Positions 1-64,000 of a stretch of DNA of 64,000 bases are shown piece after piece (positions within the stretch are counted from its first letter, which is position 1; every line of letters begins with the position of its first letter). Source of the DNA: Escherichia ruysiae (lineage in GTDB: Bacteria; Pseudomonadota; Gammaproteobacteria; Enterobacterales; Enterobacteriaceae); assembly GCF_031323975.1 (NCBI RefSeq), contig NZ_JAVIWS010000001.1:4216001-4280000 (forward strand). The letters run 5' to 3'. Below the pieces are notes generated by a model. The model saw nothing but the letters and a program-made list of their open reading frames with translations. It did not search any database and was not told the origin of the DNA. The position numbers and the translations under genes are program-made.

Positions 1-242
1 AACTGAATCGCGAACTGCACGATAAATCGCTGCGGTTGAATCTTCATCTGGATCAGGAAGAGTGGAGTGCTCTTCATCATGCTGAAGAAGCATTAGCGAC
101 AGCCGCAGTATGTTTGATGAGCGGGCATCATGATTGCCCGACTGTTATTACCGTCAACGCCGATAAGCTTGAAAATTGTCTGATGAGCTTAACGCTGAGT
201 ATCCAGAGCCTTGAAAAGCACACCATGCTTGCGCAGGCCTGA
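1..242 (+). CDS. bssR: BssR, biofilm regulator (5' end cut off by window)
   Basis: The window opens inside this gene. The reading frame is open from base 3 and ends at a TGA at 240-242, leaving about 79 C-terminal residues of a protein that is about 127 residues in E. coli. The visible part contains LNLHLDQEEWSALHHAEEAL and the Cys-containing stretch around VCLMSGHHDCPTVITV, which I recognise as BssR (YliH). Known role: a small cytoplasmic regulator affecting biofilm formation and indole/AI-2 related signalling; its biochemical mechanism is unclear. No DNA-binding motif is visible in this part. A GC-rich hairpin follows the stop. Confidence 0.9.
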   Translation, partial: LNRELHDKSLRLNLHLDQEEWSALHHAEEALATAAVCLMSGHHDCPTVITVNADKLENCLMSLTLSIQSLEKHTMLAQA

Positions 243-249
243 AAACTAA

Positions 250-270
250 GGGGGAGAAAGCGTCTCCCCC
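250..270 (+). terminator. Hairpin after bssR
   Basis: Perfect 8-bp inverted repeat GGGGGAGA / TCTCCCCC with a 5-base loop directly after bssR. Only two T residues follow at once, with a weaker T tract about 15 bases later, so it may terminate imperfectly. Confidence 0.55.
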
Positions 271-352
271 TTCATGCTTAAGTTTTTGTAAAAATGAATT
301 TGTCATCTCCTCCACTGACTACGCTTTAAGCCAGAGTCAATCCGGAGGCGTT

Positions 353-1468
353 ATGCATCGACAATCCCTTTTCCTTGTGCCCTTTCTCTGTGTTTCTTCC
401 GCTCTCTGGGCGGCTCCCGCGCCGGTAAATGTCGAAGTACTGCAAGACAAACTCGACCATCCGTGGGCGCTGGCCTTTTTACCTGATAATCACGGCATGT
501 TAATCACCCTGCGCGGTGGCGAGTTGCGTCACTGGCAAGCAGGAAAAGGATTATCTGCGCCGCTTGTCGGTGTGCCGGAAGTCTGGGCGCGCGGGCAGGG
601 CGGCCTGCTGGATGTGGCATTAGCGCCTGATTTTGCCCAGTCGCGCCGCATCTGGTTAAGTTATTCCGAAGTTGGCGATGATGGCAAAGCCGGAACTGCC
701 GTGGGGTATGGCCGCTTAAGTGATGATCTCTCAAAAGTGACCGACTTCCGCACTGTCTTTCGCCAGACACCAAAACTTTCTACCGGCAACCATTTTGGCG
801 GGCGGCTGGTCTTCGACGGTAACGGTTATCTTTTTATTGCTCTGGGCGAAAACAATCAGCGTCTGACGGCGCAAGATCTGGATAAATTACAGGGCAAACT
901 GGTGCGTCTGACCGAACAGGGCGAGATCCCGGATGATAATCCCTTTGTAAACGAATCCGGTGCGCGAGCCGGGATCTGGTCTTATGGCATTCGTAACCCG
1001 CAAGGGATGGCGATGAATCCGTGGAGTAATGCGCTGTGGCTGAATGAACATGGCCCGCGCGGTGGTGATGAAATTAATATCCCGCAAAAAGGCAAAAACT
1101 ACGGTTGGCCGCTGGCAACCTGGGGTATTAATTACTCAGGTTTTAAAATACCGGAAGCAAAAGGGGAAATCGTCGCCGGAACCGAGCAACCGGTTTTTTA
1201 CTGGAAAGATTCGCCCGCCGTGAGCGGTATGGCCTTCTATAACAGTGACAAATTCCCCCAGTGGCAGCAAAAATTATTTATTGGCGCGCTGAAAGATAAA
1301 GATGTCATCGTGATGAGCGTCAAAGGCGACAAAGTGACGGAAGATGGCCGCATATTAACGGACAGGGGGCAGCGAATTCGTGACGTTCGCACTGGACCCG
1401 ACGGTTATTTATACGTTCTCACCGACGAGCCCAACGGGGAATTACTCAAAGTTAGCCCACGCAATTAG
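353..1468 (+). CDS. yliI: Soluble aldose sugar dehydrogenase YliI (PQQ-dependent)
   Basis: A 371-residue protein of the GSDH/sorbosone dehydrogenase beta-propeller family. It has an N-terminal signal peptide (hydrophobic [14 protein letters not shown], cleavage probably after ...WAAPA), so it acts in the periplasm. Family motifs visible are [11 protein letters not shown] near the mature N terminus, GNHFGGRL, the catalytic-type [12 protein letters not shown] segment and [11 protein letters not shown]. Known role: PQQ-dependent oxidation of aldose sugars; E. coli does not make PQQ, so activity depends on exogenous cofactor. The ATG is preceded by CCGGAGGCGTT, a good ribosome-binding site. Its stop overlaps the convergent gstB stop by 4 bp. 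Confidence 0.93.
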
Positions 1469-2091
1469 CTAACGGGGATCATCACCACTTTGCGCACAGC
1501 GGGGCGTTCGGTGAGTTGCTGATACCAGCGTTGCAGATTCGGACGCGGTGTCCAGGTCAGGCCAACGTTAAACAAATTGTAAATAAACGGTGCGATAGCG
1601 ATATCGCCCACACCAAACTCGTCGCCAGAAAACCATTTTACTTTTGCCAGCTCCGCATCGAGTAGGGCAAACAGGGCATCGCACTCTTTGCAGCTGGCAT
1701 CAATGGCGGCCTGATTACGTTCTTCTGGTGGCGTTCTGACTAATCCCATCAGGATCCCACGATGGGCATTGCTGAGCGTCTGGTTTGCCCAGTCCATCCA
1801 CTTTTCGGCTTCTGCGCGACGTGCCGGTGAGTCGATCCACAGACGTTCTTGCCCGTACTGTGCCGCCAGATAGCGGACAATGGCGTTTGATTCCCAAAGA
1901 ATTAAATCACTTTCGTCATCACGCAACAGCGGCACCAGCCCGTTAGGGTTCATCGCCAGAAAATCGGCGTCATGGTTTACCCCAAACTCACGACCCGCCA
2001 AAATTTGCTCATAAGGCAGTTCCAGTTCTTCGAGCGTCAGCAACACTTTTTTAACGTTGGTTGAATTATTCCGACCCCACAACGTAATCAT
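1465..2091 (-). CDS. gstB: Glutathione S-transferase GstB
   Basis: A 208-residue GST-fold protein. The N-terminal thioredoxin-like domain ([23 protein letters not shown]) carries the glutathione-site element, with the [10 protein letters not shown] motif near residues 66-75; the C-terminal all-helical domain follows ([15 protein letters not shown] ... [12 protein letters not shown]). Known role: cytoplasmic glutathione transferase, reported to act on bromoacetate and related electrophiles. I chose the ATG at 2091, behind GGGGTGAGT, rather than the upstream GTG at 2097, because its spacing from the purine-rich site is better and it gives the usual family length. Convergent with yliI. Confidence 0.93.
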
Positions 2092-2337
2092 ACTCACCCC
2101 TTTTCCGACAGGCAGCCACAGGCTGAACAGGACTCCGATGGTGAAGTAAAGTTAACTTTTAAGCAACAGCGAGTAAAAAAATGACGCCAGAAGCAGCGAA
2201 GCGGCAGGATATTGCATAAACTTTAAAAACTTTACCAACTTACGGTTTCTTTAAACTTGTGTGTGCGTTATTAATCACCGAACTTATCATACGGCGATAT
2301 AACGTATTTTTTTTGAATGGATACTCGGGTGGCATTT

Positions 2338-3540
2338 ATGACGCAATACTCCTCTTTCCTTCGTGGTCTTGCAGCGGGTTCTGCATTTTTATTCCTTTTT
2401 GCCCCAACGGCATTCGCGGCAGAACAAACCGTTGAAGCGCCGAGCGTGGATGCGCGTGCATGGATTTTAATGGATTACGCCAGCGGTAAAGTGCTGGCAG
2501 AAGGCAATGCGGATGAGAAACTGGATCCCGCGAGTCTGACTAAAATCATGACCAGCTATGTGGTTGGGCAGGCGCTTAAGGCCGATAAGATCAAACTCAC
2601 CGATATGGTGACGGTCGGTAAAGATGCCTGGGCGACGGGAAACCCGGCACTGCGCGGTTCGTCGGTAATGTTCCTCAAACCGGGCGATCAGGTTTCGGTG
2701 GCGGATTTGAACAAAGGTGTGATTATCCAGTCCGGTAATGACGCCTGTATTGCGTTGGCCGATTACGTTGCCGGGAGTCAGGAGTCATTTATTGGTTTGA
2801 TGAATGGTTATGCCAAAAAACTGGGCCTGACCAACACCACCTTCCAGACGGTGCACGGTCTGGATGCGCCGGGGCAATTCAGTACCGCGCGCGATATGGC
2901 ATTGCTGGGTAAAGCGTTAATCCACGATGTGCCGGAAGAGTACGCTATTCATAAAGAGAAAGAGTTTACCTTTAACAAAATTCGTCAGCCTAACCGTAAT
3001 CGTCTGCTGTGGAGCAGCAATCTGAATGTTGATGGCATGAAGACCGGAACCACGGCAGGTGCGGGATATAATCTGGTTGCTTCGGCTACCCAGGGTGATA
3101 TGCGTTTAATCTCCGTAGTGCTGGGGGCAAAAACTGACCGCATCCGTTTTAATGAGTCTGAGAAATTACTGACCTGGGGCTTTCGCTTTTTTGAAACCGT
3201 GACGCCAATTAAACCTGATGCCACCTTTGTGACTCAGCGCGTCTGGTTCGGTGATAAGAGCGAAGTGAATCTCGGCGCAGGCGAAGGGGGATCAGTGACC
3301 ATCCCACGCGGGCAACTGAAAAACCTGAAAGCGAGTTATACGTTAACGGAACCGCAGCTCACCGCGCCGCTGAAAAAAGGTCAGGTTGTCGGCACCATTG
3401 ATTTCCAGCTTAACGGTAAATCTATTGAACAGCGTCCGCTGATCGTGATGGAAAATGTGGAAGAGGGTGGGTTCTTTGGTCGGATGTGGGACTTCGTGAT
3501 GATGAAATTCCATCAGTGGTTCGGCAGCTGGTTCTCTTAA
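2338..3540 (+). CDS. dacC: D-alanyl-D-alanine carboxypeptidase DacC (PBP6)
   Basis: A 400-residue class C low-molecular-mass penicillin-binding protein. It has a signal peptide with cleavage after AFA (about residue 27). The serine-peptidase motifs are intact: SLTK at 66-69 (nucleophile S66), SGN at 132-134 and KTGT at 235-238. The C-terminal beta domain is followed by an amphipathic helix ([22 protein letters not shown]) that anchors it to the periplasmic face of the inner membrane. Role: trims the terminal D-Ala from peptidoglycan pentapeptides. The start at 2338 gives the usual length; an upstream TTG-type extension of 7 codons is possible but less likely. A hairpin separates it from convergent deoR. 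Confidence 0.96.
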
Positions 3541-3550
3541 TCTTCTGATG

Positions 3551-3578
3551 ACCGGATGGCGCGGAAACGTCATCCGGT
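3551..3578. repeat. REP-like hairpin between dacC and deoR
   Basis: Inverted repeat ACCGGATG (3551-3558) / CATCCGGT (3571-3578) in the 47-bp gap between two convergent genes. The sequence resembles a short REP element and could serve both genes as a 3' stabiliser or terminator. Confidence 0.55.
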
Positions 3579-3587
3579 TATGCGTCA

Positions 3588-4346
3588 TTAATACATCAAC
3601 TTAATACGCTGCGCCTGCGCATACTTCACATACTCATCTTCCGGACAACAATCGCTCACCACAATATCAAAGCGTTTCAGCTCGCCCATGCGCGCCGGAC
3701 GTACCTTGCCAAACTTACTGTGGTCGACAACCAGCACGTGCTTTTGTGCCATCGACATCGCCCAGTGTTTTACCGGCAACTCTTCAAGATTAAAACAGGT
3801 TGCGCCTTTACTGGCATGCACGCCAGCTGCGGAATAAAAAGCGATATCCGGGCAAAAATTATTCAGTGTTTGCTGAAAATCAATGGGTTTGAAAATAGCG
3901 TTGCTGGCGTGAAATTCACCACCGCAAAGAAACGCGCGACAATGGGGTTTCTCTTTCAGCGCCAGAAAGGTATTTAGTGAATAACAAATGGCGGTGAAAG
4001 GGATTTCATTATCTATCGCTTCAATAATCCACGGCGTGGTGGTGCCACAGTCAAAAAAGAGGGTCTGATCGGGTTCAACCAGCGTCGCGGCCAGTTTTGC
4101 CGCCCGGCGTTTTTCTTCCACCAGGCGGGATTTTTGATCGCTTAACAGGTAATGGCTGGCACTACGCGGTTCCAGAACAATATAGCCGCCGAGTAGTACG
4201 ACGGGGGCACTGTTGTTATTCAAATCGCGACGAATCGTCATCTCTGAAACCCCAAGCAGGGCGGCGGCATCCTTCAGGTGTAACTTATCGCTGCGTTTTA
4301 ATTCTTGTAGTAACTGCCCGATACGCTCTTCGCGACGTGTTTCCAT
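3588..4346 (-). CDS. deoR: DeoR, deoxyribonucleoside repressor
   Basis: A 252-residue DeoR-family regulator. The N-terminal winged helix-turn-helix lies around residues 22-44 (LHLKDAAALLGVSEMTIRRDL, the signature of the family), and the C-terminal sugar-phosphate-sensing domain contains FFDCGTTTPWI and the GVHASKGATCFN segment. Known role: represses the deo operon and nupG and is induced by deoxyribose-5-phosphate. Full length; encoded opposite dacC with no partner gene downstream. The promoter lies in the 57-bp gap to ybjG, which is on the same strand, so ybjG could read through into deoR. Confidence 0.95.
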   Translation of the reverse strand: METRREERIGQLLQELKRSDKLHLKDAAALLGVSEMTIRRDLNNNSAPVVLLGGYIVLEPRSASHYLLSDQKSRLVEEKRRAAKLAATLVEPDQTLFFDCGTTTPWIIEAIDNEIPFTAICYSLNTFLALKEKPHCRAFLCGGEFHASNAIFKPIDFQQTLNNFCPDIAFYSAAGVHASKGATCFNLEELPVKHWAMSMAQKHVLVVDHSKFGKVRPARMGELKRFDIVVSDCCPEDEYVKYAQAQRIKLMY

Positions 4347-4403
4347 ATTCCCTCTGAATAGTTATTGAAGCGAGCCGCCTGATATTACACTTTTTATCCG
4401 AAA

Positions 4404-5000
4404 TCAGCCACGCACCCAGCCTTTACGTATAGGTAAGGCGAAACAGAAGCGATACCATAATTGCAGCTTCTGGTAGAGCATTGCCCCCACAGCCTGCCAG
4501 ATAATCTGGGCGCTAAGGCAACCAATCATTCCTGCCAACAATCCACCGAGCATGTCCAGCGGCCAGTGAACACCGAGATAAACACGTGACCAGGCAATGA
4601 CCACCGCCAGCGTCATGAGGATTGCGCCTGACCACAGGCGATGCCAGCATAAAAATGCCAGCGCAAAGGTAAATATCACTGTGCCGTGATCGCTTGGGAA
4701 AGAGTCATCCGCCGCATGATGCAGGAAGTTATAGCCGATATGATCAACAAACGGACGGTCGTGCGGAAATAAGTGCCCCATCGTCCAGGAAACAAACAGG
4801 CCGACCGCCAGCGCGATAGCGATTTTTATCACCAGTTGCCGTTGCGCTGTAAACCCCCATAGCCAAAGCACCGTAGCCAGCAGCGGTACTACAGTAATTA
4901 AATCTTTGGCAATAAAAATCGCTAACGAAATCATCCATTCGGATGAGTCTGGCGTCGCGTTAATAAGAGAGAATAATGAGTAATTCAGATTTTCCAGCAT
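4404..5000 (-). CDS. ybjG: Undecaprenyl-diphosphatase YbjG (PAP2 family)
   Basis: A 198-residue integral membrane phosphatase. The PAP2 signature is present in order: HDRP (R82-P83), SFPSDH at 100-105, and SRVYLGVHWPLD with H145 and D149. Several hydrophobic spans surround these motifs, placing the active site on the periplasmic face. Known role: recycles undecaprenyl pyrophosphate to the monophosphate carrier for cell-wall synthesis, redundant with BacA and PgpB; overexpression gives bacitracin resistance. I chose ATG 5000 because GAAAG lies just upstream; a TTG 15 bases earlier would add five residues. Confidence 0.93.
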   Translation of the reverse strand: MLENLNYSLFSLINATPDSSEWMISLAIFIAKDLITVVPLLATVLWLWGFTAQRQLVIKIAIALAVGLFVSWTMGHLFPHDRPFVDHIGYNFLHHAADDSFPSDHGTVIFTFALAFLCWHRLWSGAILMTLAVVIAWSRVYLGVHWPLDMLGGLLAGMIGCLSAQIIWQAVGAMLYQKLQLWYRFCFALPIRKGWVRG

Positions 5001-5283
5001 AACTTTCAGACTCAAAAGGTGATTATTGGGGAGCCATCAGGCAAGTCGATGAGCATAAAGTGCATGTTAAACAGGGTAAAGCGGCATCGTCTTATTTCAC
5101 TTTCGGATTGGTTTACCACAGGGAATAGTAACGCGAAGGAATTAAATAAAGCTTAAAGAAAGAGTAGCTATACTCGGAATAATGTAAGAATGTGCTTAAG
5201 CGTGGTTTCACCTACAAAATTTGCTTTCTCGTTTGCCGCGCTTTTATTAAACTTTGCGCGATTATTATTGGCGAAGAAATTGC

Positions 5284-6516
5284 ATGCAAAATAGATTAGC
5301 TTCCGGTGCCCGGCTTGGACGTCAGGCGTTACTTTTTCCTCTCTGTCTGGTGCTCTACGAATTCTCGACCTATATCGGCAATGATATGATTCAACCCGGT
5401 ATGCTCGCTGTAGTGGAAGAGTATCAGGCGGGTATTGACTGGGTTCCTACTTCGATGACCGCTTACCTGGCGGGCGGGATGTTTTTACAGTGGCTCCTGG
5501 GACCGCTGTCGGATCGTATTGGCCGCCGTCCGGTGATGCTGGCGGGCGTGGTGTGGTTTATCGTCACCTGTCTGGCAATATTGTTGGCGCAAAACATTGA
5601 ACAATTCACGCTATTACGCTTCCTGCAAGGGATAAGCCTTTGTTTCATTGGCGCTGTCGGATACGCCGCGATTCAGGAATCCTTCGAAGAGGCGGTTTGT
5701 ATCAAGATCACCGCGCTGATGGCGAACGTGGCGCTGATTGCTCCGCTACTCGGTCCGCTGGTGGGCGCCGCATGGATTCATGTGCTGCCCTGGGAGGGGA
5801 TGTTTGTCTTGTTTGCCGCATTGGCAGCGATCTCCTTTTTCGGTCTGCAACGCGCTATGCCGGAAACCGCCACGCGTATTGGTGAGAAACTGTCCCTGAA
5901 AGAGCTTGGGCATGACTACAAGCTGGTGCTGAAGAACGGTCGCTTTGTTGCCGGAGCTCTGGCGCTGGGGTTCGTCAGCCTGCCGTTGCTGGCGTGGATC
6001 GCCCAGTCACCAATTATCATTATCACTGGCGAAAAGTTGAGCAGCTATGAATATGGTTTGCTGCAAGTGCCAGTTTTCGGGGCGTTAATTGCGGGTAACT
6101 TGCTGTTAGCGCGTTTGACCTCGCGCCGCACCGTTCGTGCATTGATCATCATGGGCGGCTGGCCGATTATGATTGGCCTGTTAGTCGCCGCTGCCGCAAC
6201 GGTTATCTCATCGCACGCGTATTTATGGATGACCGCCGGGTTAAGTATTTATGCTTTTGGTATTGGCCTGGCGAATGCGGGGCTGGTGCGATTAACCCTG
6301 TTTGCCAGCGATATGAGTAAAGGTACGGTTTCTGCGGCGATGGGGATGTTACAAATGCTGATCTTTACCGTCGGTATCGAAATCAGTAAACATGCCTGGC
6401 TGAACGGGGGCAACGGCCTGTTTAATCTCTTTAACCTTGCCAACGGAATTTTGTGGCTGCTGCTGATGTTTATCTTTTTAAAAGATAAACAAACAGGAAA
6501 TTCAAACGACGGATAA
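5284..6516 (+). CDS. mdfA: Multidrug efflux transporter MdfA (Cmr)
   Basis: A 410-residue MFS drug/H+ antiporter with 12 predicted membrane helices. The functional residues known from K-12 MdfA are present: E26 and D34 in helix 1 ([11 protein letters not shown]) and R112 in helix 4 (LLRFLQG), plus the MFS loop motif [12 protein letters not shown]. Known role: exports chloramphenicol, quaternary cations and other lipophilic compounds and supports alkali tolerance. The start ATGCAAAAT follows GGCGAAGAAATTGC; an upstream in-frame start would add 10 residues. The 283 bp upstream, divergent from ybjG, is AT-rich, and I see no certain operator there. Confidence 0.96.
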
Positions 6517-6556
6517 GAAAATGCCTGGTTGCTTTGCACAATCAGGCATTCATGGA

Positions 6557-6841
6557 TTAATGGTGATGGTCGTCGATTTGATGTTCGATAACCATCCCTT
6601 CGCCTACGCTGGCAAGGTGACGAACATACGGATGTGGGCGGTAAGCCGGCGCTGGAGTAGGCGCCACATAGACAGTTTGCGGTACAGTCGCGACGCTGAC
6701 CGCTTGTGGAACGCTGACTGAATCGGGGACTACCACCACTTTGTATCCGCTCGGCACATCAACGGTGACACTTTGCGCCATTGCCACACCAGTAAAACTC
6801 AACAGAAACGCGCCCAGCAGTACACAATTTTTCATCATCAT
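6557..6841 (-). CDS. ybjH: YbjH, small secreted protein of unknown function
   Basis: A 94-residue protein with a clear signal peptide (MMMKNCVLLGAFLLSFTGVAMA, cleavage before QSV). The mature part is short, proline/valine-rich (VPSGYKVVVVPDSVSVPQAV...) and ends in a histidine cluster (HQIDDHHH) that could bind metal; that is an inference. Function is unknown. Three consecutive ATG codons start the frame after CAGGCGAA; the first is used here. It is followed on the same strand by nothing coding, and is convergent with mdfA. Confidence 0.85.
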   Translation of the reverse strand: MMMKNCVLLGAFLLSFTGVAMAQSVTVDVPSGYKVVVVPDSVSVPQAVSVATVPQTVYVAPTPAPAYRPHPYVRHLASVGEGMVIEHQIDDHHH

Positions 6842-6925
6842 TTCGCCTGAAATAATCCAGAAGGGGAATTTCCGCGAATTATGCATCCTTCATTCAGGCA
6901 TTGTGTTGCCGGGCGTGCTGCCGTT

Positions 6926-7741
6926 TTATTGATTAAATGGCGCTTCGTGCTTAAGAACTTTATCGATCACATCCAGTACGCCTTCACGGTTATTGGAGCC
7001 TGCGCGGTATTTCGCCGCAGCTACGACCGCGTTGCCGGCATTTTCCATCGCAAAGCTAAAGCCAGCCTGGCGCAGCATTTCGATATCGTTACCGCCATCA
7101 CCAAAGACCACCACTTCACTGTCGTCTATTCCCCATAACTTCTGGAGTTGCCGCAGGCCATTGGCTTTATGTACGCCGGGGATAATCAGATCGATGCTAC
7201 CGTTGCCGGTGTGAACCGGCACCATAATATCGCCAATCGAATCATGTAACTCTTTTTGCACTTGCGGAATCAGTTCATCGGAAAGATTCAGGCCAAACTT
7301 AAAGAAGATATCTTCTAAGTTGTCAAAGTTATCGACATATTCCAGACGGTGATAATACATTTCCGCCACCGTTTTCATGGCATCGTCATATTTTTTGAGG
7401 GTATAGGCGCTATTTTTTCCGCAGGCAATAATTTCCACTTCCGGGCGCGTCAGTAAATGTTCCACTACAGTGGTAAATGCATTTTTCGACAGCTTGCCAT
7501 TAAAAACATCTTTGCCTTCGCTCACTACCCAACCGCCGTTTTCTGCCACAAAGGCAATTTCATCGGCAATTTCGGGGAAGAAAGAGATCAACTGATAATA
7601 TTGATTCCCGCTGGCGACCACAAAGCGAATCCCTTGTGCTTTCATTTGCTGATATTGAGCCATAAACCGCTCGCGGTTATAGGTTTTTTGATCGCTTAAG
7701 AAAGTACCATCCATGTCTACCGCAATTAATTTAATGCTCAT
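6926..7741 (-). CDS. ybjI: HAD-superfamily sugar/FMN phosphatase YbjI
   Basis: A 271-residue Cof-type HAD phosphatase. Motif I is DMDGT at 9-13 (nucleophile D9), motif II the VVASGNQYY segment, and motifs III/IV the lysine near IIPGVHKANGLRQL and GDGGNDIEML. A C2 cap domain is inserted in the middle. Known role in K-12: hydrolyses FMN and several sugar phosphates in vitro. Its ATG overlaps the ybjJ stop by one base (TGATG), indicating translational coupling with ybjJ. Confidence 0.93.
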   Translation of the reverse strand: MSIKLIAVDMDGTFLSDQKTYNRERFMAQYQQMKAQGIRFVVASGNQYYQLISFFPEIADEIAFVAENGGWVVSEGKDVFNGKLSKNAFTTVVEHLLTRPEVEIIACGKNSAYTLKKYDDAMKTVAEMYYHRLEYVDNFDNLEDIFFKFGLNLSDELIPQVQKELHDSIGDIMVPVHTGNGSIDLIIPGVHKANGLRQLQKLWGIDDSEVVVFGDGGNDIEMLRQAGFSFAMENAGNAVVAAAKYRAGSNNREGVLDVIDKVLKHEAPFNQ

Positions 7742-8949
7742 CAACTATTCTCCATCGCCGTCTGCGTTTTGGTATCGGGTTTGGCGACGGCCTTCGCGAC
7801 AATAGCCGCGAGAATAACCAGCGCCAGTACAACCAGCATTGCACTACGTAATCCATAATGTTCGCCGAGATAGCCCAGCAGCGGCGGCCCGACGAGGAAA
7901 GCCAGATAACCGGTTGTTGCTACCACGCTGACGCGGGTCGGCGCATCGGGGCCGGTATCACTGGCGGCAGAAATGGTCAGTGGGAAGCCCAGAGAAGCTC
8001 CCAACCCCCAAAGGACAACAGACACCCCCGCGACCCAGGCGCTATCGACAAAAATAATCAGCCCAATACCCAACGCACCCATTAGCGCACTGGCCCGAAC
8101 CACGGCAACGCGACTGTAACGGTCTATGAACCAACCGCCAGTGAAGCGTCCAACGGTCATCCCCAGGGTAAAACCGGCATAAATCAGCGAGCCGGAAGTA
8201 GGGCTAAAACCGTGACCATCAACCATTAATAAGGGTAACCAGTCGTTGGCAGAACCTTCTGCAAACGCCATCGCCAGCACCACGACACCAATCAATAGCA
8301 ACTGGATATCGCGATAAAAAGGTACGCCTTTTTCGCCATGCTGCGTGCCATCGGCGGCATTTTTTCCTGTTCCGTCAGGGATTGCCTGAATGGCGATATA
8401 AATAGGTGCGATGCCGACCAGTGCCGCCAACAAAATATGCACAGTTGCCGGAACGCCAAAGGCCGTCAGCGCCATCCCGACACCAGCACCTGCCAGCGTG
8501 CCCAGGCTATAAAAGCCGTGCATCATCGGCAAAACCGTTTTATTCATTTCTCGCTCAACGGCGGCACCTTCAACGTTTATCGCCACTTCCGCAGAACCAA
8601 AACTGGCTCCAAAGACGCCAAGACCCACGGCAAAGAGCACGGGCGATGTCAGCCAGAGCGCCAGACTTAATATCATCATCCCGATCAACGCGCAGGACAT
8701 CGTGACCAGGATGACATTACGCGTCCCAAAACGTTTCACTAACCACGCCGAGCAGAGAATTCCGCTCATCGAACCGATCGACAAGCCAAAGAGGACACCG
8801 CCCATTTCAGCGATCGAGACAGAAAGAATATCGCGGATAGCAGGCGTACGGGTTGCCCAGGATGCCATTAACAGGCCTGGCAAAAAGAAGAACATAAACA
8901 GCGCCCAGGTTCGGCGTTTCAAGGCATTACGTGAAGAATTTACGGTCAT
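7741..8949 (-). CDS. ybjJ: MFS transporter YbjJ
   Basis: A 402-residue major facilitator protein with about 12 hydrophobic spans. It begins with a charged cytoplasmic N terminus and [27 protein letters not shown]-half loop reads [15 protein letters not shown], an MFS motif-A type sequence. The substrate is not known. It is divergent from rcdA, 83 bp away, and co-transcribed with the phosphatase gene ybjI, which suggests control by the TetR-type regulator RcdA; that is an inference. Confidence 0.9.
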
Positions 8950-9032
8950 AGATCACGTCAAAAAAAGAAGAGGGAAGACAACATTAGCAAGGTTGTGTAC
9001 ATTTGTACACAATTGCAAAGAGAGGAAATGAC

Positions 9033-9608
9033 ATGCGTCGCGCTAACGATCCGCAACGGCGAGAAAAAATCATCCAGGCCACGCTGGAGGCGGTGAAACT
9101 TTACGGAATACATGCCGTTACACACCGCAAAATCGCTACCCTTGCCGGAGTGCCGTTGGGGTCGATGACCTACTATTTTTCAGGAATTGATGAGCTGCTG
9201 CTGGAGGCGTTCAGCAGTTTTACAGAGATAATGTCTAAGCAATATCAGGCATTTTTTAGTGATGTCAGTGATGCTTCAGGCGCCTGCCAGGCCATAACTG
9301 ACATGATCTACAGCTCGCAGGTTGCAACGCCGGATAACATGGAACTGATGTATCAACTCTACGCATTGGCCAGCCGAAAACCGCTATTAAAAACGGTGAT
9401 GCAAAACTGGATGCAGCGCAGTCAGCAAACGCTCGAACAATGGTTTGAACCCGGAACCGCCCGCGCGCTGGATGCATTTATTGAAGGGATGACACTGCAT
9501 TTTGTCACTGACCGTAAGCCGCTATCGCGCGAGGATATTTTGCAGATGGTGGCGCAATTGGCAGGGCAGGAGATAAAATTCAGGCAACAAAAAACCCACC
9601 AACCTTGA
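9033..9608 (+). CDS. rcdA: RcdA (YbjK), TetR-family regulator
   Basis: A 191-residue TetR-type regulator. The N-terminal helix-turn-helix spans roughly residues 10-55 ([44 protein letters not shown], read here in parts), and the rest is a helical ligand-binding/dimer domain. Known role: activates csgD and other stress and biofilm genes. The start follows GAGAGGAAATGAC. Oddity: as I remember it, K-12 RcdA is 178 residues ending ...MVERVAG, whereas this frame ends ...[18 protein letters not shown], so 13 extra codons run into the RybB terminator on the other strand. Confidence 0.9.
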
Positions 9609-9667
9609 ACCGAAATGGCGGGGTTGATGGGCTCCACAAAATGGGGACATCAAAGAAAAGCAGTGGC
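9589..9667 (-). ncRNA. rybB: RybB small RNA (sigma-E regulon)
   Basis: A 79-nt Hfq-dependent sRNA transcribed leftward. The conserved 5' seed reads GCCACTGCTTTTCTTTGATG from 9667. A terminator stem CCCATCAACC / GGTTGGTGGG with one G-U wobble ends in six U at 9594-9589. Known role: base-pairs through its 5' end with ompC, ompW, ompA, fadL and other outer-membrane protein mRNAs and causes their decay when sigma-E is active. Its 3' end overlaps the last 20 bases of rcdA in antisense. Confidence 0.95.
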
Positions 9668-9672
9668 ACTAA

Positions 9673-9701
9673 TTAAGACTGATGCCCCGAGGAAAAGTTC
9701 T
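9673..9701 (-). promoter_or_regulatory. Sigma-E promoter of rybB
   Basis: On the minus strand AGAACTT (9701-9695), 15-16 bases, then GTCTTAA (9679-9673), ending 6 bases before the RybB 5' end. This fits the sigma-E pattern GAACTT-N16-TCTGA well. Confidence 0.8.
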
Positions 9702-9743
9702 GCGGTTGTGCAAAAAAATTTCATTTTTGGGGCAACTTCAGTT

Positions 9744-11429
9744 TTATCCGAGTCCTGGCCATACCATTACGATGATTGTCCCTGCCAACGTCAGCAGCAC
9801 GTTAGCTATTGCATAAGTGCCCGCATAACCTAATGCCGGAATGTTGCTGCGCGCAGTGTCGCTGATGATCTCCATTGCTGGAGCACAAGTACGCGCGCCC
9901 ATCATTGCACCGAACAACAGCGCGCGGTTCATGCGCAGCACGTAAGCGCCAAACAGGAAGCAAATAACAACAGGCACCAGGCTGACAATTAACCCGGCAA
10001 TCAACATTTGACCGCCAATCGCGCCCAGGCCGTTATTGATGCCGCTGCCGGCACTTAAACCAACGCCCGCCATAAATACCATCAAACCGAACTCTTTCAC
10101 CATGCTTAACGCGCCCTGGGGAATATAGCCGAAGGTTGGGTGGTTCGCTCGCATAAAGCCCAGCATAATACCAGCGAATAACAATCCGGCGGCGTTACCC
10201 ATGCCGAAGCTGAATGTGCTGAACTGGAAGGTTATCATCCCGATCATCAGACCGATGACAAAGAACGCGCAGAATGCCAGTAGATCAGTAACCTGGCTGT
10301 GAATCGAGATAAAGCCGATGCGATCGGCGATGGTTTTCACGCGACGGGCATCGCCGCTCACCTGCAATACATCGCCTTTATTAAGCACCACGTTATCGTC
10401 GATCGGCATTTCGATCTGGCTGCGAATGACGCGGTTAAGGAAACAACCGTGATCGGTCAGCTTCAGTTGTGCCAGACGTTTACCGACAGCGTTATGGTTT
10501 TTGACGACCACCTCTTCAGTGACGATACGCATGTCGAGAAGGTCTCGATCAAAAACTTCTTTACCATTACGGAAGCTGGGATCGAGTCGGGCGTGGGCGT
10601 CGGGATAGCCTACCAACGCTATTTCATCGCCCATCTGTAGCACGGCGTCACCATCCGGATTTGCCAGAATCCCGTTACGACGAATACGTTCAATGTAGCA
10701 ACCTGTTTGTCGATAAATACCCAGTTCACGCAAGTTTTTGCCGTCGGCCCAGGCGACCAGTTCCGGGCCGACGCGGTAGGCGCGAATTACCGGCAGATAG
10801 ACTTTACGGCTGGCGTCGGTGTCCAGACCTCGCTCACGAGCGATTTGCTGGGCGCTGGTCTGTAAGTCCTGATGCTGCAACTTAGGCAAGTAACGCGCAC
10901 CGACAATCAAACTCACCAGGCCAATCAAATAGGTTAATGCATACCCGAGGCTTAAATTATCCAGTGCCGCAGAGAGTTGCCTGCTTTCTATTCCAGAGTG
11001 GCGTAAGGTATCGCCCGCACCAACCAAAACCGGTGTTGATGTCATTGAGCCAGCCAACATACCAGCCGTCAGGCCGATGTCCCAGCCAAACAACTTACCC
11101 AGCCCTAAGGCGATCAGCAGTGCACTACCGACCATTACCAGGGCTAACATTAGGTAATTTTTACCATCGCGGAAAAAAATGGAAAAAAAGTTGGGTCCGG
11201 CTTCGACCCCGACGCAGAAAATAAACAGCATAAAGCCAAGATTAAGCGCGTCGGTGTTAATACTGAAATGTTGTTGCCCTAATAACAGTGATACGACTAA
11301 AACGCCAATGGAATTACCCAGTTGGATTGAACCAAGTCGTAATTTTCCGAGACATAGTCCAAGCGCGAGGACCACGAATAATAACAGAATGTAATTCCCA
11401 TTTAACAATTCGGCGACGTTTATATTCAC
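9744..11429 (-). CDS. ybjL: YbjL, AAE-family putative transporter
   Basis: A 561-residue integral membrane protein of the aspartate:alanine exchanger (AAE/YidE-YbjL duplication) family. About five hydrophobic helices at the N terminus are followed by two central cytoplasmic RCK_C/TrkA-C domains ([21 protein letters not shown]... and [20 protein letters not shown]), then a second hydrophobic half with [15 protein letters not shown] and [16 protein letters not shown] repeats. The substrate is unknown. Its 3' end lies 76 bp from rybB. The 268 bp between its start and ybjM is AT-rich, with no recognised operator. Confidence 0.92.
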
Positions 11430-11697
11430 GGAGACTAACTTCTTGTTTACGAGTAAGCTGTTGAAAGAAATGGTAATTTAAGATAATGTTTTTACCTGAA
11501 TTCAGAGCGCAGATTCATTCAGCGCACTTAATCAATAGTAAAGTAACAATATATTTTACTAGTGTAATCACATTAGATACCAACGGCTATAAGAATTGTG
11601 TTGGCCTATATTAGCATGGAATGCGAAGCGGCTTTATCTTACTGAGCGCCACACCGGCGAAAAATGTGTTCGATAGAGGCAGTGTCAGGAGGAACAT

Positions 11698-12075
11698 GTG
11701 AAACATAAACAACATTGGGCGGGGGCAATTTGCTGTTTTGTCCTCTTTATTGTGGTGTGCCTTTTTCTGGCGACACATATGAAGGGAGCTTTTCGGGCTG
11801 CCGGGCACCCTGAAATCGGCTTACTGTTTTTCATTCTTCCTGGGGCTGTAGCCAGCTTTTTTTCGCGGCGTAGAGAAGTCCTTAAACCACTGTTTGGCGC
11901 AATGCTGGCAGCACCCTGTTCTATGTTAATTATGCGTCTGTTTTTTTCACCATCACGCTCATTCTGGCAGGAGCTGGCGTGGTTGTTGAGTGCCGTCTTC
12001 TGGTGTGCGCTGGGCGCGTTATGTTTTTTGTTTATTAGTAGCTTGTTCAGGCCACAACACAGAAAAAATCAATAA
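11698..12075 (+). CDS. ybjM: YbjM, inner-membrane protein of unknown function
   Basis: A 125-residue protein with four hydrophobic segments (WAGAICCFVLFIVVCLFLA, IGLLFFILPGAVASFF, PLFGAMLAAPCSMLIMRLFF, LAWLLSAVFWCALGALCFLFISSLF) and a basic C-terminal tail. No enzymatic motif is visible. GGAGGAACATGTG gives a strong ribosome-binding site ahead of the start. Convergent with grxA, sharing the bidirectional hairpin that follows. Confidence 0.88.
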   Translation: MKHKQHWAGAICCFVLFIVVCLFLATHMKGAFRAAGHPEIGLLFFILPGAVASFFSRRREVLKPLFGAMLAAPCSMLIMRLFFSPSRSFWQELAWLLSAVFWCALGALCFLFISSLFRPQHRKNQ

Positions 12076-12097
12076 AGCCCTCAAACAGAGAGGGCTT
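12075..12097. terminator. Bidirectional terminator between ybjM and grxA
   Basis: Perfect 8-bp inverted repeat AAGCCCTC / GAGGGCTT. It lies 10 bp before the grxA stop and begins at the ybjM stop codon. A/T residues on both sides allow action on either strand. Confidence 0.7.
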
Positions 12098-12106
12098 ATC
12101 CGGTAA

Positions 12107-12364
12107 TCAGGCGTCAAGATTCTCTTTCACCCAGGCAGCAAAATCGGTATAGCCACCGATGTGTTGCTGATCGACAAAAATCTGCGGTACGGTTTCTACC
12201 GGCTTGCCAGCTTTCTGTTGCAGATCCTCTTTAGTGATCCCTTCAGCACGAATATCCACATACTGATAGTGAAAATCATCGTGTTCATTACTTAACTTTT
12301 CTGCCAAATCTTTGGCACGCACGCAGTAAGGGCAACCCGGACGACCGAAAATAACGGTTTGCAT
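12107..12364 (-). CDS. grxA: Glutaredoxin 1
   Basis: An 85-residue glutaredoxin with active site CPYC at residues 11-14 and the cis-proline region ETVPQIFVDQQHIGGYTD that binds glutathione. Role: glutathione-dependent reduction of ribonucleotide reductase, PAPS reductase and the OxyR disulfide. The start follows GGAGAAAGCCA; the upstream in-frame codons are not conserved. Known regulation is by OxyR from the upstream region. An OxyR-like half-site (ATAGCTTTAAGCAAT read on the minus strand) lies in the duplicated segment upstream and is therefore present twice in this strain. Confidence 0.96.
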   Translation of the reverse strand: MQTVIFGRPGCPYCVRAKDLAEKLSNEHDDFHYQYVDIRAEGITKEDLQQKAGKPVETVPQIFVDQQHIGGYTDFAAWVKENLDA

Positions 12365-12431
12365 TGGCTTTCTCCATTTATCTGTCATGTGTGCATGATC
12401 ACGCCAAATCTTATTCGCTGAAAGTAGGTTT

Positions 12432-12641
12432 AACCTGTTGCATTGATTGCTTAAAGCTATAACTGTTAAGCACAACGCGGCGAAAGGTTTTAAACTGGCA
12501 GCTCACTTTGCAGAGGGAAGTTTATGCGCGCGATCGAACCTGTTGCATTGATTGCTTAAAGCTATAACTGTTAAGCACAACGCGGCGAAAGGTTTTAAAC
12601 TGGCAGCTCACTTTGCAGAGGGAAGTTTATGCGCGCGATCG
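12432..12641. repeat. 105-bp perfect tandem duplication at grxA/ybjC promoter
   Basis: Bases 12432-12536 and 12537-12641 are identical (unit AACCTGTTGC ... GCGCGATCG). Each copy carries the OxyR-like half-site, a possible SoxS/Mar-type GCAC element, a ribosome-binding site GAGGGAAG and the first four and one-third codons of ybjC. The left copy lies next to grxA and the right copy next to intact ybjC. The left copy forms a new 11-codon open reading frame, 12524-12559, ending in TAA. Confidence 0.95.
12524..12559 (+). other. Upstream mini-ORF created by the duplication
   Basis: The copied ybjC start ATGCGCGCGATCG runs into the second repeat unit and gives MRAIEPVALIA then TAA. It has the same ribosome-binding site as ybjC. 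It would be translated only if transcription starts upstream of it. No function is implied; it is a by-product of the 105-bp duplication that may compete with or couple to ybjC translation. Confidence 0.5.
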
Positions 12642-12916
12642 GTAAATTGCCTAAAAGCGTGTTGATACTGGAATTTATTGGAATGATGTTACTGGCGGCG
12701 GCGCTGCTGTCGATAAGTGACAACTTTTCGCTTCCAGCGCCGTTTTCTACGCCAGAAGCGCAAATTCTGATGATTTTTCTCGGTGTTTTGCTCATGCTTC
12801 CCGCTGCGGTGGTGGTTATTCTTCAGGTGGCAAAACGGCTGGCCCCGCAACTGATGAATCATCCACTGGAATCTTCACGTTCAGAAAGAGAAAAAGATAA
12901 TGACGCCAACCATTGA
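12629..12916 (+). CDS. ybjC: YbjC, small inner-membrane protein
   Basis: A 95-residue protein with two hydrophobic helices (SVLILEFIGMMLLAAALLSI and ILMIFLGVLLMLPAAVVVIL) and a charged C-terminal tail (SRSEREKDNDANH). No known activity. It is the first gene of the ybjC-nfsA-rimK-ybjN run; its end overlaps the nfsA start by 17 bp. In K-12 this promoter responds to SoxS/MarA. Here the promoter and start region are tandemly duplicated. Confidence 0.9.
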   Translation: MRAIGKLPKSVLILEFIGMMLLAAALLSISDNFSLPAPFSTPEAQILMIFLGVLLMLPAAVVVILQVAKRLAPQLMNHPLESSRSEREKDNDANH

Positions 12917-13622
12917 ACTTATTTGTGGTCACCGCTCCATTCGCCATTTCACTGATGAACCTATCTCCGCTGAACAGCGTGAGGCGATTATCAACAGCGC
13001 CCGTGCGACCTCCAGTTCCAGCTTTTTGCAGTGTAGTAGCATTATTCGCATTACCGACCCCGCATTGCGTGAAGCCCTGGTGCCGCTGACCGGTGGGCAA
13101 AAACACGTTGCGCAAGCGGCGGAGTTTTGGGTGTTTTGCGCCGACTTTAACCGTCATTTGCAGATCTGCCCGGATGCTCAACTCGGCCTGGCAGAACAGT
13201 TGTTGCTCGGTGTTGTTGATACGGCGATGATGGCGCAAAATGCCTTAACCGCAGCGGAATCGTTGGGGTTGGGCGGTGTATATATTGGCGGCTTGCGCAA
13301 TAACATTGAAGCGGTGACGGAGCTGCTGAAATTACCAAAGCATGTTCTGCCGCTGTTTGGCCTGTGTCTCGGCTGGCCTGCGGATAACCCGGATCTCAAG
13401 CCGCGTTTACCGGCCTCCATTTTGGTGCATGAAAACAGCTATCAACCGCTGGATAAAGACGCACTGGCGCAGTATGACGAGCAACTGGCGGAATATTATC
13501 TTACCCGTGGCAGCAATAATCGCCGGGATACCTGGAGCGATCATATTCGCCGGACGATTATCAAAGAAAGCCGTCCTTTTATTCTCGATTATTTGCATAA
13601 ACAAGGTTGGGCGACGCGCTAA
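12900..13622 (+). CDS. nfsA: Oxygen-insensitive NADPH nitroreductase NfsA
   Basis: A 240-residue FMN flavoprotein of the nitroreductase family. Visible family features are the N-terminal CGHRSIRHFTDEPI, the SSSSFLQCSSIIRI flavin-site segment, LGLGGVYIGGLRNN and the C-terminal basic region RGSNNRRDTWSDHIRR, which contacts NADPH. Role: two-electron reduction of nitro-aromatics and quinones in the cytoplasm; it activates nitrofurans. Overlap with ybjC indicates coupled translation, and it belongs to the SoxRS-responsive unit. Confidence 0.95.
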   Translation: MTPTIELICGHRSIRHFTDEPISAEQREAIINSARATSSSSFLQCSSIIRITDPALREALVPLTGGQKHVAQAAEFWVFCADFNRHLQICPDAQLGLAEQLLLGVVDTAMMAQNALTAAESLGLGGVYIGGLRNNIEAVTELLKLPKHVLPLFGLCLGWPADNPDLKPRLPASILVHENSYQPLDKDALAQYDEQLAEYYLTRGSNNRRDTWSDHIRRTIIKESRPFILDYLHKQGWATR

Positions 13623-13682
13623 AACCGTTACGGCGATGTATTATACGCGGGCTTTTGACCAGGTCTGACAGAGAGGTGCAGG

Positions 13683-14585
13683 GTGAAAATTGCCATATTG
13701 TCCCGGGATGGAACGCTCTATTCGTGTAAGCGGTTGCGTGAAGCCGCCATACAGCGTGGTCACCTGGTTGAAATTCTCGATCCGCTTTCTTGCTACATGG
13801 ACATAAATCCTGCGGCGTCTTCCATTCACTACAAAGGCCGTAAGTTACCCCATTTTGATGCAGTGATCCCACGTATTGGCACTGCTATAACCTTTTATGG
13901 GACGGCGGCGCTACGCCAGTTCGAAATGCTGGGCAGTTATCCGCTGAATGAATCGGTCGCGATTGCCCGGGCGCGTGACAAATTGCGTTCCATGCAACTG
14001 CTGGCGCGTCAGGGCATTGACCTGCCTGTCACGGGGATTGCGCATTCGCCGGATGATACCAGCGACTTAATCGATATGGTCGGTGGTGCGCCGCTGGTAG
14101 TTAAGCTGGTCGAAGGCACGCAGGGAATTGGTGTGGTGCTGGCGGAAACGCGCCAGGCGGCAGAAAGCGTGATTGATGCTTTTCGCGGCCTGAACGCCCA
14201 TATTCTGGTGCAGGAATATATCAAAGAGGCGCAAGGGTGCGATATCCGCTGTCTGGTCGTCGGTGATGAAGTTGTCGCGGCGATTGAACGGCGGGCGAAA
14301 GAGGGCGATTTTCGCTCCAATTTGCATCGTGGCGGCGCGGCAAGCATCGCCAGTATCACGCCGAAAGAGCGTGAGATCGCCATCAAAGCCGCGCGAACGA
14401 TGGCGCTGGATGTTGCCGGTGTGGATATTCTGCGTGCCAATCGCGGACCGTTGGTGATGGAGGTGAATGCGTCGCCGGGGCTGGAAGGAATAGAAAAAAC
14501 CACCGGTATCGACATTGCGGGTAAAATGATCCGCTGGATCGAACGCCACGCCACGGCAGAATATTGCCTGAAAACGGGTGGTTAG
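13683..14585 (+). CDS. rimK: RimK, ribosomal protein S6 glutamate ligase
   Basis: A 300-residue ATP-grasp ligase. The central ATP-binding region contains [19 protein letters not shown] and [23 protein letters not shown]; the metal-binding end is [19 protein letters not shown]. Role: adds glutamate residues post-translationally to the C terminus of ribosomal protein S6 and can make poly-alpha-glutamate. AGAGGTGCAGG precedes the GTG/ATG region; the start at 13683 is GTG. The gene follows nfsA by 60 bp on the same strand. Confidence 0.95.
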
Positions 14586-14672
14586 TCGCAATCACATTAC
14601 TGATCATGGTTTTGCCTGCGCTTTTTGCGTAAGCTGTGCCAGTCTTTTTATCGGAAGAGGTTGTACAAAATT

Positions 14673-15149
14673 ATGACATCGCTGGTCGTTCCTGGTCTGG
14701 ATACGTTGCGTCAATGGCTCGATGACCTGGGGATGAGTTTTTTTGAATGTGATAACTGTCAGGCTTTGCATCTGCCCCATATGCAGAATTTCGACGGTGT
14801 CTTTGATGCCAAAATCGACCTGATTGATAACACAATCCTGTTTTCTGCCATGGCGGAAGTCAGGCCTTCAGCCGTGTTGCCGCTGGCGGCGGATTTATCA
14901 GCCATCAATGCCAGCTCACTGACCGTGAAAGCATTTCTCGATATGCAGGATGATAATCTGCCAAAGCTGGTGGTTTGCCAGTCTTTATCTGTTATGCAGG
15001 GCGTAACCTATGAACAGTTTGCATGGTTTGTACGCCAGAGCGAAGAGCAGATTTCAATGGTCATCCTCGAAGCTAATGCCCATCAGCTGCTGTTGCCGAC
15101 TGACGATGAAGGGCAAAACAACGTTACCGAAAACTATTTCCTTCACTGA
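14673..15149 (+). CDS. ybjN: YbjN, stress/motility-related protein
   Basis: A 158-residue protein of the YbjN family, cytoplasmic and without membrane segments. Visible family features are the N-terminal PGLDTLRQWLDDLGMSFFECDNC and the middle NTILFSAMAEVRP. In K-12 changes in its level affect motility, exopolysaccharide and acid resistance; its molecular activity is unknown. ATG 14673 after GGAAGAGGTTGTACAAAATT gives the usual length. It ends the ybjC-nfsA-rimK-ybjN run; a hairpin follows. Confidence 0.92.
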   Translation: MTSLVVPGLDTLRQWLDDLGMSFFECDNCQALHLPHMQNFDGVFDAKIDLIDNTILFSAMAEVRPSAVLPLAADLSAINASSLTVKAFLDMQDDNLPKLVVCQSLSVMQGVTYEQFAWFVRQSEEQISMVILEANAHQLLLPTDDEGQNNVTENYFLH

Positions 15150-15165
15150 TAACTTTCTTCGAGCA

Positions 15166-15190
15166 CGCAGTCGCTGCCGCAGTGACTGCG
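15166..15190 (+). terminator. Hairpin after ybjN
   Basis: Inverted repeat CGCAGTC / GACTGCG, 16 bp after the ybjN stop, with an AT-rich but not pure T tail. The rest of the 350-bp gap to potF (to 15499) is AT-rich and must hold the pot promoter; TATAGT at 15320-15325 is a possible -10, but no convincing -35 is seen. Confidence 0.45.
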
Positions 15191-15499
15191 CGTCGTAATA
15201 TTTCCTGCTGATTTTAACCTTTCATTAAAGATTATTTCACTTCTATTGTGCCAGATTTGCTTTATCACATAGAGCAAATGCGCATAAAAATTTGTTAAAT
15301 ACCGTTTTTTAATTACAGCTATAGTTTCAAACCCTGGCTAAAGTTATTCTTGCGAGGCTTTTATATAGCGAGCAATGCTGGCCGGGAGAGAGTTCTCTTT
15401 TCTTGCACCGCGCCGATAAAAAATATGCACGTTTATTGCATATCTTTCAGTGTGACAACTTTTGTTCGTTTGTTAACGAACTTTCAGAAGGAAAGAGAT

Positions 15500-16612
15500 A
15501 TGACCGCCTTAAATAAAAAATGGCTATCGGGTCTGATTGCGGGTGCTCTGATGGCCGTCTCTGTCGGCACGCTCGCGACTGAACAAAAAACACTCCACAT
15601 TTATAACTGGTCTGATTATATCGCCCCGGATACGGTGGCAAATTTTGAAAAAGAGACCGGTATTAAAGTCGTCTACGATGTTTTTGATTCCAACGAAGTG
15701 CTGGAAGGCAAATTAATGGCGGGGAGTACCGGTTTTGACCTGGTCGTGCCGTCAGCCAGCTTTCTGGAGCGCCAGTTGACTGCGGGAGTATTCCAGCCGC
15801 TGGATAAAAGCAAATTGCCGGAGTGGAAGAATCTCGATCCAGAACTGCTGAAGCTGGTGGCAAAACACGATCCCGACAATAAATTTGCTATGCCGTATAT
15901 GTGGGCGACTACCGGGATTGGGTATAACGTCGATAAAGTCAAAGCAGTGCTGGGCGAAAACGCGCCGGTCGATAGCTGGGACTTGATCCTCAAACCAGAA
16001 AATCTGGAAAAACTGAAAAGCTGTGGTGTCTCTTTCCTCGATGCGCCGGAAGAAGTTTTTGCCACTGTGTTGAATTATCTTGGTAAAGATCCGAACAGCA
16101 CCAAAGCGGATGATTACACCGGACCGGCTACCGATCTGCTGTTAAAACTGCGCCCGAATATTCGTTATTTCCACTCTTCCCAGTACATCAATGACCTGGC
16201 AAATGGCGATATTTGCGTAGCTATCGGCTGGGCGGGTGATGTCTGGCAGGCTTCTAACCGTGCGAAAGAAGCGAAGAACGGCGTGAATGTCTCCTTCTCG
16301 ATTCCTAAAGAAGGGGCGATGGCGTTCTTTGATGTTTTCGCCATGCCGGCAGATGCCAAAAACAAAGACGAAGCGTATCAGTTCCTGAATTATCTGCTGC
16401 GCCCGGATGTGGTGGCACATATCTCTGACCATGTGTTCTATGCCAACGCCAATAAAGCAGCTACGCCGCTGGTGAGTGCGGAAGTGCGTGATAATCCAGG
16501 GATTTATCCTCCGGCGGACGTTCGCGCCAAAATGTTCACCCTGCAAGTGCAGGATCCGAAAATCGATCGTGTGCGCACCCGCGCGTGGACCAAAGTGAAG
16601 AGCGGAAAATAA
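15500..16612 (+). CDS. potF: Putrescine-binding periplasmic protein PotF
   Basis: A 370-residue polyamine-binding protein. It has a signal peptide (KKWLSGLIAGALMAVSVGTLA) and mature start near TEQKTLHIYNWSDYIAP, the typical PotD/PotF opening. Type II periplasmic binding fold with GFDLVVPSASF and MPYMWATTGIGYN. Role: captures putrescine for the PotGHI ABC importer. The start is set by AGAAGGAAAGAGAT and gives the standard length; an in-frame extension upstream is not coding-like. K-12 has Ala where this has Thr at the predicted cleavage site. First gene of potFGHI. Confidence 0.95.
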   Translation: MTALNKKWLSGLIAGALMAVSVGTLATEQKTLHIYNWSDYIAPDTVANFEKETGIKVVYDVFDSNEVLEGKLMAGSTGFDLVVPSASFLERQLTAGVFQPLDKSKLPEWKNLDPELLKLVAKHDPDNKFAMPYMWATTGIGYNVDKVKAVLGENAPVDSWDLILKPENLEKLKSCGVSFLDAPEEVFATVLNYLGKDPNSTKADDYTGPATDLLLKLRPNIRYFHSSQYINDLANGDICVAIGWAGDVWQASNRAKEAKNGVNVSFSIPKEGAMAFFDVFAMPADAKNKDEAYQFLNYLLRPDVVAHISDHVFYANANKAATPLVSAEVRDNPGIYPPADVRAKMFTLQVQDPKIDRVRTRAWTKVKSGK

Positions 16613-16706
16613 TCCGCTGCCGTAGATGCCGGACGGGCGCACCACTCCCGCCGGCAATTCGCACCATCCTGGTGCGCTTGCACACATTAAATGCCGGAGA
16701 GCAGCC

Positions 16707-17840
16707 GTGAATGACGCTATCCCTCGCCCGCAGGCGAAAAGTCGTAAGTCGCTGACACCACTATTAGAAATCCGCAATTTGACCAAATCTTACGATGGTC
16801 AACACGCGGTCGATGATGTCAGTCTGACCATTTATAAAGGCGAAATCTTTGCACTGCTGGGCGCATCCGGCTGTGGCAAGTCCACGCTGCTGCGTATGTT
16901 AGCAGGTTTCGAACAACCTTCTGCCGGGCAAATTATGCTTGATGGTGTTGATTTGTCACAGGTTCCGCCTTATCTGCGCCCCATCAACATGATGTTCCAG
17001 TCCTACGCGCTATTCCCCCATATGACCGTGGAGCAAAACATTGCTTTTGGTCTGAAACAAGACAAGTTACCAAAAGCGGAAATTGCCAGTCGGGTCAATG
17101 AAATGCTGGGGCTGGTGCATATGCAGGAGTTTGCCAAACGCAAACCGCATCAGCTTTCCGGTGGCCAACGTCAGCGAGTGGCGCTGGCACGAAGCCTCGC
17201 TAAACGCCCGAAACTATTACTGCTCGATGAACCGATGGGCGCGCTGGATAAAAAACTGCGCGACCGGATGCAGCTTGAAGTGGTGGATATTCTGGAGCGT
17301 GTCGGCGTGACCTGTGTGATGGTAACGCACGATCAGGAAGAGGCGATGACCATGGCGGGGCGCATCGCGATTATGAATCGCGGTAAATTTGTTCAGATTG
17401 GCGAGCCGGAGGAAATTTATGAGCACCCGACGACACGATATAGCGCCGAGTTCATTGGATCGGTCAATGTTTTCGAAGGGCTGCTAAAGGAACGCCAGGA
17501 AGATGGCCTGTTGCTTTATTCGCCTGGGCTGGTGCATCCGTTGAAAGTCGATCCCGATGCGTCGGTGGTGGATAACGTGCCGGTGCATGTGGCGCTGCGT
17601 CCGGAAAAAATCATGCTCTGTGACGAACCGCCTGCTGATGGCTGCAATTTTGCAGTGGGAGAGGTGACACATATTGCCTATCTCGGTGATTTGTCTGTTT
17701 ATCATGTCCGCCTGAAAAGCGGGCAGATGATCAGCGCCCAGTTACAAAACGCCCATCGTTTTCGCAAAGGGTTACCGACCTGGGGCGATGAAGTTCGTTT
17801 GTGCTGGGAATCAGACAGTTGTGTGGTGCTGACGGTTTAA
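16707..17840 (+). CDS. potG: Putrescine ABC transporter ATPase PotG
   Basis: A 377-residue ABC ATPase starting at GTG. Walker A GASGCGKST at 52-60, then the ABC signature LSGGQRQRVALARSL, Walker B LLLLDEPMGALD and H-loop VMVTHDQEEAMTM; a C-terminal TOBE domain follows (VALRPEKIMLCDE). Role: energises putrescine uptake with PotH/PotI at the inner membrane. It lies 94 bp after potF, and that gap contains a GC-rich inverted-repeat region that could reduce downstream expression relative to potF. Followed by potH after 9 bp. Confidence 0.95.
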   Translation: MNDAIPRPQAKSRKSLTPLLEIRNLTKSYDGQHAVDDVSLTIYKGEIFALLGASGCGKSTLLRMLAGFEQPSAGQIMLDGVDLSQVPPYLRPINMMFQSYALFPHMTVEQNIAFGLKQDKLPKAEIASRVNEMLGLVHMQEFAKRKPHQLSGGQRQRVALARSLAKRPKLLLLDEPMGALDKKLRDRMQLEVVDILERVGVTCVMVTHDQEEAMTMAGRIAIMNRGKFVQIGEPEEIYEHPTTRYSAEFIGSVNVFEGLLKERQEDGLLLYSPGLVHPLKVDPDASVVDNVPVHVALRPEKIMLCDEPPADGCNFAVGEVTHIAYLGDLSVYHVRLKSGQMISAQLQNAHRFRKGLPTWGDEVRLCWESDSCVVLTV

Positions 17841-17849
17841 GGAGCAAAG

Positions 17850-18794
17850 ATGAGTACACTTGAACCTGCTGCCCAGCCGGGCGGATTAAAGCAGTGGCTT
17901 ACACAGTGGCAAATGAAGCACGGTCGCAAACTGGTGATTGCGCTGCCGTATATCTGGTTGATTTTGTTGTTTCTGCTGCCATTTCTTATCGTCTTTAAAA
18001 TAAGCCTGGCTGAGATGGCGCGCGCCATTCCGCCTTATACCGAACTGATGGAGTGGGCTGACGGGCAACTGTCTGTCACCCTCAATCTCGGCAATTTCCT
18101 GCAACTGACTGACGATCCGCTCTATTTCGATGCTTATCTCCAGTCGTTACAGGTGGCGGCGATTTCGACCGTTTGTTGCTTATTGCTCGGCTATCCGCTG
18201 GCGTGGGCAGTGGCGCACAGTAAACCTTCGACCCGCAATATCTTATTGCTGCTGGTGATCCTGCCTTCGTGGACCTCATTTTTGATCCGCGTTTACGCCT
18301 GGATGGGAATACTAAAAAACAATGGCGTGCTGAATAATTTCCTGCTGTGGCTGGGGGTTATCGATCAGCCGCTGACCATTCTGCATACCAATCTGGCCGT
18401 TTATATCGGCATTGTTTACGCCTATGTGCCGTTTATGGTGTTGCCTATCTACACCGCGTTAACTCGCATTGATTATTCGCTGGTGGAAGCCGCGCTGGAT
18501 CTCGGCGCGCGTCCGCTGAAGACTTTCTTTACGGTGATTGTGCCGCTTACCAAAGGTGGGATTATCGCCGGATCGATGCTGGTTTTCATTCCGGCGGTGG
18601 GTGAGTTTGTGATCCCGGAACTGCTCGGCGGCCCGGACAGCATCATGATCGGGCGCGTTCTGTGGCAGGAGTTTTTCAATAACCGTGACTGGCCGGTGGC
18701 CTCAGCGGTGGCAATCGTTATGTTATTGCTGCTGATTGTGCCAATTATGTGGTTCCACAAATATCAGCAAAAAAGCGTGGGGGAACACGGATGA
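17850..18794 (+). CDS. potH: Putrescine ABC transporter permease PotH
   Basis: A 314-residue BPD-type permease with about six membrane helices. The EAA loop that contacts PotG reads EAALDLGARPLKTFFTVIVPLTKGGI. The N terminus (EPAAQPGGLKQW) is three residues shorter than the K-12 form as I recall it. Role: half of the putrescine channel. Its end overlaps the potI start by 4 bp (ATGA), typical of coupled subunits. Confidence 0.94.
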   Translation: MSTLEPAAQPGGLKQWLTQWQMKHGRKLVIALPYIWLILLFLLPFLIVFKISLAEMARAIPPYTELMEWADGQLSVTLNLGNFLQLTDDPLYFDAYLQSLQVAAISTVCCLLLGYPLAWAVAHSKPSTRNILLLLVILPSWTSFLIRVYAWMGILKNNGVLNNFLLWLGVIDQPLTILHTNLAVYIGIVYAYVPFMVLPIYTALTRIDYSLVEAALDLGARPLKTFFTVIVPLTKGGIIAGSMLVFIPAVGEFVIPELLGGPDSIMIGRVLWQEFFNNRDWPVASAVAIVMLLLLIVPIMWFHKYQQKSVGEHG

Positions 18795-19636
18795 ATAATT
18801 TACCGGTCGTTCGTTCGCCCTGGCGAATGGTGATTTTGTTGCTGGGCTTCACCTTTCTCTATGCGCCGATGCTGATGCTGGTCATCTATTCATTTAACAG
18901 TTCGAAGCTGGTGACGGTGTGGGCCGGTTGGTCAACGCGCTGGTACGGCGAGTTATTGCGTGATGATGCGATGATGAGTGCGGTCGGCTTAAGTCTGACG
19001 ATTGCCGCCTGTGCGGCGACGGCGGCGGCAATTCTTGGAACTATCGCGGCGGTTGTGCTGGTACGCTTTGGGCGGTTTCGTGGATCAAATGGCTTTGCCT
19101 TTATGATCACCGCGCCGCTAGTCATGCCGGATGTGATCACTGGCCTGTCGCTGTTGTTATTGTTCGTTGCTCTTGCTCATGCGATCGGCTGGCCTGCCGA
19201 TCGCGGTATGTTAACTATCTGGCTGGCGCACGTGACCTTCTGTACGGCTTATGTGGCAGTTGTTATTTCTTCGCGTCTGCGGGAACTGGATCGCTCCATT
19301 GAAGAAGCGGCGATGGATCTCGGCGCGACGCCGCTGAAGGTGTTTTTCGTCATTACACTACCGATGATCATGCCGGCGATCATTTCTGGCTGGTTACTGG
19401 CTTTTACTCTGTCGCTTGATGATCTGGTGATCGCCAGCTTTGTTTCCGGGCCGGGAGCCACCACCTTACCAATGCTGGTCTTCTCCAGCGTGCGGATGGG
19501 GGTGAATCCGGAAATCAACGCCCTGGCAACATTGATTCTCGGCGCGGTAGGAATTGTCGGATTTATCGCCTGGTATTTAATGGCGCGCGCAGAAAAGCAG
19601 CGGATACGCGATATCCAGCGTGCAAGACGTGGCTGA
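18791..19636 (+). CDS. potI: Putrescine ABC transporter permease PotI
   Basis: A 281-residue permease with about six membrane helices and EAA loop EEAAMDLGATPLKVFFVITLPMIMPAI. Pairs with PotH to form the inner-membrane putrescine pore. The start ATG at 18791 overlaps the potH stop; an upstream frame extension lies inside potH and is unlikely. Last gene of the pot operon; ybjO follows 59 bp later. Confidence 0.95.
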   Translation: MNNLPVVRSPWRMVILLLGFTFLYAPMLMLVIYSFNSSKLVTVWAGWSTRWYGELLRDDAMMSAVGLSLTIAACAATAAAILGTIAAVVLVRFGRFRGSNGFAFMITAPLVMPDVITGLSLLLLFVALAHAIGWPADRGMLTIWLAHVTFCTAYVAVVISSRLRELDRSIEEAAMDLGATPLKVFFVITLPMIMPAIISGWLLAFTLSLDDLVIASFVSGPGATTLPMLVFSSVRMGVNPEINALATLILGAVGIVGFIAWYLMARAEKQRIRDIQRARRG

Positions 19637-19695
19637 AGACACTAAAATTTGCCAACCTGGCTACATAATGCCGCGCATGTCGCGGCATTGTTTTC

Positions 19696-20184
19696 ATGGA
19701 AGACGAAACGTTGGGATTTTTTAAGAAAACATCTTCATCACATGCTCGCCTGAATGTGCCTGCACTGGTGCAGGTGGCGGCGCTCGCCATTATTATGATC
19801 CGTGGCCTCGACGTGCTGATGATTTTCAATACGCTGGGCGTGCGCGGTATCGGCGAGTTCATACATCGCAGCGTACAAACCTGGAGTTTAACGCTGGTCT
19901 TTCTAAGCAGCCTTGCGCTGGTTTTTATTGAAATCTGGTGTGCGTTTTCGCTGGTGAAAGGGCGTCGCCTGGCGCGCTGGCTGTATCTGCTGACGCAAAT
20001 CACGGCCGCCAGTTATCTGTGGGCAGCTTCGCTCGGTTATGGTTACCCTGAGCTGTTCAGCATTCCCGGTGAATCGAAACGCGAAATCTTCCATAGTCTG
20101 ATGTTACAAAAGCTGCCGGACATGCTCATCTTATTGCTGCTGTTTGTTCCCGCCACCAGTCGGCGGTTCTTCCAGTTGCAATAA
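19696..20184 (+). CDS. ybjO: YbjO, inner-membrane protein of unknown function
   Basis: A 162-residue protein with a short polar N terminus and four hydrophobic segments (LVQVAALAIIMIRGLDVLMIF, TWSLTLVFLSSLALVFIEIW, WLYLLTQITAASYLWAASL, LPDMLILLLLFVPA). No catalytic motif. It sits between the pot operon and rlmC on the same strand; a role in transport is not supported by the sequence. Confidence 0.88.
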   Translation: MEDETLGFFKKTSSSHARLNVPALVQVAALAIIMIRGLDVLMIFNTLGVRGIGEFIHRSVQTWSLTLVFLSSLALVFIEIWCAFSLVKGRRLARWLYLLTQITAASYLWAASLGYGYPELFSIPGESKREIFHSLMLQKLPDMLILLLLFVPATSRRFFQLQ

Positions 20185-20224
20185 TGTGTATAATCCTCGC
20201 CCCTGATGATGTGAAGGTCAATGT

Positions 20225-21352
20225 ATGCAGTGCGCACTTTACGACGCGGATCGCTGCCGCTCCTGTCAGTGGATAACGCAGCCGATTCCAGAGCAACTCT
20301 CCGCTAAAACCACCGATCTTAAAAATCTGTTGGCCGATTTTCCGGTCGCGGAATGGTGCGCGCCGGTGTCTGGCCCGGAACAAGGGTTTCGCAATAAAGC
20401 CAAAATGGTGGTGAGTGGTAGCGTTGAAAAACCACTGCTCGGAATGCTACACCGCGACGGTACGCCAGAAGATCTTTGCGACTGTCCGCTTTACCCTGCC
20501 TCATTTGCGCCTGTTTTTGCGGCGCTAAAACCGTTTATCGCCCGTGCGGGGCTGACGCCCTACAACGTGGCGCGCAAACGTGGCGAACTGAAATATATTC
20601 TGCTGACTGAAAGCCAGATGGATGGCGGTATGATGCTGCGCTTTGTACTGCGCTCTGAAACCAAGCTGGCGCAACTGCGTAAGGCGCTGCCGTGGTTACA
20701 GGCGCAACTGCCGCAGCTAAAAGTCATTACCGTCAATATTCAGCCAGTGCATATGGCGATAATGGAAGGGGAGACGGAGATCTACCTGACCGAACAGCAG
20801 GCGCTGGCAGAGCGTTTTAATGACGTGCCGCTGTGGATCCGCCCGCAAAGTTTCTTCCAGACGAATCCGGCGGTCGCCAGCCAGCTGTACGCCACCGCGC
20901 GTGACTGGGTGCGGCAATTGCCGGTAAATCATATGTGGGATCTGTTCTGCGGTGTTGGTGGTTTTGGTTTGCATTGCGCAACGCCAGAAATGCAGCTAAC
21001 GGGGATTGAAATTGCGCCAGAAGCGATAGCCTGTGCGAAACAATCTGCTGCTGAACTGGCTCTAACGCGTCTGCAATTTCAGGCGCTGGACTCCACTCAG
21101 TTTGCCACCGCTCAGGGCGAAGTGCCGGAGCTGGTGCTGGTTAATCCACCGCGTCGCGGCATTGGTAAACCGCTGTGTGATTATCTTTCGACGATGGCAC
21201 CGCATTTTATTATCTACTCAAGCTGTAACGCCCAAACGATGGCGAAAGATATCCGCGAACTGCCAGGATATCGCATTGAGCGGGTACAGCTTTTCGATAT
21301 GTTCCCCCACACCGCACATTATGAAGTGCTGACGCTGCTGGTGAAGCAATAA
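20225..21352 (+). CDS. rlmC: 23S rRNA m5U747 methyltransferase RlmC (RumB)
   Basis: A 375-residue SAM-dependent RNA methyltransferase of the TrmA/RumA family. Iron-sulfur cysteines are C3, C11 and C14 at the N terminus and C87. The SAM motif [12 protein letters not shown] lies near residues 240-250, catalytic nucleophile C334 in SSCNAQTM, and the conserved Glu in HYEVLTLL. Role: makes 5-methyluridine at position 747 of 23S rRNA. A short hairpin and a REP pair follow. Confidence 0.95.
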
Positions 21353-21354
21353 AA

Positions 21355-21372
21355 AAGCCGCATCTGCGGCTT
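21355..21372. terminator. Hairpin after rlmC
   Basis: Inverted repeat AAGCCGCA / TGCGGCTT flanked by an A run on the left. It is a good terminator on the minus strand (six T) and weaker for rlmC itself. Confidence 0.6.
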
Positions 21373-21402
21373 CAGATCGCAGACCTGGTGCGCTTTGTTC
21401 AT

Positions 21403-21499
21403 GCCGGATGCGGCGTGAACGCCTTATCCGGCCTACAAATCGTGCTAAATCAATACATTGCAGAGTCGATGTTGGCCTGATAAGCGTAGCGCATCAGGC
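21403..21499. repeat. REP pair (BIME) between rlmC and artJ
   Basis: A REP hairpin GCCGGATGCGGCG ... CGCCTTATCCGGC at 21403-21432 is followed by a second, inverted, REP-like hairpin GCCTGATAAGCG ... GCATCAGGC at 21474-21499. Both match the E. coli REP consensus core, lie in an intergenic region between convergent genes, and probably stabilise 3' ends. Confidence 0.85.
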
Positions 21500-21523
21500 A
21501 TCTTACTTTCGTCTCAGTCTCAA

Positions 21524-22255
21524 TTACTGCGGAAACCACTGATCGCTGATTTTCTGATATGTACCGTCTGCTTTAACGGCTGCCAGTGCGTTATTCAGTT
21601 TCTCCAGCAGAGCTTTGTTATCCGGACGTACAGCGATGCCCAGACCGGTGCCGAAGTACTGCGGATCGGTTACTTTCTCAGTCGCAACGCCCAGTTGCGG
21701 ATTGGTTTTCAGCCACTCATTAACTACCGCTGTATCACCAAATACCCCATCAATACGACCATTTTTCAGGTCGATAAATGCATTCTGATAACTGTCATAA
21801 GAGACGGTTTTCACTTCCGGATGCTGATCCTGAATATATTTTTGGTGGGTAGTGCCGTTTTCCATACCAATACGTTTACCTTTCAGGTCGGCAAAAGTCT
21901 TATAGGTATCTTTTTTGGCAATCACAACGGCTGAGTTTTCGTAATAGGGGGTGGTAAAGGCGACCTGTTTGCTACGTTCCGGTGTGATGTCCATCCCGGA
22001 AATCACTGCGTCATATTTTCTGAATTTCAGTGACGGGATCAGGCTGTCGAAAGCGTGATTAGTAAAAGTACATTCTGCCTGCATTTGTTTGCATAACGCC
22101 TTTGCCAGATCGATATCAAAGCCGACGATCTGGTTGTTCGCATCCATCGATTCGAATGGCGGATAAGTGGCAGAGACGCCGAAATTGATTTTCTCTGCGG
22201 CAGAAGCGCCGAATGCACAGGATGCAAGTAATGCGGCAAGAACTAGCTTTTTCAT
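21524..22255 (-). CDS. artJ: Arginine-binding periplasmic protein ArtJ
   Basis: A 243-residue extracellular solute-binding protein family 3 member. Signal peptide MKKLVLAALLASCAFGASA, mature AEKINFGVSATYPPFES. Ligand-fold motifs are GFDIDLAKALC, DAVISGMDITPERSKQVAFTTPYY and GRIDGVFGDTAVVNEW. Role: binds L-arginine with high affinity for the ArtPQM importer. Close paralogue of artI in this window. Transcribed alone; the start is set by GGGAGTTCCATC. An ARG box lies upstream. Confidence 0.95.
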   Translation of the reverse strand: MKKLVLAALLASCAFGASAAEKINFGVSATYPPFESMDANNQIVGFDIDLAKALCKQMQAECTFTNHAFDSLIPSLKFRKYDAVISGMDITPERSKQVAFTTPYYENSAVVIAKKDTYKTFADLKGKRIGMENGTTHQKYIQDQHPEVKTVSYDSYQNAFIDLKNGRIDGVFGDTAVVNEWLKTNPQLGVATEKVTDPQYFGTGLGIAVRPDNKALLEKLNNALAAVKADGTYQKISDQWFPQ

Positions 22256-22326
22256 GATGGAACTCCCGTCTGTCAATCTTATGATTATTAGCCGTGTCTG
22301 CGGCATGGATTTACAATGCCATCAAA

Positions 22327-22340
22327 TGAATTTATATGCA
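22327..22340. promoter_or_regulatory. ARG box upstream of artJ
   Basis: TGAATTTATATGCA closely fits the ArgR operator consensus (TGAATnnnnATTCA type) and lies about 72 bp upstream of artJ. ArgR is known to repress artJ in E. coli. Confidence 0.65.
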
Positions 22341-22432
22341 ATAAATATGATTAAATAGTTTGCGAGAGATAAAAAAAGACGGACAACTTAGTGGGTTGCC
22401 CGTCTTCATTATAAGGATTTATGCACTATGTG

Positions 22433-22513
<81 letters not shown>

Positions 22514-22548
22514 TACAAAACCCCCCGGCGAATGTGTACGCAGTCACA

Positions 22549-23217
22549 TTAATTCCGACGTTCAAATGCCAGTGCTTTACGCTCAATCAGACGCATCATC
22601 AGCGTCAGCAGGCCGTTGACGACGAGGTAAATAATCCCCGCCGCGCCAAACACCATTACGTCGTAGGTGCGTCCGTACAGTAACTGGCTGTAGCCCATCA
22701 CTTCCATTAGCGTAATGGTGTATGCCAGAGAGGTACTTTTGAACACCAGCACCACTTCGTTGGAATAAGACGAGAGCGAGCGTTTAAAGGCATACGGCAG
22801 AAGGATCGCCAGCGTATCTTTTTTGCTCATTCCCAGCGCGCTACAGGACTGCCATTGACCTTCCGGGATCGCGCGAATCGCCCCGTAAAACAGCTGCGTG
22901 GTATACGCCGCACTGTTCAGCGACAATGCAATTAGCGCACACAGCCACGGTTCCGACAGCAAATGCCACAGCGCCGGATACTCCTGCAACGTCGGGAACT
23001 GACCTGGTCCGTAGTAAATCAGGAAGATTTGCACCAGCAGCGGTGTACCGGTAAACAGCGTGATATAACCACGCACCAGCCACACCAGCACCGGCGTTTT
23101 TAGCGTCAGGATGATGGTAAAAATCAACGCCAGAATCAGCGCCACAATCAGCGAGGCAACCGTCAGGGTCAGGCTGGTATGCAGCCCTTTCATCAGTTCG
23201 GGTAAATACTCAAGCAT
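22549..23217 (-). CDS. artM: Arginine ABC transporter permease ArtM
   Basis: A 222-residue amino-acid ABC permease of the HisM/QM family, five membrane helices. The family loop is GAIRAIPEGQWQSCSALGMSKKDTLAILLPYAFKRSL. Role: with ArtQ forms the inner-membrane arginine channel. Its ATG overlaps the artQ stop by one base (TGATG). Last gene of artPIQM. Confidence 0.95.
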   Translation of the reverse strand: MLEYLPELMKGLHTSLTLTVASLIVALILALIFTIILTLKTPVLVWLVRGYITLFTGTPLLVQIFLIYYGPGQFPTLQEYPALWHLLSEPWLCALIALSLNSAAYTTQLFYGAIRAIPEGQWQSCSALGMSKKDTLAILLPYAFKRSLSSYSNEVVLVFKSTSLAYTITLMEVMGYSQLLYGRTYDVMVFGAAGIIYLVVNGLLTLMMRLIERKALAFERRN

Positions 23218-23933
23218 CAGCCAGGTCTCCGCTCAAAACGTGTCGCGCGCAGGTCAATGCGTTTGAGAATGTACTGGCTCAACAGGGTAATCACCAGGTA
23301 AATCGCCGCCGCCACAATGTACCAGGTGAACGGTTCCTGGGTACGGGTGGCGATGCTTTTGGTTTGCAGCATTAAATCATTCACACTAATCAAACTGACC
23401 AGCGCGGTATCTTTCAGCAGTACCAGCCACTGGTTGCCGAGACCAGGCAGCGCATGACGCCACATCTGCGGCATCACCAGACGGAAAAAGATAGCCGATT
23501 TCGACAGCCCCAGCGCCTGACCCGATTCCCACTGACCCACCGGCACCGCTTTCAGTGCGCCACGCAGAGTTTGCGAAGCATAAGCGGCATACAGCAGTGA
23601 CAGAGCGATAACACCGCAAAGGAACGGACTGACATCGAAGTTTTCAATCTGCATCTGCACCGGGATCTCTACAATCCCAAGATTGATGGTGAAGCCATCC
23701 GCAAGCGTCAGCAGTAACTGCGAGGAGCCAAAATAGATAAACAGCACCACCAGAATTTCTGGCAGGCCGCGTAGAATCGCCACCAGCGCCGAACCTGCCC
23801 ACGCAACAGGGCGCCATTTTGCTGACTCCCATACTGCAAAGAACATCGCCAGCGCCAGTCCGACAATCAATGCACAAACGGCAAGGCCGACGGTCATCCC
23901 GGCGGCGCTTGCTAAAGGAAAAAATTCATTCAT
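23217..23933 (-). CDS. artQ: Arginine ABC transporter permease ArtQ
   Basis: A 238-residue permease with the loop [40 protein letters not shown] and about five membrane helices. Pairs with ArtM. It starts 6 bp after artI and is coupled to artM by a TGATG junction. Confidence 0.95.
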
Positions 23934-23939
23934 CAGGAA

Positions 23940-24671
23940 TTACTTCTGGAACCATTTGTTGTAGATGGTTTCGTAAGTGCCATCTTTCTTCACTTTTTCC
24001 AGCGCAGTATTAAATTTCTGCTGCAGTTCAGTGTTGCCCTGACGTACTGCGATGCCGAGGCCAGTACCGAAGTAATCTTTATCGGTCACTTTGTCGCCCA
24101 CTGCCGCCAGTTTCGGGTTATCTTTCAGCCATTCGGTTACTACTGCGGTGTCACCGAATACACCGTCGATACGCCCGTTTTGCAGATCCAGTTTTGCGTT
24201 CTGGTAGCTGTCATACGGAACTGTGGTGATTTCCGGATGTTTATCCATAATGAATTTCTGGTGTGTCGTCCCGTTCTGCACACCGACTTTCTTGCCTTTC
24301 AGCTGATCAACGCTGGTGTATTTACCTTGCTGACCCACAAACAGGGCGGAGTTGTCATAGTACGGGGTGGTGAACAGCACCTGTTTTTCGCGCTCTGGAG
24401 TGATATCCATACCCGCCATAACGGCGTCCACACGGCGGAATTTCAGACTCGGGATCAGGCTGTCAAATGCCTGGTTGGAGAAAGTACAGGTTGCATCAAT
24501 CTCTTTACACAGCGCCTGTGCGAGGTCGACGTCAAAACCGACGATCTGGTTATTCGCGTCTATAGATTCAAACGGAGGATAGGAGGCTTCGGTAGCAAAA
24601 CGAATGGTTTCGGCAGCTGTGGCGGAAAGACTAAAACCTGCAATTAACGCGGCAATCAGAACTTTTTTCAT
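23940..24671 (-). CDS. artI: ArtI, arginine-transporter periplasmic binding protein
   Basis: A 243-residue family 3 solute-binding protein with signal peptide MKKVLIAALIAGFSLSATA. About two-thirds identical by eye to ArtJ (shared SYPPFES, GFDVDLAQALC, SLIPSLKF, GMDITPER, GRIDGVFGDTAVV). Its ligand in E. coli is less certain than that of ArtJ. It lies 18 bp after artP in the artPIQM operon. Confidence 0.94.
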   Translation of the reverse strand: MKKVLIAALIAGFSLSATAAETIRFATEASYPPFESIDANNQIVGFDVDLAQALCKEIDATCTFSNQAFDSLIPSLKFRRVDAVMAGMDITPEREKQVLFTTPYYDNSALFVGQQGKYTSVDQLKGKKVGVQNGTTHQKFIMDKHPEITTVPYDSYQNAKLDLQNGRIDGVFGDTAVVTEWLKDNPKLAAVGDKVTDKDYFGTGLGIAVRQGNTELQQKFNTALEKVKKDGTYETIYNKWFQK

Positions 24672-24689
24672 TGTCGTTATCCCGAATCT

Positions 24690-25418
24690 TTAGTGAGAGA
24701 GATAGTTTTTAAATGCTTCGGTTTGCGGCTCGGTAAAGCAGCGCGCGTCGCCTTGTTCAACGATGTGACCGTTTTCCATATACACCACACGGCTGGCGGT
24801 TTTACGCGCCACTTCAACTTCGTGGGTGACGATCACCTGGGTAATATTGGTCTCCGCCAGCTCACGAATGATGCTGACGATTTGTGCCGTAATTTCCGGA
24901 TCCAGCGCGGCGGTCGGTTCATCAAACAGCAGTACCTGCGGCTCCATCATCAGCGCACGGGCAATAGCAACACGTTGTTGCTGACCACCAGAAAGGTGCA
25001 GCGGGTAACGATCGCTATAAGGTTTGAGACGCAGACGCTCCAGCAGTTTTTCTGCACGAGCCAGCGCCTGATCTTTACTCAAGCCGAGTACGCGGCATGG
25101 CGCTTCGATCAGGTTTTGCTGTACGGTGAGATGCGGCCACAGATTGTATTGCTGAAACACCATGCCGACGTTGCGACGCAGGTCGCGAATCGCTTTGTCT
25201 GACGGTGTTTTGGTGAAATCGAAATGGTTGCCTGCAATGTTGAGCGTACCGGAGCGCGGCATCTCAAGCAGATTGAGTACACGCAGCAGCGAGCTTTTCC
25301 CCGCGCCGCTGGGGCCAAGTAACACCAGCGTTTCGCCCTGCGGGCAATCCAGCGTGATATCGAACAGCGCCTGATGTGCGCCGTAGAAGCAATTAATGCC
25401 GTTTAATTGAATACTCAT
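24690..25418 (-). CDS. artP: Arginine ABC transporter ATPase ArtP
   Basis: A 242-residue ABC ATPase with Walker [10 protein letters not shown] at 35-43, signature [16 protein letters not shown], Walker [13 protein letters not shown] and H-loop [11 protein letters not shown]. Role: powers arginine uptake through ArtQM. The chosen ATG at 25418 gives the standard length; an in-frame extension upstream overlaps the ARG-box region and is not credible. First gene of artPIQM. Confidence 0.95.
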
Positions 25419-25475
25419 TGACACTCGTATACTGGCAGTCTGATAGCTATTGAGGTCGAAGATAGTACCTTTGAC

Positions 25476-25489
25476 AGAATAATTATGCA
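25476..25489. promoter_or_regulatory. Probable ARG box upstream of artP
   Basis: AGAATAATTATGCA matches the ArgR half-site pattern; a second weaker match (GCATTATTCAATAA) lies about 45 bp further upstream. ArgR control of art genes is established in E. coli; these exact positions are my reading. Confidence 0.5.
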
Positions 25490-25576
25490 ATATTTCTGCT
25501 TTAAAAGTTAAAAGCAAAGCGCATTATTCAATAAACATAGCACAAAATAACGGGGGCGTTGTTCGGCGAGCATAAA

Positions 25577-25605
25577 TGTCGGCATTCCTCTCAGAATGCC
25601 GGACA
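25577..25605 (-). terminator. Hairpin after ybjP
   Basis: Inverted repeat TGTCGGCATTC / GAATGCCGGACA, 31 bp past the ybjP stop (read on the minus strand). There is no long T tract, so this is a stabilising or weak terminator hairpin. Confidence 0.45.
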
Positions 25606-25635
25606 ATTTATGGGGGTTATAATCTAATCAAGGGA

Positions 25636-26151
25636 TTAACGATTCTCAATGGACTGGCGTAATGTCCCCGCTTTGGCGTGAACGCTGCCACCTAAATAGC
25701 GCACATCGTCGATGACCCAACACTGGCCTTCCTGAATCATCAGCACCTCATCCTGCCAGCTCTGGTCGCCTTGTTTCAGATCCACGCGCAGCGGAATATT
25801 ACGTGCATCGCGATTCGGGATGGTAGAAGCACTGGCGACGCGGGCGCTGTCTGGCAAGGTGGTACGACTGGAGAAGGGATCGCTGCTTAACAATTCGCGT
25901 TGGTTGTTATCGCGGCTGGCATCACTGAGCAGTGCCGCCAGTTTGTCACTCAAGTACGGACGCAGAGCGGTAATGTCGTTACTGCGATGCTGAATACGGT
26001 AGTCATAGAATTGCTGAGCCACGCTGTCAGGGCCGCCCTGGACGCAAGAACCTGTGCGGGAGCCGTTGTCTTTATAGGCTGGCGTGACGGTGGTGCAAGC
26101 ACTGAGTAACAGTGCGCAAGGGATAAGCATGGTCAATTTGCTGTAGCGCAT
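25636..26151 (-). CDS. ybjP: YbjP, putative lipoprotein
   Basis: A 171-residue protein with a lipoprotein signal: MRYSKLTMLIPCALLLSAC, lipobox LSAC with acylated C19. The residue after Cys is Thr, so sorting to the outer membrane is expected. The mature region contains a DUF3828-like domain (FYDYRIQHRSNDITALRPYLSDKL ... VLMIQEGQCWVIDDVRYLG). Function unknown. Start chosen at the ATG giving a proper lipoprotein signal, 24 bases inside the longer frame. Confidence 0.9.
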   Translation of the reverse strand: MRYSKLTMLIPCALLLSACTTVTPAYKDNGSRTGSCVQGGPDSVAQQFYDYRIQHRSNDITALRPYLSDKLAALLSDASRDNNQRELLSSDPFSSRTTLPDSARVASASTIPNRDARNIPLRVDLKQGDQSWQDEVLMIQEGQCWVIDDVRYLGGSVHAKAGTLRQSIENR

Positions 26152-26276
26152 AATGATTTCCTTATAAGCGAACACCTTGAAAGCGTTCTACGATAATAAT
26201 GATATCCTTTCAATAATAGCGTATCAGTCCGATAATGCTTTTGAGATCGAAGGCTTAGCAAACAAGGAGATCGATC

Positions 26277-26600
26277 ATGCAATTTTCCACAACCCCAACA
26301 CTTGAAGGTCAGACCATCGTTGAATATTGCGGTGTGGTGACGGGCGAAGCGATTTTAGGCGCCAATATTTTTCGTGATTTCTTTGCCGGTATCCGCGATA
26401 TCGTCGGCGGTCGTTCAGGGGCTTACGAAAAGGAACTGCGCAAAGCCCGGGAGATTGCGTTTGAAGAATTAGGCTCCCAGGCACGGGCGCTGGGAGCGGA
26501 CGCAGTGGTTGGCATTGATATCGACTACGAAACTGTCGGGCAAAACGGCAGTATGCTGATGGTCAGCGTCAGCGGAACGGCGGTGAAAACACGTCGATGA
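26277..26600 (+). CDS. ybjQ: YbjQ, UPF0145 family protein
   Basis: A 107-residue cytoplasmic protein of the YbjQ/UPF0145 family, small alpha/beta fold forming pentamers in known structures. Conserved features are [20 protein letters not shown] and [15 protein letters not shown]. Possibly heavy-metal binding; function is not established. The ribosome-binding site AAGGAGATCGATC is strong. Its stop overlaps the amiD start by 4 bp. Confidence 0.93.
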
Positions 26601-27427
26601 GAAGCGTTTTCTGGCTGGTTGCGGCGATCCTGTTACTGGCAGGGTGCGCAGGCGAAAAAGGCATTGTCGAGAAAGAGGGATACCAACTCGATACCCGACG
26701 CCAGGCGCAGGCGGCATATCCCCGTATTAAAGTGCTGGTGATCCACTACACGGCGGATGATTTCGACACGTCGCTGGCGACGCTGACCGATAAAAAAGTC
26801 AGCTCGCACTACCTGGTGCCAGCTGTGCCGCCGCGTTTCAACGGCAAACCGCGTATCTGGCAACTGGTGCCGGAGCAAGAACTGGCCTGGCACGCGGGGA
26901 TCAGCGCCTGGCGCGGGGCGACGCGGATTAACGATACCTCTATTGGCATTGAGCTGGAAAATCGCGGCTGGCAGAAATCAGCGGGGGTGAAATATTTTAC
27001 GCCGTTTGAACCAGCGCAAATTCAGGCGCTCATTCCCCTGGCGAAAGATATTATCGCCCGCTATCACATCAAACCAGAAAACGTAGTGGCACATGCGGAT
27101 ATTGCCCCACAGCGCAAAGACGATCCTGGTCCACTGTTCCCGTGGCAGCAACTGGCGCAGCAGGGGATTGGTGCCTGGCCGGATGCATCGCGCGTTAGCT
27201 TTTATCTGGCCGGGCGCGCGCCCCACACGCCGGTAGAAACCGCATCGTTGCTTGAGCTTTTGGCACGCTACGGCTATGACGTAAAACCTGAAATGACGCC
27301 GCGCGAACAGCAGCGAGTGATTATGGCGTTTCAGATGCATTTCCGCCCGACGTTATATAACGGCGAAGCGGATGCAGAAACTCAGGCGATTGTCGAAGCG
27401 TTGCTGGAGAAATATGGTCAGGATTAG
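26597..27427 (+). CDS. amiD: AmiD, outer-membrane N-acetylmuramoyl-L-alanine amidase
   Basis: A 276-residue lipoprotein: signal [17 protein letters not shown] with lipobox LAGC. The amidase_2 domain carries zinc ligand H50 (VLVIHYT), a second histidine in [10 protein letters not shown] and the aspartate in KDDPGP; a C-terminal peptidoglycan-binding helical domain follows ([11 protein letters not shown] ... AFQMHFRP). Role: cleaves the amide bond between MurNAc and L-Ala, including anhydro-MurNAc, at the inner face of the outer membrane. It overlaps convergent ybjS by 4 bp. Confidence 0.95.
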
Positions 27428-28437
27428 CGCGGCAGTTTTCCGTGGTCGCGCAGCCAGGCGGCAGTTTGCTCAATACCTTCATTTAGCGTGATGATCGGCT
27501 GATAACCTAACTCTTCCTGCGCACGCGTGATATCCAGCGTAAAGTCAAAATTCAACTTGGAGACGCCGTAATGGGTCAGCGGCGGCTCTTTTGCTGACTT
27601 GCGTCCTAAACGCTCCATACTGCGGGCAATCATATCCAGCATCGGGTAAGGCACCGACCGGATACGGCAATCAATGTTCAGTTCGTCGATCAGTTTCTGT
27701 ACGATGCTGCGCAGAGTGCGATGTTCGCCGTTGGTAATGTTGTACGTACGACCAGAAGGCAACTTATCGCACGCTTCCTGACTCGCCAGCCACATAGCGT
27801 GCACGGCATTTTCATAGTAGGTCATATCGACCAGCGCGCTGCCGCCGTGGGGTAACAGGATGCTGCCGTAGTGGTGCATCATATGCGCCAGACGGGGAAT
27901 AAAAACTTTATCGTGCGGGCCGAACAGACTTTGGGGGCGCAGAATAGTAAAGCGCGTTTGTGGGTTGGTCTGCGAAAGCATATTGATCACCTCTTCGCTG
28001 GCGGCTTTGCTGCGGGCAAATTCGTTGGCGAAGCGGTGAGGGCGAAAATCTTCTTTGATATCGCGATGGTGGTGATAGTCGAAGTACAGGGAGGGTGAAG
28101 AGATATGAATAAAATTACGTACACCCCAGGCGACAGCCCATTCGCCCAGGCGGCGAGTGGCGCGAACGTTTGCCAGATCGAAAGCCTGCTGCGTTCCCCA
28201 TGGCGAGGTAAAGCTGGAACAGTGCCACAGTGTATCAATGCCTGCGAGCATCACCTTCGCCTGCGATGAGACCAGCTCAGTCAGATCCGCATGGACAAAC
28301 TCTGCACCTATTTTTTCCAGCAATTTGCCCATCGCTTCGTTGCGACCGGTTGCTCTCACACTGATGCCTTTCCGGCATAAAAACTCAACCGCGTTTCGAC
28401 CTAAACCGCTGGTGGCGCCGGTAACCAGTACCTTCAT
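27424..28437 (-). CDS. ybjS: YbjS, NAD(P)-dependent epimerase/dehydratase-like protein
   Basis: A 337-residue extended short-chain dehydrogenase. N-terminal Rossmann motif [16 protein letters not shown] (residues about 5-20). The active-site region has [11 protein letters not shown] (Tyr) and [11 protein letters not shown] (Lys). Substrate unknown; similar enzymes act on sugar nucleotides or sterol-like substrates. The ATG at 28437 gives the family length; a longer frame upstream is not conserved. It neighbours ybjT, another Rossmann protein. Confidence 0.9.
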
Positions 28438-28536
28438 ATCATTCCACTGTTGTTGATAAAACGACGAGCGCATTCTTCCGTGATTTCCTCCTTGATGCAA
28501 TGGGAAACGTGAAAGAATAACGCAGGTTTTTTTCGA

Positions 28537-29967
28537 TTAATCTGTGCTTTGTTCTGCAAGTCTGGCGATTCGTTTTGCCATGCCGCGAAAAATAAACAGA
28601 TGCGCTGGGATCATCAGTAGCCAGTAAAACAACCCTGGCATACCGTGAGGATGCCAGAAGGCGCGTACATCAATAGTGCGATAGTCGCCTTTATCTTCCA
28701 GAGTAAAACACAGTCTTCCCAGCCCCGGCGCTTTCATGCCAAATAACAGGGTAAGTTGTTTTTCCGGTTCGACGATAATCACTTTCCAGCTATCCACCGC
28801 ATCGCCTGTTTGCAGATATTCCCGTGCGGGGCGACCTTTCGCCAGTTTGTGACCTATCGCGCGATCCATTAGCGCCCGGGTCTGCCACAAAATATTGCCA
28901 AAGAAATAACGCTCTTTACCGCCGATTTGATTCACCACCTGCCATAAAGCCTGAAGGCTGGCGGAAGTTTTAACGGTAAACCCCGCCTGTTTGGCGAAAT
29001 AACCGTATTCTGGTCGCCAGCGGGCAAAGGCCTGAGCGTCGTATCCCCAGTCGCTGGAGTTGACCAGTTTTTCTTCCTCTTTCAACGTGCTACGTACCGC
29101 ATCATCGAAAGCGATCAGCGGTTGTGGAATGAGTGCACGTAACGCGGTGTCATCTGCTAACAGATCGTGTTTCAGCCCCTGAATCAACGCTTTGGCGGTG
29201 GTGGGCGGTACGGAAGTAATCACATTGAGAAACCATACCGAAATCCAGCGGGTGGGAAAGGGGATGGGGATCAACCAGCGGCGCTTACCGCTTACGGTCA
29301 TAAAATGTTCAAATTGTTGTTGATAACTGAGCACCTCTGGTCCGGCAGCTTCGAAGATGCGGTGTTCGCTGGCCGGATGATCTAACAGCGCCACCAGATA
29401 GTGCAGCAGGTTTTCCAGCGCGATGGGCGTGGTGCGTGAACGAACCCAGCGCGGCGGGGTTAGCACCGGCAGGTTGTATACCATATCGCGCATGACTTCG
29501 AACGCCGCTGAACCTGCGCCAACGATAATTCCGGCACGCAATTCGGTCACCGGGACACCCGCTTCACGAAGAATGTCCGCCGTAGCCTGACGGGCGCGCA
29601 GATGGTCTGACTGCTCATGTGGCGGGGCTTGCAGTGAACTGAGGAAGATTAATTGCTTAACCGGCACTTTGCGCAGCGCATCGCGGACGTTGAGAGCCAC
29701 CTGGCGCTCCTGCGCGATAAAATCGCCGCCTTCGCCCATGCTGTGCACCAGAAAATAGACGGTATCGATATCCTGCAATAGTGCCGGTAGGTTATCCGGC
29801 CAGCTAAGATCGACTTTATGGCAACTGACATTAGCCAGTTGCAGCTTCGAAAGTCTGTCGACGTGACGTGCCGCCGCCAGGATCTGATGCCCATGCTGGC
29901 TGAGTGTGCGCACCAGATGCTGACCAATGTAGCCACTGGCACCGAGAACTAAAATGCGTTGCGGCAC
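28537..29967 (-). CDS. ybjT: YbjT, NAD(P)-binding protein with DUF2867 domain
   Basis: A 476-residue protein. N-terminal NmrA/SDR-type Rossmann domain ([18 protein letters not shown], then [13 protein letters not shown] and [15 protein letters not shown]). The C-terminal DUF2867 domain ends in a hydrophobic segment ([16 protein letters not shown]), suggesting membrane association. Function unknown. It is 10 bp downstream of ltaE in the poxB-ltaE-ybjT run. Confidence 0.9.
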
Positions 29968-29977
29968 GTCTCTCTCC

Positions 29978-30979
29978 TTAACGCGTCAGGAAAGCGCGCC
30001 AGTGGGCGGCGACTTCCGCCAGTTGTTCGCGCGAGACGTCAAGATGCGTCACCAGGCGGACAATCGGCGAGGCGTTGATCAGTACGTTTCGCGCTTTCAT
30101 GTATTCACCTAACGCGGCAGCATTTTCTTCCCCGACGCGGACAAACAGCATATTAGTGTCCTGACGCATCACATCCGCGCCTGCTTCACGCAACTGTTCC
30201 ACCATCCAGGCGGCGTTGTCGTGGTCTTCCTGCAACCGCGCGACGTTATTTTTCAGCGCATACATCCCGGCGGCAGCCAGAATGCCGGACTGGCGCATCC
30301 CGCCACCTGTCATTTTCCGCCAGCGGATGGCGCGTTTAATGTAATCACGATTACCGACGAGTAATGAACCGACTGGCGTCCCAAGACCTTTCGACAGGCA
30401 AATGGTGAACGAATCACAATATTGCGTGATCTCTTTCAGTTCGCAGCCGTAAGCTACTACGGCATTAAAGATGCGCGCGCCGTCAACGTGTAGCGCCAGA
30501 TTACGCTCGCGGGTAAATTCCCATGCCTGTTTCAGGTATTCACGCGGCAGCACTTTGCCGTTGTGGGTGTTTTCCAGACTGAGTAATTTGGTGCGGGCGA
30601 AGTGAATATCGTCGGGTTTGATTTTCATCGCCACTTTATCCAGCGGTAGCGTGCCGTCGGCAGCAGCGTCGATGGGTTGCGGCTGAATACTGCCCAGCAC
30701 CGCAGCGCCACCGGCTTCAAACAGATAATTATGCGCGGCCTGACCGACAATATACTCTTCGCCACGTTCGCAGTGACTGAGCAGAGCGACCAGGTTAGCC
30801 TGGGTGCCGGTCGGCAGAAAGATGGCGGCTTCTTTACCGGAAAGCTCTGCGGCGTAGTCCTGCAAAGCATTAACGGTAGGGTCGTCTCCGTAAACGTCGT
30901 CCCCTACCGGGGCGGCCATCATCGCTTCGAGCATGGCGCGGCTCGGTCGGGTTACGGTATCACTGCGTAAATCAATCAT
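29978..30979 (-). CDS. ltaE: Low-specificity L-threonine aldolase LtaE
   Basis: A 333-residue PLP enzyme of fold type [18 protein letters not shown] opening, [12 protein letters not shown], His in [20 protein letters not shown], and the PLP-lysine in [14 protein letters not shown]. Role: cleaves L-threonine and L-allo-threonine to glycine and acetaldehyde, in the cytoplasm. It follows poxB by 37 bp. Confidence 0.95.
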
Positions 30980-31016
30980 GGCATGTCCTTATTTATGACG
31001 GGAAATGCCACCCTTT

Positions 31017-32735
31017 TTACCTTAGCCAGTTTGTTTTCGCCAGTTCGATCACTTCATCACCGCGTCCGCTGATGATCGCCCGCAGCATATACAGGCTAAA
31101 TCCTTTGGCCTGCTCGAGTTTGATTTGCGGCGGAATGGCTAACTCTTCTTTGGCAACCACCACATCCACCAGCACCGGGCCGTCGATGGAGAAGGCGCGT
31201 TGCAGTGCTTCATCGACTTCAGACGCTTTTTCTACGCGAATACCCGTAATGCCGCACGCTTCGGCAATGCGGGCAAAGTTGGTGTCGTGCAGTTCGGTGC
31301 CGTCTGTCAGGTAGCCTCCGGCTTTCATCTCCATCGCCACAAAGCCCAGCACGCTGTTGTTAAAGACGATAATTTTCACCGGCAGTTTCATCTGCACTAC
31401 TGACAGGAAATCGCCCATCAACATGCTAAAACCGCCATCGCCGCACATGGCGACCACCTGACGTTCCGGCTCCGTCGCCTGAGCACCCAGCGCCTGTGGC
31501 ATGGCATTAGCCATTGAACCGTGGTTAAACGAACCTAACAGGCGACGCTTGCCGTTCATTTTCAGATAACGCGCTGCCCATACTGTTGGCGTACCTACGT
31601 CACAGGTAAAGATGGCGTCATCGGCGGCAAAATGACTGATTTGCTGGGCCAGATATTGCGGGTGAATGGCTTTCTCGCTCGGTTTAGCTAAATCGTCCAG
31701 CCCTTTTCGGGCATCGCGGTAATCTTCCAGCGCCTTATCGAGGAACTTGCGATCGGTTTTTTCTTCCACCAGCGGCAGCAATGCACGCAGAGTCGATTTG
31801 ATATCGCCGACCAGTGCCATATCCACCTTGCTGTGTGCGCCAATGCTCGCTGGGTTGATATCAATCTGAATAATTTTGGCATCGGTCGGGTAGAACGCGC
31901 GGTAGGGGAACTGGGTGCCGAGCAGCACTAACGTGTCGGCGTTCATCATGGTATGAAAACCTGATGAGAAGCCGATTAATCCCGTCATTCCGACATCATA
32001 CGGATTGTCGTATTCGACATGTTCTTTACCGCGCAGGGCATGGACGATTGGCGCTTTAATTTTTCCGGCAAACTCGACTAACTCTTTATGCGCCCCCGCA
32101 CAGCCGCTGCCGCACATCAGGGCGATATTGCTGGAGTAACGCAGCAGTTGCGCCAGTTTGCGTAACTCTTCTTCTTCCGGTGTGACTACCGGCTGTGGCG
32201 CATGATACCAGTGCGAGGTCGCCCCTTCTGGCGCAGGTTTTAACGCCACGTCGCCCGGTAAAACGACAACGGAAACGCCACGGTTAAGCACCGCTTTGCG
32301 CATGGCAATCGCCAGCACTTGTGGGATCTGCTCCGGGCTGGAAACCAGCTCGCAATAGTGACTACATTCGCGGAATAACTCTTGCGGGTGGGTCTCCTGG
32401 AAATAGCCGCTGCCAATTTCGCTGGAAGGGATGTGGGCGGCAATCGCCAGTACCGGAACGTGATTACGATGACAATCGAACAGGCCGTTGATTAAGTGCA
32501 GGTTGCCGGGGCCGCACGATCCGGCACAGACCGCCAGTTCTCCCGAAAGCTGGGCTTCAGCGCCAGCGGCAAAGGCCGCGACTTCTTCATGGCGAGTAGG
32601 CATCCACTCGATAGTGCCCATGCGATTAAGACTGTCGCTAAGACCGTTCAGAGAGTCACCCGTGACTCCCCAGATGCGTTTCACGCCTGCCGATTCGAGT
32701 GTTTTGGCGATATAAGCTGCAACCGTTTGTTTCAT
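31017..32735 (-). CDS. poxB: Pyruvate dehydrogenase (quinone) PoxB
   Basis: A 572-residue ThDP/FAD enzyme. ThDP glutamate in [15 protein letters not shown] domain in the middle; ThDP/Mg motif [29 protein letters not shown]. The C-terminal amphipathic tail ([24 protein letters not shown]) binds lipid and regulates activity. Role: oxidises pyruvate to acetate and CO2, reducing ubiquinone at the inner membrane in stationary phase. First gene of poxB-ltaE-ybjT; divergent from the DoxX gene across 151 bp. Confidence 0.96.
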
Positions 32736-32886
32736 GGTTCTCCGTCTCCTGAATGTGATAACGGTAACAAGTTTAGTAGATGCTGCCTGTTGCGCTGGCT
32801 GAATACTGATATTTCTGTTGCTTTTAATCCGGGAATCGCCAAGGCTGATGCGAATGGCATTTTTACGATAAAAGGAGTTAATTCAG

Positions 32887-33321
32887 ATGGTTACACCAAT
32901 GTTAAATGCAGTGAACCGGATGCTGACGCATGAGGATTTTGGCAAATTATTGTTACGCCTGGCGGTGGGAGGATTGATGCTTTTCCACGGGATACATAAG
33001 TTATTTGCCGGAATTGACGGTATTAGTGGAATGCTGGTTGCAAAAGGTTTTCCTGGCTTTACTGCCTACGGCGTACTGATTGGGGAAGTGGTTGCGCCGA
33101 TATTGATTATATTCGGTATTTTGACGCGACCTGCCGCATTGGTTATCGCCCTGACAATGGTCGTGGCGTGGTTGATGGTGGGAATGGGAAAAACAGGGAT
33201 GCTGGATAAAACCGGAGCCTGGGCGATTGAAAGCCTGGTTTATTTCTTTATTGCAGCTCTCGCCGTCGCTTTTCTTGGTGCCGGACGTTATGCCGTGGCG
33301 GGTAATTCTGCCTGGCGATAA
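32887..33321 (+). CDS. DoxX-family inner-membrane protein (accessory)
   Basis: A 144-residue protein with the DoxX fold: four hydrophobic helices (LLLRLAVGGLMLFHGIHKLFAG, AYGVLIGEVVAPILIIFGIL, AALVIALTMVVAWLMVGMG, ESLVYFFIAALAVAFLG) and the family HGIHKL and GILTRPAAL motifs. DoxX proteins are small quinone-linked or redox-linked membrane proteins; the substrate here is unknown. AAAGGAG lies 9 bp before the ATG. I do not remember a gene here in K-12, where poxB and hcr are close neighbours, so this looks like strain-variable content. It could support poxB-type quinone chemistry; that is inference. Confidence 0.85.
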   Translation: MVTPMLNAVNRMLTHEDFGKLLLRLAVGGLMLFHGIHKLFAGIDGISGMLVAKGFPGFTAYGVLIGEVVAPILIIFGILTRPAALVIALTMVVAWLMVGMGKTGMLDKTGAWAIESLVYFFIAALAVAFLGAGRYAVAGNSAWR

Positions 33322-33329
33322 TTCCTTAA

Positions 33330-33360
33330 AAAATGCCCGGCTAAGTTTGCCGGGCATTAA
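33330..33360. terminator. Bidirectional terminator between DoxX gene and hcr
   Basis: Perfect 10-bp inverted repeat AATGCCCGGC / GCCGGGCATT, with an A run on the left and TAAA on the right, between convergent genes. Confidence 0.8.
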
Positions 33361-33363
33361 ACT

Positions 33364-34332
33364 TTAGGCGAGCACCATATCCCCCTGCGGATGACATGAA
33401 CACGCCAGTACGTAACCTTCAGCGATTTCGGCGTCGGTCAGCGTCATGGTGCTGCTCACCGTATATTCACCGGAAACCACTTTTGTCTTACAGCAGCCGC
33501 AAACACCCGCACGGCAGGCGGCGACAACCGGAACTTTGTTGCTTTCCAGCGCCTCCAGCAGCGTGGTGCCAACCGGTGCGTAAAATTCTTGCGCCGGTTG
33601 CAGTTTGGTGAATTTCAGACCGCTGGTCGCCGCTTCCGCCACTGGCGTAAAGAATTTCTCTTTAAAGAAACGTGTCACGCCAAGCGTCTTCACTTCCTGT
33701 TCCACCCAATCCATATACGGCGCCGGGCCACAGGTCATCACAGTACGCGAAGCCAGGTCAGGAACGCTTGCCAACAGTTCGCGAGTGAGACGCCCAGCGA
33801 TAAAGCCCTCACTGACGTTATTTTCTGCCACCAGCGTCACCGGATAATTACGCCACTCATCGGCGAAAATGACGTCCTGCGGCGTACGCACGTTGTAGAT
33901 CACCTGTACATCTGCCTGCGGACGATTTTTCGCCAGCCAGCGACGCATCGACATAATCGGCGTGACGCCGCAGCCGGCCGCCAGTAACAGGAATTTATCT
34001 TCAGATTTATCGTCGCAGGTAAATTCCCCCATCGCGTCCGAAAGCCAGAGATAGTCACCGCGTTTCACTTCGCGGGTCAGCCACTGGGAACCGACACCGT
34101 CATCAATCCGCCGCACGGTCAGGGTGATGTATTCACTCACACCAGGTGTGGAGGAGATGGTATAAGCACGCAGCGTTTCGGCTGAGTTTCGCACGCTGAC
34201 CAGCGCATATTGCCCGGCGCGATACGGATAGTAATCGTGGCAAATCAGGGAAATCGTCCACACATCCGGCGTTTCTTGCTTAATGTGATGAACCTGCATC
34301 CGCCACGGGCATTGATTCGTTGGCATCGTCAT
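33364..34332 (-). CDS. hcr: Hcr, NADH oxidoreductase for Hcp
   Basis: A 322-residue flavodoxin-reductase-like protein with a C-terminal plant-type 2Fe-2S domain (CRAGVCGCC cluster loop, then a distal Cys in VLACSCHP). The FAD domain has RAYTISSTPG, the NAD domain LLLAAGCGVTPIMSM and TCGPAPYM. Role: transfers electrons from NADH to Hcp. ATG at 34332 is behind AAGGAG. It lies 11 bp after hcp and is transcribed with it. Confidence 0.95.
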   Translation of the reverse strand: MTMPTNQCPWRMQVHHIKQETPDVWTISLICHDYYPYRAGQYALVSVRNSAETLRAYTISSTPGVSEYITLTVRRIDDGVGSQWLTREVKRGDYLWLSDAMGEFTCDDKSEDKFLLLAAGCGVTPIMSMRRWLAKNRPQADVQVIYNVRTPQDVIFADEWRNYPVTLVAENNVSEGFIAGRLTRELLASVPDLASRTVMTCGPAPYMDWVEQEVKTLGVTRFFKEKFFTPVAEAATSGLKFTKLQPAQEFYAPVGTTLLEALESNKVPVVAACRAGVCGCCKTKVVSGEYTVSSTMTLTDAEIAEGYVLACSCHPQGDMVLA

Positions 34333-34343
34333 CGACAAACTCC

Positions 34344-35996
34344 TTACGCGCTCAACAGTTGCTTCATGTCTTCTTCAACAGTGGTGATAGAACGCAGGCC
34401 GAATTTCTCATTCAGCACCGCCAGCAGGTCTGGGGTCAGGAAGCCAGGTGCAGTCGGGCCGGTGACGATATTTTTCACGCCCAGAGAAAGCAGTGTCAGC
34501 AGAATGACAATCGCTTTCTGTTCAAACCAGGAGAGCACCAGCGACAACGGCAGATCGTTGACACCGCATCCCAGTTTTTCTGCCAGCGTTACCGCCAGAA
34601 TAATCGCCGAGTATGCATCGTTACACTGACCGGCATCCACCAGACGCGGCAGACCTTCGATATCGCCAAACTCAAGTTTGTTAAAGCGATATTTACCACA
34701 GGCGAGGGTCAGGATCAGGCAGTCATCCGGCACGCTGGTGGCGAAATCGGTGAAGTAGTGACGTTCGCCGCGTGCGCCGTCACAGCCGCCAAGCAGGAAG
34801 ATATGACGCAGTTTTTCGCGGCTGACCAGATCAATCAGCGTATCCGCCGCGCCAAGCAGCGTCTGGCGACCAAAGCCCACATTGATCAGGTGCGGAATTT
34901 CGCTGTACGGGAAGCCCGCCATTTGTTGCGCCTGGGCGATAACCGCAGAGAAATCTTCGCCATCCAGATGACGCACGCCCGGCCAGCCAACAATACTGCG
35001 GGTCCAGATACGATCGTCATAAGCGCCCACGGTTGGGTCGATGATGCAGTTAGAGGTCATCACGATGGGACCAGGGAAGCGAGCGAACTCAACTTGTTGA
35101 TTCTGCCAGCCGCTGCCGTAGTTACCGACCAGATGTTTGAATTTACGCAGTTCCGGATAGCCATGCGCTGGCAGCATTTCGCCGTGGGTGTAGACGTTAA
35201 CGCCCGTGCCTTCGGTCTGTTCCAGCAGGTTGTAGAGATCTTTGAGATCGTGACCGGAAATCAGGATGCATTTACCCGCCGTCGCTTTCACGTTGACCTG
35301 AGTTGGCGTCGGGTGACCATATTTACCGGTTTCGCCTGCATCCAGAATGCTCATCACTTTGAAGTTCATCTGACCGATTTCCATTGAACATTCGAGAAGT
35401 GCGTTCATATCGGAAGGCCACGTCCCCAGCCATGCCATGATTTTATGGTACTGGGCGTAAATATCGTTGTCGTATTGACCGAGAACATGCGCGTGTTCCA
35501 TATAGGCTGCCGCACCTTTCAGGCCATACAGGCAGAGCAGACGCAGGCCGAGAATGTTTTCGCCAATCGCCGCTTTATCTTTGTTCGGAGTAAATTCTGC
35601 TGCCTGACGTTGCAGTTCGCCGAGATCGTCGCTCGCCAGTTGTAAGTCCGCCATCGGATTATCGACGTGGGCGTTGGCATCTACAGCCAGGCATTGCGCT
35701 TTCAACGCCTCGCGCAGGGCAATCGCTTCACGAGCGTAGCCGACAATACGCGGAGAATCGAAGTTAACGTTGGTCAGGGTTGAGAAAAATGCGCGTGGCG
35801 CAAAGCTGTCTACATCGTGGTTGATGATGCCGTATTCACGCGCTTTAACCGCCCAGGCCGAAAGCCCTTGCAGCGCCGCGATGAGTAAATCCTGAAGGTC
35901 AGAGGTTTCCGCCGTTTTACCACACATCCCCTGCGCGTATGAGCAGCCGTTTCCTGCCGGAGTACGGATAGTTTGTTCACATTGCACACAAAACAT
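34344..35996 (-). CDS. hcp: Hybrid-cluster protein Hcp, NO reductase
   Basis: A 550-residue prismane protein. The N-terminal iron-sulfur cysteines are C3, C6, C18 and C25 ([10 protein letters not shown] ... GMCGKT). Hybrid-cluster ligands appear in [48 protein letters not shown] and [11 protein letters not shown]. Role: cytoplasmic NO reductase and S-nitrosylation-related enzyme under anaerobic nitrosative stress. The start is behind AAGGTGTGATC. NsrR-like and FNR-like sites lie upstream. Confidence 0.96.
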
Positions 35997-36010
35997 GATC
36001 ACACCTTTTA

Positions 36011-36033
36011 AAGTTATATTTAATATACATGTT
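36011..36033. promoter_or_regulatory. NsrR-type operator upstream of hcp
   Basis: Imperfect palindrome AAGTTATATTT A ATATACATGTT, 15 bp upstream of the hcp start, matches the AAnATGCATTT-type NsrR motif. NsrR repression of hcp-hcr is established in E. coli. Confidence 0.65.
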
Positions 36034-36092
36034 TAAGGTTAAGACGCTTAACGCGGGGATAAAAGGGATTTTTCATGCAACTTTAAGGGAGA

Positions 36093-36106
36093 TTGATTTA
36101 GCGCAA
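36093..36106. promoter_or_regulatory. FNR-like site upstream of hcp
   Basis: TTGATTTAGCGCAA has the FNR pattern TTGAT-N4-nnCAA, about 97 bp upstream of the hcp start codon. FNR activation of hcp is known; this assignment is by pattern. Confidence 0.6.
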
Positions 36107-36139
36107 TTTTGGCGGCAGAGATCTACCGCCAGAGAGGTA

Positions 36140-37039
36140 TTACGCAGAGAAAAGGGCGATCAGAATTGGCACTAACAGGCTAAGAATAAAACCGTGAACA
36201 ATCGCCGCCGGGACCATATCCAGCCCGCCTGTCCGCTGAAGCACGGGTAGGGTGAAATCCATTGATGTGGCACCGCACAAACCCAGTGCCGTTGAGCGAC
36301 TGCGACGGATAAGACCGGGGATGAGCATAATGGCGATTAGCTCACGAGCCAGATCATTAAAAAACGCCGCGCTTCCGATTACCGGCCCAAAAGATTCGGT
36401 CAACAAAATACCGGAAAGAGAATACCAGCCGAAACCGGAGGCCATTGCCAGCGCGGTATTGATGGGGAGATCAAGAATAAAGGCGTTAATTAAGCCACCA
36501 ATTAAAGAACTGGCAACCACCACTACAGCGACAATCATTCCCCGGCGATTAAGGACAATCTGCTTTAAGGTCATGCCATTATTGCGTAGCTGAATACCGA
36601 CGAGGAAAAGTAACAGAATTAAGGTGTATTCGCTGGCTTCAGTGGCGTGTTGTAAGAAACCTAATCCGCTAAGGCCAATGGCAAAACCAATTACGACTAC
36701 GCCGCACAGTTTTAGCGACTCCAGCGCCATCGCAATACGTGACGGGAGTTTTTCTTGCTGATGGTGATTACGCCACGGCAAACCGCGCTCCAGCCACATA
36801 AGGGCGGCAATATTACACAGTAAAATAACGGTAATACTGACGGCAGAATAATGCAGAATCGCCAACAGGTTACTGGCGAGGTTATCGAGAAACGCCAGAC
36901 TGATACCCATAAAAAAGAGAATAAGGTAAACCATCCAGCTTAATAGCTGATTAATAACTTTTAATGCAGCTTTTTGGCGAAGCGGAATGAGGTAACCCAC
37001 AATCAGGGGAACCAGAATGATTAACAGCCCAGAAAACAT
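36140..37039 (-). CDS. lysO: Lysine exporter LysO (YbjE)
   Basis: A 299-residue membrane protein of the LysO family with about eight or more hydrophobic helices, including FSGLLIILVPLIVGYLIP, LSWMVYLILFFMGISLAF and ASGFGWYSLSGILLTESFGPVIGSAAFFNDLARE, which holds the conserved acidic and aromatic residues. Role: exports L-lysine and its toxic analogue thialysine. The stop lies 34 bp from the putative FNR site of hcp on the same strand. A 477-bp non-coding region lies upstream. Confidence 0.94.
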   Translation of the reverse strand: MFSGLLIILVPLIVGYLIPLRQKAALKVINQLLSWMVYLILFFMGISLAFLDNLASNLLAILHYSAVSITVILLCNIAALMWLERGLPWRNHHQQEKLPSRIAMALESLKLCGVVVIGFAIGLSGLGFLQHATEASEYTLILLLFLVGIQLRNNGMTLKQIVLNRRGMIVAVVVVASSLIGGLINAFILDLPINTALAMASGFGWYSLSGILLTESFGPVIGSAAFFNDLARELIAIMLIPGLIRRSRSTALGLCGATSMDFTLPVLQRTGGLDMVPAAIVHGFILSLLVPILIALFSA

Positions 37040-37239
37040 GAAAACCCAGTCCTTGCAAAGAAAGAAGTCGAAATGCGCGATGACACACTACTGAAAGCGG
37101 AAGGACGAGTAAAGTTGCAATTAAAAGGAAATGTTATGCACAAGAAGGGGACTGCGTTGAGCTTAAAGATCTCGTCATTCTATTTGAGAGCTTAACATTG
37201 TTGCACTCCTTTCATGTGCAATGCCATATAAAGCCACTG

Positions 37240-37480
37240 GTGCAAGGAGCGCGCAGGGGGCGGCCAGTCGCCGCCGCCCCCTGCACCCCCGGGCTCTGGC
37301 GAACAAAATCGCCGCTGCGCGGTGCCTTCAGCTTATCCCCTTCGGCTACCGGGTCGGGCGCGAGGTAACGTCCCTGTAAGACGCGCCCTCAGCCCACATC
37401 CATGTGGGCTGCCCCGGCCTTCGGGGAACGCTTCAGCGATTTTGACGCCACCAACACCCGTGCGGTTTGTAACGTCGAAG
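37240..37480. other. GC-rich multi-hairpin element between lysO and aqpZ
   Basis: Within the 477-bp gap (37040-37516) this block is strikingly GC-rich compared with its AT-rich flanks. It holds several strong inverted repeats: GCAGGGGGCGGC / GCCGCCGCCCCCTGC near 37253-37286, AGCCCACAT / ATGTGGGCT near 37391-37410 and CCCCGG / TTCGGGG near 37412-37427. An open frame at 37322-37516 translates to a Pro/Arg-rich peptide with no recognised domain, which I do not call a gene. The text reminds me, from memory only, of the ash/icd region of P4-type satellite prophages, so a remnant is possible. Confidence 0.6.
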
Positions 37481-37516
37481 ATAAAACAATCAGGGCAGAT
37501 AAAATGCCAATGCTAA

Positions 37517-38212
37517 TTAATCACGTTTTTCCAGCAGAGTACGGTAAATCAGACCACCGATAATACCGCCGACAATTGGCACCACCCAGAAGAACCACAG
37601 TTGTTCTAATGCCCAACCGCCCTGGAAGATAGCAACCGCAGTACTGCGCGCCGGGTTAACGGAAGTGTTAGTCACCGGAATACTGATTAAGTGAATCAGT
37701 GTTAATGCCAGACCAATGGCAATGGGTGCAAAACCCGCCGGAGCGTATTTGTCGGTTGCACCGTGGATCACCAGCAGGAAACCCGCACTCAGTACCAGTT
37801 CAACCACCAGTGCAGAAAGCATGGAATAACCGCCCGGTGAATGCTCGCCATAACCGTTAGAAGCAAAACCGCTGGCTGCCGCGTCAAATCCAGCTTTGCC
37901 GCTGGCAATTAAATACAGCAATGCCGCCGCCACAATACCGCCGACAACCTGGGCAATCACATAGCCAACGACTTCTTTTGCCGGGAAACGACCGCCAGCC
38001 CATAAACCAATAGTGACTGCCGGGTTAAAATGACCACCAGAAATATGACCGACAGCGAAGGCCATGGTCAGTACGGTCAGACCAAAAGCCAGCGCGACAC
38101 CAGCAAAACCAATGCCTAATTCCGGGAACGCTGCTGCCAGCACTGCGCTACCGCAGCCACCAAATACAAGCCAGAAAGTACCAAAACATTCAGCTGCTAA
38201 TTTTCTGAACAT
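37517..38212 (-). CDS. aqpZ: Aquaporin Z
   Basis: A 231-residue aquaporin with six membrane helices and two half-helices bearing NPA motifs ([10 protein letters not shown] and [10 protein letters not shown]). The narrow selectivity filter of water-specific channels is expected (F43, H174, R189 type); the [15 protein letters not shown] context fits. Role: rapid water flux across the inner membrane. ATG 38212 lies after GAGGTGGAT; a GTG two codons earlier is possible. Confidence 0.96.
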
Positions 38213-38635
38213 ATCCACCTCAATTAAAAATTGACCCTGTGAAAAATATGGTCGTTTTATAGGGTCGTCGTAAAAAAGTGACGACAGAAATAATGCGTGG
38301 GTATTTTAAAAACGAAGGCGAGTCATTCGCCAGATAAATAAATCCAGTAATTTTGATTTAGGGCAATAGTCAGTTCCCTCATATAGTCATTTGCCTGATT
38401 GACATTGTAGTGCAAACAACTGAATTAAGCCTTTGGTGGTAACAAAAATAATTCATAAGCTAATTATTTGATTTCGTTGTTTTTTCAGGGGGATCGTTAA
38501 GAGGGTATATAACACAATTATTCGCTCATTTTTCAGTCATTTGCCATGCTTAATTGTGCTGTCATCACGTATTGTCACCGTCTTTCTCGTTATACTGCCG
38601 GAGTAGAAGATAAATAACATATTTCTGGAGGGGAT
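38213..38635. other. Non-coding gap aqpZ to ybjD
   Basis: 423 bp, AT-rich, between divergent aqpZ and ybjD. It must hold both promoters. I see no coding frame, repeat or recognised operator. A GGAGGGGAT ribosome-binding site ends the gap ahead of ybjD. Confidence 0.6.
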
Positions 38636-40294
38636 ATGATTCTTGAGCGCGTTGAAATTGTGGGTTTTCGCGGTATCAACCGTTTATCGTTGATGCTGGA
38701 ACAAAACAATGTCCTGATTGGGGAGAACGCGTGGGGTAAATCCAGCTTGCTGGACGCTTTAACCCTGCTGTTATCGCCAGAGTCAGATCTCTACCATTTT
38801 GAGCGCGACGATTTCTGGTTTCCGACGGGAGATATCAATGGGCGGGAACATCATCTGCATATCATTTTGACCTTCCGCGAATCGCTGCCAGGCCGGCATC
38901 GGGTGCGCCGCTATCGTCCGCTGGAAGCGTGCTGGACGCCGTGCGCCGATGGCTATCACCGTATTTTTTATCGCCTGGAAGGGGAGAGTGCGGAAGACGG
39001 CAGTGTGATGACACTCCGCAGTTTTCTCGATAAAGACGGACATCCGATTGATGTCGAGGATATTAACGATCAGGCACGCCATCTGGTGCGTTTAATGCCG
39101 GTGCTGCGCTTGCGTGATGCCCGTTTTATGCGCCGTATTCGTAGTGGCACGGTGCCAAATGTCCCCAATGTGGAAGTCACCGCACGCCAGCTCGATTTCC
39201 TCGCCCGTGAGTTATCCTCGCATCCACAAAATCTCTCTGATGGGCAGATTCGTCAGGGACTTTCGGCAATGGTGCAACTGCTTGAGCATTATTTCTCTGA
39301 GCAGGGAGCCGGACAGGCGAGATATCGTTTAATGCGGCGGCGAGCCAGCAATGAGCAACGAAGCTGGCGATATCTGGATATCATCAACCGGATGATTGAC
39401 CGGCCCGGAGGTCGCTCGTATAGGGTTATTTTGCTCGGCCTGTTTGCCACTTTATTGCAGGCAAAAGGTACATTACGGCTGGATAAAGACGCCCGTCCAT
39501 TATTGCTGATAGAAGATCCAGAAACCCGTTTACACCCCATTATGCTTTCCGTTGCCTGGCATCTGCTGAATCTTCTGCCATTGCAACGTATTGCTACAAC
39601 CAACTCTGGCGAGCTGCTTTCGTTAACACCGGTAGAGCATGTTTGCCGTCTGGTGCGTGAATCTTCTCGCGTTGCCGCCTGGCGTCTGGGGCCGAGTGGC
39701 TTGAGTACTGAAGATAGCCGACGCATATCCTTTCATATTCGTTTTAATCGTCCGTCATCGCTGTTTGCTCGCTGCTGGTTGCTGGTGGAAGGGGAAACAG
39801 AAACCTGGGTTATCAATGAACTGGCGCGCCAGTGTGGACACCATTTCGATGCCGAAGGGATCAAGGTCATTGAATTTGCCCAGTCCGGGCTAAAGCCACT
39901 GGTTAAATTTGCCCGGCGAATGGGGATTGAATGGCATGTACTGGTCGATGGCGATGAAGCAGGGAAGAAATATGCCGCTACGGTACGCAGCCTGTTGAAT
40001 AACGATCGGGAAGCTGAACGAGAACATTTAACGGCGTTACCGGCGCTGGATATGGAACATTTTATGTATCGCCAGGGATTTTCCGATGTGTTCCACCGCG
40101 TGGCGCAGATCCCGGAAAATGTGCCGATGAATCTGCGCAAAATTATCTCGAAGGCGATCCATCGCTCTTCCAAACCCGATCTTGCCATTGAAGTGGCAAT
40201 GGAGGCCGGCCGTCGTGGTGTGGAATCCGTACCGACGCTGCTGAAAAAAATGTTCTCACGCGTGCTGTGGCTGGCGCGCGGTCGGGCAGATTAA
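38636..40294 (+). CDS. ybjD: YbjD, OLD-family ATPase/TOPRIM nuclease-like protein
   Basis: A 552-residue protein. The N-terminal ABC-type ATPase has Walker A GENAWGKSS at 29-37 and Walker B-like LLIEDPETRLHP. The C-terminal TOPRIM domain has LLVEGETETWVI (acidic metal residue) and LVDGDEAGKKYA (DxD-type). It resembles the P2 OLD nuclease family and GajA-type proteins in layout. Function in E. coli is not established; a DNA repair or phage-defence role is plausible, but no partner helicase gene is adjacent. It overlaps convergent ybjX by 4 bp. Confidence 0.9.
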   Translation: MILERVEIVGFRGINRLSLMLEQNNVLIGENAWGKSSLLDALTLLLSPESDLYHFERDDFWFPTGDINGREHHLHIILTFRESLPGRHRVRRYRPLEACWTPCADGYHRIFYRLEGESAEDGSVMTLRSFLDKDGHPIDVEDINDQARHLVRLMPVLRLRDARFMRRIRSGTVPNVPNVEVTARQLDFLARELSSHPQNLSDGQIRQGLSAMVQLLEHYFSEQGAGQARYRLMRRRASNEQRSWRYLDIINRMIDRPGGRSYRVILLGLFATLLQAKGTLRLDKDARPLLLIEDPETRLHPIMLSVAWHLLNLLPLQRIATTNSGELLSLTPVEHVCRLVRESSRVAAWRLGPSGLSTEDSRRISFHIRFNRPSSLFARCWLLVEGETETWVINELARQCGHHFDAEGIKVIEFAQSGLKPLVKFARRMGIEWHVLVDGDEAGKKYAATVRSLLNNDREAEREHLTALPALDMEHFMYRQGFSDVFHRVAQIPENVPMNLRKIISKAIHRSSKPDLAIEVAMEAGRRGVESVPTLLKKMFSRVLWLARGRAD

Positions 40295-41283
40295 CCGCGA
40301 AACATCGTTGCCATCTGTGGCTGAATGGCGTCGAGCATCTCATAGCGCCGACGGTATTCAGCTCGTTTTTTACTGGCGATTTCGGCAACTTCTTTTCGTG
40401 CTATCAGTGCCGGAAGGCGGTAATGGCGTTCAGCATCACATACGCCGCCAACCGATTCCCAGAAAGCGTTGTAATCTGCATGGATCTTGCCTTCTTTATC
40501 GCGATAACGCAGGCTGCGGTAAATATGCGTTTCATTACTGACGGCAATGATTTGCTCTACCTGTAAACGTTGGGCAAACAGGCAGGCCGCTTCCATCACG
40601 AGGCGTTTTGGAAATAGCCCGTGGCAGGCTTTCGTCGCATTCTGAATTTCCTGATGCGGAATTTCCCATTTCGCACCTTGCAGTCCACCAATAAACATCG
40701 TTCTTTTCCCCTGATATTCACACAGGGTAAAAGTGATCTCTGCCAGAGGAATACCTTCACTGTTGCGGAACAGGATTGTGCTGTCACCTTCTTTATCCAT
40801 TGAGATCATCATGGTCAGCTCAAGCGTGAACGGCTCACCATTTTTACCTTCCAGCTTCGCCAGTTGCAGGCCGGGGGTATTCAAATATAAGCTGAATTCT
40901 TCTGCCGACATACACGCACGCAGCAATGCATAATGGTAACGTAGTGCCTCGAGTAATTGCTTACGGCTAAGATTGGCGGCAAGGTAAGGGCGATGCAGAC
41001 GAACAGGCAGTCGCGGCTGGCGTGTTAACAGCGTATTGAGATTAGGCCAGTGGGATAGTTCGTTCATCCATTCAACGCTTAAGCGCGGCATAATCAACGA
41101 GCGCAGCAAAAATTTCTGACGAAAGCTACGTCGGTGCCAGAATTTACCTGGTCGACACTGTCCGCGTGCCAGACTAAGAAAAAGAGACAGGCTGCTGAGA
41201 GATTCAGATGGCGTAAAGGACCGTTCAGTTAGCTGCGACATATTCATGAAATCAATGGTTATACATGACGCCGATTTCACCAT
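40291..41283 (-). CDS. ybjX: YbjX, VirK/DUF535-family protein
   Basis: A 330-residue cytoplasmic-looking protein of the DUF535/VirK family. Conserved features are LEGKNGEPFTLELTMMISMDKEGDSTI, FIGGLQGAKWEIPHQEI and FWESVGG. Homologues affect antimicrobial-peptide resistance and invasion in Salmonella and Shigella and are PhoP-regulated; the biochemical role is unknown. Divergent from macA, 114 bp away. Confidence 0.9.
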   Translation of the reverse strand: MVKSASCITIDFMNMSQLTERSFTPSESLSSLSLFLSLARGQCRPGKFWHRRSFRQKFLLRSLIMPRLSVEWMNELSHWPNLNTLLTRQPRLPVRLHRPYLAANLSRKQLLEALRYHYALLRACMSAEEFSLYLNTPGLQLAKLEGKNGEPFTLELTMMISMDKEGDSTILFRNSEGIPLAEITFTLCEYQGKRTMFIGGLQGAKWEIPHQEIQNATKACHGLFPKRLVMEAACLFAQRLQVEQIIAVSNETHIYRSLRYRDKEGKIHADYNAFWESVGGVCDAERHYRLPALIARKEVAEIASKKRAEYRRRYEMLDAIQPQMATMFRG

Positions 41284-41397
41284 TGCGTATCTTAACCAAA
41301 CATCAATAGTGTGATTACTAACGTAAATTTTAGGGTTTTGTTGATATTTCGTTGAAGTTGATGACCCGGATTGGCATATGGAGTATTCAGAATATTT

Positions 41398-42513
41398 ATG
41401 AAAAATCGGAGAACCGTGAAGAAACGTTACGTTATTGCGCTGGTGATAGTCATCGCCGGGCTGATTGCGTTATGGAGAATTCTCAACGCGCCCGTGCCGA
41501 CTTATCAGACACTGATTGTTCGCCCCGGTGATTTGCAGCAAAGCGTACTGGCGACCGGAAAGCTGGACGCGCTGCGTAAGGTTGACGTGGGCGCGCAGGT
41601 TAGCGGTCAGTTGAAAACGCTGTCGGTGGCGATTGGCGATAAAGTTAAAAAAGATCAGCTTTTAGGGGTTATTGATCCTGAGCAGGCTGAAAACCAGATC
41701 AAGGAAGTGGAAGCAACACTGATGGAGCTGCGCGCGCAGCGGCAACAGGCGGAAGCGGAGTTGAAACTGGCGCGGGTGACGTATTCACGTCAACAACGTC
41801 TGGCGCAAACGCAGGCGGTTTCACAACAGGATCTCGACACCGCCGCGACGGAGATGGCTGTGAAACAGGCGCAAATCGGCACTATTGACGCGCAAATCAA
41901 GCGCAATCAGGCCTCTCTCGACACCGCTAAAACCAATCTTGATTACACCCGCATCGTTGCCCCGATGGCCGGGGAAGTCACGCAAATCACCACTCTGCAA
42001 GGTCAGACGGTGATTGCCGCACAACAAGCACCGAACATTCTGACGCTGGCGGATATGAGCACCATGCTGGTAAAAGCGCAGGTTTCTGAAGCGGACGTCA
42101 TTCACCTGAAGCCGGGGCAAAAAGCCTGGTTTACGGTGCTTGGCGATCCGCTGACGCGCTACGAAGGGCAGATTAAAGACGTGCTACCGACGCCGGAAAA
42201 GGTTAACGACGCCATTTTCTACTATGCCCGTTTTGAAGTCCCAAACCCCAATGGTTTGCTGCGACTGGATATGACCGCACAGGTTCATATTCAGCTCACC
42301 GATGTGAAAAACGTGCTGACGATCCCTCTGTCAGCGTTAGGCGATCCGGTTGGTGATAATCGTTATAAGGTTAAATTGTTGCGTAATGGTGAAACACGCG
42401 AGCGTGAAGTGACGATTGGCGCACGTAACGATACCGATGTTGAGATTGTCAAAGGGCTGGAAGCGGGCGATGAAGTGGTGATTGGTGAGGCCAAGCCAGG
42501 AGCTGCGCAATGA
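41398..42513 (+). CDS. macA: MacA, periplasmic adaptor of the MacAB-TolC pump
   Basis: A 371-residue membrane fusion protein. One N-terminal membrane helix ([20 protein letters not shown]), lipoyl halves ([28 protein letters not shown] and [15 protein letters not shown]), a long coiled-coil hairpin (EAEL ... [18 protein letters not shown]) and beta-barrel domains. Role: links MacB to TolC for macrolide, heme and enterotoxin export. ATG 41398 gives the standard N terminus; a longer TTG frame is not credible. Its stop overlaps the macB start by 4 bp. Confidence 0.95.
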
Positions 42514-44456
42514 CGCCTTTGCTCGAATTGAAGGATATTCGCCGCAGCTATCCCGCTGGGGATGAGCAGGTCGAGGTGCTGAAGGGCATCAGCCTTGATA
42601 TTTATGCCGGTGAGATGGTGGCGATTGTCGGCGCTTCGGGTTCTGGTAAATCGACCCTGATGAATATTCTCGGCTGCCTGGATAAAGCCACCAGCGGCAC
42701 CTATCGCGTTGCCGGTCAGGATGTTGCCACACTGGACGCCGATGCGCTGGCGCAACTGCGCCGCGAGCATTTTGGCTTTATTTTCCAGCGTTACCATTTG
42801 CTTTCGCATTTAACCGCCGAGCAGAACGTTGAAGTACCCGCCGTCTATGCCGGTCTTGAGAGGAAACAGCGACTGCTACGCGCCCAGGAGTTACTGCAAC
42901 GACTGGGGCTGGAAGACCGCACAGAATATTACCCTGCGCAGCTTTCCGGCGGTCAGCAACAGCGCGTCAGTATCGCGCGGGCATTGATGAACGGCGGGCA
43001 GGTGATCCTTGCCGATGAACCGACCGGCGCACTGGACAGCCATTCTGGCGAAGAGGTCATGGCGATCCTGCATCAGTTACGCGATCGCGGGCACACGGTG
43101 ATTATTGTCACCCACGATCCGCAGGTCGCTGCTCAGGCCGAGCGGGTGATCGAAATTCGCGACGGCGAAATCGTGCGCAATCCGCCCGCTATTGAAAAGG
43201 AGAATGTTGCTGGCGGGACGGAGCCTGTAGTCAAAACGGCGTCTGGCTGGCGGCAGTTTGTCAGCGGTTTTAACGAGGCGCTGACGATGGCGTGGCGGGC
43301 GCTGGCAGCGAATAAAATGCGTACTTTACTGACCATGCTGGGGATTATTATCGGTATTGCGTCGGTGGTTTCTATTGTCGTGGTGGGCGACGCCGCCAAA
43401 CAAATGGTGCTGGCGGATATTCGTTCTATTGGTACGAATACTATTGATGTCTATCCCGGGAAAGATTTTGGCGATGACGATCCGCAATATCAACAGGCGC
43501 TTAAATACGACGACTTAATCGCTATTCAAAAACAACCGTGGGTCGCCTCTGCCACCCCCGCTGTCTCGCAAAACCTGCGCCTGCGTTATAACAATGTTGA
43601 TGTAGCTGCCAGTGCCAATGGCGTGAGCGGCGATTATTTCAATGTCTATGGCATGACCTTCAGCGAAGGCAACACCTTTAATCAGGAGCAACTCAACGGT
43701 CGCGCGCAGGTCGTCGTTCTCGACAGTAATACCCGCCGTCAGCTTTTCCCGCATAAAGCGGATGTGGTTGGCGAGGTGATTCTGGTTGGTAATATGCCAG
43801 CGAGGGTCATCGGCGTAGCGGAAGAAAAACAGTCGATGTTTGGTAGCAGTAAAGTGCTGCGCGTGTGGTTGCCTTACAGCACGATGTCCGGGCGAGTTAT
43901 GGGACAGTCGTGGCTTAACTCAATTACCGTAAGAGTGAAAGAAGGCTTTGACAGCGCCGAGGCGGAACAGCAACTGACGCGTTTGTTGTCGCTGCGTCAC
44001 GGCAAAAAGGATTTCTTCACCTGGAACATGGACGGCGTCTTGAAAACCGTCGAAAAGACCACACGTACTTTACAACTGTTTCTGACGCTGGTGGCGGTGA
44101 TTTCGCTGGTGGTTGGAGGCATTGGTGTAATGAACATTATGCTGGTGTCAGTGACCGAGCGAACGCGGGAAATTGGCATTCGCATGGCTGTGGGGGCGCG
44201 AGCCAGCGATGTACTGCAACAGTTTCTGATCGAAGCCGTGCTGGTTTGTCTGGTGGGTGGCGCGTTGGGGATCTCTCTTTCGCTGTTAATCGCTTTCACC
44301 TTGCAGCTTTTTTTACCCGGCTGGGAAATTGGCTTTTCTCCGTTGGCGCTGCTGCTGGCGTTTCTTTGCTCGACCATTACCGGGATTTTATTCGGCTGGC
44401 TGCCTGCGAGAAATGCGGCACGGCTGGATCCAGTGGATGCTCTGGCGCGAGAGTAG
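42510..44456 (+). CDS. macB: MacB, macrolide export ABC transporter
   Basis: A 648-residue MacB-type ABC protein. N-terminal ATPase: Walker [10 protein letters not shown] at 41-49, signature [16 protein letters not shown], Walker [13 protein letters not shown]. One helix ([20 protein letters not shown]) precedes a large periplasmic domain. Three C-terminal helices follow, with the FtsX-type [19 protein letters not shown] segment. Role: mechanotransmission of periplasmic substrates through MacA and TolC. A terminator hairpin follows, shared with convergent cspD. Confidence 0.95.
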
Positions 44457-44467
44457 TATTTGAGATA

Positions 44468-44496
44468 AAAATGCCAGCCGATCGGGCTGGCATTTT
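44468..44496. terminator. Bidirectional terminator macB/cspD
   Basis: Perfect 12-bp inverted repeat AAAATGCCAGCC / GGCTGGCATTTT with a short loop, 11 bp after macB and 33 bp before the cspD stop. Confidence 0.85.
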
Positions 44497-44528
44497 GCCT
44501 GTAGGATGTACACAATGAGACAGAAGAG

Positions 44529-44753
44529 CTATGCGACTGCCGCTTCTACTTCGACGGGCACAATAACACTGGCATGATTGCCTTTTGGCCCCTGGTGGAC
44601 ATCAAACTGAACGGATTGCCCAGCTTTTAGCGTTCTGTAACCATCCATCTGGATGGTGGAATAATGAGCGAAAATATCTTCGCCGCCGCCTTCAGGGCAG
44701 ATGAAACCAAACCCTTTGGCATTGTTGAACCACTTAACAGTACCCTTTTCCAT
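44529..44753 (-). CDS. cspD: CspD, cold-shock-like DNA replication inhibitor
   Basis: A 74-residue CSD-fold protein with RNP1 GFGFICPEGG and RNP2-like DIFAHYSTI. Unlike CspA it is induced in stationary phase and starvation, binds single-stranded DNA/RNA and inhibits replication. The start MEKGTVKWF is the family start; the longer frame upstream is ignored. Divergent from clpS. Confidence 0.95.
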   Translation of the reverse strand: MEKGTVKWFNNAKGFGFICPEGGGEDIFAHYSTIQMDGYRTLKAGQSVQFDVHQGPKGNHASVIVPVEVEAAVA

Positions 44754-45075
44754 GCTTCGACATCCTTCGCAAATCTTATACAAGTAAGATGGAATAAACC
44801 GGGGTCAGAGAGGGGGCAGTTCAAAACCTCGCCAACTCTAGAAATACAATTTAGAGAAATAGGGCGAGTCGTCAAGCGTTTGACAGGGGCCAGGGGGTAG
44901 GTATGCATCAAAAATTTGAAGCAGTTAACGCTATTGACAGTAACGTGACTGATGTCGCTGATGCCAACGATAGATGATACTTATCTATTATGTGGAGTAG
45001 ATTGGTCAGGCAAATAAGCTCTTGTCAGCGGCAGAGCGTTCTGCCGATAACCGTAACCGAAGATGATAACTGACA
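44754..45075. other. Non-coding gap cspD to clpS
   Basis: 322 bp between divergent cspD and clpS, holding both promoters. An AT-rich inverted segment lies near 44838-44856 (CTAGAAATAC ... TTTAGAG). No coding frame or recognised RNA is seen. Confidence 0.5.
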
Positions 45076-45396
45076 ATGGGTAAAACGAACGACTGGCTGG
45101 ACTTTGATCAACTGGCGGAAGAAAAAGTGCGTGACGCGCTAAAACCGCCATCTATGTATAAAGTGATATTAGTCAATGATGATTACACTCCGATGGAGTT
45201 TGTTATTGACGTGTTACAAAAATTCTTTTCTTATGATGTAGAACGTGCAACGCAATTGATGCTCGCTGTTCACTACCAGGGGAAGGCCATTTGCGGAGTC
45301 TTTACCGCCGAGGTTGCAGAAACCAAAGTGGCGATGGTGAACAAGTACGCGAGGGAGAACGAGCATCCATTGCTGTGTACGCTGGAAAAAGCCTGA
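45076..45396 (+). CDS. clpS: ClpS, N-end rule adaptor
   Basis: A 106-residue adaptor. Flexible N-terminal tail, then core [20 protein letters not shown] with the N-degron-binding Asp residues (NDD) and the [19 protein letters not shown] region. Role: hands substrates with Leu, Phe, Tyr or Trp N termini to ClpAP. 30 bp before clpA, same operon. Confidence 0.96.
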
Positions 45397-45426
45397 ATGC
45401 AGGCATAAAAATTGGGGGAGGTGCCT

Positions 45427-47703
45427 ATGCTCAATCAAGAACTGGAACTCAGTTTAAACATGGCTTTCGCCAGAGCGCGCGAGCACCGTCATGAGTTTAT
45501 GACCGTCGAGCACTTGTTACTGGCATTGCTCAGTAATCCGTCTGCTCGGGAGGCGCTGGAAGCATGTTCCGTGGATCTGGTGGCGCTCCGTCAGGAACTG
45601 GAAGCCTTTATTGAACAAACCACACCCGTTCTGCCTGCCAGTGAAGAGGAGCGCGACACACAGCCGACGCTGAGTTTTCAGCGTGTACTGCAACGTGCGG
45701 TCTTCCATGTTCAGTCCTCCGGTCGCAGTGAGGTTACCGGTGCGAATGTTCTGGTTGCTATCTTTAGCGAACAGGAGTCACAGGCGGCGTATCTGTTGCG
45801 CAAACATGAAGTCAGCCGTCTCGATGTGGTGAACTTTATTTCTCATGGCACGCGTAAAGACGAGCCATCTCAGTCTTCTGAACCAGGAAACCAGCCGAGC
45901 AGTGAAGAACAAGCTGGTGGGGAGGACCGTATGGAGAATTTCACGACTAACCTGAACCAGCTTGCACGCGTGGGAGGAATCGACCCGCTGATTGGTCGTG
46001 AGAAGGAACTGGAGCGCGCCATTCAGGTTCTCTGTCGCCGCCGTAAAAACAACCCGCTGCTGGTCGGGGAGTCTGGCGTCGGTAAAACCGCCATTGCGGA
46101 AGGTCTTGCCTGGCGTATTGTTCAGGGCGATGTACCGGAAGTGATGGCTGACTGTACGATTTACTCCCTCGATATCGGTTCTCTGTTAGCGGGCACCAAA
46201 TATCGCGGCGACTTTGAAAAACGTTTCAAAGCATTGCTTAAACAACTTGAGCAGGATACAAACAGCATCCTGTTTATTGATGAGATCCACACCATCATCG
46301 GCGCAGGTGCAGCCTCTGGCGGTCAGGTGGATGCAGCTAACCTGATCAAACCGTTGCTCTCCAGCGGTAAAATTCGCGTAATTGGTTCGACAACCTATCA
46401 GGAGTTCAGCAACATTTTCGAGAAAGACCGTGCTTTGGCGCGTCGCTTCCAGAAAATTGATATTACTGAACCGTCGATCGAAGAAACTGTTCAAATCATC
46501 AACGGCCTGAAACCGAAGTACGAAGCGCACCACGACGTGCGTTATACCGCGAAAGCGGTGCGTGCGGCGGTAGAGCTGGCGGTGAAATACATAAACGATC
46601 GTCATCTGCCGGATAAAGCGATTGACGTTATCGACGAAGCGGGCGCTCGCGCACGCCTGATGCCGGTAAGCAAGCGCAAGAAAACGGTCAATGTGGCGGA
46701 TATTGAGTCCGTGGTAGCCCGTATTGCGCGTATTCCAGAGAAGAGCGTTTCTCAGAGTGACCGCGATACGCTGAGAAACCTCGGTGATCGCCTGAAAATG
46801 CTGGTCTTCGGTCAGGATAAAGCCATTGAGGCGCTGACTGAGGCTATCAAGATGGCGCGTGCGGGTTTAGGCCACGAACATAAACCGGTCGGTTCGTTCC
46901 TGTTTGCTGGTCCAACTGGGGTCGGGAAAACCGAGGTGACGGTACAGCTTTCCAAAGCCCTGGGCATTGAGCTTTTACGCTTTGATATGTCCGAGTATAT
47001 GGAGCGTCATACCGTCAGCCGCCTGATTGGTGCACCTCCGGGATACGTTGGTTTTGATCAGGGTGGTCTGCTGACCGATGCGGTGATCAAACATCCGCAC
47101 GCGGTGCTGCTGCTGGACGAAATCGAGAAAGCGCATCCGGACGTATTCAACATTCTGTTGCAGGTGATGGACAACGGCACGCTGACCGATAACAACGGAC
47201 GCAAGGCAGATTTCCGTAACGTGGTGCTGGTGATGACCACCAACGCCGGGGTACGTGAAACCGAGCGCAAATCTATTGGCCTTATCCACCAGGATAACAG
47301 CACCGATGCGATGGAAGAGATCAAGAAGATCTTTACGCCAGAGTTCCGTAACCGTCTCGACAACATTATCTGGTTCGATCATCTGTCAACCGACGTAATC
47401 CATCAGGTGGTGGATAAATTCATCGTCGAGTTGCAGGTTCAGTTGGATCAAAAAGGTGTTTCTCTGGAAGTGAGTCAGGAAGCACGTAACTGGCTGGCCG
47501 AGAAAGGTTACGACCGGGCAATGGGTGCACGTCCGATGGCTCGCGTCATTCAGGACAACCTGAAAAAACCGCTCGCTAACGAACTGCTGTTTGGCTCGCT
47601 GGTGGACGGCGGCCAGGTCACTGTTGCACTGGATAAAGAGAAAAATGAGCTGACCTACGGGTTCCAGAGTGCGCAAAAGCACAAGGCGGAAGCAGCGCAT
47701 TAA
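45427..47703 (+). CDS. clpA: ClpA, AAA+ unfoldase of ClpAP protease
   Basis: A 758-residue HSP100 protein. N-domain 1-140; D1 Walker A GESGVGKT near 214; D2 Walker [10 protein letters not shown] near 495; the IGL-type loop [11 protein letters not shown] binds ClpP. Role: unfolds and feeds proteins to ClpP. The known internal start is visible: Met169 at 45931 (RMENFTTN) behind GGTGGGGAGG, giving the shorter ClpA65. A strong terminator follows, then the CRISPR locus. Confidence 0.97.
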
Positions 47704-47737
47704 TCTGATGGTGTAAAGCCTTTTAAGTAGGTTGATA

Positions 47738-47773
47738 AAGTCCGTAATCCTGTATGGGGTTACGGACTTTTTT
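47738..47773 (+). terminator. Terminator after clpA
   Basis: Perfect inverted repeat AAGTCCGTAA / TTACGGACTT, loop of about 12, then seven T. Strong rho-independent terminator that isolates the CRISPR array from clpA. Confidence 0.9.
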
Positions 47774-47928
47774 GTTTGTGAGGTGAGGGCGGTTGTAACC
47801 CTAATTTCTATGGTTGCTGTAACTTATTGATAATTAACGCTGCTGGAAGGCAAGGATAAAAAAGGGTGGCAGCAGGGAAATTGGATAGTTTTACTTTATT
47901 AACAACGGGCTAAACGTGTAGTATTTGA
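47774..47928 (+). promoter_or_regulatory. Leader of CRISPR array 1
   Basis: 155 bp, AT-rich, ending at the first repeat. It contains an IHF-type site (47820-47832), the block AAAAAAGGGT (GGGT 65 bp from the repeat) and GTTTTA 41 bp from the repeat. The last two recur at the same distances in the leader of array 2. An imperfect inverted repeat CTGCTG / CAGCAG lies near 47841-47876. Confidence 0.75.
47820..47832. promoter_or_regulatory. IHF-type site in leader 1
   Basis: TAACTTATTGATA is a perfect match to YAA-N4-TTGATW (IHF consensus WATCAA-N4-TTR on the other strand). It ends 97 bp before the first repeat. IHF bends leaders for Cas1-Cas2 integration in I-E and I-F systems. Confidence 0.7.
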
Positions 47929-48976
47929 GTTCACTGCCGTACAGGCAGCTTAGAAATACGTCCTGACCGATCTTCTCTTTACCATCCTGTTCACTGCCGT
48001 ACAGGCAGCTTAGAAACGGACCTGAAATACCAGTGTCTTATTCTCCTGGTTCACTGCCGTACAGGCAGCTTAGAAATGTAGATAAATAGCTGTTTGAAAG
48101 GCATGTTAGTTCACTGCCGTACAGGCAGCTTAGAAAGAAAATATTCTTGCTGATGAAGTTTCGACTGAGTTCACTGCCGTACAGGCAGCTTAGAAATCGG
48201 AATCTATTGCTAATTTGTATTTTTTAGCGTTCACTGCCGTACAGGCAGCTTAGAAAGATTGAATATCTGCGAGATCAACGGTGGTTGCGTTCACTGCCGT
48301 ACAGGCAGCTTAGAAAGCTCTGGCTACCGGCGGTTGCAGGTCTGGCTCGTTCACTGCCGTACAGGCAGCTTAGAAAGACAACGAACGCTATTTCATTGTG
48401 ACTGAATAGTTCACTGCCGTACAGGCAGCTTAGAAATGAGAAATATGCTCCGTCACATACCCTTCCGTGTTCACTGCCGTACAGGCAGCTTAGAAAAGAA
48501 ATGGTGCGGCTTCACATGGGTAGCTTATGTTCACTGCCGTACAGGCAGCTTAGAAAGTGTAGTAATTCGGACATTTTGAGTTATCGCCGTTCACTGCCGT
48601 ACAGGCAGCTTAGAAATGTTAATTTCTGGCATGAACAGCGATACATCAGTTCACTGCCGTACAGGCAGCTTAGAAAGGGGATTCCTGGTCTTCGACGGGC
48701 AGCTCGTTGTTCACTGCCGTACAGGCAGCTTAGAAAGCGATGCGGTTACCCTGTCCGCGCCCACGATAGTTCACTGCCGTACAGGCAGCTTAGAAATCAT
48801 TAATCGCTCGCGAACGCGCGCTAATGAGGTTCACTGCCGTACAGGCAGCTTAGAAAGGGTCGTCGTTCCTGCTCGATGCGTTATCGAAGTTCACTGCCGT
48901 ACAGGCAGCTTAGAAAAGACACTCTCTGGTGGAGAGAAGCGGAAGATTGTTCACTGCCGTACAGGCAGTTTCACAA
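47929..48976 (+). CRISPR. Type I-F CRISPR array 1 (18 repeats, 17 spacers)
   Basis: A 28-bp repeat beginning GTTCACTGCCG and ending CTTAGAAA, containing the CTGCC / GGCAG hairpin cut by Cas6f, repeats every 60 bp exactly; all spacers are 32 bp. The last repeat (48949-48976) keeps the first 20 bases but ends TTTCACAA, marking the distal end; the leader is therefore on the left and transcription rightward toward cas1. All 17 spacers differ. No spacer match within the window was noticed; their targets need a database search. Confidence 0.98.
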
Positions 48977-49145
48977 TACGTAATGGTAGACGTTTGGTCA
49001 TATCATGATGCTCTCAACGTCAAAACATTAGCCTTAGCACACAATAACAATTGTAATAATTGCGACAGAAATCAATTTCCTGCACAGAAATCAATGTTGT
49101 ACTAATCCTAACGCCTTAAAACAAAAATAATCACAGGATGTGTTT
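48977..49145 (+). promoter_or_regulatory. Upstream region of cas1
   Basis: 169 bp, AT-rich. Two 12-bp direct repeats ACAGAAATCAAT at 49065-49076 and 49084-49095 are 19 bp apart, about two helical turns, and may be an operator. The palindrome AACAATTGT lies just upstream. AGGA at 49135-49138 is the cas1 ribosome-binding site. The -10/-35 is not clear. Confidence 0.5.
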
Positions 49146-50129
49146 ATGTCTTCAAATTACCTTACTCCTTCTGACCTCAAAACTATTCTCCACTCCAAAC
49201 GCGCCAATATTTATTATCTGGAAAAATGCCGGGTGCAGGTGAATGGTGGGCGAGTGGAATATGTTACCAGTGAAGGTAAGGAGTCGTACTACTGGAATAT
49301 CCCTATTGCGAATACCACGGCGTTGATGTTGGGGATGGGAACTTCCGTTACCCAGGCGGCGATGCGTGAATTTGCCCATGCGGGGGTGATGGTAGGATTT
49401 TGTGGTACGGATGGCACACCGCTTTACTCCGCCAATGAAGTAGATGTTGATGTCTCCTGGCTCAGCCCACAAAGCGAATATCGTCCTACCGAGTACCTTC
49501 AGCAATGGGTTTCTTTCTGGTTTATTGAAGACAAACGACTTGCCGCCGCGAAACGTTTTCAGTTAATCCGCCTGACACATATTGATAAGCACTGGACCAG
49601 CGCGAAAATGCAGCGTGAACACGCATTTCAACCTGATACCAGCGTGCTCCAGACCTTGATAAATCGTACTCGCGAAGAAATAGACGCGGCAGAAAACCAT
49701 ACGCAGCTTATGCTCGTAGAAGCCAAAATGACCAGGGCGTTATACAAAATGGTCAGTCAAACAGTGGGCTATGGCGATTTCACCCGCGCAAAACGGGGCG
49801 GTGGGATTGATATGGCCAACCGTTTCCTCGATCAAGGGAATTATCTGGCCTATGGCCTGGCGGCAGTGGCGGCGTGGGTAACAGGTATTCCCCACGGTTT
49901 AGCGGTAATGCACGGTAAAACACGTCGCGGTGGGCTTGTTTTTGACCTTGCCGATCTGATTAAAGATGCCCTTGTTATGCCACAAGCATTTATCGCCGCA
50001 ATGGCGGGAGAGAATGCTCAGGAGTTTCGTCAACGCTGCATCAATATCTTTCAACAAGCGGATGCGCTGGATGTCATGATCACCTCTCTGCAGGAAACGG
50101 CTCAGGCACTGGCTAAGGGTGACCAATGA
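49146..50129 (+). CDS. cas1: Cas1 (type I-F integrase)
   Basis: A 327-residue Cas1f. N-terminal beta domain (SKRANIYYLEKCRVQVNGGRVEYVT) and helical catalytic domain with metal residues: Glu in VEAKMTRALYK, His in GIPHGLAVMHGKTRRGGLVFDLADLIKDALVMP, and Asp in the same segment. Role: with Cas2 inserts new spacers at the leader end. ATG 49146 is set by AGGA seven bases upstream; the GTG at 49140 is too close. Its stop overlaps cas2-3 by 4 bp. Confidence 0.97.
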   Translation: MSSNYLTPSDLKTILHSKRANIYYLEKCRVQVNGGRVEYVTSEGKESYYWNIPIANTTALMLGMGTSVTQAAMREFAHAGVMVGFCGTDGTPLYSANEVDVDVSWLSPQSEYRPTEYLQQWVSFWFIEDKRLAAAKRFQLIRLTHIDKHWTSAKMQREHAFQPDTSVLQTLINRTREEIDAAENHTQLMLVEAKMTRALYKMVSQTVGYGDFTRAKRGGGIDMANRFLDQGNYLAYGLAAVAAWVTGIPHGLAVMHGKTRRGGLVFDLADLIKDALVMPQAFIAAMAGENAQEFRQRCINIFQQADALDVMITSLQETAQALAKGDQ

Positions 50130-53100
50130 ACGTCCTGATTATTTCGCGATGCACAAAAAATGCTCGTGTTGAGAGTTGCCGTATTATTGATCAGTTTGCC
50201 GAACGCACAGGTGATGCCGCATGGCAAACGGTGATTACTCAGGAAGGTGTTAACACTTTACGCCGTTTACTGCGCAAAACGGCAAGACGAAACACAGCGG
50301 TTGCTTGTCACTGGCTGAAGAAGAATGGGCAAACGGAGCTGATGTGGATTGTCGGCAATATTCGTCGCTTTAATGATCAAGGCCGCGTTCCCACAAATCG
50401 AACAACGCAAACCAGCCTGGTGAACAAAGAAGAACATCGCTGGCAGTGCGCGGAAAGCATTGCGCTGCTGGCGGCTATTGCTGGGTTATTTCATGATTTT
50501 GGTAAAGCAGGACGCAGCTTTCAGCAAAGCCTGACCAAAAAGAGTGCACGAAGTTATCAACCTTACCGGCATGAGTGGATTTCGCTGCGGCTTTTTCAGG
50601 CTTTTGTCGGTAAGCAGTCAGATGATGTGTGGCTGGAAAAACTTGGGGAATTAACGGCAGATGATGAAACCGCGATTCTTGAGCGCCTGCAAAAGGACAC
50701 GCCTCATTTTTCCAATAGTCCATTCAGTTCGCTGCAACCACTCGCCAAAACGGTAGGCTGGTTGATCCTTTCCCATCATCGAATGCCGGAGAATCTTTCG
50801 CCACAACCGGAACAATCATGCAAAGGCTGTGAAAGTTGGCTGGAGAAGCAACTCAATGCTGACTGGAATGCCGTTAACCACCGTAAGAATGACTGGTCAC
50901 CTCAGGATTTCGAGCAAGTCTGGCAGTTTCCGGCAGGCACTCCGCTTCAAAGCGCGAGCTGGCGAGAAAAAGCGCGTCAGATTGCCCGTCGGGCGCGTAA
51001 CGCTGTCGGTTTAAAGGAATGGGGGCTGATGGAGCAACTGTTTCCATTACATATGGCGCGTTTTTGCCTGATGCTTGCCGATCACTACTATTCATCTAAC
51101 GACGCGCAGCAAAAATGGCAAGATCCGAATTATATCGTCTGGGCAAATAGCGATCGGCAGAGCGGCACGCTCAAACAACGGGTAGATGAGCATCTTGTGG
51201 GCGTCGCGCATCATGCGTATTTGCTTGGGCGGCAACTGATGCACACACGGGCATCGCTTCCGGCAATTGCCCGACATAAAGGTTTTAACCAGCGAGCTAC
51301 AGATGCGAAATATCGCTGGCAGGACAAAGCCTGGGATGTGGCGCGTGCGTTACGTGAACGCAGTCGGGAAGATGGTTTTTTCGGTGTCAATATGGCCTCG
51401 ACGGGGGGCGGTAAAACCTTTGCTAACGCCCGAATTATGTATGCGCTTGCTGATGAGCGTGAAGGGTGTCGCTTTACCATCGCATTGGGATTACGTACGC
51501 TGACTTTACAAACGGGTGATGCTCTGCGCAGCCGGCTTGGACTCGGTGAGGATGAGCTGGCTGTACTGATTGGTTCGGCGGCAGTCAAACAACTCTGGCA
51601 GCAGGAAAAAACAGACAATGATTGTGGAAGTGCTTCGCAAGAGTCGCTGGCAGAGGAGCAACAGTTTGTTAAATACGAAGGCAGTCTTCATACCGGGGCG
51701 CTGGAAAAATGGTTGAAGGATGACAGCAAACTTAAGGAGTTAGTAAGCGCACCGATTCTGGTAGCAACGATTGATCATCTTATTTCCGCGACCGAAGGTG
51801 TGCGTGGCGGGAAACAGCTTCCGGCGATGTTGCGTCTGTTAACCAGTGATTTAGTGCTCGACGAACCTGACGATTTTGATATTGCCGATCTCTATGCAGT
51901 ATGTCGTCTGATGAACTGGGCCGGAATGTTGGGAACGCGGGTATTACTTTCTTCCGCGACGTTGCCGCCAGATTTGATTCAGGCTCTGTTCGCGGCTTAT
52001 CTTGCCGGGCGCAAAATGTGGCAGGCGTCATGCGGCACGAACGGCAGACCCGTCAATATCTGCTGTGCCTGGTTTGATGAAAAAGATGCCGATGCCACAC
52101 AAATTGGTGATGGCGCTACTTTTCGTGAGACGCACAAAAAGTTTGTTGCGCGACGAGCGTTAATGTTGGCTGAAAAAGAACGACTGCATTTCGGGCGTAT
52201 AGCTTCGATTTCATCCCCATCAAGCGCGACTCAGGATGTTATCGAAAGCGTGGCTCAGACGGTACATGAGCAAATGTTGAAGTTGCATCAGGCGCATCGC
52301 CAGCAACACGAAAGCGGCAAAACTGTTTCGCTGGGTCTGGTGCGCTTCGCCAATATTAATTCTCTGGTCGCGGTGGCCAAAGCTCTGATTACCATTCCTT
52401 CACCAGAAGATGTCTGCATTCATTATTGCGTTTACCACTCCCGACATCCGCTGGCGGTACGTTCAAATATTGAGAAGCGGCTGGATCGCGCTTTTACTCG
52501 TCATAGAGAAGATGATTTCTGGAAAAACGAGGATATCGCTGAAGCCTTACATAAAAGTCCGGAATCGCACCATATTTTTGTGGTGTTGGGCACATCAGTT
52601 ATAGAAGTGGGGCGTGACTGGGATGCGGACTGGGGAATTATTGAACCGAGTTCTATGCGTTCGATTATTCAATTTGCCGGACGTATTCAACGCCACCGCA
52701 GAAATGTGCCAACCAGTGAGAATCTGGTTATTTTGCGGAGCAATATCAAAGCATTGCAGAAAAAATGCCCCGCATTTTGTAAACCGGGTTTCGAAACAAA
52801 AGATCGCGTGCTGAATAGCCATGATATTTGCGAGCTGATACCACTCACGGACTACCGGACGATTAATGCCTTACCACGGATCTTACCTGCCAATAATGAA
52901 AATAAACTGGCGGAACTTGAGCATAGTCGTTTATTCACCGAGTTGATGAGTAGTAAAAGCAAACATGTGGTAGCTGCGCAATGGTGGCGCGCACCGCTAA
53001 GCTGGAACGGCTGGATGCAGCGCCAGACGCCTTTTCGTTATTCGTCGTTACCGGAAGCGGTGTTTTTTCTGCATATGGATGACGAAGAAAGTAAAGCGAG

Positions 53101-53359
53101 TTTCTATTCCCGCATGGGCGACAACGAGCGTAAAGAGCAGGGGAATTTCAAACGAGAAGACGTGATATGCGCCAGCGGCGTTGCTTGCTGGGGCATGATG
53201 GATTACCAACAAGTTTTGTTGGATCTGGCTGTTGAGCACAGTTGTGAGATTAATCGTGTCGGGGAAAGGTTTGCTGAAGTGAGAGTACCCGTCTGTGACG
53301 AAGATGCGCTCAACGGCTGGCATTATCACCCATGGTTAGGGGTGTTTCGCGCCCCGTGA
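50126..53359 (+). CDS. cas3: Cas2-Cas3 fusion (type I-F nuclease-helicase)
   Basis: A 1077-residue fusion typical of type I-F. Residues 1 to about 95 are the Cas2-like domain. The HD nuclease follows, with GLFHDFGKAGR (H123-D124). The SF2 helicase begins with Walker A STGGGKTFANA near residue 424, DEAD-like box LDEPDD near 578, SSATLPP, and motif VI QFAGRIQRHR. A C-terminal domain follows. Role: Cas2 part scaffolds Cas1 for adaptation; Cas3 part degrades target DNA after Csy-complex recruitment. All motifs are intact. Its last codons form half of a strong hairpin (53347-53369). Start coupled to cas1 (ATGA). Confidence 0.97.
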   Translation: MNVLIISRCTKNARVESCRIIDQFAERTGDAAWQTVITQEGVNTLRRLLRKTARRNTAVACHWLKKNGQTELMWIVGNIRRFNDQGRVPTNRTTQTSLVNKEEHRWQCAESIALLAAIAGLFHDFGKAGRSFQQSLTKKSARSYQPYRHEWISLRLFQAFVGKQSDDVWLEKLGELTADDETAILERLQKDTPHFSNSPFSSLQPLAKTVGWLILSHHRMPENLSPQPEQSCKGCESWLEKQLNADWNAVNHRKNDWSPQDFEQVWQFPAGTPLQSASWREKARQIARRARNAVGLKEWGLMEQLFPLHMARFCLMLADHYYSSNDAQQKWQDPNYIVWANSDRQSGTLKQRVDEHLVGVAHHAYLLGRQLMHTRASLPAIARHKGFNQRATDAKYRWQDKAWDVARALRERSREDGFFGVNMASTGGGKTFANARIMYALADEREGCRFTIALGLRTLTLQTGDALRSRLGLGEDELAVLIGSAAVKQLWQQEKTDNDCGSASQESLAEEQQFVKYEGSLHTGALEKWLKDDSKLKELVSAPILVATIDHLISATEGVRGGKQLPAMLRLLTSDLVLDEPDDFDIADLYAVCRLMNWAGMLGTRVLLSSATLPPDLIQALFAAYLAGRKMWQASCGTNGRPVNICCAWFDEKDADATQIGDGATFRETHKKFVARRALMLAEKERLHFGRIASISSPSSATQDVIESVAQTVHEQMLKLHQAHRQQHESGKTVSLGLVRFANINSLVAVAKALITIPSPEDVCIHYCVYHSRHPLAVRSNIEKRLDRAFTRHREDDFWKNEDIAEALHKSPESHHIFVVLGTSVIEVGRDWDADWGIIEPSSMRSIIQFAGRIQRHRRNVPTSENLVILRSNIKALQKKCPAFCKPGFETKDRVLNSHDICELIPLTDYRTINALPRILPANNENKLAELEHSRLFTELMSSKSKHVVAAQWWRAPLSWNGWMQRQTPFRYSSLPEAVFFLHMDDEESKASFYSRMGDNERKEQGNFKREDVICASGVACWGMMDYQQVLLDLAVEHSCEINRVGERFAEVRVPVCDEDALNGWHYHPWLGVFRAP

Positions 53360-53369
53360 AGGGGCGCGA
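53347..53369. terminator. 9-bp GC hairpin over the cas2-3 stop codon
   Basis: Perfect inverted repeat TCGCGCCCC / GGGGCGCGA with GTGAA loop; the TGA stop lies in the loop. There is no T tract on either strand. On the minus strand it forms the 3' end of the mini-CRISPR, replacing the normal handle of its second repeat. Confidence 0.6.
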
Positions 53370-53443
53370 GCTGCCTGTACGGCAGTTTACAAGTCCGTAT
53401 CCGGAGATACATCTATTTCTAAGCTGCCAACGGCAGTGCGTGA
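53363..53443 (-). ncRNA. Degenerate one-spacer mini-CRISPR (CreA/CreR-like guide RNA candidate)
   Basis: Read leftward. First repeat-like unit (53443-53416): CACTGCCG, shortened loop, GGCAG, then an intact CTTAGAAA handle. Next is a 25-base spacer (53415-53391) starting TAGATGTATCTCCGG. The second unit (53390-53363) has the exact hairpin CTGCCGTACAGGCAG but no proper handle. It differs from the two normal arrays by orientation, spacer length and decayed repeats. The Cas6f hairpins and the 5' handle are kept, so a usable crRNA could form. Its seed matches the csy1 leader beside a CC PAM (see target). I infer a Cascade-guided regulator; not proven. Confidence 0.75.
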
Positions 53444-53472
53444 ATATTAATCTCGCAACTATTATGTTTCAA
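53444..53472 (-). promoter_or_regulatory. Candidate sigma-70 promoter of the mini-CRISPR
   Basis: On the minus strand TTGAAA (53472-53467), exactly 17 bp, then TAATAT (53449-53444). A start about 7 bp downstream (near 53437) would begin the RNA at the first repeat hairpin, with no leader. Confidence 0.6.
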
Positions 53473-53496
53473 ATGATTTATGCATGGTAATATAAC
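53468..53496 (+). promoter_or_regulatory. Candidate sigma-70 promoter for csy operon / small ORF
   Basis: TTCAAA (53468-53473), 17 bp, TATAAC (53491-53496). The -35 overlaps the -35 of the leftward mini-CRISPR promoter, forming a back-to-back pair. The expected start is near 53503. A weaker alternative is TTGGTT-N18-TAGATT, ending at 53527. Confidence 0.5.
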
Positions 53497-53513
53497 TTTG
53501 GTTTATTGCATTG

Positions 53514-53547
53514 GGTTTAGCTAGATTAATGCGTAGATACATCTAGG
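53514..53547 (-). promoter_or_regulatory. Candidate Cascade target of the mini-CRISPR
   Basis: On the minus strand CC (53547-53546, correct I-F PAM) is followed by TAGATGTATCT (53545-53535), identical to the first 11 spacer bases. Positions 13, 14, 16 and 17 also match; 12 and 15 differ, and 18 onward diverge. Position 12 and 18 are flipped out in type I crRNA duplexes, so the effective seed is better than it looks. The PAM bases are part of the AGGTGA ribosome-binding site of the small ORF. Confidence 0.7.
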
Positions 53548-53557
53548 TGAACTATCC

Positions 53558-53620
53558 ATGATTATCACCACGGGTGTTGTCCCTTTTGCTGTATGCGTCG
53601 TTGTACTGAAGCCATGTTGA
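53558..53620 (+). CDS. Small hydrophobic ORF (20 codons) upstream of csy1
   Basis: ATG ... TGA encoding MIITTGVVPFAVCVVVLKPC: one short hydrophobic stretch with a Lys near the end. AGGTGA lies 7 bp before the ATG. Too short for standard gene calling. It sits between the mini-CRISPR target and csy1, 67 bp before csy1. Small hydrophobic peptides are often toxic, and a Cascade-repressed toxin (CreT-like) would fit, but it could equally be a leader peptide of csy1 or not translated. No homologue known to me. Confidence 0.4.
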   Translation: MIITTGVVPFAVCVVVLKPC

Positions 53621-53687
53621 GCTACGGAGATTTTTCAGTGAAGTTAGGGAACAACTTTAATTTGATGGATTAACGAAAGGAGCCGAG

Positions 53688-54995
53688 ATGGAAAAAACGG
53701 CGCTAATACAATTTATTACTGATTACATCGCTTCGCGAAGGCAACCCAAAATCGATGCTTTTGAAAAAGAAGCAGCAAAGAGGCTGGAGCAGAGCGATGA
53801 TGCCAGCGCCATCGCTCAGGAACGGCAGGAACTTGAAGCACGCTACCTGCCTCGTAACTGGTTAACGGATGCGGCGAAGCGTGTTCGTTCTATAAGGATA
53901 ATCTCCCACGGGGCAAAATATAGTAATGGTGACTCCAAAGCATATGGACGTTATTTGGAGAAATTCGTCAGCGAGGGATATTTAAATACAGCATCACTGG
54001 CAATTATTAAAGAGGATGCTGAAGGCAACGCTGCATTTTATGATGTTGCAAAAATACTCCTAACAGATGTTCACGGAGATTCGTTACTCGCCAGCTTAAA
54101 ACGTGGCGATTATCAATCATTAAATGCCTTTGCGTTGGATGATGAACAACTAAAACAATGGGTTGAATGCTTTAGTCAAGCATATGCATCGGAGTGGATA
54201 AAAGCGCACAAACTATCGAAGCAAATCTATTTCCCTGTGGATGATGGTTATCACCTGTTATGCCCGCTGTTTTCCAGCTCACTGGCGCAGGCAATGTATG
54301 AAAAGCTAACCGCTGTGCGCTTTAGCGAGGAATCAAAAGCCATTCGCGATGCGCACAAGGCAGGTAAATGGCACTCACAGCCAGATATTCGTTTCCCTAA
54401 TCTTGCTGAGATGTATTATGGAGGTGGAAATCAACAGAATATCTCCCTGCTAAACAGTGCCAGAGTTGGACGCGTCTGGTTGTTGCCATCAATGCCCCCC
54501 ACCTGGACGACGCAGGAGCGCGCACCACAAAACATGCGCAGTATTTTTGCCTTACGCGGTTATTTCAATCGCTCAGCTTCGGGCACTATCGCCCGGATGA
54601 CCTACTTACTGAAAGTTGACATAAACAATGTTCATATTCGTACTGCGCGCGCGAAATATATTGATGAGTTGATAGATTTGCTGTTCATGCAGGCATCCTC
54701 TTTTCAGCAAGAAAAATGGCAGGGGTGGTCAGCACAATCACCAGAATTACCTCGTCACCAGCAGCTTTGGCTGGACCCGTGGCGAAGCTTGTCAGATGAG
54801 GCTTTCAAACTGGAGCGTGAGAAAAACGACTGGCAGAGGATAGTCGCTGATGACTTCGCGCGCTGGCTGAACTATCGCCTGAAAAAAGCAAGTTTCGATG
54901 TGGGAGCCGTCGAGCAAAGAGAGTGGCGTAGTCAGTCCCTGTTCACTCAACGGATGCGTGAAATGGAAGCCGTTTTGCAGGAGGCGCTGAAATGA
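53688..54995 (+). CDS. csy1: Csy1 (Cas8f), large subunit of the I-F Cascade
   Basis: A 435-residue Csy1. The N-terminal helical opening is typical (LIQFITDYIASRRQPKIDAFEKEA). Family features are RVRSIRIISHGAKYSNGDSKA and RVWLLPSMPPTWT. Role: forms the tail of the Csy surveillance complex with Csy2, binds the 5' handle and recognises the CC PAM. AAAGGAG is 6 bp before the ATG. It begins the csy1-2-3-4 operon; the Csy2 start overlaps by 4 bp. The upstream 328 bp is the regulatory region described above. Confidence 0.96.
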   Translation: MEKTALIQFITDYIASRRQPKIDAFEKEAAKRLEQSDDASAIAQERQELEARYLPRNWLTDAAKRVRSIRIISHGAKYSNGDSKAYGRYLEKFVSEGYLNTASLAIIKEDAEGNAAFYDVAKILLTDVHGDSLLASLKRGDYQSLNAFALDDEQLKQWVECFSQAYASEWIKAHKLSKQIYFPVDDGYHLLCPLFSSSLAQAMYEKLTAVRFSEESKAIRDAHKAGKWHSQPDIRFPNLAEMYYGGGNQQNISLLNSARVGRVWLLPSMPPTWTTQERAPQNMRSIFALRGYFNRSASGTIARMTYLLKVDINNVHIRTARAKYIDELIDLLFMQASSFQQEKWQGWSAQSPELPRHQQLWLDPWRSLSDEAFKLEREKNDWQRIVADDFARWLNYRLKKASFDVGAVEQREWRSQSLFTQRMREMEAVLQEALK

Positions 54996-55915
54996 GTTAT
55001 CTGCTCTTGTTACCCCATATACGCATAGAAAACGCTAACGCCGTTTCCGGGTTGACCTGGGGATTCCCGGCGATGACCCATTTTCTCGGCTATGTTCATG
55101 CGCTTTCTCGCAAAGTGGTGGATGAATTTGGCGTAAGTTTTGCCGGTTGCGCAGTCGTTAGCCATGAACAGCATATTCAGGCGTACAGTTCCGGGCGCGA
55201 TTTTCAGTTTGCTCTCACCCGTAACCCATTAACCAAAGAAGGTAAAACTGCCTCGTTCAATGAAGAGGGGCGTATGCACCTGACGGTTTCTCTACTTGTT
55301 GAATGTAATGGCGAAATTACTAATGGTGAATACGGTAGAAAAGCCCTGTGTGACCATCTGAAAATGCTTTGCCAGAGCCATAAACTGGCGGGTGGCAGCA
55401 TTGTCAGTATGCGCGATCCGCAGCTTTTTCATGCACCAGAAGATGAAAAGCAACTGCGTAAAATCATCTGGCGTTTAATGCCGGGTTACGCGCTTTACGA
55501 TCGCAGCGAATGGCTGGCTGAACATCACCAACAACATCCTGACATATCGTTGCTTGATGCCTGGCTCGATTTCGCCGCCATTAAATATCAGGCCGAATCC
55601 CCGGCTGAAGACAATACCGCACAATGGACATACCAGCCGAAGCCAATGCCCGGTTTCCTCGTGCCATTAATGTGTGGTTACCAACGTATTTCTCCTGTGT
55701 ACGCCTCTGGTGAAGTTGAAAATGCGCGCGACACCGTGACGCCATTTGCTTTTGCCGAAGCCGTTTATGGGATTGGTGAATGGCGCGGATTACATCGCAT
55801 CACTGACCTGCAACCGCTGATGTGGCGCTACCGTACAACGGACACTGGATACTATTGCTCGGCAATACCACTCGTTGACGACCCTATAACTCATGAAGAT
55901 GACGATTCAGAATAA
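54992..55915 (+). CDS. csy2: Csy2 (Cas5f)
   Basis: A 307-residue RAMP-fold protein. It opens [38 protein letters not shown], typical of Csy2. Role: pairs with Csy1 to cap the 5' handle of the crRNA in the Csy complex. It overlaps csy1 by ATGA. Followed by csy3 after 10 bp. Confidence 0.96.
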
Positions 55916-55925
55916 GGACATAATT

Positions 55926-56927
55926 ATGGCAAAGGCTCCTGTAGCAATAAAAACAGCATCGGTACTGGCATTTGAACGCAAACTGGCAACATCCGACGCG
56001 GTGATGTATGCCGGTAACTGGCAAGGAAATGAATGGCAACCTATTGAGATTCAGGAGAAAGCGGTTCGTGGAACCATCTCTAATCGCCTGAAGAACACGA
56101 TTACCAGCGATCCCACCAAACTGGATGCTGAAATCCAAAAAGCCAACCTACAACGGGTGGATGTGGCTTCGCTTCCGGTAGATGCAGATACGCTAAAAGT
56201 GGTGTTTACGCTGCGAGTGCTGGGTAATTTATCTTCACCTTCAGTATGTAATGATATGGCCTATCAGGAGGCGCTTTCTGAGGTCATTGAAGGTTACATC
56301 AGCGAGCATGGCTTTAAAGAGCTGGCGTTACGCTATGCGCTGAATCTGGCAAATGGTCGTTTTTTGTGGCGCAACCGCATTGGTGCTGAGCAGATCCAGG
56401 TGAAAGTTACTGCTAATGATTCGTCCTGGACTTTTAACAGCCATGACTTCTCCTTACGTCAATTTGATCAAGGCCAGAGTAGCGTCACAGAACTGGCGGC
56501 AACGATTGAACAAGGATTAAGCGGAAAAGAGTGGGTCATGCTTACGGTTGAGGCACAGGTTCGCCTCGGTGCCGGGCAAGAAGTCTTCCCATCACAGGAA
56601 CTGGTGCTCGACAGTAACAGTAGCAAAAGTCGTGTGTTGTACCAGGTTGCAGGCATTGCCGGTATTCACTCCCAAAAAATTGGCAACGCTTTACGTACCA
56701 TTGATACCTGGCATCCGAAGGTTGATGAGTTGGGAGCTATCGCTGTGGAACCTTATGGTTCTGTAACCAGTCGCGGTGTCGCTTGTCGTCAGCCAAAAGA
56801 AAAACTCGATTTTTATACCTTACTGGATAATTGGGTGACTAAAGGCGTCAAACCGGAAGTTGATCAGCAGCACTACGTGATGGCTGTCTTGATTCGTGGT
56901 GGTGTTTTTGGTGAGAAAGCGGAATAA
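55926..56927 (+). CDS. csy3: Csy3 (Cas7f), backbone subunit
   Basis: A 333-residue Cas7-type RAMP protein: [30 protein letters not shown] opening, [23 protein letters not shown] crRNA-binding region, and the C-terminal GGVFGEKAE. Role: six copies form the helical backbone along the crRNA. ATG 55926 is chosen behind AATAAGGACATAATT; the earlier ATG overlaps csy2. Confidence 0.96.
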
Positions 56928-56937
56928 GGAGCTGTCA

Positions 56938-57492
56938 ATGGATCACTATCTTGAGATCCGTGTTCTGCCCGATCCTGAATTTTCGAGTGAAATGTTGATG
57001 GCGGCGTTATTTGCCAAATTGCACCGGACATTGGGTGCAAGAGGGCAAGGTGATATCGGCGTGAGTTTCCCGGACATAAACGTTACGCCAGGAGCGCGCT
57101 TACGCTTACATGGTAGCGCCCCGGCATTGCAGGAGCTTGAAGACTCAACGTGGCGTAAAGGGCTTACGGATTATTGCCAATGTTCGCCTGTCACTCCCAT
57201 TCCAGAAATAAAGGGCTGGCGAGTGGTAAGTCGTGTGCAGGTTAAAAGTAACCCACAGCGTCTGTTAAGGCGTTCAGTGAAAAAAGGCTGGCTTACTGAA
57301 GAACAGGCGATTGAGCGACTGGCGACGCAAGCTGAACAGCGGACCGATTTACCTTTTCTTAATATGAAGAGTTTGTCGAGTCAGCAACAGTTCAAGTTGT
57401 TTATCCAGCACGGTGATTTGCGCGCAGAACCGGTTAAAGGGGAATTCAGTAGTTATGGATTAAGCGCAACAGCAACCATACCCTGGTTTTGA
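56938..57492 (+). CDS. csy4: Csy4 (Cas6f), crRNA endonuclease
   Basis: A 184-residue Cas6f. MDHYLEIRVLPDPEF opening, with catalytic His29 in AKLHRTLGARG, then the Arg-rich helix (LLRRSVKKGW) that grips the repeat hairpin, and the C-terminal YGLSATATIPWF. Role: cuts each repeat 3' of the CTGCC-GGCAG hairpin, giving crRNAs with an 8-nt CUUAGAAA handle. The start at 56938 is preceded by AAGGAGCTGTCA. A terminator follows. Confidence 0.97.
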   Translation: MDHYLEIRVLPDPEFSSEMLMAALFAKLHRTLGARGQGDIGVSFPDINVTPGARLRLHGSAPALQELEDSTWRKGLTDYCQCSPVTPIPEIKGWRVVSRVQVKSNPQRLLRRSVKKGWLTEEQAIERLATQAEQRTDLPFLNMKSLSSQQQFKLFIQHGDLRAEPVKGEFSSYGLSATATIPWF

Positions 57493-57512
57493 TGTTTTGC
57501 AATTATTAAGAT

Positions 57513-57540
57513 GCCTGGCCGTGCGGCTGGGCTTTTTTTT
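57513..57540 (+). terminator. Terminator after csy4
   Basis: Inverted repeat GCCTGGCC / GGCTGGGC (with two G-T pairs), loop GTGC, then eight T. Ends the csy operon. Confidence 0.85.
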
Positions 57541-57688
57541 AGTGTGGCCTGGCCGTTGAGAAGATGTGTTGGATATTAATTGTTCATATCCGGGATGTTG
57601 TTTTCTTTGCTAAAAAAGTTTTATTGCTAAACCATTTCCTGGAGAGAGAGTTATTGAGCTGGGAGGTATACGAAGCCATCTATATGCG

Positions 57689-57717
57689 AAAAAAAAGCCC
57701 GTACTTTCGTACGAGCT
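57689..57717 (-). terminator. Terminator of serW
   Basis: On the minus strand GCTCGTAC gaaa GTACGGGC followed by eight T; immediately past the tRNA 3' end. The 57541-57688 stretch to its left is AT-rich with nothing recognised, except a second copy of GGCCTGGCCGT. Confidence 0.85.
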
Positions 57718-57729
57718 CTTCTTAAAATA

Positions 57730-57817
57730 TGGCGGTGAGGCGGGGATTCGAACCCCGGATACGTTGCCGTATACACACTTTCCAGGCGTGCTCCTTCAGC
57801 CACTCGGACACCTCACC
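57730..57817 (-). tRNA. serW: tRNA-Ser (anticodon GGA)
   Basis: 88 nt with encoded CCA. Acceptor GGTGAGG pairs with CCTCACC; a long variable arm is typical of tRNA-Ser. Anticodon GGA at 57783-57781, T loop GGTTCGAATCC. Reads UCC and UCU. In K-12 it sits between clpA and infA; here it lies between the I-F cas genes and array 2. Confidence 0.97.
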
Positions 57818-57857
57818 AAATTTTTGTTGCCTGACCTCATGGGGGCAACGGGGCGCT

Positions 57858-57886
57858 ACTATAGGGAGTTGGAGTAAAACGGTCAA
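57858..57886 (-). promoter_or_regulatory. serW promoter
   Basis: Minus strand TTGACC (57886-57881), 17 bp, TATAGT (57863-57858), followed by the GC-rich discriminator AGCGCCCC expected of stringently controlled stable RNA genes. Confidence 0.85.
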
Positions 57887-58156
57887 GAAGAATTTATTTA
57901 GATTGGTTTGTTTGGTTATGCATTGTTCATGCGGTTCATCCGTCCAGGATTGTGAATGTATATGCTCTGGGCAATTATTTATCAAAAGCTACGCTGGAAA
58001 TATGAGATTGAAGACATTCTAATCGACCCTTTTTTCAGGGTGAGATGTAACGCATTGATTTTATTTATTACTATTTTGATGCCTCGAAAAAGGGTATGAA
58101 TTGGAGATTTTGTAAGTTTTAACAGTAAATCAATCGGATAGTTTGTTATTATTCCA
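57887..58156 (+). promoter_or_regulatory. Leader of CRISPR array 2
   Basis: AT-rich region ending at array 2. It contains a perfect IHF-type site TAACGCATTGATT (58048-58060) ending 97 bp before the first repeat, GGGT (of AAAAAGGGT) 65 bp before it, and GTTTTA 41 bp before it: the same distances as in leader 1. No coding frame is supported. Confidence 0.75.
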
Positions 58157-58784
58157 GTTCACTGCCGTACAGGCAGCTTAGAAAGCTGAGCAAAACGCAT
58201 TAACACAAGACTGGTCGTTCACTGCCGTACAGGCAGCTTAGAAAGAACAAAATTACCGCTGGCAGCATACGAAGGTGTTCACTGCCGTACAGGCAGCTTA
58301 GAAAGTTCGGAGTCGGCCTGTTCTGGCTTAAACTGTGTTCACTGCCGTACAGGCAGCTTAGAAAAAGCATGACGGCCAAATCACTCTTTGCAGAAAGTTC
58401 ACTGCCGTACAGGCAGCTTAGAAACACACCAAAACTGCTAACCATAGCAGCCCATTGTTCACTGCCGTACAGGCAGCTTAGAAATGGACGCTGATGACCT
58501 GAGCGATGAAGAAAAAGTTCACTGCCGTACAGGCAGCTTAGAAAGGCAAACCAGGATGCGTATTATGACGACGAGCGTTCACTGCCGTACAGGCAGCTTA
58601 GAAACTGCTCCTCTAATTTATGCAGATATGCGTTTAGTTCACTGCCGTACAGGCAGCTTAGAAACGTGCATCATGAATCATGCTGTTCAGCACGCGGTTC
58701 ACTGCCGTACAGGCAGCTTAGAAAGCCGAAGCCCGGCGTAGCCGGTACGGATCATCGTTCACTACCGCACAGGCAGTTATAAAA
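58157..58784 (+). CRISPR. Type I-F CRISPR array 2 (11 repeats, 10 spacers)
   Basis: The same 28-bp repeat as array 1, with 32-bp spacers every 60 bp, in the same orientation. The last repeat (58757-58784) is degenerate (GTTCACTACCGCACAGGCAG then TTATAAAA), so the leader end is on the left. All ten spacers differ from each other and from array 1. Transcription runs toward the infA terminator. Confidence 0.98.
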
Positions 58785-58825
58785 TCCATAACCCAATATT
58801 TATTTTCTTCCTTAACTCCAGACGC

Positions 58826-58852
58826 AAAAAAGGCCGGTTAAACCGACCTTTT
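58826..58852. terminator. Terminator of infA
   Basis: Inverted repeat AAAGGTCGGTT / AACCGGCCTTTTTT read on the minus strand, 38 bp past the infA stop; also ends transcripts from array 2. Confidence 0.85.
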
Positions 58853-58890
58853 ACTCGTTCTTTCTCTTCGCCCATCAGGCGGCAAAACAA

Positions 58891-59112
<222 letters not shown>

Positions 59113-59393
59113 ATCCTCTGGGGTATCACTACCGTAATTTGAACCGGCAAGATAATGCCGAAGTTCTGTAAATAAGTAAAGATTTGCGCGCTAAATCGCA
59201 ACAAACAGGTTTGGCACATAACTCCGAAAACACACGGCTAAGCCGCACCAAAAGCGCAACGTATAAGGGAGCGGTGAGATAAACGATGGGCGTTACCTGA
59301 CGCGAAAAATTCCTTATCGGCAGCGGAGTAATGAGCGTAACCAACTCTGCGACCGCAATTATAACACTCTGGAGAGAAATGTGCCGAAAACAT

Positions 59394-60098
59394 TCATTTC
59401 TGAGGCGAAAACAATTGCCGTGGCACCCAGAAGTTATTCGGCAATCGTTCCGGGCGCATTTGATTAAGATAATTGAGGTAATCCCTGCGGGGAATTTCGC
59501 AGGCGCCAAGCGAAGCTGTGTGATCATTAAGCACCTGACAGTCGATTAATTTGCCACCGTGATGGATAAATTCTTCGCAGAATACCAGGAGCGCCGTTTT
59601 GGACGCATTTTCCATGCGGCTGAACATCGACTCACCACAAAATAACGTTCCCTGCGCCACGCCATATATGCCGCCGACAAGCTCGTCTTCACGCCAGACT
59701 TCAATCGAGTGGGCATGACCCAACTCGTGCAGGCGGTAGTAGGCTTCAACCACGTCGCGCGTGATCCAGGTTCCTTCTTCGCGATCGCTGGCACAACCTT
59801 CAATAACCTGACCAAAGGCGTAATTCATTGTGACACGATAGGGCGAGCGTTTATGAAAGCGTTTCATACTGCGACTAATATGCAGTGATTCTGGCCATAA
59901 TACCGCGCGCGGATCGGGCGACCACCACAGAATGGGGTCGCTAGGAGAAAACCACGGAAAAATACCGCGTTGATAAGCCATTAACAGACGCGCAGGGCTT
60001 AGATCGCCCCCCAGCGCCAGCAAGCCGTTAGGCTCACGTAATGCGCCTTCCGGGGAAGGGAAGGCTATTGAATGGCGAGAAAGCTGAACCAGGCGCAT
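59394..60098 (-). CDS. aat: Leucyl/phenylalanyl-tRNA-protein transferase Aat
   Basis: A 234-residue GNAT-like transferase. Conserved features are [36 protein letters not shown], the core [25 protein letters not shown] and [13 protein letters not shown]. Role: adds Leu or Phe to proteins with N-terminal Arg or Lys, making N-degrons recognised by ClpS (encoded 14 kb away in this window). Lies 44 bp after cydC on the same strand. Confidence 0.95.
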
Positions 60099-60142
60099 GA
60101 CCGCAAAACTCCACTACGCAAGTCGGATCGTTCAATAATAGC

Positions 60143-61864
60143 TCACAAACCCTGCTTAAACTGGTAATAACGCCCCTGTCTGGCAAGCAGTTCTGCGTGA
60201 GTACCTTGCTCAATAATTTGTCCGTTGTCCATCACAATTATTTGCTGGAAACGAGAGAGACCGCGAAGTCGATGGGTGACCATTAACACCGTTTTCTCAC
60301 GCATCATTTCTGCAAGTAATTCAAGGATCTGGCTTTCAGTTGTGGCATCTAAGCCTTCAGTTGGTTCGTCCAGCAATACCAGCGGCGCATCGTGTAATAG
60401 CGCACGGGCGATAGCCAGACGGCGCAGTTCGCCACCGGAGAGTTGGCGTCCACCTTCACCCAGCCAACTGTTGAGTCCTGCGTCTTCAAGCAGCTTCTCC
60501 AGACCGACGCGGCGCAAGATCTCCGCCAGAACCTCATCACTGCTGCCTGGTGCTGCAAGTAACAGATTATCTCGCAGCGTGGCGCTAAACAGATGTACAC
60601 GCTGTGGCACAACGCTGATGGTCTGGCGCAGAGTCGCTTCATTCAGGCTGGCTATAGAGCTACCGTTAAGCAAAATCTCGCCCTGTTGTGGGTCCCATGC
60701 GCGAGTCAGCAGTTGTAACAGTGTTGATTTACCGCATCCCGTTCGACCGAGAATCGCAATATGTTCTCCGGCGTTTGCCTGAAGGGAAATCCCTTTAAGA
60801 GCTTGCTGTGATTGCTCAGGATAAGTGAACTGAACATCACGTAACGTCACGGAAACCTGATCGGCAACATGGGTTTGGGTATCAGGGAAGGTGACTTCCG
60901 GTTTTTGATCCGTTAAGTCAGTGATCCGTACTGCAGAGGCAATGACTTGCCCCAGATGCTGAAATGCACCTGTCACCGGCGCCAGAGCCTCAAACGCAGC
61001 TAACGCACAGAAGACAAACAGGGCAATTAACGCGCCGGGTTGAGGATTGCCACCAACGCCGCCAGACGCCATCCACAGCATCAGGATCACCGCTAACGCG
61101 CCAATGAGCAGCATTATCGCTTGCGATAAAGCGGTTAGTTCAGATTGACGGCGTTGCGCTTCCAGCCACTGAATTTCAGTATTCTCTAACTGCGTACGAT
61201 AACGATCGCTGGCACCAAAAATGGTCAGTTCAGCTTGCCCTTGCAGCCAGGCTGTCAGTTGCTGGCGATACTGCCCGCGAAGATGAGTCAGATTATGCCC
61301 TGTGCTTTTACCAGCACGATAAAATAGCGGAGGCATCAGGAACAACGTCAGCAACATAATGCCGCCCAGCGTGAAGGCGAGGGTGAAATCGAGGAAGCTT
61401 AACCCAATTGTCACCACCATAATCACCACAAAAGCGCCCACCAGCGGTGAGATAACGCGCAAATAAAGATGATCGAGCGTATCAACATCCGCCACGACGC
61501 GGTTGAGCAATTCGCCCTGACGATAGCGCGCCAGCCCGGCAGGGGAGAGCGGCAAAAGTTTACTGAAGGTGTAAATGCGCAGATGCTGCAATACGCGGAA
61601 AGTCGCGTCATGACTCACCAGACGTTCAAAATAACGCCCTGCGGTACGGGTGATTGCCGCGCCACGCACCCCTGCGGCGGGGAGCATATAGTTGAAGCTG
61701 TACAGTCCTGCAACGCCCGCAACCGCTGAGGCGGAGAGGAACCAGCCGGAAAGCGTCAACAGACCGATACTGGCGAGCAGAGTAATAATCGCCAACACAA
61801 TACCAAGGCTTAACATCCATTTATGACGTTTATACAGAGCCAGATAGGGTAGCAAAGCGCGCAT
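60143..61864 (-). CDS. cydC: CydC, ABC exporter subunit
   Basis: A 573-residue half-transporter: six N-terminal membrane helices, then an ATPase with Walker A GRTGCGKST near residue 370, signature LSGGELRRLAIARALL, Walker B LVLLDEPTEGLD and H-loop VTHRL. Role: with CydD exports cysteine and glutathione to the periplasm, needed for cytochrome bd assembly. Its ATG directly abuts the cydD TAA. Confidence 0.95.
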   Translation of the reverse strand: MRALLPYLALYKRHKWMLSLGIVLAIITLLASIGLLTLSGWFLSASAVAGVAGLYSFNYMLPAAGVRGAAITRTAGRYFERLVSHDATFRVLQHLRIYTFSKLLPLSPAGLARYRQGELLNRVVADVDTLDHLYLRVISPLVGAFVVIMVVTIGLSFLDFTLAFTLGGIMLLTLFLMPPLFYRAGKSTGHNLTHLRGQYRQQLTAWLQGQAELTIFGASDRYRTQLENTEIQWLEAQRRQSELTALSQAIMLLIGALAVILMLWMASGGVGGNPQPGALIALFVFCALAAFEALAPVTGAFQHLGQVIASAVRITDLTDQKPEVTFPDTQTHVADQVSVTLRDVQFTYPEQSQQALKGISLQANAGEHIAILGRTGCGKSTLLQLLTRAWDPQQGEILLNGSSIASLNEATLRQTISVVPQRVHLFSATLRDNLLLAAPGSSDEVLAEILRRVGLEKLLEDAGLNSWLGEGGRQLSGGELRRLAIARALLHDAPLVLLDEPTEGLDATTESQILELLAEMMREKTVLMVTHRLRGLSRFQQIIVMDNGQIIEQGTHAELLARQGRYYQFKQGL

Positions 61865-63631
61865 TTAAATCTCCTCCTGACGATGAGCCAGCAATGTAGC
61901 GAAAGGACCGTTAGCCACGCTTAATTCCGCGTAACGCCCTTGCTCAATAATCTGACCATCCTGCATCACCCATATGGCGTCCCAGTCAGCAAGATCTTCT
62001 AACTGGTGGGTGACCATTAACGTAGTCTGGCGCAAAGAGGCGGCATTCAGCGCCTCCATCACTCGCTGTTCACTGTGTGCATCCAGGCTGGCAGCGGGTT
62101 CATCCAACAGTAATAGCGAACAGGGATGCAGTAATGCGCGAGCCACCGCCACGCGTTGCGCCTGCCCCACGGAAAGGCGGGCAGCCTGGTCGCCAACAGG
62201 CGTATCAACTCCTTGTGGCAGGAGCGGTAGAAACTCACTGACCCAGGCGTTATCCAGTGCTGTTTGTAACTCTTGTTCGCTGGCATCAGGTCGCGCCAGT
62301 AGCACATTGTCCCGTAGTGTTGCTGCTGGTAATTGTGGATTTTGCCCAACCCAGGAGAGATGTTTACGCCACGATTCCGGTGATAAATCACGTAATTCTA
62401 TCCCGTTGACCCGTAGTGATCCCTGATATGAGAGAAAACCGGAAAGCGCATTAAGCAGTGAACTTTTACCTGAACCGCTACGACCAACCAACACCGCACG
62501 TTGACCTGCTGGCAAAGTAAAGTTCAGCGGTCCGGCCAGCGTTTTACCTTCCGGCGATGTGATAAACAGATCCTCGGCCTCAATGGTCACCGGATCGGTC
62601 GATGTTAATTCCGTCTCACCGCGCTGCGGATGGGCGAGCGGGGTTTCCATAAACGTTTTCAGACTGTCCGCCGCGCCAACAGCCTGGGCTTTAGCATGAT
62701 AAAACGTACCGAGATCGCGCAATGGCTGGAAAAACTCAGGCGCAAGTATCAGCGCCAGAAAACCCGCAGCCAGCGTCACGCCAGTATCATAGTGACCAAA
62801 ATCCAGCTCGCCGAGATAGGAAAAACCAAAGTACACCGCCACAAGGGCAATCGACAGCGAGGTAAAGAACTCCAGTATGCCGGAGGATAAAAATGCCAGC
62901 CGCAGCACTTCCATTGTCCGTTGACGGAAATCTTCCGAAGCAGAACGAATGCTTTCAATTTCAGCTTCACCACGACCAAAAATACGCAGCGTTTCCATGC
63001 CGCGCAGGCGATCGAGGAAATGCCCACTTAAGCGAGCAAGTGCGAGAAAGTTACGTCGGTTTGCATCGGCGGCGCCCATTCCAACTAACGCCATAAACAA
63101 CGGGATTAACGGCGCAGTGCCCAGCAGAATAAGCGCCGCAGCCCAGTTAGAAGGGAATATTGCTACCACAATCAGCAGCGGCACCGACACTGCCAGCGCC
63201 ATTTGTGGCAGGTAGCGAGCATAGTAATCATGCATATCGTCAATTTGCTCGAGTACCAGCGTCGCCCAACTCCCCGCTGGTTTGCCCTGAATCCACGCTG
63301 GTCCTGCTTGCTGCAAACGGTCGAGAACCTGGCGGCGGATGGCAAAACGGATATGCTGCCCGGCGTGATAACCCACCCGTTCGCGCAACCAGACCACCCA
63401 TGCGCGCAACACAAAGGTCAGCACCAGTAAAGTAAAGGGCAGAAGCAGGGCTTCGCGGGGGATGTTCTCCATAATCATGTGCTGCAGAATACGCGCCATG
63501 AACCAGGCCTGGGCAATTATCAATATGCCACTTACAAAGCCCAACAGACGAGAAATATTCAGCCACCGTTGGGAGATGACGCTTTGCTGTTTTAACCAGC
63601 GGGTTAACTCTTTTTGACGGGATTTATTCAT
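61865..63631 (-). CDS. cydD: CydD, ABC exporter subunit
   Basis: A 588-residue half-transporter with six membrane helices and an ATPase: Walker A GRSGSGKSS, signature LSVGQAQRVAVARALL (Val in place of Gly, normal for CydD), Walker B LLLLDEPAASLD, H-loop VTHQL. Forms the heterodimer with CydC. In K-12 cydD and cydC are co-transcribed downstream of trxB. A bidirectional hairpin separates it from trxB here. Confidence 0.95.
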   Translation of the reverse strand: MNKSRQKELTRWLKQQSVISQRWLNISRLLGFVSGILIIAQAWFMARILQHMIMENIPREALLLPFTLLVLTFVLRAWVVWLRERVGYHAGQHIRFAIRRQVLDRLQQAGPAWIQGKPAGSWATLVLEQIDDMHDYYARYLPQMALAVSVPLLIVVAIFPSNWAAALILLGTAPLIPLFMALVGMGAADANRRNFLALARLSGHFLDRLRGMETLRIFGRGEAEIESIRSASEDFRQRTMEVLRLAFLSSGILEFFTSLSIALVAVYFGFSYLGELDFGHYDTGVTLAAGFLALILAPEFFQPLRDLGTFYHAKAQAVGAADSLKTFMETPLAHPQRGETELTSTDPVTIEAEDLFITSPEGKTLAGPLNFTLPAGQRAVLVGRSGSGKSSLLNALSGFLSYQGSLRVNGIELRDLSPESWRKHLSWVGQNPQLPAATLRDNVLLARPDASEQELQTALDNAWVSEFLPLLPQGVDTPVGDQAARLSVGQAQRVAVARALLHPCSLLLLDEPAASLDAHSEQRVMEALNAASLRQTTLMVTHQLEDLADWDAIWVMQDGQIIEQGRYAELSVANGPFATLLAHRQEEI

Positions 63632-63695
63632 TGCACGCTTAGCAGGTGAGTTATCAGAATTTTTTGCAGGGCAATGTTACAACGGAGGAATAATA

Positions 63696-63726
63696 AAGGC
63701 GACCCATAGTCGCATGGTGTCGCCTT
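63696..63726. terminator. Hairpin between trxB and cydD
   Basis: Inverted repeat AAGGCGAC / GTCGCCTT with a 15-base loop in the 122-bp gap, past the trxB stop (minus strand); followed by TTATT. Probably attenuates trxB transcription before cydD. Confidence 0.7.
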
Positions 63727-63753
63727 CTTTACTTTTGTTACTGATTTGTAAAA

Positions 63754-64000
<247 letters not shown>

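Follow-up and report, generated by a model that had tools for sequence, protein, structure and literature searches.

In the type I-F CRISPR-Cas locus of Escherichia ruysiae (assembly GCF_031323975.1), a two-repeat mini-CRISPR between cas2-3 and csy1 likely steers the Csy complex onto the csy1 leader, where it would repress the csy1-csy4 transcript in the manner of CreR; this repression is predicted to proceed without cutting. We put the probability of this reading at roughly 0.63, judging from comparisons of sequence. An earlier, sequence-only reading of the locus had proposed that a degenerate mini-CRISPR supplies a guide whose seed pairs, beside a PAM, with the csy1 leader region. That core is strengthened by the co-variation of guide and target and by recurrence in other I-F loci, and the novelty of kind that it implied is not supported.

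The window, that is, the whole stretch of 64,000 nucleotides that was analysed (contig NZ_JAVIWS010000001.1, positions 4,216,001 to 4,280,000), contains a type I-F locus made up of an array, cas1, cas2-3, csy1 with the ORFs behind it, and a second array. The ORFs behind csy1 are presumably csy2-csy4, names that we assign from gene order. The gap between cas2-3 and csy1 measures 328 bp. The features referred to are as follows.

47929-48916: array with 17 repeats called by Rfam
50126-53359: cas2-3
53371-53436, minus strand: two-repeat mini-array with degenerate repeats, read directly, between cas2-3 and csy1
53371-53390, minus strand: repeat 2 stretch GTAAACTGCCGTACAGGCAG, with the exact array hairpin CTGCCGTACAGGCAG, read directly
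53391-53415, minus strand: spacer (guide) TAGATGTATCTCCGGATACGGACTT, 25 nt, its length set by the start of the repeat-2 hairpin minus 5
53416-53436, minus strand: repeat 1, hairpin CTGCCGTTGGCAG and handle CTTAGAAA, read directly
53444-53472, minus strand: predicted mini-array promoter TTGAAA-17-TAATAT, 7 nt before the repeat-1 hairpin, by consensus match only
53535-53545, minus strand: target of guide positions 1-11, by sequence match
53546-53547, minus strand: CC, the I-F PAM (GG on the plus strand), kept in 20/20 Escherichia loci
53558-53620, plus strand: hydrophobic leader ORF, 20 codons here and 27 in several relatives, start and expression predicted
53638-53673, plus strand: 11-codon GTG leader ORF with GGAG at 53626-53629, a candidate creT-like mini-ORF or leader peptide
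53688-54995, plus strand: csy1 (TIGR02564)
53688-57492, plus strand: csy1 and the following csy genes, the predicted regulated operon
58157-58724: array with 10 repeats called by Rfam

Direct reading from 53436 to 53371 gives a minus-strand repeat-spacer-repeat with decayed repeats, just as the sequence-only reading had it. The hairpin and handle described for repeat 1 are both present (CTGCCGTTGGCAG-CTTAGAAA), with the refinement that the loop is 3 nt long against 5 in the array repeat, and repeat 2 does carry the exact hairpin attributed to it. The flanking arrays have a period of 60 bases, with 28-base repeats and 32-nt spacers. Set against the near-identical 28-nt repeats and 32-nt spacers of an ordinary I-F array, the mini-array departs in its degenerate repeats and its 25-nt spacer, and it is absent among the window's 27 repeats called at the Rfam gathering score.

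The first 11 bases of the guide had been said to recur at 53545-53535 beside CC, and this match proves to be unique genome-wide and beyond chance. CCTAGATNTATCT has a single occurrence in the 4.64-Mb genome, at the csy1-leader target; among 20,000 dinucleotide-shuffled versions of 53414-53687, the exact CC plus 11-mer arose once; and none of the window's 27 array spacers has a CC plus 8-nt match in the 328-bp gap. Beyond the seed, spacer positions 13, 14, 16 and 17 also pair with the target and position 12 is mismatched, all as previously described, and position 15 is mismatched too. The PAM-distal half of the guide (53391-53404, running into repeat 2) is invariant in 20/20 Escherichia loci. 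Pairing with the target does not run the length of this half, which counts against csy1 repression. A 15-mer from the half is found nowhere else in the genome, and a genome search with the 3′ half of the guide, at up to 1 mismatch, returned only the mini-array itself.

Copies of the guide were also sought in mobile elements. Four pattern matches in IMG/VR have no repeat hairpin within 60-70 bases on each side, and no phage or plasmid copy was shown by one weak phage match and 11 plasmid records, of which H124 alone was inspected; the match in H124 falls in the clpA-infA interval. A search of the plasmid collection with the csy1 leader gave no match. One E. coli plasmid record of 88 kb (NZ_CP134387.1) contains a clpA-infA-aat stretch that is usually chromosomal, and its clpA-infA interval holds an I-F repeat-like match.

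The region is present, at a coverage of at least 80%, in 237 of 5426 complete E. coli genomes. Twenty Escherichia loci were read, namely 13 of these 237, six from other genomes of the genus, and the window. An alignment of the gap across strains, which the sequence-only reading had put forward as a check on whether seed and target change together, gave a positive answer: guide and target are identical at positions 1-5 and 7-11, beside CC, in 20/20 loci, position 5 changes in both partners and position 6 drifts. At position 5, T stands in guide and target in the window, G007 and the 503025 group, and G in both in the UTI89 group, G002, G003, G006, G009 and G011; at position 6, guide and target differ in 12/20 loci. 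The co-change at position 5 may be a single event, a point that counts against csy1 repression. When the gaps were scanned without any motif, the CC-flanked target site ranked best in 17/20 loci and, in the other three, tied with its own opposite strand, the target there being self-complementary. From guide to target, only 49 of 87 bases are identical between the window and UTI89, and UTI89-type targets pair within positions 13-17 only at 13 and 16. One of the eight genus genomes with csy1, G010, is missing guide, target and leader together. The cas3-csy1 gap of that genome is collapsed, and its csy1 frame is still open. STEC299 and FDAARGOS_1284 both keep the guide-target match, even though one of them has a cas3f annotated as partial and the other a csy1 annotated as a pseudogene.

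Regions upstream of csy1 in other I-F loci were gathered by TIGR02564 searches, as named loci and as sequence stretches, and scanned for a handle, then a guide, then a CC-flanked match at positions 1-5 and 7-11. Four family-level genomes with only sub-cut-off Csy1 fragments were left out, as was one locus at a contig end (L200), and L198 was kept although its csy1 frame contains stops. In the genus and family set, 19/61 loci match, versus 16/610 shuffles, a count that includes two loci (L027 and L041) that look like chance. Order- and class-level loci entered the analysis from among the matches listed, 30 per search, together with 20 more order-level stretches. In an enlarged set, with a stricter handle, 48 of 157 unique regions from among the matches listed match their own target, versus 6/1570 shuffles. 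These bearers include Pectobacterium, Brenneria, Photorhabdus, Serratia, Yersinia pekkanenii, Erwinia, Leclercia, Enterobacter cloacae, Cedecea, Stenoxybacter, Marinomonas and Desulfamplus. A further screen for both hairpins, with a looser handle and match and without a shuffle control, retained 70/205 distinct csy1-upstream regions; once L034, L131 and L104 were dropped as chance, 67/205 mini-array loci were left, including 13 Escherichia rows and falling into 29 seed clusters by loose single linkage.

Guides set against foreign loci match at all 10 positions in 25 of 4524 cross-locus pairs, and 20 of these 25 involve Escherichia guide 11-mers. The stems of repeat 1 are compensated across lineages, for example CTGCC/GGCAG, CTGCT/AGCAG, CTATC/GATAG and CTACT/AGTAG. 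Four order-level loci (L208, L210, L211 and L213) show a same-direction arrangement, with the mini-array on the plus strand 121-147 nt upstream of a CC-flanked target. Self-folding of the spacer was considered as a general feature and rejected, with 3/31 spacers beating 95% of shuffles versus 2/27 array spacers (the 31 exclude L018 and L092, which have no perfect second hairpin, and L160, a chance match).

In type I guides, every sixth base is flipped out. When the scan was run without requiring a PAM, CC stood beside 37/50 distinct pairs, against a background of 5%, and 19 of the 26 single mismatches among the CC pairs fell at position 6. Across 49 distinct guides, for whose selection positions 6 and 12-17 were not used, guide and target match at position 6 in 16, at 12 in 12 and at 13 in 43. 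The seed-only pairing proposed earlier fits Escherichia best; in many other lineages, pairing extends to position 17 and skips 6 and 12.

The spacer is shorter than 32 nt in 64/67 mini-array loci. It is 15 nt or less in 7/67, which counts against csy1 repression. According to the available part of a study on an Aggregatibacter I-F1 system, guides that lack 6 or 12 nt still bind, those shortened by at least 6 nt do not trigger Cas2/3, spacers near 15 nt bound weakly, and spacer length equals 6N-4 for N Cas7f subunits (PMC7296934). We infer that the 25-nt spacer would fit about five Cas7f subunits, and, if the Aggregatibacter behaviour is transferred to Escherichia, spacers below 32 nt should keep Cas2/3 off. 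Across the 29 clusters, the periodicity of spacer length is suggestive, with p about 0.002 for period 6 and about 0.005 for period 5.

Promoter-like sites in the region number 3, versus 0.9 in shuffles. With approximate promoter weights of our own, the best predicted mini-array -10 ends exactly 7 nt before the hairpin in 22/49 distinct guides versus 42/980 shuffles, and TTGAAA-17-TAATAT in the window has this same 7-nt gap. For targets on the same strand, the -10 of the best csy1-ward promoter ends 27-32 nt past the PAM and its -35 abuts the PAM in 22/44 distinct guides versus 27/880 shuffles. Single-locus promoter scores are weak, with p<0.1 in 23/49 cases for the mini-array and 13/44 towards csy1, and this counts against csy1 repression; so does the promoter scan in Escherichia, which placed no csy1 promoter and in which the PAM/-35 geometry was not seen. 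The cas genes of strain LF82 are called constitutive in the accessible part of a published account (PMC3506596), a further point against. The same account reports that csy1 is expressed in LF82 and that cas1-cas3 and csy1-cas6f are separate units with no co-transcription (PMC3506596). Since the units are separate and csy1 is expressed, a csy1 promoter would be placed in the cas3-csy1 gap. In three loci (L158, L161 and L193), 63-72 nt separate the PAM from the predicted csy1 start, an interval in which no small-protein ORF was seen, an arrangement that we class as putative direct control of csy1. In the window, the interval from target to csy1 showed no terminator-like site. The idea that the csy1 leader RNA is structured is not supported (z-score 0.38; 0/36 pairs with changes on both sides).

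Between the target and csy1, small ORFs are found in many lineages. The 27-codon form of the Escherichia hydrophobic ORF has a pN/pS of 0.08-0.52 on few changes; the ORF is shortened to 20 codons in the window and disturbed in frame in the UTI89 group, and guide-target pairing is kept there. Just before csy1, the 11-codon ORF with its Shine-Dalgarno-like GGAG has an identical length in 20/20 Escherichia loci. In many Enterobacterales, the PAM lies about 190-340 nt from csy1, and the space encodes a single-pass membrane protein of about 50 amino acids (L015, L016, L017, L024, L031, L037, L049, L084, L088, L110, L117 and L118). Its pN/pS is 0.23-0.35 within Pectobacterium, 0.26-0.42 within Photorhabdus, and 0.40 between L015 and the Brenneria locus L018. 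At less than 0.5 where tested, these ratios indicate purifying selection. A screen for hydrophobic ORFs was positive in 42/67 mini-array loci versus 15/138 others, a difference to be read with the fact that the screen takes the most hydrophobic short ORF of each region, so that part of the 42 is chance. Among the 15 others, L018 and L092 do carry a mini-array; the remaining 13, like some of the 42, look unrelated to the family of about 50 amino acids. A profile search with this family returned 13 proteins, the named ones hypothetical or uncharacterised and from Yersinia, Serratia and Photorhabdus, and the members tested matched no family above cut-off in Pfam, NCBIfam or PADLOC.

How the guide might act can be outlined as follows. 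The mini-array would be transcribed from its own predicted promoter, and Cas6f would cut at both hairpins, yielding a crRNA with the CUUAGAAA handle. By the 6N-4 rule, its short spacer would assemble a Csy complex of about five Cas7f subunits (PMC7296934, in its available part). Pairing of positions 1-11 beside CC would then hold the complex on the DNA and block transcription, and the short R-loop would leave Cas2/3 untriggered, as truncated guides do in the other I-F1 system according to the same source. By analogy with CreR, such a loop would sense free Csy complex, and repression would be relieved by many ordinary crRNAs or by an anti-CRISPR. Control of csy1 would extend to the leader ORFs that lie between it and the target.

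A different role for the same parts has to be weighed here. The guide could be the antitoxin of a CreTA-type module that silences a toxic leader RNA or a small membrane peptide, in which case loss of Csy would harm the cell and csy1 would be a bystander. We consider this a serious rival, though less likely than csy1 repression, on a balance of the following points. The precedent from Acinetobacter I-F has the same gap and parts, among them a 33-bp mini-ORF with a Shine-Dalgarno sequence (PMC10097628, in its available part), and the Escherichia 11-codon ORF (33 bp plus stop) with GGAG stands in 20/20 loci; it is for this latter reason that the CreTA explanation gains and our confidence in csy1 repression is lowered. 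The membrane-protein ORF behind the operator in many genera, with pN/pS of 0.23-0.42, and the joint lack of guide, target and leader in G010 speak in its favour as well. Against it, the missing terminator-like site in the window means that a transcript from the target would enter csy1, and in several lineages the target stands so near csy1 (63-72 nt) that no small-protein ORF was seen in the interval. Csy1 control is favoured in Escherichia because guide-target pairing persists despite decay of the hydrophobic ORF, which is short in the window and disturbed in frame in the UTI89 group, an argument that an RNA toxin escapes. A broader version, to which we give the same probability, is that in many Enterobacterales the guide serves as antitoxin in an addiction module whose toxin is a protein, with the protein of about 50 amino acids first behind a Cascade operator, and that Escherichia is shifting from toxin silencer to pure self-regulator; the shift is suggested because guide and target still pair where the small ORF has been truncated or has lost its frame.

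Both roles could also be played at once, with a single transcript comprising leader gene and csy1-4 and the guide tuning them jointly. The leader ORFs and csy1 do share a strand and an operator with no terminator-like site in the window, but several lineages have no small-protein ORF between operator and csy1, and we judge this combination improbable. Least probable of all is a functionless relic, either a fragment of an array in decay or a spacer taken long ago from the genome itself. The degenerate repeats and shortened spacer are what a relic would show, and in L016 the spacer resembles its own target over 27/35 bases, as if copied from it. Such decay is hard to reconcile with the co-variation, the kept PAM, the compensated hairpins, the confinement of drift to position 6 in Escherichia, or the 48/157 regions versus 6/1570 shuffles. 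Repression of csy1 by the mini-array guide is the reading that we prefer.

Mini-arrays partly matching cas8 promoters were reportedly described by Shmakov et al. in 2023, and one I-F1 mini-array is said to have been tested there as a regulatory guide. Among the closest known systems is the characterised CreTA of Acinetobacter I-F, located in the cas3-csy1 gap and with a demonstrated toxic RNA; in the available part of that work, CreA represses its target through the Csy complex without need of Cas3, 17/20 bases pair (not the 6th, 11th and 18th), and 19 more modules were found by hand in related gaps (PMC10097628). Positions 13-17 of the Acinetobacter guide are described there as essential, which counts against csy1 repression here. 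The two systems share the gap, the PsiR1-PsiS-PsiR2 build, a CC-flanked partial target, a short spacer (20 nt in Acinetobacter, 25 here), and a position 6 that is unpaired there and free here. Downstream of its target, Acinetobacter has a 33-bp mini-ORF in a unit divergent from creA, and the 11-codon ORF is a candidate counterpart by length and GGAG. The systems differ in that the leader here is unrelated in the tests made and that the target is placed 142 nt upstream of the csy1 start.

With CreR, the window shares two repeat-like hairpins flanking one spacer inside a cas locus and PAM-flanked partial complementarity upstream of the cas effector genes, from which autorepression is predicted. 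The CreR target sits at a cas promoter; elsewhere the -35 abuts the PAM in 22/44 distinct guides, and in Escherichia no csy1 promoter was placed. CreR autorepression is reported for types I-B, I-E and V-A (PMC13131331; see also PMC12737573). The available part of the former does not list I-F, and leader ORFs are a further difference. Autorepression by the Cas9 tracr-L likewise uses an 11-nt PAM-adjacent match at its own cas promoter and binding without cleavage, and differs in its type II effector and its tracrRNA-derived guide (PMC8616872, available part). Racr elements are likewise I-F repeat-like and outside arrays; as described in the accessible text, they are viral decoys consisting of solitary repeat units, whereas the mini-array here flanks a spacer with two repeats and has its target within the cas locus (PMC10651486).

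The novelty of kind implied by the sequence-only reading is not borne out, given CreTA in the same Acinetobacter I-F gap (PMC10097628, as far as available). The kind is already known; what is added here is the Escherichia case, the record of co-variation, and the small leader ORFs including the membrane protein of about 50 amino acids. Part of these additions may already stand in the supplements of the Acinetobacter CreTA and Shmakov papers. Among the matches listed in our literature search, no paper on the Escherichia I-F mini-array or on these small ORFs was recognised by title or abstract, which does not prove their absence from print.

The natural guide-target pairs provide a ready test set for I-F Cascade binding without cutting, characterised by free positions 6 and 12, spacers below 32 nt and, in many, a PAM set against the -35. 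With leader ORFs behind the operator, autoregulation of the CreR kind and addiction of the CreTA kind come together in one place, and the choice between them is testable. If our reading is true, the I-F system that 237 of 5426 complete E. coli genomes have at this position uses a built-in guide to meter its own surveillance complex. The expression of cas genes would then respond to anti-CRISPRs and to spacer load, and work on 'constitutive' I-F activity would have to allow for that.
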